Source: Acarospora socialis
Lineage: Eukaryota > Ascomycota > Lecanoromycetes > Acarosporales > Acarosporaceae
Length of the DNA stretch: 64,000 bases
Direction: 5' to 3'
Assembly: GCA_025617375.2 (NCBI GenBank)
Contig: JAMYGW020000002.1
Location: forward strand, 124,001 to 188,000
Position numbers and translations under genes: made by a program. Under the pieces are notes generated by a model that had not been told where the DNA came from, did not search any database, and saw only the letters and a program-made list of their open reading frames with translations. Positions 1 to 64,000 of this stretch are shown one piece after another. The number at the start of each line of letters is the position of its first letter. Position 1 is the stretch's first letter.

Positions 1-2064
1 AATCTGTGTGCCGCGATTCTAACCCTACCACTCTGATGCGAGTCCCTTATCTTTCATGCTGGGAGAGGTACAAGTCGACATTCCAGATATCTAGGGCACA
101 GCCCGGTCACGGGCATGGAGAGGACAGAGAGGGCCAGCTGCAAGCGTTGCCACAAGCCGGTTCCTTCGTTATCTGCATGCACGTCCCACGGCTCAAGCTC
201 ATCTATGCACGACGCCCGTGAAGGAGATCCAGACCTTTCGCCACCCTTTGGTACAGAGTGAAGAGAAGGTCAGTGCTTCTGTAATGCAGTTTCGAGTTGG
301 TTGATTGAGCGCGGCCGTTCGGGTTACAGCGCATACTCGCTGTAACGGCTACCGCAATATCTCGGAGAAAATCCGATCACACCGGTGGGTCCGATGCGTC
401 ATTGTGAGGACGAAGGGACCCTTCGAGATACTGCTTGGTCGTCTCCGTCATTTACTCGGACGTTCTGCTGGGGACAGGTCACTTGTGCTGCGTCTCTCAT
501 ACAACGTGGCTTGCATCGGTAGGGTGGTCGCTACGATCATCAATGACAGCGGATATCCACATCCCAGGCACTTTTGGGGTTGCTACGCCGCGCTAGAGTC
601 CGATGTGTTAGCCACCGGAGGCTCGTCCTATGCTAGCTTGTAGGCGCGGGCGAGAGACGAGATTGGGGGTTGGAACAGCCTGACTCGTCGTCCTTCTCAT
701 GCATATCCTGATAGTGGGATTGTATGAGATATTCTGCTACTGACCGTCTTCTATGAGCGGTCTTGCGCCATGGGGGCCATTGCTGTAATCAAACGGGTTG
801 TACATGAAAGAAGCAGAATCGCGCCAACGATGATGCCATGCCCTCGTACGAGATCATCGCTGCAGCGTGCAGCTGCACCTGCGAGGCATGAGTTATGCAG
901 AGATAGGCCGATAGGTCATCTCGTCGGTCGGTAGCCTCGACGCAATCCGAGATCCACAGGCGGACTGCAGACTCGGACCCCACGAGACTGTTGTTTTCCC
1001 CAGCCGCATTCCATTTCTCATCGGCAACTTCAGAAGCGCAAGAGCAAGCAAGACTTCTTGTGCCGCATGACCCGACGGTGTGGTCAGTTTCATCCTGCCC
1101 CCTCACCCACGCCAAAGGTTGGTAGCGAGCATGTGCAGCTTCGGTGTCGGTGCAGGTAGATGTACATGTGTTCGAACCTGTACATTGGGAAATCTCTCTT
1201 GTTCCTAGGCTTCAGGGTGAAGCTCTGCTAGAATGGGCCAAAGACAGTCTCTCTAACTCCAAAAAACGAATCAGGCTGTGGTTACCTTGACCATCTACAT
1301 GTGATATTGATTACCTCCCTTGCACTGTAGCGCTCTATCGCCTGCTCCGGAGGCGAGGTTGCCTATAGCGATCGTCTGAATCTCAGGAGCTTGGCCGAGA
1401 AAACCATGGAGAGAGAGCGGGATCTACTGCAAGGCCGCTTCGTGAGTGTGTACGGTATAGGTAGAGAGTATCCGTTCCAATTTGCCAGGTACTGCATTGT
1501 ACCCTATGCCTCAGTCGTCAGCTAGACACAAGAGAGATGGATGATTATTGGTTTTCAGCCAGCCACCTCAGCGAACAGGCGTAACGTGTTCGACGAACAA
1601 GCGGGGTGCTGCTCAACCATGCCCCAAAGGGCAATAGCACGAACCATTCTCCGCGGGGTACGGTCATGAGAGCGATGAGAACAAACCAATAAGAATCAGA
1701 ATATCCGTTCAATCTTGCAACTTTCCTGCTCCAGAGCTAACCGGGATACCTCAACGATCATCGCTGCTTACCTTGGCGAAGTCGCGGCGAAGCATCAGAG
1801 AATTCGCTGCAGCCCGAATTCCGATAAGGGGTCCGTCCTCATACTCGTCCAAGTACCTACCTAGCTTACCCATCTCATCTCACCATGCCAAGGCAAGAGT
1901 CGAGTCTGATCTCCGCCGTCGCCATAAGGATTTGAGAATCCGAGCCTGCTGTTGGAAGGAGTTGAAAGCCGACGCTACTCCGTACACTTATACTAACGTC
2001 TTGGTACCTTGATCTATAACTTACCGAAATTGCTGGCAGTTTACATAGGTAGAGTACTAATATG

Positions 2065-2081
2065 AGGTAGGTAAGGTAGGT
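2065..2081. repeat. AGGTA/TACCT-unit intergenic tract
   Basis: A short run of GAGGTAGGTAAGGTAGGT-like units. The same vocabulary recurs at 5439-5470, 5583-5597 and 59942-59964, always outside genes, so it looks like a dispersed intergenic repeat word rather than a coding remnant. Confidence 0.6.
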
Positions 2082-4006
2082 CTGCTCATGTTGTTAAAAC
2101 GTAGGGTTTAGCTTAGGCTTACTCTACTCTAGAACCAACCCCGCAATTCAGATCGGGCCTTGCCCTAAACTTCACAAATAAGCTGCAGGTACCTCATTGG
2201 ACCAAGCTTACCTTAGCTCTCGGCCGTGGGTGGTGTCCGCCAGCAATAAACGAAATACAAGTGCTAGGAGACCTAGTTCGAGTACCTAGGTATTTTCATC
2301 GTCCGAGCGTAAGATAAGATAAGGTACTGTAATAATAAACAGAGCTCAGTGGAAGCCCGAGCTGATGCAGCTACGCTACTGCGATCGTCCACTTTAGGTG
2401 TTTGTATCGTTCCAGTAAGGATCACCGTGATGGCGTATGTTTGTGGGTAAGTAATGTAAAGTAAAGAAAAAGAGGTCCGAGCTCGACCGGGGGGGCGAAA
2501 TGCAAGTCACGCTTCTGCCTCAGAGGTCGAGGTCACATTTGGTAGGGCACCGCCTTTGTGACGAGACAAAAGTCATGAGCTGCAACTCGTAAAGTCAATA
2601 ATCATTGCAAGCGTGCGAGCACGCTGCCCCTTTCCACTTCCTTCTATCATGGGAGAGATCTTTGCCCATGGCTCATGAGGATGAGGCATTGGCCATCCTT
2701 TTGGTACGGTTGTGGAGATAAGGCTGGTACTGCAATCACTCCACTGCAAGTCGCTCGGTGTTGATGTAGTCTCCGCTCTCGATTCCGTCGACTGGTCCTT
2801 CACACGAGGATCTAAGGTTTTCAAGAATCATCTCGCCATCATTATTCCCGTACGACTATCCCGCTCCTGTCTTTTCCAAGGCACGGCAATCATCACGGGT
2901 AAGAGAGATTTGCAAGAATGCCGTGTGGCCGAGTCCTGGCCCCCAGAGATCCGGATACTCTGAAAATCTGGTTTGACAGGTGGGAGCCGCCGCTGGCGAC
3001 AGAAAATCGATGTACCCGGATGGACTTCCAGATACGCGAATGAGATTGAGTTTGCGCTTCAATGGTCGAAGGCAATTCTCTCCACAATCATATGGTTACG
3101 GCCATAAGGTAATGTCAGGAAGTGATTGCTACAGGATACGCCGTAATGTGATCCATATTGCACCGGCCAGAACGAAAGGCAATTTGGTCGGTTGCTTTCT
3201 TGAAAGCCTTACACACGTAAAGGTAGCGCCGGGTATTGTATGATTCCTAAGCACTTATGGATAGATCAGGTAGGTAAAGGTAGTATTAAACGAGGCGTCA
3301 GTCTGATTCCTCGGTCGGAATCGATACGAGAATGGGAGTCTGGAACGACCGAGAAGCCGAAATAACGGAACCTGTTCACAGTCAGTCCGCCAAGGCAAGC
3401 CAAACCATCATGTAGGGGATGAATTACTTACCTCGAGATCGCCCTTGGGACGTAATTTGATTGACATAGCTTATACTGAACCTTACATGAGGTCACGAAG
3501 CGAGAGGATTTACCGAACCGAAAGGAAAGATGATGAAAATCCCTCTCGCATGTCTTCACGGTCGGAGGAATCCAAATGAAGACCGTTCAAGGTGCATGTG
3601 CGCTGCCGCCATCAATCATCACCTGATGGAGTGCTTCCCCTGCAACATGTTCCAGGAGCATCTCCCTGCGCCATGTAAGCCTCCTTGGCCCTTCTTCTGG
3701 CGGCTGGGAGTGGTGCTCAGTCAGCACCCAGTTCGGGCTCCGTGCAGACATCGTCAGTCTCAGACATCTACCCTATCTATCTTTCTCTCATCCGGTCAGG
3801 ATGGAGATTTCGGATAGCAGCCGCATTGGCTCGGAGCCCTTACAGGCTGAAAAGAGGCGTGTCTGCGTGACCTGACGAGCCATCAGACGGAATGGTGGAA
3901 GTGCTGACTGACCCTCGATTAGTGATTATTGACTAAAGTGGTGCGAATAAGGTAGGTACTCGTAATGGCGGCAGATGACGATTTACAAGGCACCTATGGT
4001 GAGGTA

Positions 4007-4050
4007 TGAGCACTTGTCTGAGCACTTGTCTGAGCACTTGTCTGAGCACT
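4007..4050 (+). repeat. 12-bp tandem repeat, about 3.7 copies
   Basis: Three identical units TGAGCACTTGTC lie head to tail at 4007-4018, 4019-4030 and 4031-4042, followed by a partial unit TGAGCACT. The absence of substitutions between copies suggests a recent or still variable minisatellite. No gene overlaps it. Confidence 0.9.
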
Positions 4051-5438
4051 AGAGACTCACTTGTATCCATTTGCGGTGGGATCCCTACGGTAGGTAGTGC
4101 TAGTCAGGTATCATGCCCTGAATCTAAGGAAGTAATGTACGAGGGGGTGTTTGGCATTGGTAAAAGTTTGCCTCAACATTTGGTCCGTTCAAAGTGGAAT
4201 GATCACTTCATGATTGTAAGATGGGGAGCCCGTGACGACTAACACTGCTCATTTACACATATACTATTGTAGTCGATCTTGGTTCTCCTCTTACCTACTT
4301 GCCATGTGCCTGACTCAATGCTACCAACCTCCCAGTCGTACGTCTTGCCCACGAACATGTCCGAGAGCAGTACCTTACTCTAGTCGATTCCTTCGTAACG
4401 CTTTGACTGGCAACAATAATATCCGAGTTGCCGCCACCCAAGCCAGTCAGCGCCTGGGCGTTACGAGGCTCGCCGGCCTCGCTGCTCTCGTCCTTCTTAG
4501 CAGCCACGGCTGAAATCTCGGAGAGTGTAACCGATCCTTACCGGCTCGCTCCTGCAGCCCACTGTTCTGGGAATTTCTTCGACGTGGAAGATTGGCCTTC
4601 AAACGAGCCTACAGGCGACTGACCCACTAACTGCAAGCGTGCTTGGGGTGCGTTCCGGACAAGGACCAAGGCACAATACCTTAATCGATATTAATATTGA
4701 CGACGAGCAGTAAGGTACGAGGGGCTGTGTATAATTACAATGATAATAACCTCGTACTGTACGAATCAACTCCAGAAAGTGGTGAATCGAGCCGTCAGGG
4801 ACGGAGTATGTACAGACGACTCTTCGAGGGTAGATCTTTTTGCTTTTACCGGTGCAACCGCGACAGTCTCCACACTTTTGGCTTCAAATGATATGGCTCT
4901 ACTCCGTATACCGACTAACCTCGCCGCCCCCGCAGCAATGCAAACGTGCAGGATGCAAAGCATCCGTGATCATTACCGGGCGATTCTGCATTGGGATCCT
5001 AATACCGGTATCGTGTGGTAAGGTTTATAGAATACATCTACAACCACCCCCCCATGATACGAAGTATTACTGTGTAAAACCCTAAACACCTTACAGAGCC
5101 AAGCGCTCATCGGCTTAGTGCGTCTTGAAACGAGAAGAAAACCGTGCCCTGGCTTGCGACGTGTCCCAAGGAAAAATGTTGTGCCTCTTTTCTCACTTTT
5201 CCCCTCCCCAACCCAATCTGAAGCCCGTCCGCCAAGGTGCATCCATGCAACTAGACCTTTTCGAACTTTTCAAGCACACGACGTGCTCTTGTAAATTCGC
5301 CATTCGTCAGACGCTCATGGCCTGCTGATGTACCTCCATTCCTGACCACATACAACCCTGGTACTGTATACACCTGGTACGAGTCCTTACCTTACTGTGT
5401 ACGTCTAGTCACCTTCTACGAATCATGGCGCCTGCCGC

Positions 5439-5470
5439 TACCTACCTACCTTACCCTACCTTACCTACCA
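5439..5470. repeat. TACC-unit intergenic tract
   Basis: A pyrimidine-rich run made of CTACC and TTACC units, related to the tract at 2065-2081 in reverse orientation. It lies about 590 bp upstream of the Ecl1-like start codon. Confidence 0.6.
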
Positions 5471-5582
5471 CTGCTGCAGCGCTGCTTCTGAGGTAAGGTA
5501 TGAAAATGATGGGCAATGCACATGCACATTGCTCCCGGCAAGGCTAGCTTCTTCAGAATGTTGGATGATACACCTTACGGAG

Positions 5583-5597
5583 TACCTACCTAGGTAG
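5583..5597. repeat. TACCTAGGTA palindromic word
   Basis: TACCTACCTAGGTAG contains the self-complementary core TACCTAGGTA. It belongs to the same dispersed word family as 59942-59964. Confidence 0.55.
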
Positions 5598-6055
5598 CTA
5601 CTACCACTACCTTATGGTACAAGGTACAGCTCTCGTTATAAGTATATCATCATCACAACCGTCCTCTCATCTTCAAGGTGCCCTCTTCGCTGCTACGTCA
5701 GTTGGCACGCACGGGCAACATAACGACTGGGCAGATTATGAAGGGTCGTTGTCCTACGAATATCGTTAACATTCTTCCTACATGAATATCGTTTACCCTC
5801 GTCACAGACCTCGTCGCCTCTTTTCGCATTGACTCACTTCTGCCTGTCCCAAACAACCACCACAACCAGTACCACCACCAACATCCTGACCTGCGTCAGC
5901 CTTGCCTTCTCTACCCTCTCTGCCTGGAACGGAAAACCCACTTTTTCAAAACTCCTCTCGATCCCAATCCTTTCGGACTCGTACCTACGCTCCACGCGAT
6001 CGTCTGTTCTGCTTTCACTCTGCTCTTCAGCTTCACGACAGTCCTACCGTTCACC

Positions 6056-6580
6056 ATGACAGCCGAGATGAACTGGTCACCAGACTTCTGTCTTGCCTGT
6101 GACCGACAATCCTCGACTGGAGCGTACTGCTCGCAAGCGTGCCGCCTGGCAGACATCGAGAAGGCCGGCTCCGAACCCGTTTCACCCACGTCTCCTGCTG
6201 CGCCGGCCTCGTGGGCTTCGTCCTGCTTGGGCACCGGCTCCGGCTTCTATCTTCCACCGCCCGTCAACTTTGCCGCCTACAAGCCGTCCAGCATGGGTCA
6301 CCCGTCGGCCACCTTCCGCACTCCTAGCAACTCTGCCGCTCAGCCTTGCTACTTCTCCAATCCGACGCCGAGAAACCAGTCAAGCTCCACCACTTCGAGT
6401 CGAGCGTCTTCCTCGAAGCAAGCCCTCACTCCTTCTTCCTCTCGTACCTCACTGTCGTCAATACAAACCACGTCGACGCAGGAAGGGCAGCTTTCGGATC
6501 AAGCTCGCAGTGAGCTCCGAGGCTACGCCAGCTCCTTCGACCAAGTCCGCGACTGGAAGAGAAGAATGACCACCACGTAG
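6056..6580 (+). CDS. Ecl1/2/3-family zinc-binding protein
   Basis: Single-exon protein of 174 residues. Near the N terminus, about residues 10-32, it has two CxxC-type pairs: CLACDRQ, then YCSQACRLADIE. This is the signature of the Ecl1/2/3 family, small zinc-binding proteins linked in fission yeast to chronological lifespan and nutrient-limitation responses. The rest is Ser/Thr/Pro-rich and looks disordered, as usual for filamentous-fungal homologues. The ATG at 6056 is chosen because the zinc motif follows after only nine residues, and a second ATG lies four codons further in. The leader is rich in CAAC/CCAC and CT-rich runs. The family assignment is firm; the function in this organism is inferred from yeast. 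Confidence 0.85.
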   Translation: MTAEMNWSPDFCLACDRQSSTGAYCSQACRLADIEKAGSEPVSPTSPAAPASWASSCLGTGSGFYLPPPVNFAAYKPSSMGHPSATFRTPSNSAAQPCYFSNPTPRNQSSSTTSSRASSSKQALTPSSSRTSLSSIQTTSTQEGQLSDQARSELRGYASSFDQVRDWKRRMTTT

Positions 6581-9500
6581 CCTTGACTTGAGACCACACA
6601 TCGTTTCACGGGAGCCTCCTCATGTCCTCACGATTATACCGATTGTTGTCATTATTAGCATCAGCACATTCTTTGGCGAAGGAGTACGAGCATGGAGGTC
6701 AATAGTCGCGGCTTTACAATTTCTTCCGAGGACCATCTACTCGAACCCAATTACGGTATCCATACTTTACACAAGTCTGCTTCGACTACAACCGTCACCG
6801 CATATCGACCAAAGCACTGTGTTCAGGGCCAATTCACTTACCATCCTGTAACCTCTTCGCACAGTCATCTTTTCTGTCTTGTAACATCAAAAGCATATTC
6901 GGGGGTTCATGGCACATCCAAAAGTTTCATTGGTTCGAATTCAGGTCATGTCCGTGGCCAATCACCACTCAGTCCGCAATCGGACCTCGTTTACTTGTTT
7001 CTATGGCGGATGGGTTGATACCAGGGAGGGCCGCGCGTTTAGGATGCAGCATGGATGGAGCAAAGTGGAGCGTTATTTGCGTTCGGTTGGGATGTTTTTC
7101 ACCTGGATATGCTACGTATGCTATCCACTCAGGTTGGGGAGGAGCAAGGCTGCGTTATCGACCTCGATAGAGCCGTGTGTTTTATCTTTGGCAAGGGACT
7201 TGAGTCCGTCCAGCCAGTGTACCAAGGGTCAAGACCCGATCAAGACGATTCAGAATAAACAAGAATCATCCCTTGTTCATCACTATACCTAGGTTGTCAT
7301 TCTTCAGGCCTTCCAGGGGGGTGTGGCCTTGTACTGCCCGGTGACCCCCAACACCCCCGGGCCGGATATGACGTTCCCACCCACGGATGTCGGAGTGGAG
7401 CACCCATATTCAACTTGCTCACCTCCATGAAAAAAGGACTTGTACTTCGTACATACATACCTTACATGTAGTGCACATACCCACTACCTATACCTTACCT
7501 CGAACCATCCCTCTTACCTTACCTTAGAGCCCGACTACCCGTTGTTCGGCTACGAGGGACAAGGTCCGTGTGGGCGTGGTGGCATTGCCAATCTCACCAC
7601 GACGCGGATAAAGCCGACACCATTGCTTTTCATGTCCGCTGAACTGGTCGTCATACCCGGTACCCTAATCTCCATTCTAAAGTGGGTCAATTCCTCATGA
7701 AACCGAATCAAGTGAATGGTTTTGCAAAGGTGGAGCGATCAGGCGGCCATATTAGGCATGATGTCAAGCATCGAGTAACGTTACCTACTAGAGTATATCA
7801 TAGCTACCTATTACAAGCAGGGGAGTCGTACTCTACATAGGTAGCTGCTACACAGTGGTGTCCGCTGCGAGCCCTTGCAGAAGAAGCCTTGGCGACGAAC
7901 AAATCTTTTCCTTTCGATCGAAGTGGCCCAACTGGGATCATCTCTGTATCTTCGTTCGTACGAGTCATCAACGCACTCCATCTGCTGGGGCGAACCTTGT
8001 TAGATATGTTACAGATACATGACCTTAATCTGAGATATCTACCTTGATGTACTTTTATCTAGAGGGGGAAACCAAATGCGGGGGATTTTGGATTCAAGAA
8101 TGGGTGTAGGCGGAAGATGCCGAGCATCATATGGGATTCCTGCTGTCTACGGAGTACTATAGGTAGTATTATTACCCTACTGTTACGCACGGTGGATTAA
8201 TTTGAGCACGATTGAGAGGTTCTATTCCTGAACTGGTATCTTTGGTGGGTTGTTTTGATGGTCTACCCCGTCCATGCTTTAGCTGTCCGTGAACGGGCAA
8301 CGCAATGGATGCTAGGTAAAAACGCCCATGGCTGATGGACCTCTGCCCGCGGATTCGATTTGCTTCTTCGTGGCCCCCCGTTAGTCCTACTTTGATACTG
8401 ACTGCATTCTGTGGCGGGAAGTCCAAAGTGGAGAATCTGCAACAGCCCTCGTGTGCGTCTCTGATTCGAGCTTCAAGAGGGATAACACGCAATAGGTTAT
8501 ACGCAATCACAACTATAGCATCAGGTACAGCACCCATTCAACTTTGATCAAACGGATACCGGCAGGTAGGACAGGCCCTTCGACAGCATGATTGGGCGGA
8601 GCAACGCTGCGCTTCATGTAAGGGCATAGGCGCTACGGCGCGCTTGAACAGTCGAGAGATGAAAATTCCCATATCTGACCCTTGCTTCTGGCACGTACCC
8701 GCTGTCAAACATGCATTCCGTCGGCAACTCTTCCCCTCTTCGATACTTGTTACGTCCTATGCGTCTTTTCTTGCAACCAGGAGCTCATGAACTATCGATA
8801 TGGCGCCGTTGGTGGGCTGTGTATGTCGCACGGTCGTACGATCAACGATTACACAACAGAGAAGGCAAAAACAAACTGCGTCCTTTTTACCATTCCGATC
8901 ATCACTCCCTTGTTGGTTTTTATGCAAGAGAGCATGTTTATCTTCCTTGCTTTTGCAGCCGGGTTTGCACCTCTTACCTGTTTGGAATGCCCGATATCCG
9001 TCGGAAGGATCCACTTCACGAAGATAACCGTCGCCCTGCAGCTTCCCGCACTTGCTTGTGCATCCCCGTGTTTAGTCGTACCTGTTCTGTAGCCTTATTC
9101 CACCTCGATCACTCTGTGTGATGATGATGACTTTTCTCGGAAGCAGCCTCGCTCTTCATCGTCCTGTCCATTTACCTCTCCCTTCGCATCCTGTTCCGAG
9201 ACGTCTACATGTACATGGCATATCTCGAAACAGATCAGCCGGCCGTCGATGTGGATGTTCGCTGCAGCCAGCCGCTGCCGAAGCACGATCAAGGGTATCG
9301 GATCGTCACGAATACTTCCCGAGCCCGCACAGGACGTGGACCCTTTGAGGACAACGGTCTTTAGTCGCCTCGTACAACCTGCTCCGTACAGCTCATCCGC
9401 CAAAAACTAAAAATTTTTTCACCCACACTTTCCGTCACGCGATTGCGTTCATCGGCCCCGCCACGACTCCGTCAAACGCAAACAAAACTTTCACCTACAA

Positions 9501-10899
9501 GATGCAGCGGACGCAGGTCGTCTTGTGGTACGCCAGCCAACACAGTAGATGGTTCCGCGTCTGCAGGCAGAAAGTCATCGAAGATGCGCACCTAGGAGGT
9601 TTCCCGGTCTGCCGAAGGTCACACGGGCAGACTGCGTCACGGAACCCGAACCCGAACCCGCCCGGAAAGCTTCTGTATCCATCATCAGGGGCCCGTCTTT
9701 CTCTTTTTCGTCCATTTGAATTTGTCCAGCTTCAACTACCAATCTTTGGTTGACTGGTTGGTAACTCTCAAGCTGCCGGACTGGGTTCTTTAACTTAATT
9801 CTCGGTCGACAGACGGTTCCTAGCATCTGCAGTCGAGGACTTGCAATAGTGGCGTTTTACATTGCGCTTTTACTGCAAGACCACCTGCGTGGAAAGGTTA
9901 TCATCTACCTTCCAGATCTGGTCGGATCTTTTCTTTTCCACTCTCTCGCCCTTCTTGTCGTGTTTTTCTTGACTGTTAAATTTCATGGACTGCTTGTGGA
10001 CATGTGAAGCTGCGTTCCGCTTGGATTATAGGACATCATCAGAGTAGAGCCCGACATGGTACCCTGCATCACCACAACGTTCACGGCAGCACGGTCCATG
10101 TCTTTCCCAGATTCTAGACGCAACACTATCTACAGAACAAACGTCCCTCTTTCATACCGTCTGAGGAGCAAATGCCGGATCGAATCGCGTCAGCGAGCCC
10201 TTCAGAGACGGGAAAGATTCCGCGAACCCGGTTGGAAGCGTTCATAGAGGGTTTCATTCTGCGCTGCGCCATGACCCTGGCTTCGAATGGAGCATCCTCA
10301 GCACTCACTCTACCGGACGGGACACTCCTGCTGCGGAAAGAAGCCCGAAAAACAGCCGGCAGAGTGGATACTCGGGGCCATCCCAAGCAGGCCGTGCAAA
10401 GTAGAATGCGGCGAGTGCTTTCTGCACTAAACCGGCTCTCCCTGCCCTGAAGGGAAGGATGGACGATATACCAACTGAGCTCCCTCTACTCGTAGCGTTG
10501 CTCAACGAAAGCTGAACACAGCCACTCAACGTCGCGCCAGCACTACAGCCCTTTTACTGGACTTCGCACCCTCGAGACAGGATCTTGATATTCCCTTTTC
10601 CTTCTAACACTACACGGGCCCCAAGACACCGGCACAGACTAGAAGCGCACCTTCACACATCAATAACGATAGACAACATGCTTCCTTTCTAGAGAAACTA
10701 GAGACTATACCGCCCCATCTCCCAACTCCCATCTCCCATCGCCCATCTCCCTGCACTCTCAATCTCAACCCCACTCTATCCCTATCCCAAAACGAACGGA
10801 CGAACATCCCCGTCAAGGGCACAAGTAGTAAGGCCATAGCGCCCACCAAAAGGAACGACCTCCCAAAAAACCTCCCGCTTCCCCGATTCCAATGCCACT
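6581..10899. other. Intergenic stretch, no supported gene
   Basis: About 4.3 kb between the Ecl1-like stop and the shugoshin stop. Frames at 8682-9121 and 8172-8537 overlap frames on the other strand and show no domain, signal peptide or splice pattern. Around 7316-7366 there is a GC-rich patch with runs of G and C. Nothing else was recognised. Confidence 0.6.
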
Positions 10900-13800
10900 C
10901 TACAACATCATACTCCGCCTCCTAGCCGCCACCCTCTCCGCCCTCCCCCTCCCCACATCCCCATCCACATCCAGGCTCCCGCTCCCGTTCCCGCCCTTCA
11001 AATCCAACACACTCCGCGCCCTCGCAATCAGGTCTCCACCCCGTCCATCACCGCCTGCTTCTCCAACTGCCGGATCATCCCCCGCGCCATCCAGACCGAG
11101 CGTGCCTCTCCTCCGCCCGCTCGATCGCGACGATGGTCTCGGGCGCGTGACGTGTCTAACGTCGTCTTTTGGCGCTGGGTCCGCGATGGGATGCGAGCTG
11201 GAGCTTGAGGTGGTAGCCGAGGGCCGCGACAAGGGCAAGGGCACAGACATCGACAGGGCGGAGTGGCGGCGCGAGGCCCTGGACGGCCCGCCGTTGGTGG
11301 TGGTGGTGGTGGTGGTGGTGGCGAGTTTCGCGCCATCGCCGTCACCGTAACCGTCGACGAGATGAGCGGCAGGCTCGGAGGCGTCGAAGTCGTAGACGTC
11401 GAGTCTGTCTTCGGTTTCGGGCACCTCGTCTACAACCTTCTCCTCGGTTTCGGTCTGGTCGCCTTCCCTTTCTTGCTGCTGCTGCTGCATCAATCGTTCT
11501 CGCTTCCTGGCCGTGCCCGCGACGAGAGCTGCGATGGTCGTGCCGCCCACTGACGTTGACGCTGACGCCGACGCGTATTTCGCACTTCCCTCGTTCGGCT
11601 CGTCGGTGCCTTCAGTTCGATATACGCTCGAGGCGCGATGCCGGCGCGATGTCATGACGCTGGGAGGCAGCTCCCCGTTCGCGTTTCCGTTCCCGTTGCC
11701 GATGCCATTGCCATTGATCGCAGTCCGCGGCCTGTCGTCCGACGGACTCGTGACGGCGCCTGCTCGGTACCGTTGCTGCTGCTGCTGCTGGCTTGATTCG
11801 TTGGAGAAAGGGAGCAACTTCCACGCCGGCTCCGCCACATTCTCCTTCTTGATCACCACCGTGCGCAATCCCGCACCCTCCACAGCCCCACCATCGCCGT
11901 CGTTACTTTCGGATCCAGCTCGAGCGCCGTGCAGTGCGCGCTGGACGCGCTCTTCCGCCCCGACGGCGTCTGCCAGCGCTTTGGTCGGCCGTCGCATCTT
12001 GTCGCGCAGGTTCGGCTCCGCGTAGCTGACGCCTGCTCGGGGCCGGCGGCTGGCTCGGCCGGCGGTGTTGAAGGCGTCGGTTGTGGTTATGGTTGAGGAG
12101 TGGGGTTGCAGGTCGGTGGGTGGGGGCGTGTCTCGGGAGTCGGGTCGGGGTGCGGATGGTTCGGTGGAGGAGTGTGGGGAGAATAGGTCGAGGGAGGCGG
12201 GCGTTTTGGGGGGAAGGTCTGTTGGGGGTTCTGCGTTGGATGACGGTGGTGGTGGTGGTGGTGGAGGAGGAAGTGATTCTGCGGGGCTTGATTCGTGTTT
12301 GAGCTTGGACTCTGGGGGTTTAGGGTTGTCGATGGTCGCTGCGGGTCTCCGGTCTCGTTCTCTGTGGCGGTCCCTTTCTCTGCCTTTCCTCGCCGTGTCT
12401 CTTTTCGCGTCGGGGACCTTCTCGGTGTTGATTGCGGCGTGCTTGCCGTGCTTGGTGGGAGATGAAAGAGGGTCCGTGTTTGCGCTCTCTGATGTAGACG
12501 TTAGCATTTCAGAGACAATACACACAGTTTGGTGGTAGTAACATACTTGGCTCAAGAGCTTTCCTCACGCTTGCGCCCGTTGAGGCAGCTGTTCCGTCCC
12601 TCCCTTTGCTGCTACGACTCGCAGCCCGAGGTGCCGACAGATCACCAGCAATCTTCGCGTTGCCGACGCTTCCATCCTGCTTGTTCTCCCGTTCCCGAGC
12701 ACCGTCGTCCAGAATCCTCGACTCAGATCTGCGGTTATACACGATCTCGTCCTTCCCCGTAAGCGCTTGAACCTCCTCCACCGTTTCCTCCCCTTCACGC
12801 ACACTCAGCTTCCGCTTCGCTGACGGGTTCAGATTTATAGTCGGGCACTGGCTCGATCTCAACTCGTCGGTTCCCGCCGAAGAAAACGACAACCTCGACT
12901 TCTCCCTGTTATGAGCTGATCCGTCACCCTTTACAGCCCCCAAGTCCGACGCGTTTGAGCCTCCATCCTTCCTCCTCTTGCGCGTTTCCAAGTTCGCAGA
13001 AAGGACGGGATTTCCATCCTCCTGTTCGGCATGTAGTTCGCCGGTTTCGGGCATCGAGTTTGCATCGAACCGAATCGGGACTTCCTCTGACTCGAAGTGC
13101 GCGACGGGAGGTGGGCCTAGGTCGGGGGAGTCTGCAGCGGCAGTAGCATTGACGCCGCCCGGACCGGATAGGAGGTTGATGAGCTCTTCGGCACTGCAGA
13201 GGGGCACGGACGTGTCAATAAGGGAATCTCTCCTTACGCGTAGAAGGATACAGAACTGTATCGCGCTAAAAGCGAGAGGACATACTTCATCGTCCTCCTT
13301 GGATAATACTTATCCTCCAAAATAACCGGCAACCTCCCACTGCCCTCCGGCCCTTGCCCATGTCCCTGCACCCCACCAGCCACATCCGACAAGCTGAGGG
13401 TGTTCTTCCAATTCTTCGCATCCGGCGACCGCGCCGGCCCCCTGCCATTCACAGCACCGGTCCCTCCTCCACCCACCGCTTGATCCGCAGTCGTCGTGTC
13501 GCCCAATGCGCACACCAACCGGCCCAGTTCCTCGAGCTTCGTCTCGAGCTGGTTCTTGACGGCTGCGACGGCGTGCGCGCGGGACTGGTGCTGGTGGGAT
13601 GTGTGCTGCAGAGCAATGACTTGGGAGCGGAGGGTGAGGTTTTCGGAGAGGAGGCGGGAGGTCTCGACTTCGAGGGTGCGAATGCGGAGGGATTGCGTGG
13701 TGTTGGCTCTGTGAGCGGGTGGTTTAGTTCTCGGTACTGCGCGAGGCAGGGTTTCTTGGGGGTGGGAAGGGAGGAGGGGAGAGACGGACTTGGTCAGTTC

Positions 13801-13966
13801 GCGGTTCTGGCGCACGAAGCGGCGCTTTACTGTGAGTTCTCGGTGGTTAGCATACTGCGATTTGACGAATTAAAGAGATGGAGGCGAAAAGGTCAGAGAT
13901 GGTGGGACACTCACGGGCATCGACACTCTCGACAGGCGGCGGTGCGGCCTCATTCAGCCGCGCCAT
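10900..13966 (-). CDS. sgo1: Shugoshin (centromeric cohesion protector)
   Basis: Five exons: 13966-13915, 13829-13790, 13708-13286, 13193-12547 and 12488-10900, giving 916 residues. The protein begins MARLNEAAPPPVESVDALK and runs into KRRFVRQNRELTK and a heptad-like segment (QSLRIRTLEVE) of the shugoshin N-terminal coiled coil, which in the family dimerises and binds PP2A. Around residues 530-560 lies the basic C-terminal motif (GRASRRPRAGVSYAEPNL, then RDKMRRPTK) that in the family docks on phosphorylated H2A. The role is protection of centromeric cohesin and tension sensing. About 350 residues of low-complexity sequence follow this motif, including poly-Gln, poly-Thr and Asp-Gly runs; this is a long tail for the family. 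Intron 2 is 81 nt, stop-free, and has the donor GTCCGT. Strong antisense frames here are shadows. Confidence 0.93.
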
Positions 13967-14935
13967 CAACTTTCGTCGCTTCGATCAACAATGTACTCGG
14001 ACTTGGAGTTTAGATGCGTGAACGACTGTTGGGGTTGAAAGGTGTAGCGATTGGATAGATCTGCTGTAAGCGATAGCTAAATGCGTAGGTCTAGTCGTCA
14101 TGTCTGACTTCTGGAGATGACGGCGTTAGAGTGAGCATGGTATGGATGTGGTTGTCGATCGTATGTCGAGGACAGCTGCTGTTTGAGTGTTGATGCGAAG
14201 GCGAGTTGTTTACTTTTCGCTTGATTGGGATTAGGGTGGTAGAATATGCGGATGGTCTGTGCTTACTCAGCTCATCATGGTGCTCATATCCTAATCTCAC
14301 CTTAAGCACCATATGTGGTTCTCAATCCGATCATACTTTGACTGCTTGGTTGTTTCCATGAGGGTGAAATACCCTACTGTACATGTACAGCTGTCACAAT
14401 ATATATCTGTCAGTCTTGCAAGGCCTCGTCTCATGTATTGTACTCGTACTGTAAGCAACCCTACGTGCGGACTCCCCAGTAACCTACAGTTCGAATTGAC
14501 ACGCCATCAGTTCATGATGTTGAGTATGATTTATTTGCACGCGACTAAATGGAGAGCAGGATTCAGTGAACTAGACCCAATTCTCTAGAACTGGCACCAC
14601 TACAAAACGCATAGCCAGGAAATGCAATCGCTAACCCCGACGCTCCGCCTACGCCTGACAGTGTGAGGGTCGCTGTGTTGTCCCTCGATCTCTTCCTAGC
14701 CGTAAGATACGTTGCTGGAACACCGGGTATCCAGACGTTCAGGCCAGAAGGCGAGAGATGCTACCGAGTGCTCAGTAACGGTTGTGAAAGACGGATCCTA
14801 AAGGCCATACATATCCCAGCCATCAAATCCATCCGCACTCTCCTCTTGCGCAGCTTTATTTGAGCTCGGAACGCGTGAGTGATGTGTGTCGCCTTGAGCT
14901 TGGGATACATATTCGGTTCGAAGTTCCCGCTCGAG
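13967..14935. promoter_or_regulatory. Spacer between shugoshin and CRM1
   Basis: 970 bp separating the shugoshin start codon from the CRM1 stop codon, both on the minus strand. It should hold the shugoshin promoter and the CRM1 terminator. No TATA box or other defined site was recognised. Confidence 0.5.
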
Positions 14936-17900
14936 TCATAACTCGTCATCTTGATCGATGTCTGCTGGTTTCAGTAAGCCACCGACTTTCATTGCTCTCT
15001 CACGCTCCGCAGCTTTAGCGTCCTTCTGCTCTTTCTCACGATCTTCGGCGTACAGCTCCGTGTTGTCACCGGAAAACTCCTTAAGCTGGATTAAGAAGTC
15101 ACGCAGACTGAGCTTGAAGCGTGGTAAGTCGTCGTTAAGGGCGAATAAACCTTCTACAAACTGTTTGATCTGAACACTATATGGGTGTCAGTCAATGATC
15201 CAGGATAGAGATTGTGAGGATGCGTACATTTGAAGATTCGGGAAGGCCGTTTGCAGAAGATTACCAACGAAATCTCGCAGAAAGTCTTTATTGGGTGTGC
15301 CAGCTGGTGCCTGCTCCGGAGTGTAGACTGGTTCCTGAATCTTGCCGGATTCGACAAAATAGAACATTCGAGCCAAAAGCATGGACTGTGACTTGAAGCC
15401 TGACGCTGATGTCAGCCAATTTCACTGCAGAAGAGTGCCTGAGGTACGTACCAGCTTTGTGATCGCTGTCTGTGAGCACGAAGAACACATCCTGTAAGAT
15501 GGGAATGAAGAATTGTCGGAAGAACATGCTAGATGTTTGCTGATCTGTCTCGGCCATGTTGTTAAGCAGTTCAATACACATGTTGAGCCCAGTGTTCTCG
15601 ACTTCGCGGTTGTCGTGCTTGCTTGCCCACATGCAGGAGTCGATAACAAACTTGAATTGTCGGCCGTCAAGTTTGAGCAAAGCTATATAATGAAGTCAAC
15701 TCAAGCGCTGTTGTGACACTGACCAAGAGATACTTACCAGGGAAGCAATAGAAATTGATGGCTTTCAGCAGTTTGAAGAACTCGACTCGGTGCTCAGGGT
15801 ACTCGGAGAAGTCCTTATTAATCATCTCGAGCGTACATTCGAAGACGTTCTCCATGATCGTTGGCACCTTGTCTTCCATAAGGCTCTGCAAGACGTCAGC
15901 ACCACTCTCAATGAATCACTTCCGACCACAAGGGAATCGAGCGCCCTAGGTTCGGGCTTCTGGCTTACATGAAGTTTGGTGATAATGGTGGTCATCACAT
16001 CCAGTACCTCCGCATCTCGCGCATCCGGGACGTTGCGATTGTAGTCAACTAAGACGGCATCTAATAACGCGGGAACGATGTTGTTGTTAACCATCTCCAG
16101 ATCATCCGCCTTTTGGACGTAGGTGTCAATGAGCTTTAGAATCTCTTTCTTGATCGTTCGAAGTCCTCGGACCTTGGGCATTTTCGTCGCGATGTTGCCT
16201 GGACTAGTCAATACAGATGATAACACCGCGGCCGGCACCCACTCACCTTCTCGTGTGACCGCATCAGAGATCATCTGGCTCGTAGCGCGGTACATCGATA
16301 GCATGTCTAGATAGATACGCCCAATCTGCGGATAGAAATAGCTCCCTATGGATGTACAGGCAGCCACATTCGTCTTCATAATGTTCCCAACGACCTTGAT
16401 CGTGTCACCATCTTGCAGTATAGACGGATCTTGATTCGCCTGCGCGATGATAGCATCCCACTGCAAGAATTAGTCAACATACATAACTACTGTCAGGGAG
16501 ACTCACAGCGGTGTTTGGATATGACATGAGTTCTTGGATTAGCCTCTCCTGCACATTCTTCTGGCCTTGTGCGCTGATCATATATCCGCAAGCCTCGTAG
16601 AAGGTATGAACTTGTTGGGGCGACAAATCGCATGTAATCTTTCGCATAGTTCGTACAATCTCTTCGATAAATGGTTCCGTCTCCCCGGGCTGTAGGACTA
16701 CAAAATGACGCTTGCACTTGTTCGCAATCTTGATGAACGTGTCGCAAGCCATATCCTGAACACCTTGGAGATGGTTAGCAGCTCCCATCAATTAAATCGG
16801 ACAAGTAACTTACCCTCATGCGTCTCGTGCATGAATTCGAAGAGCTTGTTGACCACAGTCTTCAGGAACTTCCAGTGCGCTTTCAAGAACCGGGGGTACT
16901 GTCCAACAATATACATGATGTTGCTGGCCACAACCGCCTTGTTGTCTTTACCACGCTTCATCTCGGTCAAGCCCAAAAGGTCCTTAATGACTGTGACCAA
17001 GAATCTCTTCTCTGTCTCCTCGTTCATGGCACCCGATATCGAGCCGATAGCCCAGCACAGCGTATTACAATTCGCCCATGACCATTCCGTACCATCAACT
17101 TGCCGTGCCAGCTTTTCAGACATGATCGTCTCAGTGTCGACAACATCCAGATGCGTCAGATAGACCAAGCACTCCCTCGTCGTCTTATACAATTGTATGG
17201 TGTCGCTCTCTTTTACGAACTCCCGCACAATTTCACCTTCATCATTCTCAACGATCAAGACTTCCTCGGGCCTCACCATCTTCTCGATCATGACTTGACG
17301 TAGGTTGGACAAAACTTCGCTATACTTGTGCTTGCGGAGTGGATAGTTGGCTAAAACGTTCGGATGTGGCGCTCCACCGTTTGATAAGCCGCTAACACCC
17401 ATGTTGATGAGAGGGTTGATATCGGTAATGGGCAGCTGCTGCATCTCTTCATACAACTCTTGAACCAGCTTTGTCCAGTACTCCAAGCAGATCTTGAAGA
17501 TCTCTCGGTCTTCAATCTGACTGATTCGAATTAGGTAGAAATGGGCGTGCGTAAGGTAGTCCCTGTTCGGCAGGTTTTCGATGAGCTGGACATCGTTAGC
17601 TACGGCACGTCAATGTTTTGATGATCTACACACATTTAGGTGGACAGTGAAAAAGTTGCATAAAAACAGGGCAAGATTCTGAACGAACTCCTGGTCTCTT
17701 GAATTGCTTTTCGAATATGTGTCCTTGAGGTCCAAGGAGAGGGGTATGATGCTTGATATTGTAGTCAAGACTTCCGTAAACATTTGCACGAGCTTCTCAT
17801 CGTATGAGTACTGTGGTCCTATTTGCAATCCTCCAATCTCTGTCAAACACTTCAGGGTAATGTTCCGGAACTCTGGTGTTTCTAGGAACCGGCCACGTAA

Positions 17901-18822
17901 GGTTTCGATGATGGGAGTCTCGAAGATGTAGCCCAAAGGAATCCAGTTCAGGAAACGGAGCAAGGTCTCCAAGGTGGCCTTTATCAGAGCCGCCTGATCG
18001 GCAGTGTTCAGGACCTCGGAGCATAGTTGGAATATCGAAGCAAACTCTGCACACATTGTGCTCTTCAAGTTCTTCGTCTTGGTCGAAGTCATCTGATCTG
18101 CCGAGTAATCGAATACCTCCTCTGACAGTAATCTTAAGATTGCCATGTTGTTCTCGCAGATCGATAGGCTTGTGTGGCATGATGAGATGATCTCGTTGAT
18201 GAAGGTTGGCCAGTTATGCGGCCATTCTTGCTTGAGGATGGATACAAGAACGAGGTTCAGTTTGTTGAGGAATGTGCGCTGGCTCTTGAGGCTCTCTTCT
18301 GAGTTCGAGGTTTGGATGATGCAGTTAACGACGAAGTTTCGGATACCTTCACTTGTGGTCAGTCTACCAACAGTCAGAGGCAGTAACAATTGAGACAGAC
18401 CTTGACATTGCTCTCGTGGTAAGACCTTCCATCTCGTCATGATCACATTGTCCAAGACTTGAAGTCCCAGATCTGCTACTCGTTAGCCCCCTGCTCTTGT
18501 ATAAACGAGTGCGCCCAACACTTGCACTTTGTCTGAGGATACGTAGCGTCTTGTAATATCTTGTCCACCAGTAACCACGAGTCCGGATTCTCCTTAAACT
18601 GTTCGGTTGGGTAAGTGTGAGTCGATGCCGTATGGTAGGGGTGTAGGGAATCCGGTCATGTACCTGATTCATCGTCTGCTGTGCTTGTTTTTGCTGAACA
18701 CACAAACGTCAGCTTGACCGCTCAAATCAGGCATGATGAAGAGGTTCTAAGCTTACCACATCGCCCCTGCCTTCATAAAACGTCCGGACAGTCTTGTCCA
18801 GCTCCTCTATGGACATCGACAT
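14936..18822 (-). CDS. crm1: Exportin-1 / CRM1 nuclear export receptor
   Basis: Thirteen exons (18822-18757, 18693-18664, 18598-18526, 18472-18401, 18346-17634, 17585-16814, 16763-16507, 16460-16247, 16198-15969, 15885-15738, 15682-15452, 15399-15228, 15176-14936) encode 1072 residues, the normal length. The receptor carries leucine-rich NES cargo out of the nucleus with Ran-GTP. The N terminus [20 protein letters not shown] starts the importin-beta-type region. HEAT repeats follow, with strongly conserved blocks such as [15 protein letters not shown] and [20 protein letters not shown]. The NES-groove cysteine is present in [14 protein letters not shown] at about residue 495, at the position of human Cys528; this predicts leptomycin B sensitivity. 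Intron 3 (18525-18473) starts with GC, giving a GC-AG intron. Intron 4 is 54 nt and stop-free. Confidence 0.97.
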
Positions 18823-19989
18823 CTTGGTCCGGGAGCTTGATGTGTTTGTCTAGAGCGAAGCGATCTTATGGAAATCTCAAAACTTGACGAGCCAGTCGTC
18901 GTACAGCTAGTGGATGTGTTCGACGTCAAGAGGTGCAGCTAAAGCTCGGCCGTTACAGTGATGGTGGGGCACACGAGGCTCGTGGAGGGGTGTTGTAGGT
19001 GAAGATCCAGAGTTGACAAGCACGGTGACAAAGCAGCCTTTACACCTCCCCGCAAGCTTGCAACTTCTGGTACGAGAAGATGGTATCGGGGCTGTGATGT
19101 GTGAGCAGATTTGAAATGGTATGAGGTATGGCAATATGGAATCACGGTGTGGTAAAACACTCGCAGCAGCGTTGTTGACGGCAATCGCCGGTTCCGCCAT
19201 CCGTTTTAGTCATCCGCTACCATACGTACGAGTATTTGCACAATCGTGGATCAAATGTGAATGCTTTCGTCCCATATCTGGACAAAGTTCACAACTGTCA
19301 GACAAATGTTGTATTGCATCTACAAGATCATGTGAGACTTTTTCATTCAAATTTGCATTTCATTTGGTAGGAAAAGAATGTATGTAATATGATAACTGCT
19401 TCTCTCATATGTGCTCTGAAGTCATCCCGCTATGCTATCTGCGGGAATCAATCACTCGCTGTCTTTGCGCCGCGAAGTGAGCCTGGCAAGCAGGGCAAAA
19501 TCCCTGTATCTCATTAGTTTGACGGTAGCAATAGCATCCCCGTCCGCCGTCGTAATATCGCTCGCAATAATGGAGCATGCTGCGGCCCAAATGGCCGCAG
19601 ACGGTGTAAAGAAGCGTAACCCGCCAGCACATGACGCTGGTGTGGGAGAGAGGCTGAGAGTTCTTCCGGCTGAATTGAGTATTTGCTTCGAGTGCAGTGA
19701 TGTGAGGCCAGAAGATTCGATCAGAGGCGGATATTCTGATGGATGTCTGTATGTTAGAGCTGGACGGCTGGCGAACTATCTTGGATGTTCGGACGTTTAT
19801 ATAGTTTCCACCTTGCTAGTAAGGTACGCGCCATGTTCCATTGCAACAGTCGTTCTGTGGTTACTTGTCACTGAAAGCATAAACAATGGCATTGTTCCTC
19901 AACAATGCTTGGACAACCCCTTTGTTCGACGCCAAGCTCCCGATGGTCGCGACCACCCCTCCCAGGGCTGGAGATTCAGGTATCGAACA
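18823..19989. other. Intergenic: CRM1 promoter and aldolase-like 3' flank
   Basis: Holds the upstream region of CRM1 and the 3' flank of the next minus-strand gene. Frames such as 19432-20547 on the plus strand begin here but are antisense shadows of the aldolase-like gene. No other gene was seen. Confidence 0.55.
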
Positions 19990-20950
19990 TCAGTCCTTGA
20001 AAGCGCCCTGACACATGGCCTCTTCGTAATCGTAATCTGGTTGAAATTCCAAGTACAGAGTTTCCGGATCGCTTGCCATCTTGAAGTTGTACTCCGCTTC
20101 TTCGTCACTGATGATTCTTTTTTCGATGCCGTTCGCCGCAGCGGCTTCCGCCAGCAATTGGATCTGACAGCTTCTCTCCATCATGCCGAACAAGAAAGCA
20201 GCCTCGTCAACAGTACCGCCCACGGTCAAGAGCCCATGATTCATGAGTATACATCCCTTTCCGTCTCCCAAAGCCTCAGCAATCCTGTTACCTTCCTCTT
20301 CCGCGAGAACCACCCCACCATAGCTTGCGTACACGCTGTGGGCGCTGTAGAAATTGCAGACGTCCTGGTTCAGCATCTCCAACGGCTTTGCGAATGTACT
20401 CCACGCCTTCCCATACACCGTGTGAGCGTGACAGGCTGCGTGAACGTCGGGCCTTGCTCTATGCACGGCCGCATGGATCAAGAAGCCTGCAGCATTGGCA
20501 GGACGGCTTCGATTGCCCCCGAGGACTTTGCCAGACAGGTCGAGTAGGATCATATCAGACGCCTTGAGCAGGCCGAAGTGCACACCGAGAGGGTTCATCC
20601 AGAAGGTATCTACGTATTCTGGATCGCGGACGGAAATGTGTCCAGACATCCCTTCGATGTAGCCGTGCCGGGAGAAATAGCGGAATGCAGCGGCCATGTG
20701 GTTGAGTTGCCATCGACGCTTCTCGGCAAAGGAAGGGAAGGTAGGGATGCCTGCCGATTCCAAAGTAGTCAGTTTGATGTCCAACAGCTTAAGAACGCAT
20801 GATCGTACCAGGCAGCGTGAAATGCCCATGAGAGATCGCTTGTAACGGGGTCAAGCCTTGGGCTCCATGAACATGACCATCATATGCCTCTGCTTTCTTT
20901 GCAGTCATGATGACTTTGGAACGATCGTCGGAAGTCGCACTGGGACTCAT
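19990..20950 (-). CDS. Class II aldolase/adducin-domain protein (Mug14-like)
   Basis: Two exons, 20950-20809 and 20750-19990, encode 300 residues. The intron is recognised because the family sequence runs from FTLPG straight into IPTFPSFAEKRRWQLNHMAA. The class II aldolase/adducin fold fills most of the chain: GMSGHISVRDP near the N-terminal third, the metal-ligand pair in CHAHTVYGKAWSTF, and a further histidine in MNHGLLTVGG. Enzymes of this fold are zinc-dependent aldolases or epimerases; the fungal group that includes S. pombe Mug14 has no settled substrate. Because the zinc-binding histidines are kept, enzyme activity is plausible, unlike animal adducins. The neighbours do not suggest a pathway. 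Confidence 0.9.
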
Positions 20951-21591
20951 GGTGGCGAATTATGTCTCGATCTCTGGTGGATACGTCTCCTGGACCGGAC
21001 GGACCAAGCTGCGCTTAATACGGTAGATGTAATGAGCCATCGCGGCGGGGAGATCTCCCAGTACCTAGCCCGATAGTGAACAAGTCGAGCTTCCAGAACG
21101 AGGATGGCTACCTAACTTGATACTAGATCGGTACTAGGTAGATAAGGGCTAACGTTACCCGAACCGGCAGATCGAACTTCAAGTCTGATTTGTTATGAAC
21201 ATTTGTAGTTATGAGCTTAGATTGATTGCAGGAGTTCGAACGTCGGATGGTAGTAAACTATACAAGTGTCCTTCTGGAATGACAATTACCAACGTGTCTT
21301 AGCATGAGATCCGTACGTGTTAGTTTCCATAACTTTCCTGAGCGACAAGACACATGTAGTCACACTCCCAATCTTGTGAGTATAGCATTGATACATTGCA
21401 GAGATCTACCCGCACAGTCAACGTCGAGCAAGATACTCATCCCACTCGCAATACAAACATCACTGACTCCCATAACCCAAGTGGTTTTAAATCTACGTCT
21501 GTAGCCTCCGGCAACATAGCGTATCAGAGGAGAGAAAGGTAGTAAAGAGAATACATAAAGCTGATAAATAGAAAGGGACTCTTCCATTACT
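20951..21591. other. Intergenic spacer
   Basis: 640 bp between the start of the aldolase-like gene and the stop of the next minus-strand gene. It would contain the aldolase-like promoter. Nothing specific was recognised. Confidence 0.5.
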
Positions 21592-22847
21592 TTACGCATA
21601 TGAAGCAATCTTAGAAGGCTCAACTAGCTTGACAATCGACCTGCGCACACAAAAGCTACCATTGAGGGGCGATGACGGAGTTGAAGTTGGGTGAGTACAA
21701 CCGCCGGCACAAGTATAAATGGTCGACAATACCGAGGTAGTCACAGTAACAGGGATTGCCGATCCACTGACGGTGGTCGTGGTGACAATGGTTGTAGGCG
21801 TTGTTACGACTATCGTAGTCGTAGTTGGAACTGCTGTTCTAGTCGCAGTCGTGATAGTTTCTAAGCTGAAAACCGTCGTTGGGACTACAGTGGTGTTCGT
21901 CACGCGGACCGTGGTTGTGCCGATGATCGTAACATAGGTGATCAGTTGGGTAGTCGGTACGGCTATGGGTGTACTGGTCGTTATCGTGACAACAGAAGGT
22001 GTACTGGCGGTGGTGGAGGAGGCGTGAGTGACGGAGGTGGTGGAGGAGGTATGAGGGCTCGTGGTGGTGGTGGCAGGGACTGATGATTCGGTGTAGCCAT
22101 ACCCATAGTCATCAGTGGTGGTTCCCGCTGAGTCGGTGTAGTCGTACGAATCGTCAGTCGTGGTAGCGGCCGAATCGGTATACCCATACCAATGGTCGGT
22201 AGTGGTAGCCGCTGAGCCATCGTAGGGCTCCACGGGATTGCCGGATAGCTCATTGTTCGCACAGTCTGGAAGTTCCGGTAACGTAGTGTATCCCAAGCCG
22301 ATACAGTAGTCATAAGTGGCGATGCTGGAGGTCAGTCAGCAAATGAGGCTTTTCAGGCTACCGGACCCATCCCAGTAGGCTCGACTCACGTGAAGTTGGC
22401 ACAGTCATCAAATGAAACCTGAGAATCACTGCAGTCTTGCGGTTGGTCAACCAAACAGATGGTGAGCTCATTCTGAGCCGATGCGCAGTACGGGACTGTC
22501 GAGTCTTGGATGGCAGCAGTCCTGAAAGGGGTCAGCAACCCTCAACAGTAGCTGCGTATGGAGTGGACAGACAGATCATCCACACATGTATCCAGAAGGT
22601 CCGGAGAAACGGTATCGCAAGCCCATGACACAACATCGGCGAGATACTGTGGGTTTCCTGGCGCGAAAGCCTGCTGGCGTGTATTGAGACCACCCTTATT
22701 AATGAAACTCAGGGCCTTTGCAGCCTTGCTCGCCGCTCGCCCGACAACGTCGTATGGGCGGAATCGGCTAGCATGTATGGGAACAGCAGCAAAGAAGATT
22801 AAGGCTACCGCGAACTGACATGAGGTAAAGACTGTGGGACGAAGCAT
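21592..22847 (-). CDS. Secreted Cys-containing, Thr-rich glycoprotein
   Basis: Three exons, 22847-22573, 22521-22390 and 22324-21592, give 379 residues. The first 26 residues (MLRPTVFTSCQFAVALIFFA, then AVPIHA) are a typical signal peptide. The next roughly 130 residues hold an even set of cysteines (SWACDTVSPDLLDTC, VPYCASAQNELTICL, QDCSDS, DDCANF, YDYCIGLGY, LPDCANN), so this part is probably a disulfide-bonded domain. Three 14-residue Thr/Tyr repeats (SAATTTDHWYGYTD and relatives) and a long Thr/Val stretch, likely O-glycosylated, follow. The chain ends with another Cys pair and no evident GPI signal. I do not recognise the family. A cell-wall or surface role is inferred from composition only. 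The 3' end could be altered by an unseen intron. Confidence 0.75.
22090..22215 (-). repeat. 42-bp coding repeat, three copies
   Basis: Three in-frame units of 14 codons, each starting Ser-Ala-(Ala/Gly)-Thr-Thr-Thr-Asp and ending Tyr-(Asp/Gly)-Tyr-Thr. They lie in exon 3 of the secreted protein at the junction of the Cys-rich part and the Thr-rich tail. Length polymorphism between strains would be expected. Confidence 0.8.
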
Positions 22848-23784
22848 GGTTGACTAAGGAGCGACAAGTGAACTGTGGTCAAACTGAAAACACAGAGTGC
22901 TATAAAAAAGGGACGTAAATTGAACAGAAGGAAGGTGTCCATGGGAGATATAGCATCTTGGTTTGTTGTTTTTATGTAACGCGCCAAGGCTGATCACTAC
23001 ATTCCTCCCCGTTGGAATGTAGAAAGGGAGATTGCACACTCAAGAGTCATTAATGACGAATTCAATTGGTATCTGGGGTATCTGTGCAGTACGAACACAT
23101 GAAAGCTCTATGGGATATGAAATGGTGCCAGATAACGAGGTGAAGAGACAGGGCTTTAACGTTCCCAGCACAGATAACGACTAACCCACGGGTTCGCTCT
23201 CGCTCTTGGGTAACGCCAATGCTCGACTCTAACCCAAAACAATCCACCCACGAGCCTCATTCAGTATGTGCTTTGGTAAAAAGCCTGGGCTTCGATACCC
23301 CGGTGTGGGAAGACATCCTCTTTGACATTGTGCTATCGATGGCTCAATTAGATCAACGGCTGTAACACGTCTGGTGGTAGGAATGCTGACATAATTCGAA
23401 GGGGTAATGGTCCGCCAAGACAACCACCAACGGCGGCAGCGCTCTACCGTATCACCGAAGGCAGAGCCGGCCCGCTTTAATCTCCCCAAAACCTCTCGCG
23501 GCGAGGATGAACAATCGATGATGCAACTAGGGACCATGATGGTGGGTATGGCACAGTGATCGTGCGGTTATCTTTGAGAAGCAATGACGTGGCAACGTCG
23601 AAAGAGAAAGCTGAGCGCTGCGTCACCTTCGATGAGCTCGGCTATATGATCAATCTGCAGCGGCGGTAGCCTTCAGGCTGCCAACGGGCCGAGCCGACAG
23701 GTGAGTGTGTGCTTTGCCGGCGCAGTGCGGTGACTTTCCCGGTTGATTCCCCTAACACTCGATGGTGGGTCTCGATGATGTTCA
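22848..23784. other. Intergenic spacer, no gene seen
   Basis: Contains the upstream region of the minus-strand secreted-protein gene and the 3' flank of the decayed gene. No domain-bearing frame was recognised on either strand. Confidence 0.5.
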
Positions 23785-24544
23785 TCAACCCCGATATCCG
23801 TCGATCCCAGAGGTGTCTCCCTCGAAGTTGTCCCAGAAACGTTGAACCGCCCGTCGCGCGACGTCTGAATATGTGAAGCGGCCGCGAAAGTAGTTGAAGA
23901 CGGCAAATTCGTCTTTGGAGAGGATATATGTGTTTGGCTGCGCTTGGATGCGCTGCCAAATCTCGCTGATGGCTCTCTCTAGCACGGCGCTGACGGCAGG
24001 GTCGAGGGGTCTGTCTTCACCGTTTCGTGCAATCTCCAATGCTCTCTTGACGGTAAGCTGATTAGACAATCCGTTGCCTCCCATCCCGACTAGTTGGTGG
24101 TGAGTGTATCGTCCCAAGGTCCAAGGGCAGAGGCAGGATAGCGTTCGCCCATAGGAGGATAAGCTCAACCATATAAAGCGGCCAACGCCATCCCATGACC
24201 GCGTGAAAGGGTACCTGGCAGACCCGAACGGAGGTAGGTTCGGTCCAACTGGCAATCTCACGATCATGCTTAAGCCTAGCCAGCCACATCTGAGGACGTG
24301 AATAGTCCCGCTTGCGCTCCGCCATAATTGGCCAATTCCAAGTTTTAACGTCGAGCACAATCCAAAAGTATTCCTGACAGCACCTTACCCTAGCATGAAC
24401 TCTGCCGACAAAGCCGGTATCTTAGCCTTAAAAAAAGAGCCTTTCTTGATGCTGTTCGAGAAGAACGTCTAGTCGCCAGCCCAAGTGCTGCTCCTCGCTC
24501 CCGATCAGGGTGTCAAGCTTGGGACTAGAGCCAAAACGTGGCAT
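23785..24544 (-). pseudogene. Decayed conserved fungal gene with frameshifts
   Basis: Two protein-like blocks lie in order but not in one frame. The N-terminal block starts at the ATG at 24544-24542 (MPRFGSSPKLDTLIGSEEQH, then LGWRLDVLLEQHQERLFF) and stops at a run of seven T (24430-24436 on the + strand as A). Dropping one T restores KAKIPALSAEFMLG up to a possible donor at 24388. The C-terminal block (GMGGNGLSNQLTVKRALEIA; LDPAVSAVLERAISEIWQRI; DEFAVFNYF) is open to the stop at 23785. Between them one frame reads WRWPLYMVELILLWANAILP and needs a shift near a GGG at about 24114 to join the end. The blocks resemble a fungal family of unknown function. Decay is the simplest reading; assembly errors in homopolymers are the alternative. 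Confidence 0.6.
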
Positions 24545-25985
24545 CTGAACGATGGCTCTCTCCCCTCTTGGGAGCAGTCGTCAGCCCATCCTTGAGCATT
24601 TAAGCCTCCGGTCAATCCACCAGACCTGTAACATGCCCGAACAACGTCGAGGCTGACTAGGATGCGATGTCTGGCCTTGGCGGTTAGAGGCGAGTCAGAC
24701 GGTGATTAATCATAGCGTCGAAGATTTGACTTTACATTGCCGTATCAACGGTGAGGTTCGTACATAGGAGTGTTTAATTTATTTCTGCTATGCGCATTTG
24801 AATGGACACTTAACGTTCACCGAAAAGCCTATTCACGAAGAGCCGATCGACTTATTTGCACATTCCTGCCCTCACCGACGAATTAGCAACCGGACTTGGA
24901 TATAGACACTGAAGAAGCGAATGGCCCGCCCCGAGGAGGGGTGTAAGCCGGCCTCCCTCGCCCACATGAGATGTGATTCGAATGCGTTACTGGTTTCCAC
25001 TGCCATGGGAATAGGCAATCAGTAAGTTGTAGCATCCTGTTCCGCCGAACTAAAACGGAGGCAGTGGATTCGGTGTCGCCGCAGTCTCGTGAACAGGTCA
25101 TCGAAGGGCTGCAGACGCCAACACCAGAGACATTCTCCCCTACCTCATCTAGGTAGATGGATGAGTACTCGAGGACACTGGACCAAGTCAAGTACTCCGG
25201 ACACAGTACTTCGTACTCTACACATCATCGAACTCATCGTTGCTGCCCGAAAAGTTTCTTTTTCGGGGTTTCATGCAGCAATGACAACTCTCGGCTTATG
25301 CGCGGGTAGTGATGCATGTCTGCTTGAATCCCCATGGTGGCCATGTGAGCCTGAACCTCTCCACCCCATGGTTCATGCATCTGCGAGCTGGCAATTGGAA
25401 CCTTGCCTTATGCGGGTCACCGGGAGTGGAGGCCAATCAATGTGGAAACCCTATATCATGATAAAACCATGGCTTCCGAAAAACAACCATAACTGCAACT
25501 ACTGCTCTCTGCATCCACGGAGCTCTCTATCTAACGGTCACATACGACTCGAGTGCAGCGACAAACCTACATGGCATAAGGTAGTTTCGGATCCGTTGCC
25601 AAGCTTCGAGTACGAGCCAATGCTTGGGCAAACCCTATCAGGTGACTGCGGGTAGGCCCTGCGGCGGGAAGCGCTCAGACTGTGGCACGTCGCAGAGCCG
25701 CTTGTCTGGGTCAGAGTAATATTTCGAGAAACAAAGGGCTCTCGGAGGCTTACCGTGTGATAAAGAAAATAGCAATGTGGACAGACGGCGGATGATAATG
25801 GCTCTTTGTTGGGTGGAGCAGCATCGCTCTTTGAACAAAGGCTGGCTATAAATGCTGCGACATCACAGGTGATGGGAGCTCCTCAGGAACTCTTATACGA
25901 AACATCTTATTATCTCGAACTTTCTTCACCCACCTACACAAAGTTGATACTTACTGACAATCCTAGAACAATCGACGACGGCAAC
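24545..25985. other. Intergenic spacer with no supported gene
   Basis: The plus-strand frame at 25089-25655 has no domain and overlaps frames on the other strand. The last 150 bp are the promoter and leader of the Pro-rich secreted protein. Confidence 0.5.
25847..25852 (+). promoter_or_regulatory. Probable TATA box
   Basis: TATAAA 134 bp upstream of the ATG of the Pro-rich secreted protein at 25986, at a plausible distance for a fungal core promoter with a 60-100 nt leader. Confidence 0.5.
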
Positions 25986-27137
25986 ATGCTGCCTATAAAC
26001 TCTATCCTCCTGGCCGTGCTTTTGCGCCCCCTGCTCATTGGTGCTATGCCGGCGCCGGCCCGGTCCAGCATCGACGATAACGCTACTCTTGAGCGTCGCG
26101 ATGTGTACTACAGTTCAGCGCCATTCAGCAGCAATCTCATTAACGTGCCGCATACAACACTGACCAGCCAGGCACCCCTAACCAAAACAGCTTTCGTGAC
26201 AGTCACCGCCACGCGCACCGCGACTGCAGCATATGCGCCACCGCAGGTGAGTAAAGGGAGCTTATCCCTCTTGACCCACCTTCCGACTCTACCCCGTTCA
26301 ACCGTCACCGCTACCGTGAGCGTGACACGGACCGAGCAGCCAACCCGTGCACCGCCGCATGTGATTCCGAGTTACTCCAGTGCGAGCAGCTCTACACCTC
26401 CGCTTCCTAAACTGCCGACAACACCAGCACCACCGCTTCCTAAACTGCCAACAACACAAGCACCACCGCTTCCTAAACTGCCAACAACACAAGCACCACC
26501 GCCACCCCCAGCAAGCAAAGCACCACCGCCACCTCCAGCATCCAAAGCACCGCCACCATCGTCAACATCTGTACCAATACCGCCAGTTCTAGCAACTATG
26601 TTTCCCGGAGCACCACCGCCATCAGTACAAGCACCACCGCCACCCCCAGCAAGCAAAGCACCGCCGCCACCGCCAACAACCTACCCACTACCGCCAATTC
26701 TTGCAACTATGTTTCCATCGGCGCCGCCTAGCAAGAGCTCCTCTAAAGCACCTCCGCCTCCGGCAACCAAAGCACCGCCGCCATCGTCAACAATCTACCC
26801 ACTACCACCAATTCTAGCAACCATGTTCCCGGCACCACCCAGCACAAGCTCTGCTAAACCGCCACCACCAACCAGCAAGAGCTCCTCTAAACCAAGCCCT
26901 ACCACGACGTACCCCACAGACGGTTTGTATCCTCTGCCGACCCAACACTCGAAGCCCCCACCAACCAGCAAGAGCTCATCTAAACCAAGCCCTACCACGA
27001 CTTACCCAACAGACGGTTTGTATCCCCTTCCGACCCATAACTCGAAGCGCACGACCACGTTGGCGCCGGCTCCCGTGTCCACGACTTTTGCGCCCAAGAC
27101 GACACACCATCCCATTACTATTGGACAGCCAGCTTAG
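25986..27137 (+). CDS. Secreted Pro-rich extensin-like repeat protein
   Basis: Single-exon protein of 383 residues. I start it at 25986, where MLPINSILLAVLLRPLLIGA plus MPAPA makes a clean signal peptide; the open frame extends 60 codons further upstream without secretion features. After about residue 130 the chain is almost pure Pro/Ala/Lys/Ser/Thr: PLPKLPTTQA units, APPPPPASK units, three YPLPPILATMFP-type units and a 31-residue unit repeated twice at the end. Such chains are usually heavily O-glycosylated cell-wall or matrix proteins. No GPI signal is obvious; the end (KTTHHPITIGQPA) is polar. No enzymatic domain is present. Function is unknown; a wall or adhesion role is inference. Confidence 0.8.
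   Translation: MLPINSILLAVLLRPLLIGAMPAPARSSIDDNATLERRDVYYSSAPFSSNLINVPHTTLTSQAPLTKTAFVTVTATRTATAAYAPPQVSKGSLSLLTHLPTLPRSTVTATVSVTRTEQPTRAPPHVIPSYSSASSSTPPLPKLPTTPAPPLPKLPTTQAPPLPKLPTTQAPPPPPASKAPPPPPASKAPPPSSTSVPIPPVLATMFPGAPPPSVQAPPPPPASKAPPPPPTTYPLPPILATMFPSAPPSKSSSKAPPPPATKAPPPSSTIYPLPPILATMFPAPPSTSSAKPPPPTSKSSSKPSPTTTYPTDGLYPLPTQHSKPPPTSKSSSKPSPTTTYPTDGLYPLPTHNSKRTTTLAPAPVSTTFAPKTTHHPITIGQPA
26871..27050 (+). repeat. 93-bp coding tandem repeat, two copies
   Basis: Two near-identical 93-bp units begin at 26871 and 26964. Each encodes a 31-residue stretch with SKSSSKPSPTTTYPTDGLYP followed by LPT. Only a few mostly silent differences separate them, so the duplication looks recent. Confidence 0.85.
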
Positions 27138-28531
27138 ATATAGCTAAGGCTTGATGTCTGAACCTAGCTTGTGCTAGGGATTTCCGTTACCGTCTTGTTT
27201 CTTACAAACATCATGTATTGCTCTATCCATCAAGTTTCTCTATCTTACTCATATTGCACGGTGCGCATCTAATCGTCCTGTTATCTCGTTTAACCACATT
27301 GACGCTGGATACGGCTGATGTTGGAAATAGAAAGATAATGTTATGGAAGATGTAATGGCACACATCGCCTCTCCTCTATAGATCTAGCTTATGCGACTAT
27401 GTCTTTCTCAGTCTGTCTGTTTAGTTCACCATGGTACAGCTATGTCAATGATTATCATTTACTTGTAATTCTTCCATGAGAAGGCGTGACCGTTCAAAGG
27501 ACAAACAAAGACTTCTATAGCGAATATAAAAGCGGTTGTCAAGCCCGGCCTAGCATCAACCTGCCTTTCTATCTCCGGAGTTAGCTTCTGCTATTGATTT
27601 TGATAGCCTCCTTCGTGGCCAACTGGCTGCATGTCAGGCTCTTTCTCTTACATCCATTTCTTACAATGCTCATTGTCACATCGCTCATTGCTTCAGTATC
27701 GCTTCCATGTACCTCCGTACACTCTTCTATTTGACGTAGAAGAATAAGAAGGACTTTCATGATAGTAGTAAGATATATATCAACCATCACTCTCGCTCTC
27801 TGTCTATCACTTTCTCATCAACCGTATCTCCATTCCCTTCTCCAAACCTGCATGCCAATACGTTCATGACCCGACCCGGGCCATTGAACGTGATGGTAAG
27901 CACTGCACGCAGCTCTCTATCGTTCACACGCTGCCTGCGCATCGTGCCTCCACCTCCAATTCTACCGACACTGAGCCAAACTCGATACGCTGGAGGAGTA
28001 CATGAGCAAAACCCATCATATCGTTAAAGAGCGGGCCAACAAAAAAGATAGATATTTAGAATAATGAAGTCTTTTAAGCACCGTACGGGTACCGACGAAA
28101 ATACGGTACCTACTCTAATTGGTAGGCGCCGAGCTACTTCCAATCCTTTGTCCTCCAGTCTGACGAGTAAGACTCTCTCTCAGTCTGTAGGCTGCCATGT
28201 CATAGCAGGTGAGTCTCGGTATGATATGCAAGCAGTACCATATTGAGCCATAACTGCATCCAAGCGATCATGAACTGTGGAAAACAAGTCAGCGTGCAAA
28301 GCGGAGCTACCCGGAGCTAGAGCACGAGCGCAACAACGACGCTTTCTACGGGAGGTGGCTGACATCCTTGTATGCAAAGTGACGCGAGAGCGAGCTACGA
28401 CACCGTATGTCAGATTCTTGTATTCGTCTTGACCAAAACTCCGACCTGCTGAACTCCTGAACCCAACCCCTACTATGCCTTAATAGCAATAGAAGAACCG
28501 AAGAAAAGGGGCGAGGTCAAGACTAGCCGAC
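27138..28531. other. Intergenic spacer
   Basis: About 1.4 kb with T/C-rich and simple-sequence patches and no domain-bearing frame. It includes the 3' flank of the Pro-rich gene and the promoter of the DUF1279-like gene. Confidence 0.55.
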
Positions 28532-29422
28532 ATGAAACCCTTCCGAATCTCCCAATCGACCAGCCTACTGCGCCGCTTTCAACAAGCCCACCGCCTCAGC
28601 CGACCACGGCTCGAAACCATCACCAGAATACCGCAAGGAGCGAGAGCGACGAGACACCCATCCGCCTCCTACTCCTCCTCCCCTCTCTCTCGCCTTCTGT
28701 TCAGACAATCCCGAACCCCCCTCATCCGCCGCGCCTTCGCCAACAAACGACCCAACAGCACCAAACCGCCCTTCAACCCGACCCCTCACCTCAACAGTCC
28801 CGAACCCTCGCTCTCGCTCACGCAACGGATGCGCAAACTCTCGCGCGAATACGGATGGTCCGCGCTCGGCGTCTACATGTTGCTTACTGCGGTCGACTTC
28901 CCGTTCTGCTTCATTGCCGTGCGCTGGCTGGGGACGGACCGCATCGGGCACTGGGAGCATGTGATTGTGGAGCGGTTTTGGAAGGTGGTGGAGCTGGTGG
29001 TGCCGAACATTCGGGGGAGGGAAGGGGAGGTGGTGGGTGAGGTGGAAAGAGTAGGGGTGGGGGAGCCGGTGGGAGGGGCGATTGCCCAGGTGGATGCGCA
29101 GTCGAATGAGGTGGGGGTGCCGGGGTATGATCATGGCGTGAAGGAGGCGGAGAAGAGGAATAAGGCTGAAGCGAGTGAGTGCTGGTCGATATTGAGTCTG
29201 GGTGAGGGCAAATGGAGACTAATGAGTGCGTCGCGTTGGCGGTGAGCAGGCATCTGGACCCAGTTGGCGTTGGCGTACGCGATCCACAAGAGCTTCATCT
29301 TCATCCGAGTGCCGTTGACGGCGGCCTTGACACCGAAAGTGGTCCGAGTACTGAGGGGATGGGGCTGGGATATAGGAAAGAGGAAGCCCAAGGCGGTGAG
29401 AGGTAAAGGTACCAAGAGTTGA
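28532..29422 (+). CDS. Mitochondrial DUF1279 (FAM210-like) membrane protein
   Basis: Two exons, 28532-29174 and 29250-29422, give 271 residues. The first roughly 90 residues are rich in Arg, Ser and Thr with almost no acidic residues, as expected of a mitochondrial presequence. DUF1279 follows: LTQRMRKLSREYGWSALGVY, a hydrophobic segment ending DFPFCFIAVRWLG, and, across the intron, SIWTQLALAYAIHKSFIFIR plus VPLTAALTPKVVRVLRGWGW, then a basic tail ending KGTKS. The intron is placed by the family continuity IWTQLALAYAIHKS. FAM210 proteins act in mitochondria; the molecular role in fungi is not established. A variable Val/Glu/Gly-rich linker sits between the two halves of the domain. Confidence in family and splice site is high. 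Confidence 0.88.
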
Positions 29423-30252
29423 ATTATATTCGCAAGGCTGGAGCCGCATCGTATGTACAAGTTTGTAAAATAACAAGATGCCGCTGGGAACCACTCCAAT
29501 ACATATTCCTTCTAACGTCCTAACTCTTGTTCCAGTTCGATAATAACAGAAAGTGCTGGAAGCGGTGGCATCAAAGGCCCTCCTATGCACATCCCGAAAC
29601 CGCTGCAGCGTGAAATAGAATGGTATTGGGCGATGGCGCTCCAACGTTTGAATTGACTGCTTCCAGGAATAAGGGTTTGCCTACGATTTCACCTTTGTAT
29701 GCCTCCTCCTCGCTCGGGGCAGCAGCCCCTTGAGGCGTGGCCCATGCACCTCTTGACTTGAAGCACCTTCCGATGGCTCGTCTCGGAAGAACAAGAAGCT
29801 GCTTTCAACTGCTTCCGACTAATCCAAAGCTGCAATGTTCATTTCCAGCCGATTGTGAACAGCGGTCTCTTGCTGATCATAGCGGCGTTGTGGATCCCGT
29901 GGTTCTGGGACCAGTTCAGTTAATACACATACGGCGGAGATCATATCCTTGGGCGACCCGAGTCGAGGTGGAACAAGGAAACACTCCTTGGAAGCGGTGG
30001 CGTCAAAGCCACCGTCTGGCTCATACCGGCAGAGAAGAGAAGAGCGCAGCGCTGAGTGCGCTAAGCAAACTAAACCTGCCCAAAAATAATATTAGCTACA
30101 ACTATGAAGGATATACACGATTGAATTCACCTCTTCTCATCTTCGGCCGAGCCGCTGGTTACCTTGAGATTGGCCATGCCGGCCACCTCATCAACCGCCG
30201 CAGGCATAGTTCAGAATCTGACGAAGTGGGCCCTCCGGGTGGTGTGATTCGA
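29423..30252. other. Intergenic, start of accessory repeat-rich zone
   Basis: No supported gene; the frame at 29737-30336 has no domain and runs into the hairpin repeats. A word of about 20 nt (GGAAGCGGTGGC(A/G)TCAAAG) occurs near 29551 and again near 29990, which hints at dispersed repeat fragments already here. Confidence 0.5.
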
Positions 30253-30316
30253 GGGCCGCAGCAAGCCCTCCAGATCGGAAAGCGAGGACTTGCCGCGGCC
30301 CGGGCGGCTGGCGCCC
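30253..30316 (+). repeat. 64-bp double-hairpin element, copy 1
   Basis: A 13-nt arm GGGCCGCAGCAAG (30253-30265) pairs with 30289-30301 apart from one mismatch, across a 23-nt loop. A second small hairpin GGGCG/CGCCC (30302-30306 with 30312-30316) follows directly. Copy 2 lies 117 bp downstream in the same orientation. Confidence 0.8.
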
Positions 30317-30369
30317 TGTTTGAAACAACTAGGTAAATGTTCAACTCGGTCCAGTGTTGTGGGAAGGAA

Positions 30370-30433
30370 GGGCCGCAGCAAGCCCTCCAGATCGGAAAGC
30401 AAGGACTTGCTGCGGCCCGGGCGACCGGCGCCC
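30370..30433 (+). repeat. 64-bp double-hairpin element, copy 2
   Basis: Same length and layout as copy 1 with about four or five substitutions. Here the 13-bp stem (30370-30382 with 30406-30418) is perfect: the position mismatched in copy 1 is a Watson-Crick pair. The small GGGCG/CGCCC hairpin is kept although its loop differs. Confidence 0.82.
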
Positions 30434-30505
30434 TTATCGACCAGATCCTTCAACCTGGTTCACTGGAAACAGGTGACCCAGGAGGTCAAGGGTGATGCAA
30501 TCTCC

Positions 30506-30533
30506 GGCCAGCCTCAGGAAGTCGAGGCTGGCC
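30506..30533. repeat. Perfect 10-bp-stem hairpin
   Basis: GGCCAGCCTC and GAGGCTGGCC are exact inverse copies separated by an 8-nt loop. It is part of the hairpin-dense segment at 30.25-32.46 kb. Confidence 0.85.
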
Positions 30534-30614
30534 GAAGGTTGTATATAGTCCTAGAGCGAGTGAGAGTCCGAAACCGCTCTAACATAACAACCTCCACCGC
30601 CTCAGCTCCAGAAC

Positions 30615-30683
30615 GGGGACACCGCCCGCCAGAAGTACGTATTGGAAGGCGAGACAGGCGGTGTCCCCACTCAAAGGGTGGGC
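30615..30683 (+). repeat. Hairpin-plus-tail element A
   Basis: A perfect 12-bp stem, GGGGACACCGCC (30615-30626) with GGCGGTGTCCCC (30657-30668), is followed five bases later by the tail word AAGGGTGGGC (30674-30683). Element B at 31041-31104 has the same order and a related stem, so the two look like diverged copies of one unit. Confidence 0.78.
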
Positions 30684-30748
30684 TGGCCGGGCCACTGACG
30701 CTCGGCGTGGGCTCCGAGCAGGGAGATTGATCTCTCCGCTGCCAGCCC
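30680..30748 (+). repeat. Nested inverted repeat
   Basis: An outer 8-bp stem, GGGCTGGC (30680-30687) with GCCAGCCC (30741-30748), encloses an inner 6-bp stem, GCTCGG (30700-30705) with CCGAGC (30714-30719). It overlaps the tail of element A, so a branched fold is possible. Confidence 0.6.
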
Positions 30749-31040
30749 TCGCCATAGCGACCCGACCGGCCGTTTCCACCCCACCTCAGAACAACCACCA
30801 CCAAGCTCAACACAACAGCCACACCGACAACCTCCAGCGCTGAACCTCCACCGGCCTATCACTAGCCAATTCCATCTTGAACTTGCCTACTCTTCCCACC
30901 AGCAATGTCTAACACCTTTCCCTCATCCGCCACCTCACTGCCTTCGGAAAAGCGCGTCCAATTCTGGCACAGCCGCGCATATCCAAGACGAAAAACTGAA
31001 GAAGACTTCGTAGCCGATAGGTTGTAGCCACTGGAGTTTG

Positions 31041-31104
31041 GACGGGGAGCACCGCCCAGAGGTCTGTCGTGTTCGGTGGAGGTGCTCCCCGTCCAAGGGT
31101 GGGC
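31041..31104 (+). repeat. Hairpin-plus-tail element B
   Basis: A perfect 13-bp stem, GACGGGGAGCACC (31041-31053) with GGTGCTCCCCGTC (31081-31093), is followed by the tail word AAGGGTGGGC (31095-31104). The layout matches element A, 426 bp upstream. The tail word also occurs inverted at 31307-31316. Confidence 0.78.
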
Positions 31105-31192
31105 CGACTGGTTCCAGTAACGGCAGCGCGCCGCCGGCGGTCTGCTGTAAAAGACCTTCCGGCCAGAGACTAGTTACGCACCAGCTCCGTGG

Positions 31193-31245
31193 TGCTGGCG
31201 GAGGCACGCCAGCTACTAGAGTGCTTGTGCGTACCTCCGCCAGCA
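31193..31245. repeat. Perfect 12-bp-stem hairpin
   Basis: TGCTGGCGGAGG (31193-31204) pairs exactly with CCTCCGCCAGCA (31234-31245) over a 29-nt loop. A shorter 7-bp hairpin GTGGGCT/AGCCCAC follows at 31254-31288. Confidence 0.8.
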
Positions 31246-31316
31246 TGGCTCATGTGGGCTTCCGAGGGGCAGATCCCTCTCAGCCCACAGCCACCGTGAC
31301 CTACTGGCCCACCCTT

Positions 31317-31407
31317 CCCCACCCCTCTTTCTCTTTTTGCCCCGGGCCATGGGCGGAAGCGGGTCAATCGTGTTGTTTGCGGTTGGCCCGGGGCAAGAGG
31401 GGTGGGG
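31317..31407. repeat. Long two-part hairpin, about 24 bp of stem
   Basis: CCCCACCCCTCTT (31317-31329) pairs with 31395-31407, and TTGCCCCGGGCCA (31337-31349) pairs with 31384-31396; the two 3' arms are contiguous. The 5' strand therefore has a small T/C-rich bulge between the arms. This is the longest stem in the segment. Confidence 0.8.
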
Positions 31408-31411
31408 ATTT

Positions 31412-31433
31412 CTGGCGGCAGCACCGCCGCCAG
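31412..31433. repeat. Perfect 8-bp-stem hairpin
   Basis: CTGGCGGC and GCCGCCAG are exact inverse copies with a 6-nt loop, immediately after the long hairpin. Confidence 0.75.
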
Positions 31434-31466
31434 CATTATTGTGCCAGTAGGGGTCCTACCACCAAA

Positions 31467-31500
31467 TCGGCGGCCCACACTCGGCGGCCCACACTCGGCC
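31467..31500 (+). repeat. Twin 14-bp tandem repeat block, copy 1
   Basis: TCGGCGGCCCACAC is present twice in a row (31467-31480 and 31481-31494), followed by TCGGCC. A second block with the same plan but a different unit sequence lies at 32427-32460. Confidence 0.85.
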
Positions 31501-31507
31501 AGCCCCT

Positions 31508-31523
31508 GTGCAGAGATCTGCAC
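31508..31523. repeat. 16-bp near-perfect palindrome
   Basis: GTGCAGAGATCTGCAC has complementary 7-nt arms around a two-base centre. It lies 8 bp after the twin 14-bp repeats. Confidence 0.7.
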
Positions 31524-32161
31524 GTATAAATGACCGGTGACTGGCCAACAAACGCCTTTGGATAAGGACTTGGTGAATGTGAAAACACTAAGAAGAAAAT
31601 CCGGCCTCGTAATCTTTGAGGAGTTTGAGGCCCTCGCGCCGTCCAAAGAGAGAGATGGAAGAGCTATTGCCCGCAGTGAGCGGGCAGAGTCGACTTTCGA
31701 CTATGGTCGTGGTGCTTGGTTTAGCCGTGCTGGTTGCATCGGATGTGGTATACTCTGAGGATCTTGTTGCTGAATGAACTACTTCTTGCTCCATCAATCG
31801 AAGACTTTTGCAAGCTAAAGAAGTACTAGGGTCCTTACGGATCACTTCAACACTATCGCCGGTGGGCGCAACGCCACTAGCTCGGCTCCCAACACTTGGG
31901 CATTCCATTGAGCAGAGCTTCGTCGACCGCGTTGAGGTCGATAGGTTTATGTACTGATCAACGACGAAGGTATGTTCTTGATCCGCAATGTTCGATCTTG
32001 TGACCTGCCGGTTACATGCGGGCAGTCTTGCCCGGTGCACCTGTCGAATCCGCCGCAATGTTGCGGGCTCGACCATGGCTCCCGGTTGAGAACCTCTGAG
32101 AGCGGGTCAGCTTCCGATAGGATGGGGAAGTGAGGAACGCACCATAGTGGCAGGTTGCCGT

Positions 32162-32228
32162 AGGGCTCCACCCTCCCTCCAGCATGGAGAGGGAGGGTAG
32201 AATATGCCCTTTTTGGCATCGGAGCCCT
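32162..32228. repeat. Three-way-junction inverted repeat
   Basis: An outer stem AGGGCTCC (32162-32169) with GGAGCCCT (32221-32228) encloses two inner hairpins. One has a 10-bp stem ACCCTCCCTC/GAGGGAGGGT (32170-32179 with 32189-32198); the other is a 5-bp ATGCC/GGCAT (32204-32208 with 32215-32219). Together they fold into a compact 67-nt clover-like shape. A further hairpin CCAGCAC/GTGCTGG lies at 32239-32256. Confidence 0.72.
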
Positions 32229-32408
32229 AATGGGAAACCCAGCACTAATGTGCTGGTGGGCATACTGCCCTCCGGTCTGACGCCTGGCAAAGCTCTGGCG
32301 TTCTCCTCAACGGAAGTCCTTTTGCGTCGAACTTCAGTATGTGAGCTCGCTGGACATGTCCGAGCCGTGGGCAGCGGCACAGGTTGGCCCTTGCTGACAA
32401 AGGACCAA

Positions 32409-32460
32409 GGGGCGTAACGCCCCAGATCGGCGGTCCACGCTCGGCGGTCCACGCTCGGCT
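32409..32460 (+). repeat. Small hairpin and twin 14-bp repeat block, copy 2
   Basis: A GGGGCG/CGCCCC hairpin (32409-32423) is followed by TCGGCGGTCCACGC twice in a row (32427-32440, 32441-32454) and TCGGCT. The plan matches the block at 31467-31500, but both units here share two substitutions that neither unit there has. Confidence 0.82.
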
Positions 32461-34596
32461 CTGGCTTCTGCCCTCCAAGACAGCGGAGGCGAAATTGGTG
32501 TCTTGAGACTGGAATTGGTGATGGTAGCGGTGGAGGTGTTGAGGGCGTGACGAAGCGGCAGCGCTGCAGTATGAGAGGTTCGACCGTCAGTCTTACCCAA
32601 GCTGATCATACAAGAGCGAGGTTATTACCTGAGTTAAGTTTCAGCAGCTCCCGCTAGAGACTTTTCCAACCTCTTCAAGAGACTCCAGAGAAGCCGACTG
32701 AGGTTTCCAAAGGCGTCCGAAGTTATAACGATTGTGGCGGTGAGGCTGACGTTTGGCCACCTCGTCTTTCTCTTTAGCAGAGGTAACGACGAGTTCATCC
32801 CTGAAGAGAGGTGTAAAGCGGCTGTGGATTCAGACGACGAGAGCAATCACAGAACTATTTAGGGAGATGTCACTGTCAGCGGAGCCCGAGCTCTTTGGCA
32901 CGAGGACGACGAAAACGCTGCCGGAAGCTTTCGCACAAGGATGAGAACTCTACTTGGGTAGGGACGACTCACATTAGACTTGAACACAAGCTGTACATCC
33001 GGCTACGAAGTCTGATGAGGAGGTTCTTCCACAGGACTATTTGAGAGGTTTACTGTCAGTCCAGCTTGAGCCTTGAGCACGACGACGACATGAATGCTGA
33101 GGAAGCTTTTCGCACGACGATGAGAGTATTGCATGGGTAGGAAGGCTTACTACAAGCTTCATCATTCCCTCTAAGCTCAGTCAGCTTGCTGAAGTGCCGT
33201 TGTGGGCTAGCTTTCGAGCGCAAGTTGTTCGTCGTCCTCGATAAAAGCTTCGAAGCTCAGCTACACGTTGCTCAAGTCCACTCCTATCGAGTAGAACTCG
33301 AGTTGGATGAAGGACACCGCTGTTGTGGAGGTGTGTGGCAGGATGAAGAAAAGAAAAGGAGTGAAAGTGTGGGAAGTTCGGAGACATAGTGTGACGGCGA
33401 AATTGGGCTAAGCCCGTCTCAGCCATGGAAATTCACACCATGACGTCCCAACAAAGGCCAATGGTAGTGAAGGTATGTGGCACATGGTACGCTCTTGCTC
33501 CTCAATAGGAAAGAGTAAGGTATTGCTGTTGATAAAGCAGGGGGAAGGATGGTGGAAGGTACGTACCGGGACGGCGAGTTCAGGCTGAAGCACAACATCA
33601 ACCCAGGTACACCGTCCTGAACGCCTGGCACCGCGCACATTACCTCATCTTTTCCTTTCCATTGGGCACAAAACACGTCTTTCATCTCAGTGAGTATGAG
33701 TGAATGCTCCTACCAATTTCGGGGCGTACTGTGACGGCGAAATCACGCTGAAGGTCTGGCTCTCAGAGTGCAAGCAGTCTAGGTACGTGAGACAACGCTT
33801 GCAGCTTCATGCCTCACTCAAATCTCTGATATCTCTCCTATCTACACTACATTGCATCCCTTCACCCTTCCTACCCTGTGTTTCCAGGAGCAGCACTGGT
33901 AGGGCAGAGACAGGTCTATTGCATCGAAGGGAAGTCTCTACGCTTGGCACCGGCGTAAGTAGAGACGATAGGGGGCAATGTGAGTGAGACATAATTTACA
34001 CTTTGTGGCAGGCGCGAGGATAGATTAGGGGCGAGGGGTACGTTACGTTGACGCTACGTTACGTTGGAGCTATACAGGGTGTGGCAAGCTCTCGATTCTA
34101 CTCGAGTGAGCTGAGGCTCTCACGGTCAGTAAGCTGGGTACGAGTACTGAGACGTGTGAGGTTTGTAGGCCTCAAGCAGGGTGGTCTGAACAGGTGGTAA
34201 AGGCCCGACGCCTACACCCTCTAAAATACTCGATTGAATGGCAACAGCGAGGGCAACATTGCTATGATCTGTGATTGAAAACTCTATCTTCAATTGTAAT
34301 CGTCTAGCTACTTGAAGAAGCAAAGCACCTATCTAAGTGAAGCTCCCAAAGCCGACGAAGTCCGATGATTGCGTAATATCCTCATTCACTGGGAGGGCTA
34401 CCCACTCCCTAAGGACAGCCCACAATCTTCACTTCACCGCCTTCAACTCAAAGCTAATCTCGTTACCCACACTGTCGACCTCAAAACCATCTGCACACTC
34501 AACAAGTTCCTTGAACTGTCTCTGCACCCGTAAAAATCGTTGTCTTTCGTCTGAACCGTCTCGTCTGGTAGGGTTAAAGCTAGAAACTCGAAGACC
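32461..34596. other. Accessory intergenic stretch with degenerate repeats
   Basis: No gene supported. The stretch holds a degenerate duplication at 32848-33165 and a word GTGACGGCGAAAT at about 33391 and 33731. Frames on both strands are short and domain-free. Confidence 0.55.
32848..33165. repeat. Degenerate tandem duplication, about 182-bp period
   Basis: CACAGAACTATTT at 32848 recurs as CACAGGACTATTT at 33030. ACTGTCAG, GGAAGCTTTTCGCAC-like and GATGAGA words follow in the same order in both copies, ending with TGGGTAGG. Identity is moderate, so this is an old duplication, perhaps the decayed remains of a coding repeat. Confidence 0.6.
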
Positions 34597-36142
34597 ATGG
34601 CAAGCTTGAGAGGAAATCAGACACCGGCGATTGCGATCCAAACACCAGCAGAGACCAGTAACTCAGAGACTATCACGCATACACAGCAAGCTCCTATTGA
34701 GCAAGCGAGAGTCACTGACGAGCAAGGAGTTGTTGCCGTCGACGCCAACGTAGATGATACCTCTCCTGAGGCGACTAAAGGGTTCAACGAGGAAACGATC
34801 GAAGGCATTGCTCAAGATATCGAGGCAGAATCAACGAAAGATAATCAAGGCTTCAACAAGGATACGATTGAGGGCATTACCCAAGAAAACGAGGTAAAAT
34901 CAACGAGAGATAGTTCAAGCTTCAACGAGGAAACGACTGAGGGCCTTACCCAAGACAACGGGGCCGAATCAACGAGAGACAATCAAGGTTTGGTAAGTTC
35001 ATCTACTCCATAGAGTTAATTAACAACGTTCTGACCCTTCAGATTGTGGATCGAGTTACCGACGTCAATTCGAGCTCTGTGTCCTCCGGTCCATCTTTGG
35101 GTACAAACACAGAACCCCTTCAGACCGAGCCGGTGGAGGATAATCAAATGGAGGTAAGCTCATCCGCACTCTCAAACCTCCCAGCAGCGTCCCGACTCTT
35201 TAGGTCATCGATCGAGTTACTGATGTTCCTCAGCGCTCTGTGTCCTCAGCTTCGTCATTTAGTACAGATCACGAAGCCAGTGGGACCGAGCCTGTCGTGA
35301 ATGTCTTGAACTGGATAGACCACGCTCCGAACCGACGCACTCGCGGCATAAGATCCTCCTCCTGGCAGCATGGATACCGTGCCGGAATGAGAGCTACTAT
35401 GAGTGCGGTCTCGGACTATGGTGTTGTTGCCGACGCCAACCTATTACCGCAGCCTTTATTTAGTAACTCGCCACCAGCGTTGCATCGAGGCCGCCGTACT
35501 GAGTCAGTCAGTGGACAAGTCGATGTGGTTCGAAGGGAGACCCCTCAAGAGCAAAGAGGAACTTCAAACAGAGTATCCGAGCTTGACACGAGCGCCGCGG
35601 AAAATTCAGCTAGCGTCACTCCAACTCGTGTGCCTCCCTCCTTTGTTCTGTTGACCACCACACCGGGCAGGCCCCGTGTCACGTCAATTCTTGCGGCCCG
35701 CAGTCCAGCTCTTGCAGGACCCACCGCCTCACCCTCCGCCCCCCTCGTCGCCACGAACGAGAATCTCTATGTGAGGCCCTCCAGATCATCCATGATGGAG
35801 TACGCCAAAGCCACCGAAGATGTCAATGACATGAAGAGGTTCGGCGACGAGGGGGGAGAGGATGAGGTGGTTCCTGGTGGGTTGATGCGGGGCTCGCCGG
35901 TGGGGGGATACCCCAAGAGGCGCTCCAGCGTCCTGAGGAGGGTGAACACAGGGCGAAGAGAGAGGGAGAGCGCTCTATACCAGAGCAGCTTGACCAAAGC
36001 TGTGGAGGAGGAGAATCGGGGGAGGATGTCGGAGATCATGGAGACCCTCCGGACAGGTGCGGAGAGAAGTGGGGGTGGTATCAGAAAGGTAACGACAGAC
36101 TCTGAAGATACCGCACTGAGTATGAAGCTGACAGACTCATAG
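34597..36142 (+). CDS. Orphan protein with tandem repeats and a duplicated exon
   Basis: Three exons, 34597-34992, 35043-35153 and 35204-36142, give 481 residues. No signal peptide, membrane segment or known domain was seen. Exon 1 carries three 23-residue repeats of the type GFNEETIEGIAQDIEAESTK. Exon 2 (37 residues, starting IVDRVTDV) and the start of exon 3 (VIDRVTDVPQRSVSS) are copies of each other. Both introns are exactly 50 nt, phase 0 and similar to each other. The C-terminal 300 residues are Ser/Arg/Glu-rich and mostly disordered in composition, ending in a basic-acidic helix-like segment (RRERESALYQSSLTKAVEEE). The model rests on strong splice sites and repeat continuity across introns, not on homology. 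Nothing in the neighbourhood indicates its role. Confidence 0.72.
34780..34986 (+). repeat. 69-bp coding tandem repeat, three copies
   Basis: Units at 34780-34848, 34849-34917 and 34918-34986, each 23 codons, reading (G/S)FN(E/K)(E/D)T(I/T)EG. They end exactly six bases before the exon 1 donor, so the repeat array abuts the duplicated intron-exon unit. Confidence 0.88.
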
Positions 36143-36813
36143 CTCTTCAAGAAAGGAAAGAAGATGCTATCAAAACTGTTGAACTGACTTGAGCATGAGC
36201 TCGAAGTGTTACATGGCAACGCTTTAGCAGTTCTCTCGTCGCACTTTATTTCTCGTCAGCTGTGATGGCAAGAAGCATGTCACAGACTGTTCTGGTACCG
36301 GTGGTGAATGGATTGTTTGCTGATGTTTACCCAGCATGTGAAGAAGCTTTCGCTTTGCAGTTAGAGCCGCACGTCACTTCACTTCTCGCATTATCTCGGT
36401 ACAGGACTACGCCGAGGAGCCGAGTCTTTCGATTTTCCTTTCATGATAGCTACTTGCATTTCGAACAATTAGACGATCAGTTACCTTTGTGTAAGGTAGA
36501 GTATTCAAAGCAATGTTTAAATGAAGTTGATGAAGCACTAACTAAGGCATTGAGAAGAGATGTAATGATGAGATCTCTTCTTTCAATGTTCAGCTTCGAT
36601 GCATTCAGTAATACCTACCTTACTATCATCCCGAACCATGCGGCAGCCTAAGTGACCTGGGGCCCCACATGTTCATTATTACCCTCTTGCTGACTCATTC
36701 CCTTACTTGCTCTTAGTCCTCTTCATCTTCTGTGTCGATTAGAGAGCAAGAGTTATGTTGCTGTCTTTGATTTCTATAGTCAGACGCTGCCTGTTGTTGG
36801 CTACCGATGAGCG
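36143..36813. other. Intergenic with one doubtful 128-codon frame
   Basis: An ATG at 36265 opens a plus-strand frame to 36651 (MARSMSQTVLVPVVNGLFAD at the start). It has no domain, and no splice signals join it to a neighbour. It may be chance or a fast-evolving orphan. The end of the stretch is the promoter of the transporter gene. Confidence 0.4.
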
Positions 36814-38410
36814 ATGATATCCACGTCCGCGCTGATCCCGGACGTTGCTATTTCCAAAACTGCATTTCAGAGCATTGACACAACTGACTCAGGATCCAAA
36901 GCAACTGACGAATCAATACCTACAGAGAGTGGCAAGCCGCCAGTTAAAGCAACCCATGGTCAGCAGTATCTCGGAGCCCCATCCACTGACTCAATCAGAA
37001 ACTCTATAGATACCTTTTCAGATGTATCAAGTTATGCTGCAGACAACGAGAATGAGAGACGGACTGGACGGCTCTTATCAATCAGCGCGGGTCCAAGAGG
37101 TACATCGAGGTCTCCAGCTCCACCGGCAACATGGCGCGGAAGGTGGAAGGTTTTTTGGTTACAGAATAAGGGCTTGGCATTGGTTATGCTGTCACAACTC
37201 TTCGGTGCTCTTATGAATGTTACGACACGATTGTTGGAAACTGATGGGAGTCATGGAAAGGGCATGCATCCGTTTCAGGTGCGTAAGATGTGATTATGAA
37301 CAGAGGACATGTCCGAATTTGAAGAACTCACAGATTCTGTTCGCACGCATGGGTATCACTTTTATTCTCAGCTGCACCTACATGTGGTATGCCAAAGTAC
37401 CCCATGCTCCCTTGGGTATGAGGGAGGTTCGAGGTCTACTCCTAGCACGCGGTGTTGGTGGATTCTTTGGGGTTTACGGAGTTTATTGTATGACCGGCTT
37501 CTCCTTCCCCATCATATCTGCAGTCACACTTACCGCAATAACAGACTCCCTCATATATCTCCCTATAGCCGAAGCAACCGTCCTGACCTTCCTTGCTCCT
37601 ATCGTTGCCTGCTGGGCATGCTCTCTGCTCATCCATGAAACCTTTACCCGGATGGAACAAATTGCCGCCTTAGTCTCTCTCCTTGGCGTCATCTTGATTG
37701 CTCGACCGACCTCCCTCTTTTCGAGCTTATCTACCTCCAACCCATCCGCCAGTGTAGGCGCAATCAACACTCCAAATACCAACAGCACCGCCCCAACGGA
37801 CGGTACCTACATCGCTGACGACGTCTCAGCAGCCCAACGCATGGCAGCCGTTGGCGTGGCCATGATCGGCGTGCTCGGCGCCGCATGTGCCTACACGACA
37901 ATCCGCTGGATCGGCAAACGCGCTCACCCTCTCATCAGCGTCAACTACTTTGCCTGCCTCTGCACGGTCGTCTCGACGCTAAGTCTACTTTTCATCCCTG
38001 GTATTGGCTTCCGCCTTCCGAGCTCCCTGATCGAGTGGGCATATCTCGTCTTCCTCGGCATTTGCGGGTTCGTTATGCAGTTCTTACTAACAGCAGGCTT
38101 GCAACATGAGAAGAGTAGCCGGGCAACCAATATGATCTACACGCAGATGCTGTTCGCGCTGGCGTTTGATAAGTTAGTTTGGAACACTACGCCGGGAGTG
38201 GCGAGTTTGGTGGGAAGTAGTTTGATTCTGGGGAGCGCGGTTTATGTGGCTGTGCAGAAGAATAGTGTTAAGGGAGGTGGGAAAGTGGAGGATGCGGATC
38301 AGGAACGGGGGCTTGTGGATGGGATAGATGCGGAGGATGAAGAACAGGATGGTGAACGAGGGCCGATGAGAGGTGTGCAGGAGGTCCAGTTGAGGACATT
38401 AAGGGTCTAA
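36814..38410 (+). CDS. EamA/DMT-superfamily membrane transporter (SLC35G-like)
   Basis: Two exons, 36814-37278 and 37334-38410, give 513 residues. A polar N-terminal tail of about 110 residues precedes roughly ten hydrophobic segments in two similar halves, the layout of drug/metabolite transporters. Recognisable parts are LVMLSQLFGALMNVTTRLLE, the EamA-like block SAVTLTAITDSLIYLPIAEA plus TVLTFLAPI, VSLLGVILIARP closing the first half, and the second-half helices LVFLGICGFVMQFLLTAG and NMIYTQMLFALAFDKLVW. The intron is placed where HPFQ continues into ILFARMGITFILS. The C-terminal tail is acidic and cytosolic in character. The substrate is unknown; SLC35G-type fungal relatives are mostly uncharacterised. 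Location (plasma membrane or an internal compartment) cannot be read from sequence. Confidence 0.88.
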
Positions 38411-38709
38411 AGCTTGCTGAACAGTATATCTAGGCTGTGACAGTCTGCACATATCAAAACCACCGAGCGAGGTGAAATCTGAAGTACATAGAAGTAATGA
38501 ATGAAACAAACCTGATGGTACCAGTACTCGTACAGCGTACATCCACTCACTGATCTCCTCCACCCCAGCCCACCTTCACTTCACCTACTCCAACTCGCTT
38601 ATGTAATGAACCCTCTCCACCACATCCACGGCCGTCTATCACCTACCCAAGCACAACAGCAAGCAATAACAACAACATCTTTGGAAGTTACCGAAAGCAC
38701 CCCCACATC
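38411..38709. promoter_or_regulatory. Spacer upstream of TAF13
   Basis: 299 bp between the transporter stop and the TAF13 start, both plus strand, containing the TAF13 promoter. The 3' half is rich in CCAC/CACC words. No TATA box is seen, as expected for a housekeeping gene. Confidence 0.45.
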
Positions 38710-39234
38710 ATGGCCGAGCCACGCGCCCGCCTCGCGCGCCACAAAGGCCAACTCAACTTCCCCTCCGAAAGTCCGTCCTCCTCCATTCCTTCCCACCTCA
38801 CCCCCATCTCTCCTCCCCAACCGTTTCTCACCTCTACTAACCCCGACCGCACAGTAACCTCCCTCCTCTACGCCTTCGGCGACGTCCCGACGCCCCTCCC
38901 CGAGACCGTCAAAATCCTCGACGAGATCGTGACCGACTTCATCATCGAGACGTGCCACGCGGCCGCATCGTCCGCGGCGTACGCGCGCCGACAGAAGATC
39001 AAAGTCGACGACTTCAAGTTTGCGATTCGGCGGGACGAGAGGATGTTAGGGCGGGTGTTGGAGCTGTTGGGGTTGGAGAGGGAACTGAGGGAGGCGAGGA
39101 GGCAGTTTGATGCGGAGGATGATCGGGTCGTGGGGGCGGGGGCGGTTGCGGGGGTGGTGGGGGAGGGAAAGAGGAGGGGGAAAGGGGGGAAGGGGAGGGA
39201 GGAGGGGAGGGATGGTGGGGAGGAGGGGGAGTAG
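38710..39234 (+). CDS. taf13: TFIID subunit TAF13 (histone-fold)
   Basis: Two exons, 38710-38770 and 38855-39234, give 146 residues. TAF13 pairs with TAF11 through a histone fold inside TFIID and helps load TBP on promoters. After MAEPRARLARHKGQLNFPSE the fold begins across the intron, ITSLLYAFGDVPTPLPETVK. It continues with LDEIVTDFIIETCHAAA and the typical KIKVDDFKFAIRRDERMLGR helix. The intron is 84 nt, has the donor GTCCGT and a CTAAC branch site, and lacks stops, so an unspliced reading would wrongly insert 28 residues. The C-terminal tail (after about residue 115) is a Gly/Lys/Arg/Glu low-complexity run. The gene is convergent with eIF3f. Confidence 0.93.
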   Translation: MAEPRARLARHKGQLNFPSESPSSSIPSHLTPISPPQPFLTSTNPDRTVTSLLYAFGDVPTPLPETVKILDEIVTDFIIETCHAAASSAAYARRQKIKVDDFKFAIRRDERMLGRVLELLGLERELREARRQFDAEDDRVVGAGAVAGVVGEGKRRGKGGKGREEGRDGGEEGE

Positions 39235-39583
39235 AGTGGGTGGGTGTGCTGGGAGTCTTGCGTTCGAAGACCGGGCTAGCTGCGTGGTTGACGGATCGGT
39301 GTTGGTGGGAGAGCTAGGGGAAGGTCGAGGCATTGCATAGCGTTGGAGTCAGGAGCTTCAGACAGGCGTATCGGGCTCAGACGAACGGCAGAAGGTATCA
39401 TTGCATTGTAACTCTAGAAACCTCTGGCTTCATAGGCTAGGATCAAGTTGCAATGCTGATTTAGTATCCTCTCTATTTTCCGGATGCTGCGTAATGTCTC
39501 CACAGCTCACCCTGAACGCCATGCATTTCTACCCGGTAGATTTACCATGCAATCAACACGAATGAAAACTTGAAACAACAACA
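39235..39583. terminator. Convergent 3' region of TAF13 and eIF3f
   Basis: 349 bp between two stop codons facing each other. It must hold both polyadenylation regions; no clear hexamer was picked out. Confidence 0.4.
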
Positions 39584-40747
39584 CTACGCTCGAGTCTCTT
39601 CACTGCTCCGTTGCTGCCCACCACGTCCCTTGCCACCTCGTTGACCTCCACCCCTCTGGCCTGAGTCTGCGCCAGCGCCTTGTGTTTGACCGCCGCCTAA
39701 GCCATCCGCCGCGCCCATCGTCAATGCTGCCGTTGCTAAACGATTTGAGAGGTCGATTTGGGTGCGGATGGTGTTGGCCAGATATGATACGACGAGAACG
39801 TCTTGGATGTGGTTGTTGCTGCAGGGATTTAGATTAGTATACGACAACCTGTAAGGCTGGTACGGATACTCACAAGTCTCTTTCGATATCCGCAGGATCT
39901 ACTTTGGGTGCCAGAGCCAGAGCATTCAGTAGGAACTGTCCCAAGGCACTCGATGGCGGCGATTCTTCCTCGATTACAGACTCCACGTATTTTGCGACCC
40001 GGTCCAGTAAGTCCAGAACCTCCACTAGTGCCCTTTCCAAAGATTCAATATCTGTAACAACCCCTGCCGTCCTGTCCTCTCTGTCCTTGGCGCCAGATAT
40101 CAGCTCAAGGCCACTCTTCTCCGCCTCTCCGTATCGGATCTCGTGAGGCACAGGTATGAAAGCTGCACTGTCCGCCGCCCTCTCCGCTGTAACTCCGACT
40201 GGCGCTGAGATGTAGGTTTTCGCCTCGATGTCCTTCCCTGGTACCGTCGACACTGTCAAGTGCACCGCAGGATATGGCCATGTGCCATCCCCTTGTCCTC
40301 CGTAGAAATTCTGGATGAGCGCGGAGAAAGTGTTGAGCTCGGACGACGTCGCATACCACCCTACCAAGACTTCCTTGGGGTTGGCTTTCAGGTGCAGCGC
40401 CAGCATTTGTTTCTGATACTCCATGTCGACCTCGACTTGTTCCTGTGTCTCCGTGTGCCCGACGGCAAAGCAATTGCGAATCTCGACTTCCGCACCATCT
40501 TCGCTGCGGACGCCTAGAAGGGTGCCGATCACGCGCTCTTGGTCAGCGTTCCGGCGGAGAGAGTGGTCGAGGATGGAGAAGATAGCCTATTTCCAAGTAT
40601 CAGAAGCGCATCCGCCCGGAGTTAGGTTTCGAGAGGACGGACCTGTGGTTGTATAATGACATTCAGAGGGGCAGTAGTGGGTTGTGCGCCGACAGCTGCA
40701 GGCCCTAAGGGTCTCGCAAGGTGGAGAAACGACTCAGTCTCTGCCAT
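39584..40747 (-). CDS. eif3f: Translation initiation factor eIF3 subunit F
   Basis: Three exons, 40747-40643, 40586-39874 and 39818-39584, give 350 residues, normal for fungi. eIF3f is an MPN-domain scaffold subunit of eIF3 on the 40S ribosome. The MPN domain runs from about residue 28: [39 protein letters not shown], then [20 protein letters not shown]. The JAMM zinc motif is absent, as in other eIF3f proteins. The C-terminal helical part ([20 protein letters not shown]) is followed by a Gly/Gln/Arg-rich tail. Intron 1 has the unusual donor GTCCGT and joins QPQ to AIFS; intron 2 completes ERDFNNHIQD. The gene is divergent from UTP25. Confidence 0.95.
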
Positions 40748-40969
40748 ATTGGGTACTTGGATGGTGCGGCGGTGGGATAGAAATCTCAGACGTCTCTCTC
40801 GAGTCTATAATATGACAATATCTCTCCCTGCGATCAACACTATTATTCGCGTTTGCGGTGGTCTAAGATCTGTGTGGGTTGGAAATTGCACGCTAGTCGA
40901 TAAGATAAGATCTGCACGAATCCCCTACTATTATCCCGAGTCTCTGTAGATTAATCTGTGAAATAGCAA
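40748..40969. promoter_or_regulatory. Bidirectional promoter of eIF3f and UTP25
   Basis: Only 222 bp separate the two start codons, which point away from each other. Both genes serve ribosome production or translation, so a shared promoter is likely. The interval has no TATAAA box, but it has AT-rich patches (a TATAATATGAC region about 65 bp from the eIF3f start, and GATAAGATAAGA about 70 bp from the UTP25 start). Confidence 0.65.
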
Positions 40970-43330
40970 ATGGCACCGCTTTCGAGAGGAAGAGCAGGCT
41001 TTCGGGCCAGGCGGGGCCAGCGAGGTCGCGGTGGTAGAGGAAGAGCTGGCGCTGTTACGGGGACGCGGAAGTCATCGACATTCTATAGCACCCGAGTTGA
41101 GCAGACTGCGGACAGGTACCTATGGTGATTCTCGGAGATCTAGGTCACCTGCTAAACCAAGCCAGTGGCACTGAAGGGTCAAGCGCGAGTGAAGGAATGC
41201 AAGAGGAGGCCAATGAAGAATCTGACGGGGACACTTCTAATGAGGAGGATGGGGTCAACGGGAATACTTCACGCCCGTACAATGTCCTCCTACAATCGCT
41301 AAAGCCAGCCTCGGAATCAGGTCCACCAGCACGCAAAAGGCGTAGAGTGGATCCGGGGAGCTCCACAATTCGTAAAGTCGAGAGAGACTCAATCTCTGAC
41401 CTAACTGGGCACTCTGACGAGAAAGACGCTATAGACGGCGCTGATGAGCCTGAGGAAGAGCATAGCGCTAAGGCGGAAGGTTGGGACGAAGAGGTGGACG
41501 ATGACGGAGTGGAGGATGGTACAGCTTCTTTACCTTTTGTATCTTTAGGATACTGACGGTTGAAGCATCTGATCCCTTCGATTTACACTTCGCCCACCCG
41601 GATGAGAACGAGCTCTCACGCAACCTACGGATGCTGTCCGAGAATAAGTGGCAACCGCCTCAAGCAGCTACCCCTCTTGATTGGAGACCAGACTTGTTAA
41701 CCGGAAGAGAAGCCATCTCCGGACCGCAGGATCTCAAAGTACGCAGTGTATTCTAGGTTTCAGAGCCAAAGCTTACGCATCGCAGCTCAAGAAAAGGCTC
41801 TATGGTCCTGCAAGCAAAATATTCACTCCTTTCACTCATACCGAGTCGATACTGGCTTCCCAGATGTTCAAGGGATATTGTGATATACTCTTTCCTGCTA
41901 GGTCTGTTACTAACGCGGAAAGCCTGCGACGGCTCACTTGCCTGCATGTGTTGAATCATATCCTCAAAACGCGGGATGCAGTCATCAAAAACAACGCTCG
42001 ATTAAGCAAAGCATCGGAAGATGGAGACCTCGAACTTCGTGATCAAGGGTTCACTCGACCGAAGGTCCTGATGCTACTTCCGACGAGGCAGGCGTGTGTC
42101 AAATTCGTGGACACAATCACAGCTTTATTCGAACCAGAACAGCAAGAAAACAAGAAGAGATTCCAAGACACCTTTTCCCGAACAGATGAGAAGTTTTCGG
42201 ATGACAAATCCGAAGACTTCACGGAGCTCTTTAGTGGTAACGATGATGATATGTTTCGGATTGGTTTGAAGATTACCAGAAAAACCTTCAAATTGTTTGC
42301 GCAGTCCTACAGTTCTGATATTATCTTTGCCAGCCCTTTGGGTTTACGGATGGCCATAGGTGCAGGGTTTGTTGTTCATTCACTACGATTGACGTCAATA
42401 GACTGATTTGGGCACAGCGTCAAGACGGAAGACTACGATTTTCTGAGTTCGATCGAAATCATGATTGTCGATCATGCCGATGCGCTACTCATGCAGAATT
42501 GGGAGCATGTCGAGTACATTTTCGAACACCTCAACCTGCAACCAAAGCAAGCTAGAGGATGCGATTTCAGTCGAGTACGGAATTGGTACCTGGACGGCAA
42601 TTCTAGGTTTCTTCGGCAGACCATAGTATTCACCGCGTTCGAAACACCAGAGACCAAGAAATTGTTCAACAAATATATGAACAATGTGGCTGGCAAGATG
42701 CACTTCCTGCCAAGGAATGATGGGGTCATAGGCGACCTCGGGGTAGATGTCAAGCAGACATTCTCACGTTATCATTCATCTTCACCGCTCACTGACCCAG
42801 AAACCCGTTTCAAATACTTCACAACAGCCATTGTGCCCTCCCTGACCCGCCAGGTCAAATCGGCAGCGTCGGGTGGGCAGGGCACATTAATCTTCATCCC
42901 CTCCTACCTCGATTTCGTCCGGGTACGGAATTACTTCTCTGATTCTTCCGCAACTCAAAACATCTCCTTCGGCTCCATATCCGAGTACACATCCGTCAGA
43001 GATGTCGCACGTGCCCGCAGCCACTTCTTTTCTGGCAGACACGCTGTGTTGTTGTACACGGAACGAGCGCACCATTTCCGCCGGTACCATATCCGAGGAG
43101 TGAAGAAGGTTATCATGTACGGATTACCCGACAATCCGATCTTCTATCGAGACATAGCTGGGGGGTATATAGCAGCGAGTGTGGCGGAAGGGAAGATCAC
43201 GAGTAGTGAAGCTGGGGTACGATCCATATTTTGCAAGTGGGACCTGATGAAGCTTCAGAGGATAGTGGGCACGTCACGGGTTGTTGGTATGTTACAGGAG
43301 AAATCTGGCGATACCTTCGATTTCATCTAG
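40970..43330 (+). CDS. utp25: U3 snoRNP/SSU processome protein Utp25
   Basis: Five exons, 40970-41115, 41166-41518, 41566-41738, 41786-42366 and 42418-43330, give 721 residues. Utp25 is a catalytically dead DEAD-box-like protein of the small-subunit processome, needed for 18S rRNA maturation in the nucleolus. An Arg/Gly-rich start ([14 protein letters not shown]) and an acidic linker precede [59 protein letters not shown] and [18 protein letters not shown]. The second domain has [20 protein letters not shown] and [19 protein letters not shown]. The Walker A lysine motif and a true DEAD box are missing, as in the family. Exon 4's donor (GTTTGT at 42367) is the least certain splice site; the others follow the conserved sequence closely. 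Confidence 0.93.
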
Positions 43331-43417
43331 AGACCACAACAGTGAGAGGTAGGCTACCATCGGGGCTGTCTAGAGCTCAGGAATGGGAGCGAGTGCCAGG
43401 ATATTAGACTAGCAACA

Positions 43418-45408
43418 TTATGCTACCAAAACGTTCCGGATCCTTTTATCTCTCTTGAGGGATCTTTTCTTGTTCTTGTCCGTTGCCCACATATTCCACC
43501 TGACGCAGCCATTGTCGCCGTTCTCGAAAAGGTAACCCAGGTTTTTCTTGTCTTGGGAATTGGTATCACCTACACATCATCAATATAAGTCGTAAGACTT
43601 TGGAAGAATGGAATGTCACTTACAATATTGATCGACAATCTTCGTCAACTGCTTCTTACACGAGTCCCCTTTGATTTCAAACTTCTGTGCTTTCTTGCAA
43701 GACACTTGCGGCTGATCGTTACCCCAGAAGGACACGTCAAAGCGGATGTAGAGCGGCCCGTCCTTGTTGAGTGTGCCATCGGCGTTGTAGGTTGATCCAC
43801 AGGATGCCATCCCCTTTTCCGTACACGAGTTCTGAACGAATCCATTATGTGAGATTGCGGGATCAATCGTCGTGGAATCTTGACCAGAGCGGTCGCAGAA
43901 CCTGTTGATAGCATCAAGGGCGATGGTGCGTTTGATTGGAATCTGGGCACCGGGAGAGATATCCTTGTTGGCAGGCCAGCACTGTGGGATCTCCGAGTTC
44001 TTAGGTGCCAATTTGAAGACGCCACAGTTGTCCACGTCGGTGAGTTTGCCGCCGTGTTTATATTCCCTGGTGTCGGTGTCGCATTCGTCTGTTAGCCGGC
44101 TCAGATACTTATTGCAACGAGTCTCGTCGACAACATAGCTCGCACCGCTACCAGAGCAGCCGTCGGACCATTCGATGGCAAAGAAATCGCTTCGGGTGTC
44201 TTTCGGAGTTATCCAGGTGCCCTTGTCGCGTTTGATCTCTTTTTTCGCGTTGGCTTTACAGAATGCGGCTGCCTCCCTCAGAGCCTCGTCCCTAGTCACA
44301 AAGTCGTGATTGTTCCCGGCCTGCGGTTTACCGCTACACGAGAGCTCGGTCTTTGGCTCCGCGGCGATGCTCATTTTATAAGTGCCGCATCCTTGTTGAA
44401 AAGCTCCATTTCCATACAGTGTATGTGAGTTGTACTGGCCTGGAGACAGAATGTCAGTACCGCTGTTCACACCCAGCAACTAAGGCAGAGCTTACACGTG
44501 GTTACTATTCTCTTATAGCTGTCAATGCAACTCAATGGACACGACTTATCGGATTTTTTAAACTCAAAGTCGACTGTTACCTCTGGATATCGGTTTTTGT
44601 ACGTGCTCGAGTCCGGCAGATCTTTACCCTGTAGACTTTTGCTAACATCTTTTGACTGGCCTAACTGACAAAAACTGGCGGCCAGCTCTGTGACAAGGCT
44701 TGGATCAGTGCCGGAGAGCAGCTTCTTGTCGGCACCTTGGCTCGTGCAGGCTGGTGCCGCGCTCGAGGTGGTGAAGTGTCCTGGAAGGGGTCCTTGCCAG
44801 CTTGGGTCGAGGGGGACCTGACGGACTGCACCAGCTTTGATTGTGGGAAGCGGGCAGCTTAGTACCTTCTCAGTTGAAGATGAACTGCTTTGCGAAGTGC
44901 TGGAACTAGATTTGTGTTCGGCTTCAGATTGGGTCGGAGGATTGGTCACTTCCGGTGGGCCTGGAGGTGGGGCAGGTGCACCAGGTGCAGGCTTCCATAG
45001 CCACGCAGCCGCTGCACCACCAGCACCTATGACGGCACCAGCAGCGACGGCAGCGAGGACAGTGGCGCCAGTGTTGTCGGTGGTTGTAATGGTCGTTGCT
45101 TTGGTGACAGAGCCTAACCCAGAGAGTGTTGTTGGCGTGAATACAGCTATGCGCCATTAGATGATACGTTCTTGTAATATATTGCGAGGACACTCACCTG
45201 TTACTGTGTGACCATCCTTAGTTGTGACCACCGTAGTGGGTTCGGCCTTTGGGGGATTAACCCCGATTTGTCCTGCACTCGATGGCACGATTGCATGCAC
45301 CACGGCAGAGCCTCCGGCCGGCACACTGTTGCCCTTGACGGCCCTGCTTAGGGACGCATAGGCGATGATGTGATGAATAGTCAGATATGAGTCCAACTTT
45401 AACTGCAT
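43418..45408 (-). CDS. Cys-rich three-module secreted or membrane protein
   Basis: Four exons, 45408-45198, 45146-44496, 44439-43624 and 43569-43418, give 609 residues. A weak signal-like N terminus (MQLKLDSYLTIHHIIAYASL) is followed by a Thr-rich segment, a hydrophobic helix (TVLAAVAAGAVIGAGGAAAA) and a Pro/Ser linker. Three related modules then follow, each with FC near its start, a beta-type VDFEF/FAIEW/FDVSF strand, a cysteine pair and a (K/R)L(T/S)(K/R)-type helix ending at Cys. Modules 2 and 3 add ECDTDTREYKHGG or YCDTNSQDKKNLG. This plan resembles the Cys-rich repeats of some fungal killer-toxin-like chitinases, but no catalytic domain is present. The junctions at 44496/44439 and 43624/43569 each recreate a cysteine, supporting the splicing. 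An ATG at 45475 is out of frame. Confidence 0.72.
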
Positions 45409-45502
45409 GCTGACGGTCAAAGAGGTATAAACCTTTGAAGTAAAGAGGCAATAGGGAAAGAGGAGTAATGAGCATAACAAGGTTCTGTTCCGGAGAAGGG
45501 CC

Positions 45503-45508
45503 TTTATA
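45503..45508 (-). promoter_or_regulatory. Probable TATA box of the Cys-rich protein gene
   Basis: TATAAA on the minus strand, about 95 bp upstream of the ATG at 45408. It is only 28 bp upstream of an out-of-frame ATG at 45475, which would then be at or before the transcription start. This favours 45408 as the translation start. Confidence 0.5.
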
Positions 45509-45671
45509 CTACTTGACAGTCTTGCTTCTTCCTTTCATTTGATAGTAGGGGGGCTTATATTGAACCATTCCTCTTCCAACCCGTGCCATCTGCCACATGT
45601 CAACTCTGTGCCTCCATGCTGAGGACGCCCTAGAACAGCTGGCTGTATGAAACATCGTGTCTCCACTTCAT

Positions 45672-46050
45672 GCTGTTCGACGGCGTATATGGTAGCAACA
45701 ACATGACGGGAAGGATAGCCTCAAAGAGCAGCCTGTACCAACTGCTTGGCATCATGATATCAAGTCGAATATGTGAAATTTCTTCCTTGATCGCAAGCTG
45801 TTGGACGGCGTAGACGCAAGCAACGCCCAGAGAGAAGGAAAGGGAGTATCAATAGAACAAATGGCCCCACGGCATGGCTTCAAGATACTGAGCCGAAGAG
45901 GGGACAAGGTTTCTTCTAGTCCAAGCTGTTGGACGGCGTAGATACAGGCAACAATCAGAGTAAACAGAAAGAGGGTCATATCCAACAAGCTTGTCCCAAC
46001 TGCTTGGCTTCATTATCTTAGCGCTTTGAGTGCCAACTCATAATCTATGT
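45672..46050. repeat. Degenerate 127-bp tandem repeat, three copies
   Basis: The word GCTGTT(C/G)GACGGCGTA begins at 45672, 45798 and 45925, spaced 126 and 127 bp. It is followed in each unit by AGCAAC/GGCAAC, an A/G-rich patch, CCAACTGCTTGGC-like and TCA(A/T)GAT-like words in the same order. Divergence between units is considerable. Confidence 0.78.
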
Positions 46051-46846
46051 GTCTTTTAATCGCGGAAGAAATAGAGCATCCAATCTTTGGCCCTATTCAC
46101 TACATAGATGACTTGCCAACAGTTCTTTGAGTGCTTCCAGAATAGAACCAACATTTCTTGGCAATGGGGCGGAGGTTATCAGCTACAAAGTTGGGGACAT
46201 AAGTCTGTATCTTTCCGCGACAGTATCTGAATGCGAGACAAGGCGCAGACTTATGTCCGCCAGCTTCATGGTTCATCCCAGAACTTCCAACTCCAAACTC
46301 CAACATGTCAACAACATAGCCAACTCGTGTATCACATATACAACCAACTGTGGCACATAAGGCTGATATCACATCAAGTTCAACATCGGTCATCGGAGCA
46401 ATACTTCTCTACGAGAATTGTACTACCGTTCTGACAATGAGAAATTGTCGCTATCAAATCTCATCCACAAAGCCTGACAGGGCCAACAGCGATGGAAAGC
46501 TCACGCCTCATCTACGTACAACATGCTCAGAACAGGCAACTCATTTTTTGAGCTTGCCACTTAACAATCCTTGATCTGCAACTGTATTTTCAACTGTGCC
46601 ACTCACAACTTCCTGCGGTCACACGATGTTACAATCTGATATCAGTTTTCTTCCTTAACGCGTAGACGTTCAAACTCCTGTGTTTCATCGAGTCTACTTC
46701 CATCAGCTATGAGGCTTTACCGTTCAGCTGCATCCTGACAATGACTTTGCCGCTCATGAGCATCATGAGAACGGGATGGACAGTTTCAGTGACCCTACCA
46801 TGCCGTTGGACATGTGTGGCACGACTTTCAACAAGACTTCAGCAGA

Positions 46847-46851
46847 TATAA
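46847..46851 (+). promoter_or_regulatory. Probable TATA element of the metallopeptidase gene
   Basis: TATAA 82 bp upstream of the chosen ATG at 46929. It lies downstream of an in-frame ATG at about 46776, which argues that the shorter start, with a clean signal peptide, is the real one. Confidence 0.45.
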
Positions 46852-46928
46852 GTATGCTAAAGTTGTTCGTTCATCTTCCTCTTCACTGTCAGGTTCCTTT
46901 TCACCAGATTCAGCGATCTAGAACAAGC

Positions 46929-48263
46929 ATGAAGATTGCAGCTCTTCTTCTACCCGAGCTCTTCGTATTGCTCTGTCAATCTGCAGCGGTTACCAACCCT
47001 CAACAACTACGCGACGGCAGCAAAACCAATGTCGATAGGAGGACCATCATACAGAGAGCTCCACCTGCTGGAAGTACATCCACCTCGTCTCTTGGTTCAA
47101 TTTCCGTCGAAGGGGGGGAGGGGAAAGAATCAGGGTATCTCAAGTTAATTCCAGGTGAAGTATCAGGTCCACCGGACAGACTATACGATTGGGATGAGTC
47201 TTGCGAAAGCACGCAGCGGAAGAAAATAACGGATGCTTACAACATGGCCGTTAAGCTCGCCAAAGACTCTGAGGCGAAGCTTCGCACACTGGCAGATGGA
47301 TTGCCAAAGAAGCCGCCTACCAGTAACTCAAATACTGAGAATCAGAACTGGATTGCCGAACATGATCCTGCGTAAGTTATGACGTATTCCGATACTTCTA
47401 TCAAACAGTCTAACACTGAGACATGATCATGCAGTTATACCCAGATGTTCTACGCTCTCGATAACCATATCGAAGATGTCCGAAAAGTCTACCAAAGTAT
47501 GATTTCCGGAATGGAATCCTCGCGGACTGATCCCAGTTCTAAACGAAGGGGTACTTTTCTTCGATTCGTTTGCAATCCGGGCGTCGAATATAAGAGCGGC
47601 AAGAATATTTGCGAGTTAGTACTCACTAAGAGCTTTGTTTCTGCGTCGGTCTGACGTATAGCAGGGGTGGCACCCACGCGGTGACCACGAATATAAAAAA
47701 CAAAGATATCCTTGAAGATAGATATGCGTTCGCCGACTCTGCTAGCATCATCTTCTGCTCGCCGTTTTTCGACGATGCTCAGTTTCCGTCGACTCAAGTC
47801 CTCGAGGTGGAAGTGGACAAGCATTGCAACTTAGGCAAAGTTGACAGCCGAGGTAAGCAATACAACTGCGATTGCTATGTGGATGACCTTCAGATTGTGC
47901 TGGTTGATGGAATGCTGATGGAGCCTTGTAGATCGCATAATGATTCATGAGTGGGCCCATCTCGAATGGACTGCAGACCTCCAGGGAAGGATTGAAAATT
48001 ATGGGTATGAACTGGCCGCCAAAACAGCTGGATCAGGGACGACCTCAGCCACGGGAAAGGGCCGGAAAGCTGACTGGGCAAGCGCGAAGGAGAACGCAGA
48101 CAATTTTGCTTGGTATGCAATATATCACCGCTGGAACGAGTTGTGTCCACATATGACAGCCGGCAACAGTTGTGGCGACGTATGGCCGCAAGGGGGAACC
48201 TCAAAGGACCCGAAGAGCCTAAACTTTTGGAAACCACCAAAGCCTAATCCTATCCAGTTTTAG
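46929..48263 (+). CDS. Secreted Asp-zincin metallopeptidase (M35-like)
   Basis: Four exons, 46929-47371, 47435-47614, 47662-47852 and 47932-48263, give 381 residues. The N terminus MKIAALLLPELFVLLCQSAA is a signal peptide, followed by a Ser/Gly-rich pro-like region. The catalytic part has YDWDESCESTQRKKITDAYN, then FCSPFFDD, then RIMIHEWAHLEWTADLQGR, where HEWAH is the HExxH zinc site. NADNFAWYAIYHRW follows, as in deuterolysins and peptidyl-Lys metallopeptidases; a downstream Asp (in TADLQG or NADNF) would be the third ligand. Such enzymes are secreted and cut host or substrate proteins. The last intron (47853-47931) brings DSRD onto RIMIHEW. The gene is divergent from the Cys-rich protein. 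Activity is predicted, not shown; the LEWTADLQG spacing is somewhat unlike classical M35. Confidence 0.85.
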
Positions 48264-48521
48264 TGATATAGGTTTTGCAGGCTGGTATCAGTTTGAACAG
48301 GAGGACAAAGTGAAATACGGGCGAGTGGAATAGAGCGATGCGGATTGTTATGACAAGGGGCACGGCCTGTGATGTTTCCAGAAGCAACTGAACAAAATGA
48401 AATAGTGTCGTGTAATCAGGGCCCTCATCTCTTGTGGCTGAAAACAGATTGATGAACCTAGGCGCATGGTCCGAAAACAGCGAATATCAACCTGAGCACT
48501 ACTCGTATACCGTTCTCAATA
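48264..48521. terminator. Convergent 3' region
   Basis: 258 bp between the stops of the metallopeptidase (plus) and the F-box gene (minus). Holds both 3' ends; nothing else seen. Confidence 0.4.
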
Positions 48522-49745
48522 TCAATCGTATCCATGGAATATTTTACAAGGTCTCGAAGGCTCTTCCTCCAGAAGTAGCAAGACCTGCAACCCCACCGCG
48601 TTCCTGATTCTACCTTTCGAGTCTTCATCTAGGGTAGGGACACCTCGCCAGCGGCCCACTCCTCTAACCTCCAGTCTCCGCAAGCGAGTCCACTTTCCTG
48701 CGACGAGAACAGGGAGAAAGAGTCGCCTAAACCTCTCATCCATTGGGCGAATGGTCCGAGATCTTAAAATTTCCACCAGTCTCGATTGATTGCCGAACAG
48801 GGGGGCCCGAGACTGTTCGAAGACGAACACCTCGAGTGTGGGTTTCACGGAACACAGGAAAGACGCCCACTCGCTATACACGGCTTCGTCGGCTTCCGGT
48901 GACCATAATCCCATCATCTGACTCCACTCTTGGCCAGCTTTCCGCAGCAGTAGATATTTCAGCGACGTACAACGTCCCTCGAGCGGCTTCAGTAAATTTC
49001 GCATTGGCCCAGGAAACACGAAAGCACGACTGCCATCTGGGTTGATGGTCTCGACACGATCCAGCAGGCGCTCGGCATCATCGAACCTCATCGGTGATCC
49101 ATCAAGATACTTGCCTTCGTCCTGAAGGTTGTCCAGTGCCAGATGCTCGAGCTTAGATGGGTCGATCGAGTAGAGGATCGATGTAGCTAGCCCATAGTTC
49201 ATCCAACCAAGGAGTCGGACTCTCACAGCAGAGGAAAACAATCTTGGAGGGTTTTGCCGCACGTACCGTTCAGCGTAGTTATAATGTAGCGAGGCTAAGT
49301 CCAGGTCTTGTACGTTGATCAGAGAACTAAAGACATCCCATATGGTGAATTCGATGTCTTCCAGTCTACTTCGATCGTTGAAGGAGCCAGTCCAGACCAA
49401 TGTCCACGCGAACGAACGGACAAGTGCCCCATACTCCGGATGCGCTGTCAGCGTACGGAGAAATGCGAACTGCCGTAGTCTGGCATCGTCTGGCACGTAG
49501 TCGCCATCCGCATCTGCCCATAGTTCCCGTACAACTTCATCTTCGAGCTGGACCAGGCGGCCGCGGTTGTGGGTGCTCAGATCGACATTTCTGTACAGCA
49601 GAGGGAGACACGTGTTCTGTATGGACTTTGAAGTGAGGCTGAGGTTGTAGAGAGCCCCCTTGTGGGCGGCACATATGTCCAGAATCTCGAAGAAGATATC
49701 CTGGGGGAGAGCATCAAGGCGGAAAGGATTCGACGTAGTTGGCAT
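48522..49745 (-). CDS. F-box protein
   Basis: Single-exon protein of 407 residues. Residues about 8-50 (FRLDALPQDIFFEILDICAA and LYNLSLTSKSIQNTCLPLLY) form an F-box, the Skp1-binding helix set of SCF ubiquitin ligases. The rest has leucine-spaced segments (LEDIEFTIWDVFSSLINVQD, LEHLALDNLQ, SLKYLLLRKAG), compatible with degenerate leucine-rich repeats that would bind a substrate. This layout is one of the largest lineage-specific families in filamentous fungi, and substrates are rarely known. The ATG at 49745 puts the F-box at the very N terminus, as usual. No intron was needed to keep the frame open. Confidence 0.85.
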   Translation of the reverse strand: MPTTSNPFRLDALPQDIFFEILDICAAHKGALYNLSLTSKSIQNTCLPLLYRNVDLSTHNRGRLVQLEDEVVRELWADADGDYVPDDARLRQFAFLRTLTAHPEYGALVRSFAWTLVWTGSFNDRSRLEDIEFTIWDVFSSLINVQDLDLASLHYNYAERYVRQNPPRLFSSAVRVRLLGWMNYGLATSILYSIDPSKLEHLALDNLQDEGKYLDGSPMRFDDAERLLDRVETINPDGSRAFVFPGPMRNLLKPLEGRCTSLKYLLLRKAGQEWSQMMGLWSPEADEAVYSEWASFLCSVKPTLEVFVFEQSRAPLFGNQSRLVEILRSRTIRPMDERFRRLFLPVLVAGKWTRLRRLEVRGVGRWRGVPTLDEDSKGRIRNAVGLQVLLLLEEEPSRPCKIFHGYD

Positions 49746-51949
49746 GTCTTTAGAATGAATGACAATCCAAGATGCTGGTGAAGCTCGGAGAACCGAGAGT
49801 CTTATTGAACATGAACCAACAGGAGATGAAATGCAAAGAGCACTTTCATCTATACTCGCAACTGATCGACCACAGCTCTACCAAACAGTCCATAGCTTAG
49901 CACTGCTTCCTAGGCAGTATAAGCACATATTTTGTAGAAAACGTGTGTATAATGACTTTATCTGTACTTCAGTACTTCATGGAGGTTTTATGGTTGGTGT
50001 GGTTACCAATTCTAACACCACTCCCCTCCCTTACAAAAACACTCCTCCGAGAAATAATGGACAAGAGAAGGCCTGTGATACACGTAGATCCCAGGACTGC
50101 CTAGAGCATATTCATAGACCTTTGATTTACTGAGGCTCCTAATACAAGTAAACTACAGAAATACAACATAGACCCTAGGATTACTAGTTGTAGACTACCC
50201 TAATCAGGGAGTAGTTCCAAGCTTTTGTGCCTAAAGTCATACCTAAATCTTCGCCTAAACAAGCACATGAACCCGCACCTACAGTACAGTATCGGTCGGT
50301 AAGTGTTTATCCATTTTACCCTACCCAGGAGGGATAAACACTTACCGCCTAGTACTGTAAGTTTGTTCTCAGCTCGTGCCTAGAACTATGTCTATGCTGG
50401 CGTATGAGATGGTGTCTAAGTCCAAGGGTATGCTCAGATGTGACTGTAGCTCAAACCACGACAGGCATACATTATGTGAGTAATCGAGGCAATTTGGGCT
50501 CATTTCAAGGTTGAGTTTAGGGGTGGACTTCAGCATAAAAGCTTGGGACTTAACCTTGGAAATATCCACGCCTGAACTCTCGCCTGCCTTAATCTGACCC
50601 CTGAACCCGCGTCTAAACCCAACAACTAACCGAAAACTCAACCCACGAGCCATCTCAGCCTTCAAATGAGTGAAAGGAGGGCAGGGAGGGCGAGGGAGGG
50701 CAGGGTCGAAAGTGATGGTGTGAAGGGAGACATTGGTGAGGTGTAGAATAGTAGAGGACAAGGCCCTCGAGGGTAGACACATGTTTTGAAGCAGTCACGG
50801 AGGTGTTTTGATGTTCTCCACATCGAGTCTTAGCATCACATATAGTCCTAGACATAGACTAATCCTAACACTGTTGTCTGACTCTAAATTCGAAGAACAT
50901 TGTGTGGAAACAGGTTGTAGAAAGACATAAGATTCCTGACTTGAGAGGGGTGTTTATGACTGGTCGATTAGAGTTCGATGTGTGGTTTCGTGGGGGTTGG
51001 TGTGTAGATCACAGGCCTCGGCCAAGCTACTATGTACACACATCAAACAGCATGTCTATCTTAAGAAATGTTAGATCTGACGGATGGCTTTTCTGGATCA
51101 CAAAAGTAGTGGTTCCTTATCTGTTGGCAGACTCCCTTGTGACGCGATCATCAGAAAAAGAGAAGCTACCATACTTTGAAGTTGTCGTATGCACTCAATA
51201 TAGCGCAGAGGACCCCGAGCAGTTCCGTCGAAGTTGGAGTCGGTCTAATGCTTTCCCGCCATGAACCGTGGTAACTTCCGCTTCTGCTGGGACATCGACT
51301 ACCCCACTGTCTGTCGAGTCTATGCCACTCATAACCACGCGCTTGACACGGCCCGACTTTGGACTCGGACTACCTTAGTCTGGCACCATCCCAGGGTTCA
51401 GAGCTTGGTCTCCGCCTCCCTCGCCTGTTGGCCCGGGTCAATTCCCCACCAAAGGAAACTTTGCTGGTCCGTGTTCTTACGGAGTACGTTGTACTTCCAA
51501 GTGTTAACGAACCCTCGGGTGCACGAAAGTGGCCCTGTCATGGAGCTAGCACTGCGCCTTTACCCTAGTCGTACCTAGAAACGAGTCATAAATTTGACTG
51601 GCAAAGGCCGCCACGATGTGCTCCGCTGCAATTCAGGCCTTACTGCCCTTGTCGGACAGCATCCCGCTCCACGTTCTTTGTCATTATGATTGCAGCTTCC
51701 CCATGCGACCAATCTCAATAGCAAGACCAATCATGAGCTCCCATTTACTGGAATCGCTCCTCGATGCTTGCTCGAAGCAACTGGAAGCTTTGGAAAGCTA
51801 CGCCTGGTACAAGGATGGTGTGATGCAACCCGATCGCATCTTGAAGTCCCCACACCCTAGTGTGTTCCGGCCCTAGAGGGGACCTTTCATCCAGCAGACT
51901 GGAACTCTCTCACTCAATCTTGCTTCTCACCGTGGAGGATTGATACTGC
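49746..51949. other. Intergenic stretch with a palindromic element
   Basis: 2.2 kb with no supported gene; frames at 49759-50133, 50369-50782 and 50902-51578 are domain-free. It includes a long inverted repeat at 50280-50359 and low-complexity CCTAAA/GGGAGG patches around 50.2-50.7 kb. The last part is the P450 promoter. Confidence 0.55.
50280..50359. repeat. 80-bp interrupted palindrome
   Basis: A perfect 16-bp inner stem, CGGTAAGTGTTTATCC (50297-50312) with its inverse at 50332-50347, is flanked by an outer 8-bp stem TACAGTAC (50280-50287) with GTACTGTA (50352-50359). The loop is 19 nt. It could be a MITE-like remnant; no target-site duplication was confirmed. Confidence 0.75.
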
Positions 51950-54085
51950 ATGCCATACTCCTTCGATATGTCTAGGATGGAGCTTCTGAAGCCTTTCAAT
52001 CAGATCAGACTATCCTCAAGCGACATCCCACTGTTCGCGATATGTGTGCTCATGGTATACACCGTCTACGGTGCCATCTACCGTCTTTTCCTGAGCCCTC
52101 TCGCGAAGGTTCCAGGACCAAGATTAGCTGCCTTGACAGACTTCTACGAGTGGTATTATGATACCATCAAACGAGGACGATATACCTGGAAGATCGCTGA
52201 GTTGCACAAGCAATACGGTATCCGAGCAGACCTCCCCGTTAACCCTTTGATACACTACGAGACCTTGGCTGATAGCGATCTCCGTGCAGGCCCTATCGTT
52301 CGGATCAACCCATGGGCCGTTCACATCCATGACCCAGATTTCATCGATGAAGTCTACCCAGGGGCAGGTAGGAAGGTCGATAAACCCTCACGATATGCCA
52401 ACATGTTCGGCATCAGTGTAGCTGCCTTCGCGACGGATTTGCATGAGAAGCACCGTGTTCGACGAGGATTGCTCAACTCGTTCTTCTCCAAGCGGTCCAT
52501 CGCCAAGTTAGAGCCCGTCATACAGTCTGTCGTGGACAAGCTCTGCGATCGACTCGAAGGCTTTCGGAAGAGTGGAGAGCCACTCAATCTGCGGAACGCA
52601 TACATGGCGCTCGGGACAGATGTCATCAACCAATACTGCTTCTCTGCTTCCGAATATTATCTGGATGAGCCGGATTTCCATCCGACATTGTGTGTAGCAT
52701 CTCTGCTTCCTTTCATGTCCGCATCGAATGACGGTGGCCTTGCGATCTAGGTACCAGGCCTTGATTGAGGCTTCGGAGGGTACAGCCAGTAAGGCGATTG
52801 CTCTTTACCCGGATAAGCTCATCAGTTGTTTACACGGACAGATTTCCACTTGTTTCCATGGCTGTTTCCAATCCTTAATTCTTTTCCGGTATACACCCCA
52901 ATACCCACACAAGGAACGATGGGATATTGACGCCGGAGAAGCACTGGTTCATGAAAGTCACCAATCCGAAGGCATACAATATCATTGAAATGCTGAACGT
53001 AAGTCTATACGTTTCTGATAATTCAGCTATGCAACTCCAACATATCTACGCGGGAAGTTGCTTCGCGCTTCGGATACGCTTCACCTGCTCGTTGGGATAG
53101 AACTGCACAAAGAATCTCGTTTTAGTTTCTAGGCTGCCTCTCAGTCCCGAGTCTCCCAGTTCGCAGTTAACAAACCTCTATAGATACGCGAAGCGCAGAT
53201 CCGAGACCTAATGGCTGAAGGAGAAGAAGCTCGGAACAAAGCGGAGTGAGCAAGCCTTATCAGCCACCTAGCACGGCAGAAAACCCCCACCGAGTGACTG
53301 ACTCTCTCCGGCCCAGACACACCACAATCTTTCATTACCTGCTCGACGAGGAAGTGCCCCCGCAGGAACGCACCCTCTTCAGACTCGGGCAAGAAGCCAT
53401 CAGCTTGATCGGAGCGGGCGGCATCACGACGCAGCATACGCTGCAGACACTAACGTACCACATCCTCGCCAACCCGCCGGTGCTCGCCAAGCTCATGGGC
53501 GAACTCAAACGAGCGATGCCGGACCCCAACGTCTCCGCCCCGCTCCAGCAGCTCGAACACCTCCCTTACCTCTCCGCCGTCATCTCCGAAGGGCTGCGTG
53601 TGGGCTACGGCATCTCGCACCGCATGGAACGCTCCTTCCCCGACCGCGCCCTCAAGTACGGCGACCACGTCATCCCGCCCAACACTTCCGTCTCCATGAC
53701 CACCATGCTCATCCACGACGACCCGACCATCTTCCCCGAGCCACGCAAATTCATCCCTGAGCGCTGGCTCGACTCAGCGAAACAAGACTCTCTCCCCACT
53801 CCCGACAACAACGACCGCGAGAAGCCTCTACAACAACAATCCAATGCTCAGCGACTAAATAAATACTTGCTCTCCTTCAGCCGCGGCTCGCGCGCCTGCG
53901 TCGGCCTCAACCTCGCCCAGGCCGAATTGCACTTGGCGCTCGCGAACATTTTCCGCAAGTTCGACTTGGAGCTGTTCGAGGTGGTCCGGGAGAGGGATGT
54001 TGATGTGAAGCATGATTTCTTCAATCCCGCCCCGGCGAAGGAGTCGGTGGGGTTGAGGGTTAGGGTTGTGGGGCGGGTGGCGTGA
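51950..54085 (+). CDS. Cytochrome P450 monooxygenase
   Basis: Seven exons, 51950-52217, 52290-52689, 52751-52788, 52842-52888, 52939-52998, 53184-53245 and 53317-54085, give 547 residues. An N-terminal hydrophobic anchor (IPLFAICVLMVYTVYGAIYR) and the KVPGPRLAALTDFYEWYY hinge indicate an ER-bound microsomal enzyme. Later motifs are the I-helix GAGGITTQ, the ExxR in VISEGLRVG, FIPERW, and the haem-ligand loop FSRGSRACVGLNLA with Cys at about residue 486. The small exons 3-5 are recovered from family sequence: YQALIEASEGTAS, then NFHLFPWLFPILNSFP, then KHWFMKVTNPKAYNIIEML. It resembles benzoate-hydroxylase/trichodiene-oxygenase-like fungal P450s; the substrate is unknown and no cluster partners are visible. 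The I-helix has Ile where an acidic residue is common. Intron 1 is stop-free and 72 nt. Confidence 0.92.
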
Positions 54086-54613
54086 GGAGTTGGGGGCGCG
54101 GGGAAACGACGTCGAGGCGAGGGGGGAGATGGTGGGGTGGAGGACGATGGCTGGAGCGAGAGAGAGAGCGAGAGAGAGTAAGGGTCTCGTAGGTCAAGGT
54201 CAGATACTAGGGGCTAGCTTTGGGCTGTCAGTAGGTGAATGGTAAATAGCTTGCGTTGCAGCAAAGTCGTTCTTGCTCTGTTCCAAGACAACGCGCATCT
54301 CGCCGGTCCAGCTTGAGAGTAAATACCAGGTAACGAGGCCGAGGAGAGGAAGGGAGATCTACGAACTCATTGACTTGATAAATTCATTGACATTTCCATT
54401 CCAGTCCAATTTACATCGACCACCAAACCTAACCACTCGCACCCTTCTCAGCCCCCTTCCCACAACGACCCTCTGAACCCTAAACGCTCTCCATCACTGC
54501 CCAGACTCAAACCAAGGCAAGCCAGCAGCAGGAATCACCAACTGAAGCCAACACAAGCCAAGGCCATCCAACTCACCACCGCCCGACACCTCCATCGGTT
54601 TTACTCGCACTCA
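54086..54613. terminator. Convergent 3' region of P450 and JmjC genes
   Basis: 528 bp between two facing stop codons. It has a purine-rich GAGAGA patch near 54160 and CCAC/CAAC-rich sequence near the JmjC stop. No gene seen. Confidence 0.45.
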
Positions 54614-57600
54614 TCAGTAGACTGACGATACGCACACATCTTCCCTTCGCCCTTCACTTTCCACCCTCCCCTCCTTCCCCACAATCCGGACTTTCTTCCC
54701 CTTCTTCCCTATTCTCGACATTATCGATTCTCCCATCCCCATCCCCACCTCCACCTCCGCCCTCTCATACCGATAACGATCTCCGTGTCCATTCACCACT
54801 CCGTTTCCCGCCCGAGCCTTATCCGCACTCACGACGACCGCCACCTCCACCCCGTTCGTCTTCCCATTCGTCTGTCTACCCGTCCCCGTCCTCGACCTAG
54901 TTTTCCTCCCTAGACCGTTCTTGTCCGTCCCAGCACCCGCAACTGTCTTCCTGACGACGACGGAAGGCGCTGTTCTGGCTGTTGTCGGTGTTTTTGGCTT
55001 GTGCTGCGAGGTTGGAGCGAGTATGGATATGGAAGCGGGTGCGGGTGCGGGTATGGGGCCAGGGGTGGGTTCGGAGAGGATGGAGTCGAATTCGGCGGCG
55101 GCCCAGGAGCGGGCGAGGTGCTGTGGGTCGGGGACTTGGTCTTCGGGTTCGGGGTTGGGGCGGGAGTGTCGATGACGAGGTTGAGGTTTAGGTTGAGAGT
55201 CTGGGGGTTGGCCGGCGGCGAGAAGGGAGAGGTCGTTTGTAGGAGAGTTCTGGTGGGTTGGGTGAGAGGTGCGTGGGTGGACTTTGACTTTAAGGGTTGG
55301 TTGAGGGTGGGAGGAAGGTTTGGATGGGTGCTTGGTAGTTGTTGGTGATGGGGCTGTGGGTTTGTGCATCGGTTCGTAGTTGTCGTTGACGAGCTCGAAG
55401 TCACGGGAGGACGAGCGTGATCGTGATCGTGTTTGTAGCTGTGGCTGTGAATGCTCAAAATCCACTGTGTCGGGGCTGAGGAAGAGTGTGGCGGATTTCC
55501 GTCGGTGTGATGCTCGGCGCTTTGGTTCCTTGAGTGGTAGTTCGGCTGGCATTTCGACGTCTTCGTCCTGATGTCTGCGAGCGAGATAGGCGGGCAGCTT
55601 CCTTGATCGCCGCGTATTGTTCCTGGAGCGGGCAGTGGATCCGTCTGAAGCCTTGTCGCTACCGCCTTCAGACTCATCCGAGAATTCTTCATATCTTCTG
55701 ACGGACTTCCTCGACATCATGAGCCCAGCGGTTGACGGTACACCAGAAGAACGCCTGTCCCGAGGCTTCCTCGTAGAAAAGTCTTCATCCGGCTCGATTC
55801 GAACGCGTCTCTTATGAGACAGTAAAGCCTGCTGAATGGAAATAGGATTTTGTATTACTGGTTGAGGTACATCCGATCTGACAATAACTGTATCATCCGG
55901 CTTGTCGTCTGCACCGTCGCCGCTCCCACCAAGAGAATTGCGATCAGCCCGAAGGGTCTTTACATTGATCTCTGCAAGCTTGGTTCTGCCAACTGGTAGT
56001 TTCATGACCAAGCTTTGGCCGGTTAAAGCGGCTTGTGCGGCGATGTAGCGGTTGTTCTTCTTCGCTTCCGCAAGTGTCTTTTGCAGCTGAGCTTGCTGGA
56101 ATTGACGGTTTGCATCAGTTTGTGACGTCGGACTCAGGTCGCTTCGGACTATGGTGTGCTCGGAGTGTCGCTTGCGCTTATGGCCTGTCTGCACTGTAAG
56201 TATCTCCCCAGTATCTGGTTGAGGTCTCATCCTCGGGTACTCCGATCGTTCAGCATGATGGGACGAGCCGACTTCCGGCGGTGGAAATGTAGGGTCCGGA
56301 TATTGATAACCATTGTCATGTGCGTCAGAGTCAAGCGTTGGTCTGACCATAATCGCAGCCGGTGCAATGAAGCGTGAAGGGGGTTCGTTGTTATGGTCGA
56401 CGTAGCCGTTCATGCCAGAGTTTAACGGAGACTGAGGCGGCAACTCGAGAGGCATTGTCAGGCATCGGTCGTTCTGCTGACGAGGTGGACTTCCATCGAG
56501 CATTGCCGCAATGGATGGGAGAGGCCCACGAATACCTCCAATTCTTGCAGTCACTGTTTCTCGATCATTTTCAACAACATCTTCAGTTGGATTTAGGTGG
56601 TCGTAACTTATGCCGTTACTCGACCCCTCCGAGTAGTTGAAACGACGTGGTTCAATGCCTTGACTTAGCAGAGGATCTATGGGAATACCGTCGTTCTGGG
56701 AGTAGTCCAATTCGACACCATCCTGGCTTCTGCTGTTTGCAGAATGCTCTTCGTCAATGTAGTTATCGTCAAGCGCAGGATCTTTAGATTTGGCTTTTTC
56801 TGCTTCGTCTTGCCGCCTCCTCAAACGCCTGGTTTCATGAGGATGGTCATCGCCAGCTTTCTTCACCCAGCTAATGTTGGAGTGACTAAAGTCTACCAAG
56901 CTCTCTACGCTGCGCGGATCCGCGATTTTCTTCGTGTCGTGACCGAGAATGGTACCGTTGGGCTCAAACGGTTTCATCTCTGGGTCTTTCCGGCAAGCCG
57001 CACAGGAACAGATCTTTCGACATCGGGGACATTTCCAGTCAGGGTCTTCCATAATCGAGAGGGGCATCATATCAAATGCTCGAAAGAGACTGCCGTAGCA
57101 ATATGATAACCCACACTCGCAAAAGGCGAGCTTCCACTTTGGCTCTCGCTGCTTGCATATGTGACAATTGAAGTTTTCCTTTAGCCACTTTTCCGAACGC
57201 CGCTTCTTCCGACGCTTCTTTAGACTCCCGTCGTCGTTCACTTCTATCTCTTCTTCCTCGTTTACCTCACCTTCGCAAGGATTCGGTTTAGTAGGGTCGT
57301 GCCAAGGGCGACTCTTGAGTTGTTCCTGGCAGACCTGTGCCAACGTCTTCTTCTCCAGTTTCTTTCGTTCGACTTGAAGAGATTGCGGGGAGCTCTCCGT
57401 GACCACACCTTCAAAACCAATGACCTGGTGTCTCCAAAGCTCATGCTTCTTAATAAGATCTGCCCACGGGAACTGTTCGACCCATTTATACTTGGAAAGG
57501 CATCGACAGCTTCGTCCCATGGCATAGCACTCCATGCAGATATCGTAGGTGTCTTCCTCTCCATTCTCGAGGGGTACAACGCAAGAAGTACAAGTGAGGA

Positions 57601-59020
57601 AGCGGTTGAAGATATTGCAGCGACAATATGAACAGGTGACATTGCTATCAAATGGGAGATATTGCCCTTTCTTTTCAGACGGTGTGACAGGAGAGAGCAT
57701 TTCAGAGAGAAGGATCTTGGTGTAGAGTGCAAATAAACGCTTAAAGTCCTTCTGCAATTGGCGTATCTTGAGGCTTCCCGACAGCGCTGCATCGACCAGT
57801 GGATTTGAAGCATTCTGTTTCTGCTGGTCAACCTCTTTGAGCAACCCTGAATATCGCTGCAATGCAAAGACAACGATTGCCTTATTCTTGTACTGCTCAT
57901 CTCTACAGACCATCCTCGCCCTCGGTAAAGCCTCGTCCAGAGCCAACTCTAACGTCTCCACGGTGGTTCGATTCCAAGCTGCCTTCATCGTTCTTGTACC
58001 ACGATTCCACACTTGATGGGGCGCCAGCGGTGGGATCAAAATAAAATCTCCAACCTTTTGCTCGACCACATACGTCGTGAACGGTGCGGCTTTCCAAGCG
58101 TTAATCTGAGCAAAATGCGATTCCACTTCAATGTCATGTCCCAAGGTCGAAAGCCAGTATTCGGAGACAAGGTACCGATCTTTCGTCTCAGTCATGAACC
58201 ATATTGAAGACCCTGGTTTTGACGGTTTTCCATCCTCATCGAGTGTGCCTGATGTTTCCACCATGATGTTCTGACCCAGACTGGCACACATCTCGCGGTG
58301 TGCTGGGGTGTATGTGCCCTCGTGCCCAATATAACACATCATGTTCTCCGCCCTCATTGAAGGCGGTAAACAACTCATCAGGTCTCCAGCCCTTGCAACA
58401 CCTTTTCCCAATCTCATACCGGGTCCATGTGGGTTTGGCTCGTTCACCGCACCAGGGCCCCCAATATCACCCGTACTATCATTGAGGTAGAATACCGAGG
58501 CCGGAATTTGTTCCTTCAACTTGTCATGCCAGACTGGCGGGCAGTCAATGTCTTTCAGATAGATGCGCTGTCGATCCGGGTCCTTGTAGTTGTATGTTGT
58601 CCATTGATTTGTTAACATGGCCATGTTGTTGAGGTAATGGGAGATTGAAAGTTGTATGTCTTCCCGATTCGACAGGTTCCGCGCTTTCTCGACTATAGAA
58701 TTGTCAGCTCTGGAAAATGGTCCATATGCCGCGACCAGCAACGGAGGCTGACATTTTGTCCCATGATTGTCCCTCAGCCACTGGCTCGTAAAGGTCCACT
58801 GATCCAGCCGATACTGAAAGCCCTCAATGACCAAGGGCTTTCCGCCGAGTATGACATGCAGCAACACCAACTTCTCAAACGCCTCCATCCCTTGGTGTTC
58901 GATCATGTCGCAGGATATTCGAACCACATACTCAAAGTTCGGTGTCTCCTCCACCAGCGCGTGTAGATCGAGGTCAGGCGGGATGGGCTCAAAGGACGCA
59001 CAGGGGCGTTGCGCCGGCAT
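54614..59020 (-). CDS. JmjC-domain chromatin protein with zinc fingers
   Basis: Two exons, 59020-58753 and 58692-54614, give 1448 residues. It starts MPAQRPCASFEPIPPDLDLH. The JmjC fold follows: CYIGHEGTYTPAHREMCASL supplies the H-x-E iron ligands near residue 245, and LIPPLAPHQVWNRG the distal histidine. This suggests an Fe(II)/2-oxoglutarate histone demethylase of KDM3-like type. Two Cys-rich clusters come next: CSYCRCNIFNRFLTC with CMECYAMGRSCRC, and CHICKQREPKWKLAFCECG with WKCPRCRKICSCAAC, the latter like zf-4CXXC_R1. About 750 disordered residues with many basic and Ser/Pro patches end the chain. I infer a 60-nt stop-free intron (58752-58693) because it removes a 20-residue insert from a conserved stretch (HGTK to EKARNLS). 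A frame extension to 59047 begins with TTG and is not used. Confidence 0.88.
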   Translation of the reverse strand: MPAQRPCASFEPIPPDLDLHALVEETPNFEYVVRISCDMIEHQGMEAFEKLVLLHVILGGKPLVIEGFQYRLDQWTFTSQWLRDNHGTKCQPPLLVAAYGPFSRADNSIVEKARNLSNREDIQLSISHYLNNMAMLTNQWTTYNYKDPDRQRIYLKDIDCPPVWHDKLKEQIPASVFYLNDSTGDIGGPGAVNEPNPHGPGMRLGKGVARAGDLMSCLPPSMRAENMMCYIGHEGTYTPAHREMCASLGQNIMVETSGTLDEDGKPSKPGSSIWFMTETKDRYLVSEYWLSTLGHDIEVESHFAQINAWKAAPFTTYVVEQKVGDFILIPPLAPHQVWNRGTRTMKAAWNRTTVETLELALDEALPRARMVCRDEQYKNKAIVVFALQRYSGLLKEVDQQKQNASNPLVDAALSGSLKIRQLQKDFKRLFALYTKILLSEMLSPVTPSEKKGQYLPFDSNVTCSYCRCNIFNRFLTCTSCVVPLENGEEDTYDICMECYAMGRSCRCLSKYKWVEQFPWADLIKKHELWRHQVIGFEGVVTESSPQSLQVERKKLEKKTLAQVCQEQLKSRPWHDPTKPNPCEGEVNEEEEIEVNDDGSLKKRRKKRRSEKWLKENFNCHICKQREPKWKLAFCECGLSYCYGSLFRAFDMMPLSIMEDPDWKCPRCRKICSCAACRKDPEMKPFEPNGTILGHDTKKIADPRSVESLVDFSHSNISWVKKAGDDHPHETRRLRRRQDEAEKAKSKDPALDDNYIDEEHSANSRSQDGVELDYSQNDGIPIDPLLSQGIEPRRFNYSEGSSNGISYDHLNPTEDVVENDRETVTARIGGIRGPLPSIAAMLDGSPPRQQNDRCLTMPLELPPQSPLNSGMNGYVDHNNEPPSRFIAPAAIMVRPTLDSDAHDNGYQYPDPTFPPPEVGSSHHAERSEYPRMRPQPDTGEILTVQTGHKRKRHSEHTIVRSDLSPTSQTDANRQFQQAQLQKTLAEAKKNNRYIAAQAALTGQSLVMKLPVGRTKLAEINVKTLRADRNSLGGSGDGADDKPDDTVIVRSDVPQPVIQNPISIQQALLSHKRRVRIEPDEDFSTRKPRDRRSSGVPSTAGLMMSRKSVRRYEEFSDESEGGSDKASDGSTARSRNNTRRSRKLPAYLARRHQDEDVEMPAELPLKEPKRRASHRRKSATLFLSPDTVDFEHSQPQLQTRSRSRSSSRDFELVNDNYEPMHKPTAPSPTTTKHPSKPSSHPQPTLKVKVHPRTSHPTHQNSPTNDLSLLAAGQPPDSQPKPQPRHRHSRPNPEPEDQVPDPQHLARSWAAAEFDSILSEPTPGPIPAPAPASISILAPTSQHKPKTPTTARTAPSVVVRKTVAGAGTDKNGLGRKTRSRTGTGRQTNGKTNGVEVAVVVSADKARAGNGVVNGHGDRYRYERAEVEVGMGMGESIMSRIGKKGKKVRIVGKEGRVESEGRREDVCVSSVY

Positions 59021-60252
59021 TCTGAGTGTGACAAAACACGGGTACAATCTCCTGCGCTCCTGCGGTTGAAGATATTGACACTACGTGCTCAGGTGCGGGC
59101 ATAGCAAGGTTTCCTCCGCGCTTGGGTGGAGAGTCCTATAGATACAGTGCTTTGCTGCGTAGGAATAGTACGAGGAGGTCTGACCTTACGCCTATGCGAG
59201 AGCTTTAGAAGAAAGTGCATCGATGCAGTAGCTAGTAGCGCGTGTCGATAACTCCCCACTTACCCGAACCTTCACTTTCGTGATTGAGGCTTGTGATTAT
59301 GTAAGCCAAGCTTTTGAGCTCATGTCAGGCACAGAGTACCACTGACGTGGGGAAGCGGTCACGTGATCGCAACCATATCGGTATGCCGAAAATCTTTCCT
59401 GATGCTCTGAACATTGATGCATGTGCTCTGGTAGCTGCTTCGATTCAAGCACCCTATCTGTTGCAAAGCCATATAACTCACATCCTGCATCCGGGAAGGA
59501 CGGAAGACTGTGCTAAATGGATGCTATTATATGTTCAAGCAAGAGATAGCTCTACCTACACAGATCTTACATTCAGATACTCATCAAATACGCGACGCCG
59601 AACAAGTAAGCCGTGACGCGTCGATGAATTCCAACTGCTAAGATACTGGCTTCCAGCAGCCAAAAAAATTAGGTCTCATGTCGAAGACCCCGAACTCACC
59701 TTGGCGGATCTCCATGTTGCAAGTCAACCAAATCCCAAAAGGTTCAACAGGAGAAATGTGGCTGTTTAAGAGGCGTGCCGAACGTTCACTTTCGGCCGCG
59801 TAGAAGCTTTCCACAAAGGGAGGCTAATCCGGATTCGATCCATATGGCTTTTCTAGCAGAACTAATGAGTCGATTCAACCAATGAAGGAAGACCTTTAGG
59901 ATACTCGACTTTACGTTTGACCCCTTAAGGTACTTGAGATTTACCTACCTAGGTAAGGTAGGTATGTGATGTCGAGGCCAAGGCTCAAACTTTGACTCTT
60001 CCGCTGGAAGCTGAGAGGATCTGGACCCAAAGATACCTGGAGGTTCTGCGTCTTTGCGATAGCTAGGTACCTTAGTGCAAATCTAACCGCAGTCATGTCC
60101 GCTGCTGCATGGCTGTCTATAAGTTAGGCTTCACATCCTCAGTCTTTACTTTGGTTTTTGGTCTTGGTTCAGTCATTCTTTCGTGTCTCACACTGTACTC
60201 GTACAATTTCGCAGCCTTCCTATTACTGGTCTTCTCTACTCAGGTAGCCAAC
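59021..60252. other. Intergenic, divergent promoters
   Basis: 1.2 kb between the JmjC start and the next plus-strand start. The frame at 59314-59616 has no support. It contains a TACCTAGGTA-type inverted repeat at 59942-59964. Confidence 0.5.
59942..59964. repeat. TACCTACCT/AGGTAGGTA inverted repeat
   Basis: TACCTACCT followed closely by AGGTAAGGTAGGTA forms a 9-bp inverted repeat of the same dispersed word family seen in the first 6 kb. Confidence 0.65.
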
Positions 60253-61534
60253 ATGCTTTTCTCCATTTTTCTAGCATTTACCGCCTTAGTCGTTGCGGCC
60301 CCAGAACCCGTTGTCGAGGGGCGTACGGGTAGTTCGAAGTCTTGCAATCGTGACAATCTTCTCAGGGCGTTGGTGGACTCTCGCTACAGCTCATCGGCCT
60401 CGGTCTTTTGCAGTTCCTTCCTCTCGTTCCCAGCCAGGAGTACGACAACCACTACCCAGACGATTCAGACTGCTCCACCGATTGTGACAAGTACCGTTGT
60501 TGTACCCTCAACCACTATGTAAGTCTCGTCCAGGGTCCCCGTCCTTCCTACAACCGTTTGCTGCCCCTCGAGCTATACTGATACCGTTATCACAGCACCG
60601 TTACGGCCACCCTTGCTGTCGGTGCGGAGGTCAAGCGTGAAGAACGTAAAGACCATGACGAAAACAGGTACCCAAGCTTCGTGGCCTGTTTTACTCCACC
60701 CGCATTCAGAATCTCGAGCGCTTGCTCTTGCCTTTCCCTGCCACCAGCAGTAAGAACAGCGACGGCAACCACAATCCTCACCACCGGTGTCGCTGTAAGG
60801 CATCCACCCTGGTTGATACCCTCTCCACCTGACATGACTCTCTAGTCTACAACGACCGTGACCTCTCTGGGGCCTGCCCAGACCGAAACAACCACTGTCT
60901 GCCCCATTGTCAACGATGCAACGATTACGACAACCACCACTGCCATTTCGACTCTTGCTGCGGTTACCGTCAATTCGATCACTACGGTCACAAGTCAGCT
61001 CTCCCTTGGACTTTTCGGTTTCCTGGTCGCTGATAGTTAGTAGCAACGGTGACCATCTTTACGTCGACCGTAACTAGTTTTCTCGGTACCGGGTAAGTGC
61101 GGTAGCAGACCCCATGAGCAGACAGTTCTCATTCTCAAAACCCTCCTAGATATCAGGCTCCAGCAAAACGTGCGGTGGATGAGGCACCAGGCCCACTTCA
61201 ACCTCGAACCATAACCCTCACCTGCCCGACCCCCACGACACTGACGGTTACTTCAACTGCCCCAACATCATTCGTCACACCAACGGTCACTTCGTTCGGT
61301 ACAGAAACCACAACCTCAACCCTCGCCACTAACGCCGTCAACACCAGGACGTTCATCTTCGGGGGTCAATGCATAGCCTTTGGACAACCCTGTCCTGCCA
61401 ACGGCGGCTCCGGTGGGACGACGCGCTGCTGTCAAAGTGCTTTCGGCCTTTGTGCCAATCCAATAGGTCCAGGGAACGTCGGGGTTTGCGTTCCCTCCGC
61501 CCAGGCGACTGCGTTCTTTCCACGCAACGCTTAG
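60253..61534 (+). CDS. Secreted Thr-rich protein with C-terminal Cys motif
   Basis: Five exons, 60253-60518, 60596-60794, 60846-60993, 61041-61092 and 61150-61534, give 349 residues. The start at 60253 gives a clean signal peptide (MLFSIFLAFTALVVAAPEPV); an in-frame ATG 48 codons upstream does not. A conserved-looking segment (RYPSFVACFTPPAFRISSAC, then SC) sits between long Thr/Ser/Val stretches likely to be O-glycosylated. The C terminus has six cysteines in about 40 residues (CIAFGQPCPANGGSGGTTRC, then CQSAFGLC and VGVCV), suggesting a small disulfide-bonded cap. The exon phases (2,0,1,2) all close. I do not know the family. A wall-associated or effector-like role is inference. The exon 3 donor GTCAGC is weak but forced by the frame. 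Confidence 0.78.
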
Positions 61535-62719
61535 CCAGCCCGAACGACGAAAGCTTGAACCACCGTATATATATTCTCCATCGATATCATAAGACCAAGA
61601 CAGTGCAATCGATCTGGTTTTGGTCTCCGGACCTGAGGGTAGCCTCGTCAATCCTCCTGGCTCCTAGACTCAGCGTTTACTGATTGGAGTTACGTCCAGT
61701 AGGGACTCTTTCTGTTGAAAGGAAGTAGATTGTAATCTGGGCGTTTGCTAGTCACTGTAAAATAATTTACAGACCCACTGACAGAAGACTGCATCGTACA
61801 GAAGCCCTTTCCAACACAAAAACGAAAGAAGACGTGAGAGAAGCAGACTTGGCCCTCGACACATCACTTGTCCTGCTGGTTGTAGTACCTTTTATATGGG
61901 GAAGCGTCCGGTGTTGAATCGGTGGTTGAAACTGTGCCGCCTAGACGGATACAGTTAGTACCTAGGTACGCAAGGGAGAGAGCACCCGTAATAGTCTTTC
62001 TCACTTCTGCTTCTGGTATGATCAAGTGCCCAACTCCCTCGCCCTCCCATACTTCCCAAGTGCTCCGCGAGCCCTAGATGTAGGTCATATGTAAGTCTGT
62101 GTATTAGGATACGTAAGCTGTAGATCAGCGAAATAGAATAGTAATCACCAGCGAAAACCCGCTCTGATATGCTTTTGCTTTTTGCTATTTTGGCTGCTTA
62201 CTATGCCGGTCGTATATTGTGAATGAGTGAGGGAAATGGAGTGGGTTGATTTCAAGACGGAGGTTGTTTGGAAGCTGTGGGTTTACGACTGTCAAGCGCC
62301 TACATAAACAAATGTTCCCGGTATAGTGTTTTTATATCTTAATACGCCTCACTGACTCGCCCAAACTCTGCAACAAGGTCATATCTCTCCCTATTTGTAC
62401 ATCTTCCCGCCAGGCTCCCAACAGGCCTGAATCACAGGGACATTCTTTGTCCTCGTACGGCTTTCATGTCCCCCGATAGCCGCTATGGGCACTAGACCCG
62501 ACCGCGGCACGACGCAGCTACACAAGCATGCTTGCAACGACTGTGAAGCTTGCGGCATCTTTGCCCCTTTTCTTTGGACGTGACAATCAGGATGTTAATT
62601 GCGCTGCCAGCGGCTGCACGCTGCGGTGAGATGACTCGTGTTCTGTAGCATCAATGATCTCTTGGACCCCGATTCGCATAGCGTTGAATGTTTCATAGTC
62701 ACCGCTCCAAGGCTTTGTT
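61535..62719. other. Intergenic, convergent 3' flanks
   Basis: 1.2 kb between two facing genes. No domain-bearing frame, repeat array or RNA gene was seen. Confidence 0.5.
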
Positions 62720-64000
62720 CTACTGATCATCTTTATCCCCGAAGTTCCGCAGCACCTCCGCCCTCATGGCCTGACGCGGTGCTTTCCGACCGGTGAACAG
62801 CTCGAACTGCGCGAACCCTTGCTCAGGTAGCATCTCTAATCCGTCAACGGCGACCCAGCCTCGGTGGGATTCGGCGCGTATCTGTTTCAGCAGCGGAGTG
62901 TTTCGCGGTTTGTATGCCAGCTGTGTTTGGTATCAGTCTCGTTGTTCGAGCATGCACAATACCTACACCGGAGGCAACGCTGGCAGGAAGATCCATGTAT
63001 GAGACTGAGGCTTACCTCCATTACAACTCCACCTGTAGGACTTTCGAGCCATTGTATAGGCACCGTGAAGTTTGGCGCTGGATTGCCGCCGATGCTGTGA
63101 GCAGGAATGCAGCAAACAATAATTGTAGGCTGTCGAAGATCAGCTGGCCACGGTTCGTCCAAGGACTTCAAGACCGTAACGACGGTCCCTGGTCGGGGAG
63201 CTAGGCTAGGAGTTGCTTTTGCATCGGACCTTTTTCTGTCGCTGACATTGACGGAAGAAAGGTCGGTTGAATTCTCAGCGACAGTCTGGCTGTTGTAATG
63301 ATGAGCCAGGCTCTCTGCTTTCTGAATTGTTCGATTGTAGAGAAGGACGTTGCGGACGCCGAGTTGAACCATGGCGTATATTGCTGCTCGTGCCATTCCG
63401 CCAGCTCCAACAATCAAGCTTACTGTTCGGGCCGTGATTGCATTTGCTGGTGAAAGGTTGCGGCGGACACATGTCCTCATGCCGATCCAGTCGGTATTAT
63501 CTCCATACAAGGCCGTGACAGGTCCTGCGCGATTCCTCTGACAGCGTAAGCTCGTTTCAGTAGATATGGGACCGTCCGGTAGAGTACGAATTGGAATTAC
63601 AGTGTTGACAGCACCAATAACTCTGGCATGAGAGCTTTCCGAGGAGAGCCGTGCCATGACCTGGGTCTTGTATGGTAGGGCAATGCTAGCTCCTCCAAAA
63701 TTTGGACTCCTGACAAGGACTTCAAGTTCCTCAAGCGAAGAGGCTTGCTTGATGCTGTATTCGTGAGGCATGCCGCAAGCTGCGTAAGCGCCGTTATGCA
63801 TCGCTGGAGACAAGCTGTACATTACGTTGGCTCCAAATATGTAGAAGTGCATCTTGTCGAGTACAAAGGACTTGTATAGTGCCTCCTGAGCCTCCCGTGC
63901 CGTGATGCACGGCGAGATATCTGAATGTTTGTTGTGTTGAAGTGCTTGGTGGGTGACCGGTGTCAGAATGCGGTTGAAGCAGCAAGAGTGTCGCCCCTTA
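62720..64000 (-). CDS. Shikimate-dehydrogenase-domain protein (QutR/AROM-like), partial
   Basis: The 3' part of a gene that continues past position 64000. Exons seen are 64000-63016 (open to the edge) and 62920-62720. The reading [14 protein letters not shown] near the edge is typical of the end of a type I dehydroquinase-like domain. The shikimate dehydrogenase domain follows: [20 protein letters not shown], the catalytic-type lysine in [22 protein letters not shown], and the NADP loop [20 protein letters not shown]. The intron joins GGVVME to [18 protein letters not shown], and the end is [20 protein letters not shown] plus [11 protein letters not shown]. This order matches the quinate-pathway repressor QutR/Qa-1S or an AROM-derived protein. 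A stand-alone dehydrogenase is unlikely because coding continues upstream. Intact Lys and Asp leave catalysis open. Confidence 0.85.

Follow-up and report, generated by a model that had tools for sequence, protein, structure and literature searches.

A segment of the Acarospora socialis genome that is rich in long stems (positions 30253-32460) appears, with a probability of roughly 0.4, to be a hairpin-RNA locus for which a single PAK-type kinase gene, putatively CLA4-like by our own label, supplied part of the sequence. The abundance of stems is real and unusual, and an array of structured non-coding RNA, as considered in the original prediction, is compatible with the sequence and is the leading reading. 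As far as the sequence goes, the locus is single-copy and intergenic, with no sign of mobility. All positions refer to the window, i.e., the whole stretch of 64,000 nucleotides analyzed here, which corresponds to positions 124001-188000 of contig C2 in a genome of 31,147,409 bases in 38 contigs.

Profile matches in the window to the UTP25, JmjC, exportin-1-like and TFIID-18kDa domains identify it as eukaryotic nuclear DNA. The hairpin segment lies within an interval without recognized domains, flanked on the left by a FAM210-like gene (28.5-29.4 kb) and on the right by undescribed ORFs from about 34.6 kb; further right, an EamA-transporter gene is located at 37.2-38.4 kb. The claim that the segment contains no gene agrees with the lack of Pfam, tRNA and gathering-score Rfam matches in it. 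Specifically, a coding or viral gene was rejected given that none of the four ORFs in or overlapping the segment has a Pfam match at E <= 0.1; for one of these, taken as a 171-aa stop-to-stop frame, none of 44 candidate proteins matched at E <= 1. No tRNA was found in the segment, and Rfam yielded just four matches at E 0.2-0.85. A viral or prokaryotic origin was rejected by a narrow test, in which one exact pattern searched in viral contigs and another searched in genome contigs gave 0 matches each. Telomerase RNA, considered for its size, was rejected as well because the segment contains no telomere template of 7 or more nt; none of six TTAGGG-type 7-mers occurs on either strand of 30230-32480, TTAGGG telomeres being assumed. 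A search for Pol III boxes and T runs at the locus gave nothing convincing.

Several other repeats were observed in the window. Just to the right of the hairpin segment, a degenerate repetition (32848/33030) is 71% alike over 115 columns, and a shorter common motif recurs at 33374, 33562 and 33725; the repetition occupies 32848-33760, with spacings of roughly 160-190 bp. A 14-bp perfect inverted repeat (31003-31016/33000-33013) has one arm in the segment and the other outside it, almost 2 kb apart. Tandem repeats are present in an undescribed open frame (34778-34988; 69 bp, 3.1 copies) and in a 443-aa ORF without a Pfam match (26395-27057; 27, 33 and 93 bp). At 54056-54067, overlapping 7-mer matches give the telomere-like 12-nt sequence AGGGTTAGGGTT, which adjoins the JmjC gene.

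The hairpins and motifs of the segment are as follows.

30253..30301, first copy of hairpin A, with 18 bp in the fold of the minus-strand RNA, two of them G-U
30302..30316, first copy of the small hairpin B, with a stem of 5 bp
30370..30418, second copy of hairpin A, two stem pairs unlike those of the first, which remain standard pairs only on the minus strand
30419..30433, second copy of the small hairpin B
30495..30544, hairpin with 21-nt arms of 86% complementarity
30611..30672, hairpin Y, with 12 bp in its perfect core and 20 bp in the fold of the minus-strand RNA
30676..30785, branched structure adjoining hairpin Y
31038..31096, hairpin X, arms of 19 nt with 95% complementarity, probably paralogous to Y
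31097..31314, closing stem of 9 bp (31097-31105/31306-31314) that encloses a multibranch of hairpins
31193..31245, hairpin with 17-nt arms 94% complementary
31316..31408, longest hairpin, paired over 14 + 13 bp and bulged on one side
31412..31433, 8-bp hairpin
31467..31499, 14-bp motif in tandem, pair 1
32161..32229, nested hairpin with a 9-bp outer stem and a 10-13-nt inner stem
32427..32459, 14-bp motif in tandem, pair 2

The hairpin at 31316-31408 has a continuous 25-nt 3' arm, whereas its paired 5' arm is split by the one-sided bulge; this is the stem that had been described as being of about 24 bp.

Perfect stems with loops of 3-80 nt were counted over 30253-32460 and compared with 200 dinucleotide shuffles. 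The locus contains 15 stems of at least 8 bp (shuffle mean 2.4, maximum 8), 9 of at least 9 bp (0.66, maximum 3), 8 of at least 10 bp (0.18, maximum 2) and 6 of at least 12 bp (0.01, maximum 1). An excess over shuffled sequence, which had been named beforehand as a test, is therefore present at all four of these thresholds. As a control from the same genome, we used 401 overlapping segments of 2208 bp, drawn from 20 stretches of 10 kb and from positions 1-29000 and 33501-64000 of the window. The maximum in any control segment was 1 for stems of at least 12 bp, 2 for at least 11 bp (7 at the locus) and 5 for at least 10 bp; at 9 bp or more, one of the 401 segments ties with the locus (9), and at 8 bp or more, higher counts than at the locus occur in at least two control stretches (17 and 16 stems; L022 and L023, 27-28% GC). 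Thus, it is the long stems that are exceptional, not the counts of short ones, and it is the former, with 6 stems of at least 12 bp against at most 1 in the controls, that bear out the description of the segment as hairpin-dense. As a separate observation on the sampled stretches, 8 of the 20 (L009, L010, L015, L016, L017, L018, L022 and L023) contain 2-kb blocks at 35% GC or less, compared to about 51% elsewhere; the genome is thus of two-part composition, presumably left by repeat-induced point mutation.

Folding z-scores, computed over 150-nt windows against 60 shuffles per window, fall to between -3 and -6.4 at 30.15-30.7, 31.0-31.3 and 32.1-32.2 kb, and range from +0.6 to -2.9 between 31.35 and 32.03 kb; outside the segment, a single window (33300) has z of -3.8, on one strand. 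Structure is weak in the middle of the segment (about 31500-32130).

Some of the hairpins are clearly related to each other, as originally noted. The two-hairpin unit formed by A and B occurs twice (30239-30317/30356-30434, 87% identity), and a second related pair, also with 87% identity, is found at 31462-31499/32422-32459; the tandem 14-mers (two pairs) are identical within a site and differ between sites. Hairpins X and Y are probably paralogous. Over the flank and the first arm, their score was reached by 1 of 5000 mononucleotide shuffles (0.0002), and in a minus-strand scan of the 64 kb, in steps of 7, Y was the sole non-self place among the best eight listed. For the second arm by itself, the corresponding value is 0.0016, and in its own scan this arm of Y is inconspicuous.

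The relatedness is local. In DNA searches of the 31.1-Mb genome, queries of 4101, 501, 242 and 70 bases matched their own locus, with no second copy elsewhere; the 4101-base query alone also matched the kinase gene. These searches were word-filtered and accordingly give lower bounds, such that strongly diverged copies may escape; short shared pieces elsewhere could be missed as well, given that the word-filtered search missed an 18-20-nt kinase match that a pattern search found. The motif TCGGCGGYCCACRCTCGGC (19 nt, built on the 14-mer) has, at up to 2 mismatches genome-wide, four copies here and two 2-mismatch matches elsewhere, which is about the chance expectation by our estimate. A covariance model of the A+B unit, run on the window only, recovered the two copies (on both strands), along with weak extra matches at hairpin Y (E 0.05) and at 32154-32218 (E 1.1). 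The genome-wide, word-filtered search for hairpin copies that had been called for reveals the locus alone, apart from the kinase gene, and lends no support to a mobile hairpin family gathered at one site.

The match on contig C8 is the coding sequence of a PAK-type kinase, labeled as such from its kinase and PF00786 domains, the latter of which we take to be the p21-binding domain, and from homologues named 'p21-activated kinase 1'. The homologues include those of Oleoguttula, Gyalolechia, Caloplaca and Trizodia, all of which are ascomycetes; together with gene density and genome size, they point to a fungal host. The following matches to this gene were found at the locus.

31704..31779, minus strand (kinase sense), kinase coding fragment, 88% over 76 bp, E = 4.6e-19
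30276..30293, plus strand, kinase piece 1a, 18/18 nt, in the first copy of hairpin A, spanning the loop plus 9 nt of an arm
30393..30412, plus strand, kinase piece 1b, 19/20 nt, in the second copy of hairpin A, spanning the loop plus 11 nt of an arm
31064..31082, plus strand, kinase piece 2, 18/19 nt, in hairpin X, spanning the loop plus 5 nt of an arm
31417-31448, opposite orientation, kinase match of 78%, GC-triplet-rich and less certain, overlapping the hairpin at 31412..31433

All these matches except 31417-31448 have one orientation, in which the plus strand is antisense to the mRNA of the kinase. Pieces of 18-20 nt are thus present in three hairpins (A twice and X), and the pieces are out of order at the locus relative to the gene. 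The 76-bp fragment lies outside any hairpin.

Several lines of evidence link the short pieces to the kinase gene. Genome-wide, a 20-nt probe with two degenerate positions matched nothing but the kinase gene and both A hairpins at 0 mismatches, and a 19-nt probe matched only hairpin X and the kinase gene at 0-1 mismatch; each has one further place at 2 mismatches. With the 76-bp fragment excluded, three separate places have kinase matches with scores of at least 17; among 3000 dinucleotide shuffles of the gene, three such places were reached by none and two by 1. Because 31417-31448 is GC-triplet-rich, we place the weight on the other two. In 39 real control segments, there are 3 matches at this score in all, at most 1 in each; single matches with a score of at least 18 were found in 0 of the 39 real segments, 1 of 37 reversed ones and 4 in 100 shuffles. 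A kinase profile detected no other remnant above shuffles besides the 76-bp fragment, and genome probes for donors of three other loops found none within 3 mismatches, bar one 3-mismatch match. In hairpin A, the kinase piece comprises the loop together with 9-11 nt of the arm, and the opposite arm is its complement, which is the layout that inverted copying would give; in hairpin X, the overlap with the arm is just 5 nt.

On the minus strand, the 76-bp fragment stays in the kinase frame over 25 codons before a stop (translation: FIQQQDPQSIPHPMQPARLNQAPRP). It has 9 nucleotide differences from the host gene, 5 of them synonymous by our own count, and carries I, Q, S and M at positions occupied in the host kinase by V, E, N and T, respectively. 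Among the eight kinase homologues compared, P0124 has I, Q and S, whereas P0121 and P0122, which are closer to the host, have E and N; the N is also found in P0123, P0126, P0127 and P0128. The presence of fragment-like residues in P0124 and of host-like ones in P0121 and P0122 suggests that the capture may predate the split of the host from the latter two, provided that descent was vertical and bearing in mind that few residues are involved.

The strand on which the stems pair was also considered. With strand-neutral stem finding, 8 wobble mismatches are of the minus type and 4 of the plus type (p = 0.39), and all four one-sided stem changes between copies (two between A1 and A2, two between X and Y) pair on the minus strand only (p = 0.125). 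By our own reading of the listed pairs, X and Y further differ by one two-sided change and one paired insertion; in addition, a pair present in Y is broken in X. The gain from wobble pairs is larger on the minus strand in 6 of nine hairpins and on the plus strand in the other 3 (30493-30546, 31314-31410 and, slightly, 31036-31098), one of them by just 0.6 kcal/mol. A loop-versus-stem test on the A copies (p = 0.064) was set aside; one change counted as loop folds into the stem. The persistence of the stems in diverged paralogues suggests maintenance by selection or by DNA-level repair.

The RNAi machinery that a precursor locus of hpRNA or milRNA would require is encoded in the genome at the level of domains, namely 7 Piwi-domain matches at 4 places, 6 of them over the cut-off, and 3 Dicer-dimer matches at 3 places, all over the cut-off, so that small-RNA processing is possible. 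These are domains rather than assembled genes, and one main Piwi match and one Dicer match each contain an in-frame stop, perhaps owing to an intron. The locus is complementary to a host gene, the kinase gene, in short pieces only. With regard to the length of about 20 bp or more that Dicer needs, the arms are of 17-21 nt, and the longest, of 25 nt, lies opposite a bulge; stems of 12-21 bp are short for Dicer.

We propose a scenario in three steps. The stems would have been created by short inverted copying, i.e., replication template switching, of resident sequence, the kinase pieces included. The locus would then be transcribed, with the stems kept for their work as RNA, to which we give about even odds. 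The likeliest use would be as a Dicer substrate that yields small RNAs, with the kinase mRNA as an ancestral or present target; this step is the least certain. In a bolder and rather improbable version, the hairpins born from short inverted copies of the CLA4-like kinase would act back on it via their loops or small RNAs, the pieces being kept too short for repeat-induced mutation.

Next in our ranking after the hairpin-RNA locus comes a serious, though less probable, neutral alternative, a template-switching hotspot in a GC-rich intergenic stretch, in which a DNA-level process continually makes and repairs short palindromes and which has also caught gene fragments, with no RNA function. A single template switch, as described in PMC8794818, can make a perfect stem, and the process is able to help maintain stems as well; it would account for the perfect stems, for the kinase loop-and-arm piece beside its complement and for the tandem 14-mers that are identical within each site. 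The template-switch-born hairpins treated there are known from reconstructed histories of RNA genes, whereas here such an origin is proposed from one donor gene. However, none of the 401 control segments has a comparable number of stems of at least 10 bp, and the G-U pairs and the one-sided changes kept as wobbles are unexpected from perfect inverted copying. It is unlikely that the segment encodes a single large non-coding RNA, multibranched in structure, that would serve an architectural purpose or a ribonucleoprotein rather than RNAi and for which the kinase pieces were incidental raw material. Such an RNA is suggested by the helices through 31038-31433, which are consecutive with gaps of 0-3 nt and include a closed multibranch (31097..31314) directly adjoining hairpin X and the helix 31316-31408, but the segment has no Rfam match at gathering score and is interrupted by its weakly structured middle.

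We consider it still less probable that a duplicated gene, or an element with captured kinase pieces, has decayed here to a relic. The disorder of the pieces and the stop that ends the frame of the 76-bp fragment would fit such a relic, but we would not expect free decay to leave islands of 95-100% identity beside unalignable sequence, together with intact stems. Least probable of all, and by our estimate very improbable, are mobile double-hairpin elements like those of fungal mitochondria that are now nuclear. The tandem pair of the two-hairpin unit (30253-30433) is reminiscent of the double-hairpin elements of Allomyces mitochondrial DNA, which are described, next to other repetitive hairpin-forming elements, in PMC2800124; unlike these, the locus is nuclear, not dispersed and shows no evidence of mobility. 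Neither the genome, which yielded no further copy in the word-filtered searches, nor the A+B model, with just weak extra matches in the window, favors such elements.

The proposed hairpin-RNA locus has partial counterparts in other systems. In plants, miRNA genes can arise with a stem born from an inverted copy of a fragment of the target gene. The locus resembles these in that a stem appears to come from an inverted gene-fragment copy, and differs in being fungal, in having pieces of only about 20 nt and in comprising several hairpins. The hpRNA loci of Drosophila (PMC10317233) contain inverted repeats with fragments of protein-coding genes, e.g., about 200 bp of homology to a Tapas exon, and thus share with our locus inverted repeats that carry fragments of a gene located elsewhere. 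Fungal mi/milRNAs are encoded by stem-loop loci, some intergenic, and many of the reported ones derive from coding sequence (PMC9757828, whose main text does not contain the words 'cluster' and 'polycistronic'); the likeness here is that of intergenic stem-loops in a fungus. In Drosophila, the homology is long and siRNAs have been demonstrated, whereas our locus has many stems of 12-21 bp and, in the hairpins, pieces of 18-20 nt. Within the partial coverage of the literature, no published hairpin-cluster locus in fungal intergenic DNA was found by title and beginning of abstract, and no work on an antisense long non-coding RNA of Cla4 in filamentous fungi.

If the locus is an RNA gene, its hairpins have been caught with the donor gene still recognizable, so that related species would allow the birth of hairpin RNAs to be tested; a trans-acting connection with a conserved kinase would also be suggested. 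If it is neutral, the locus would be a compact natural record of template-switch mutation.
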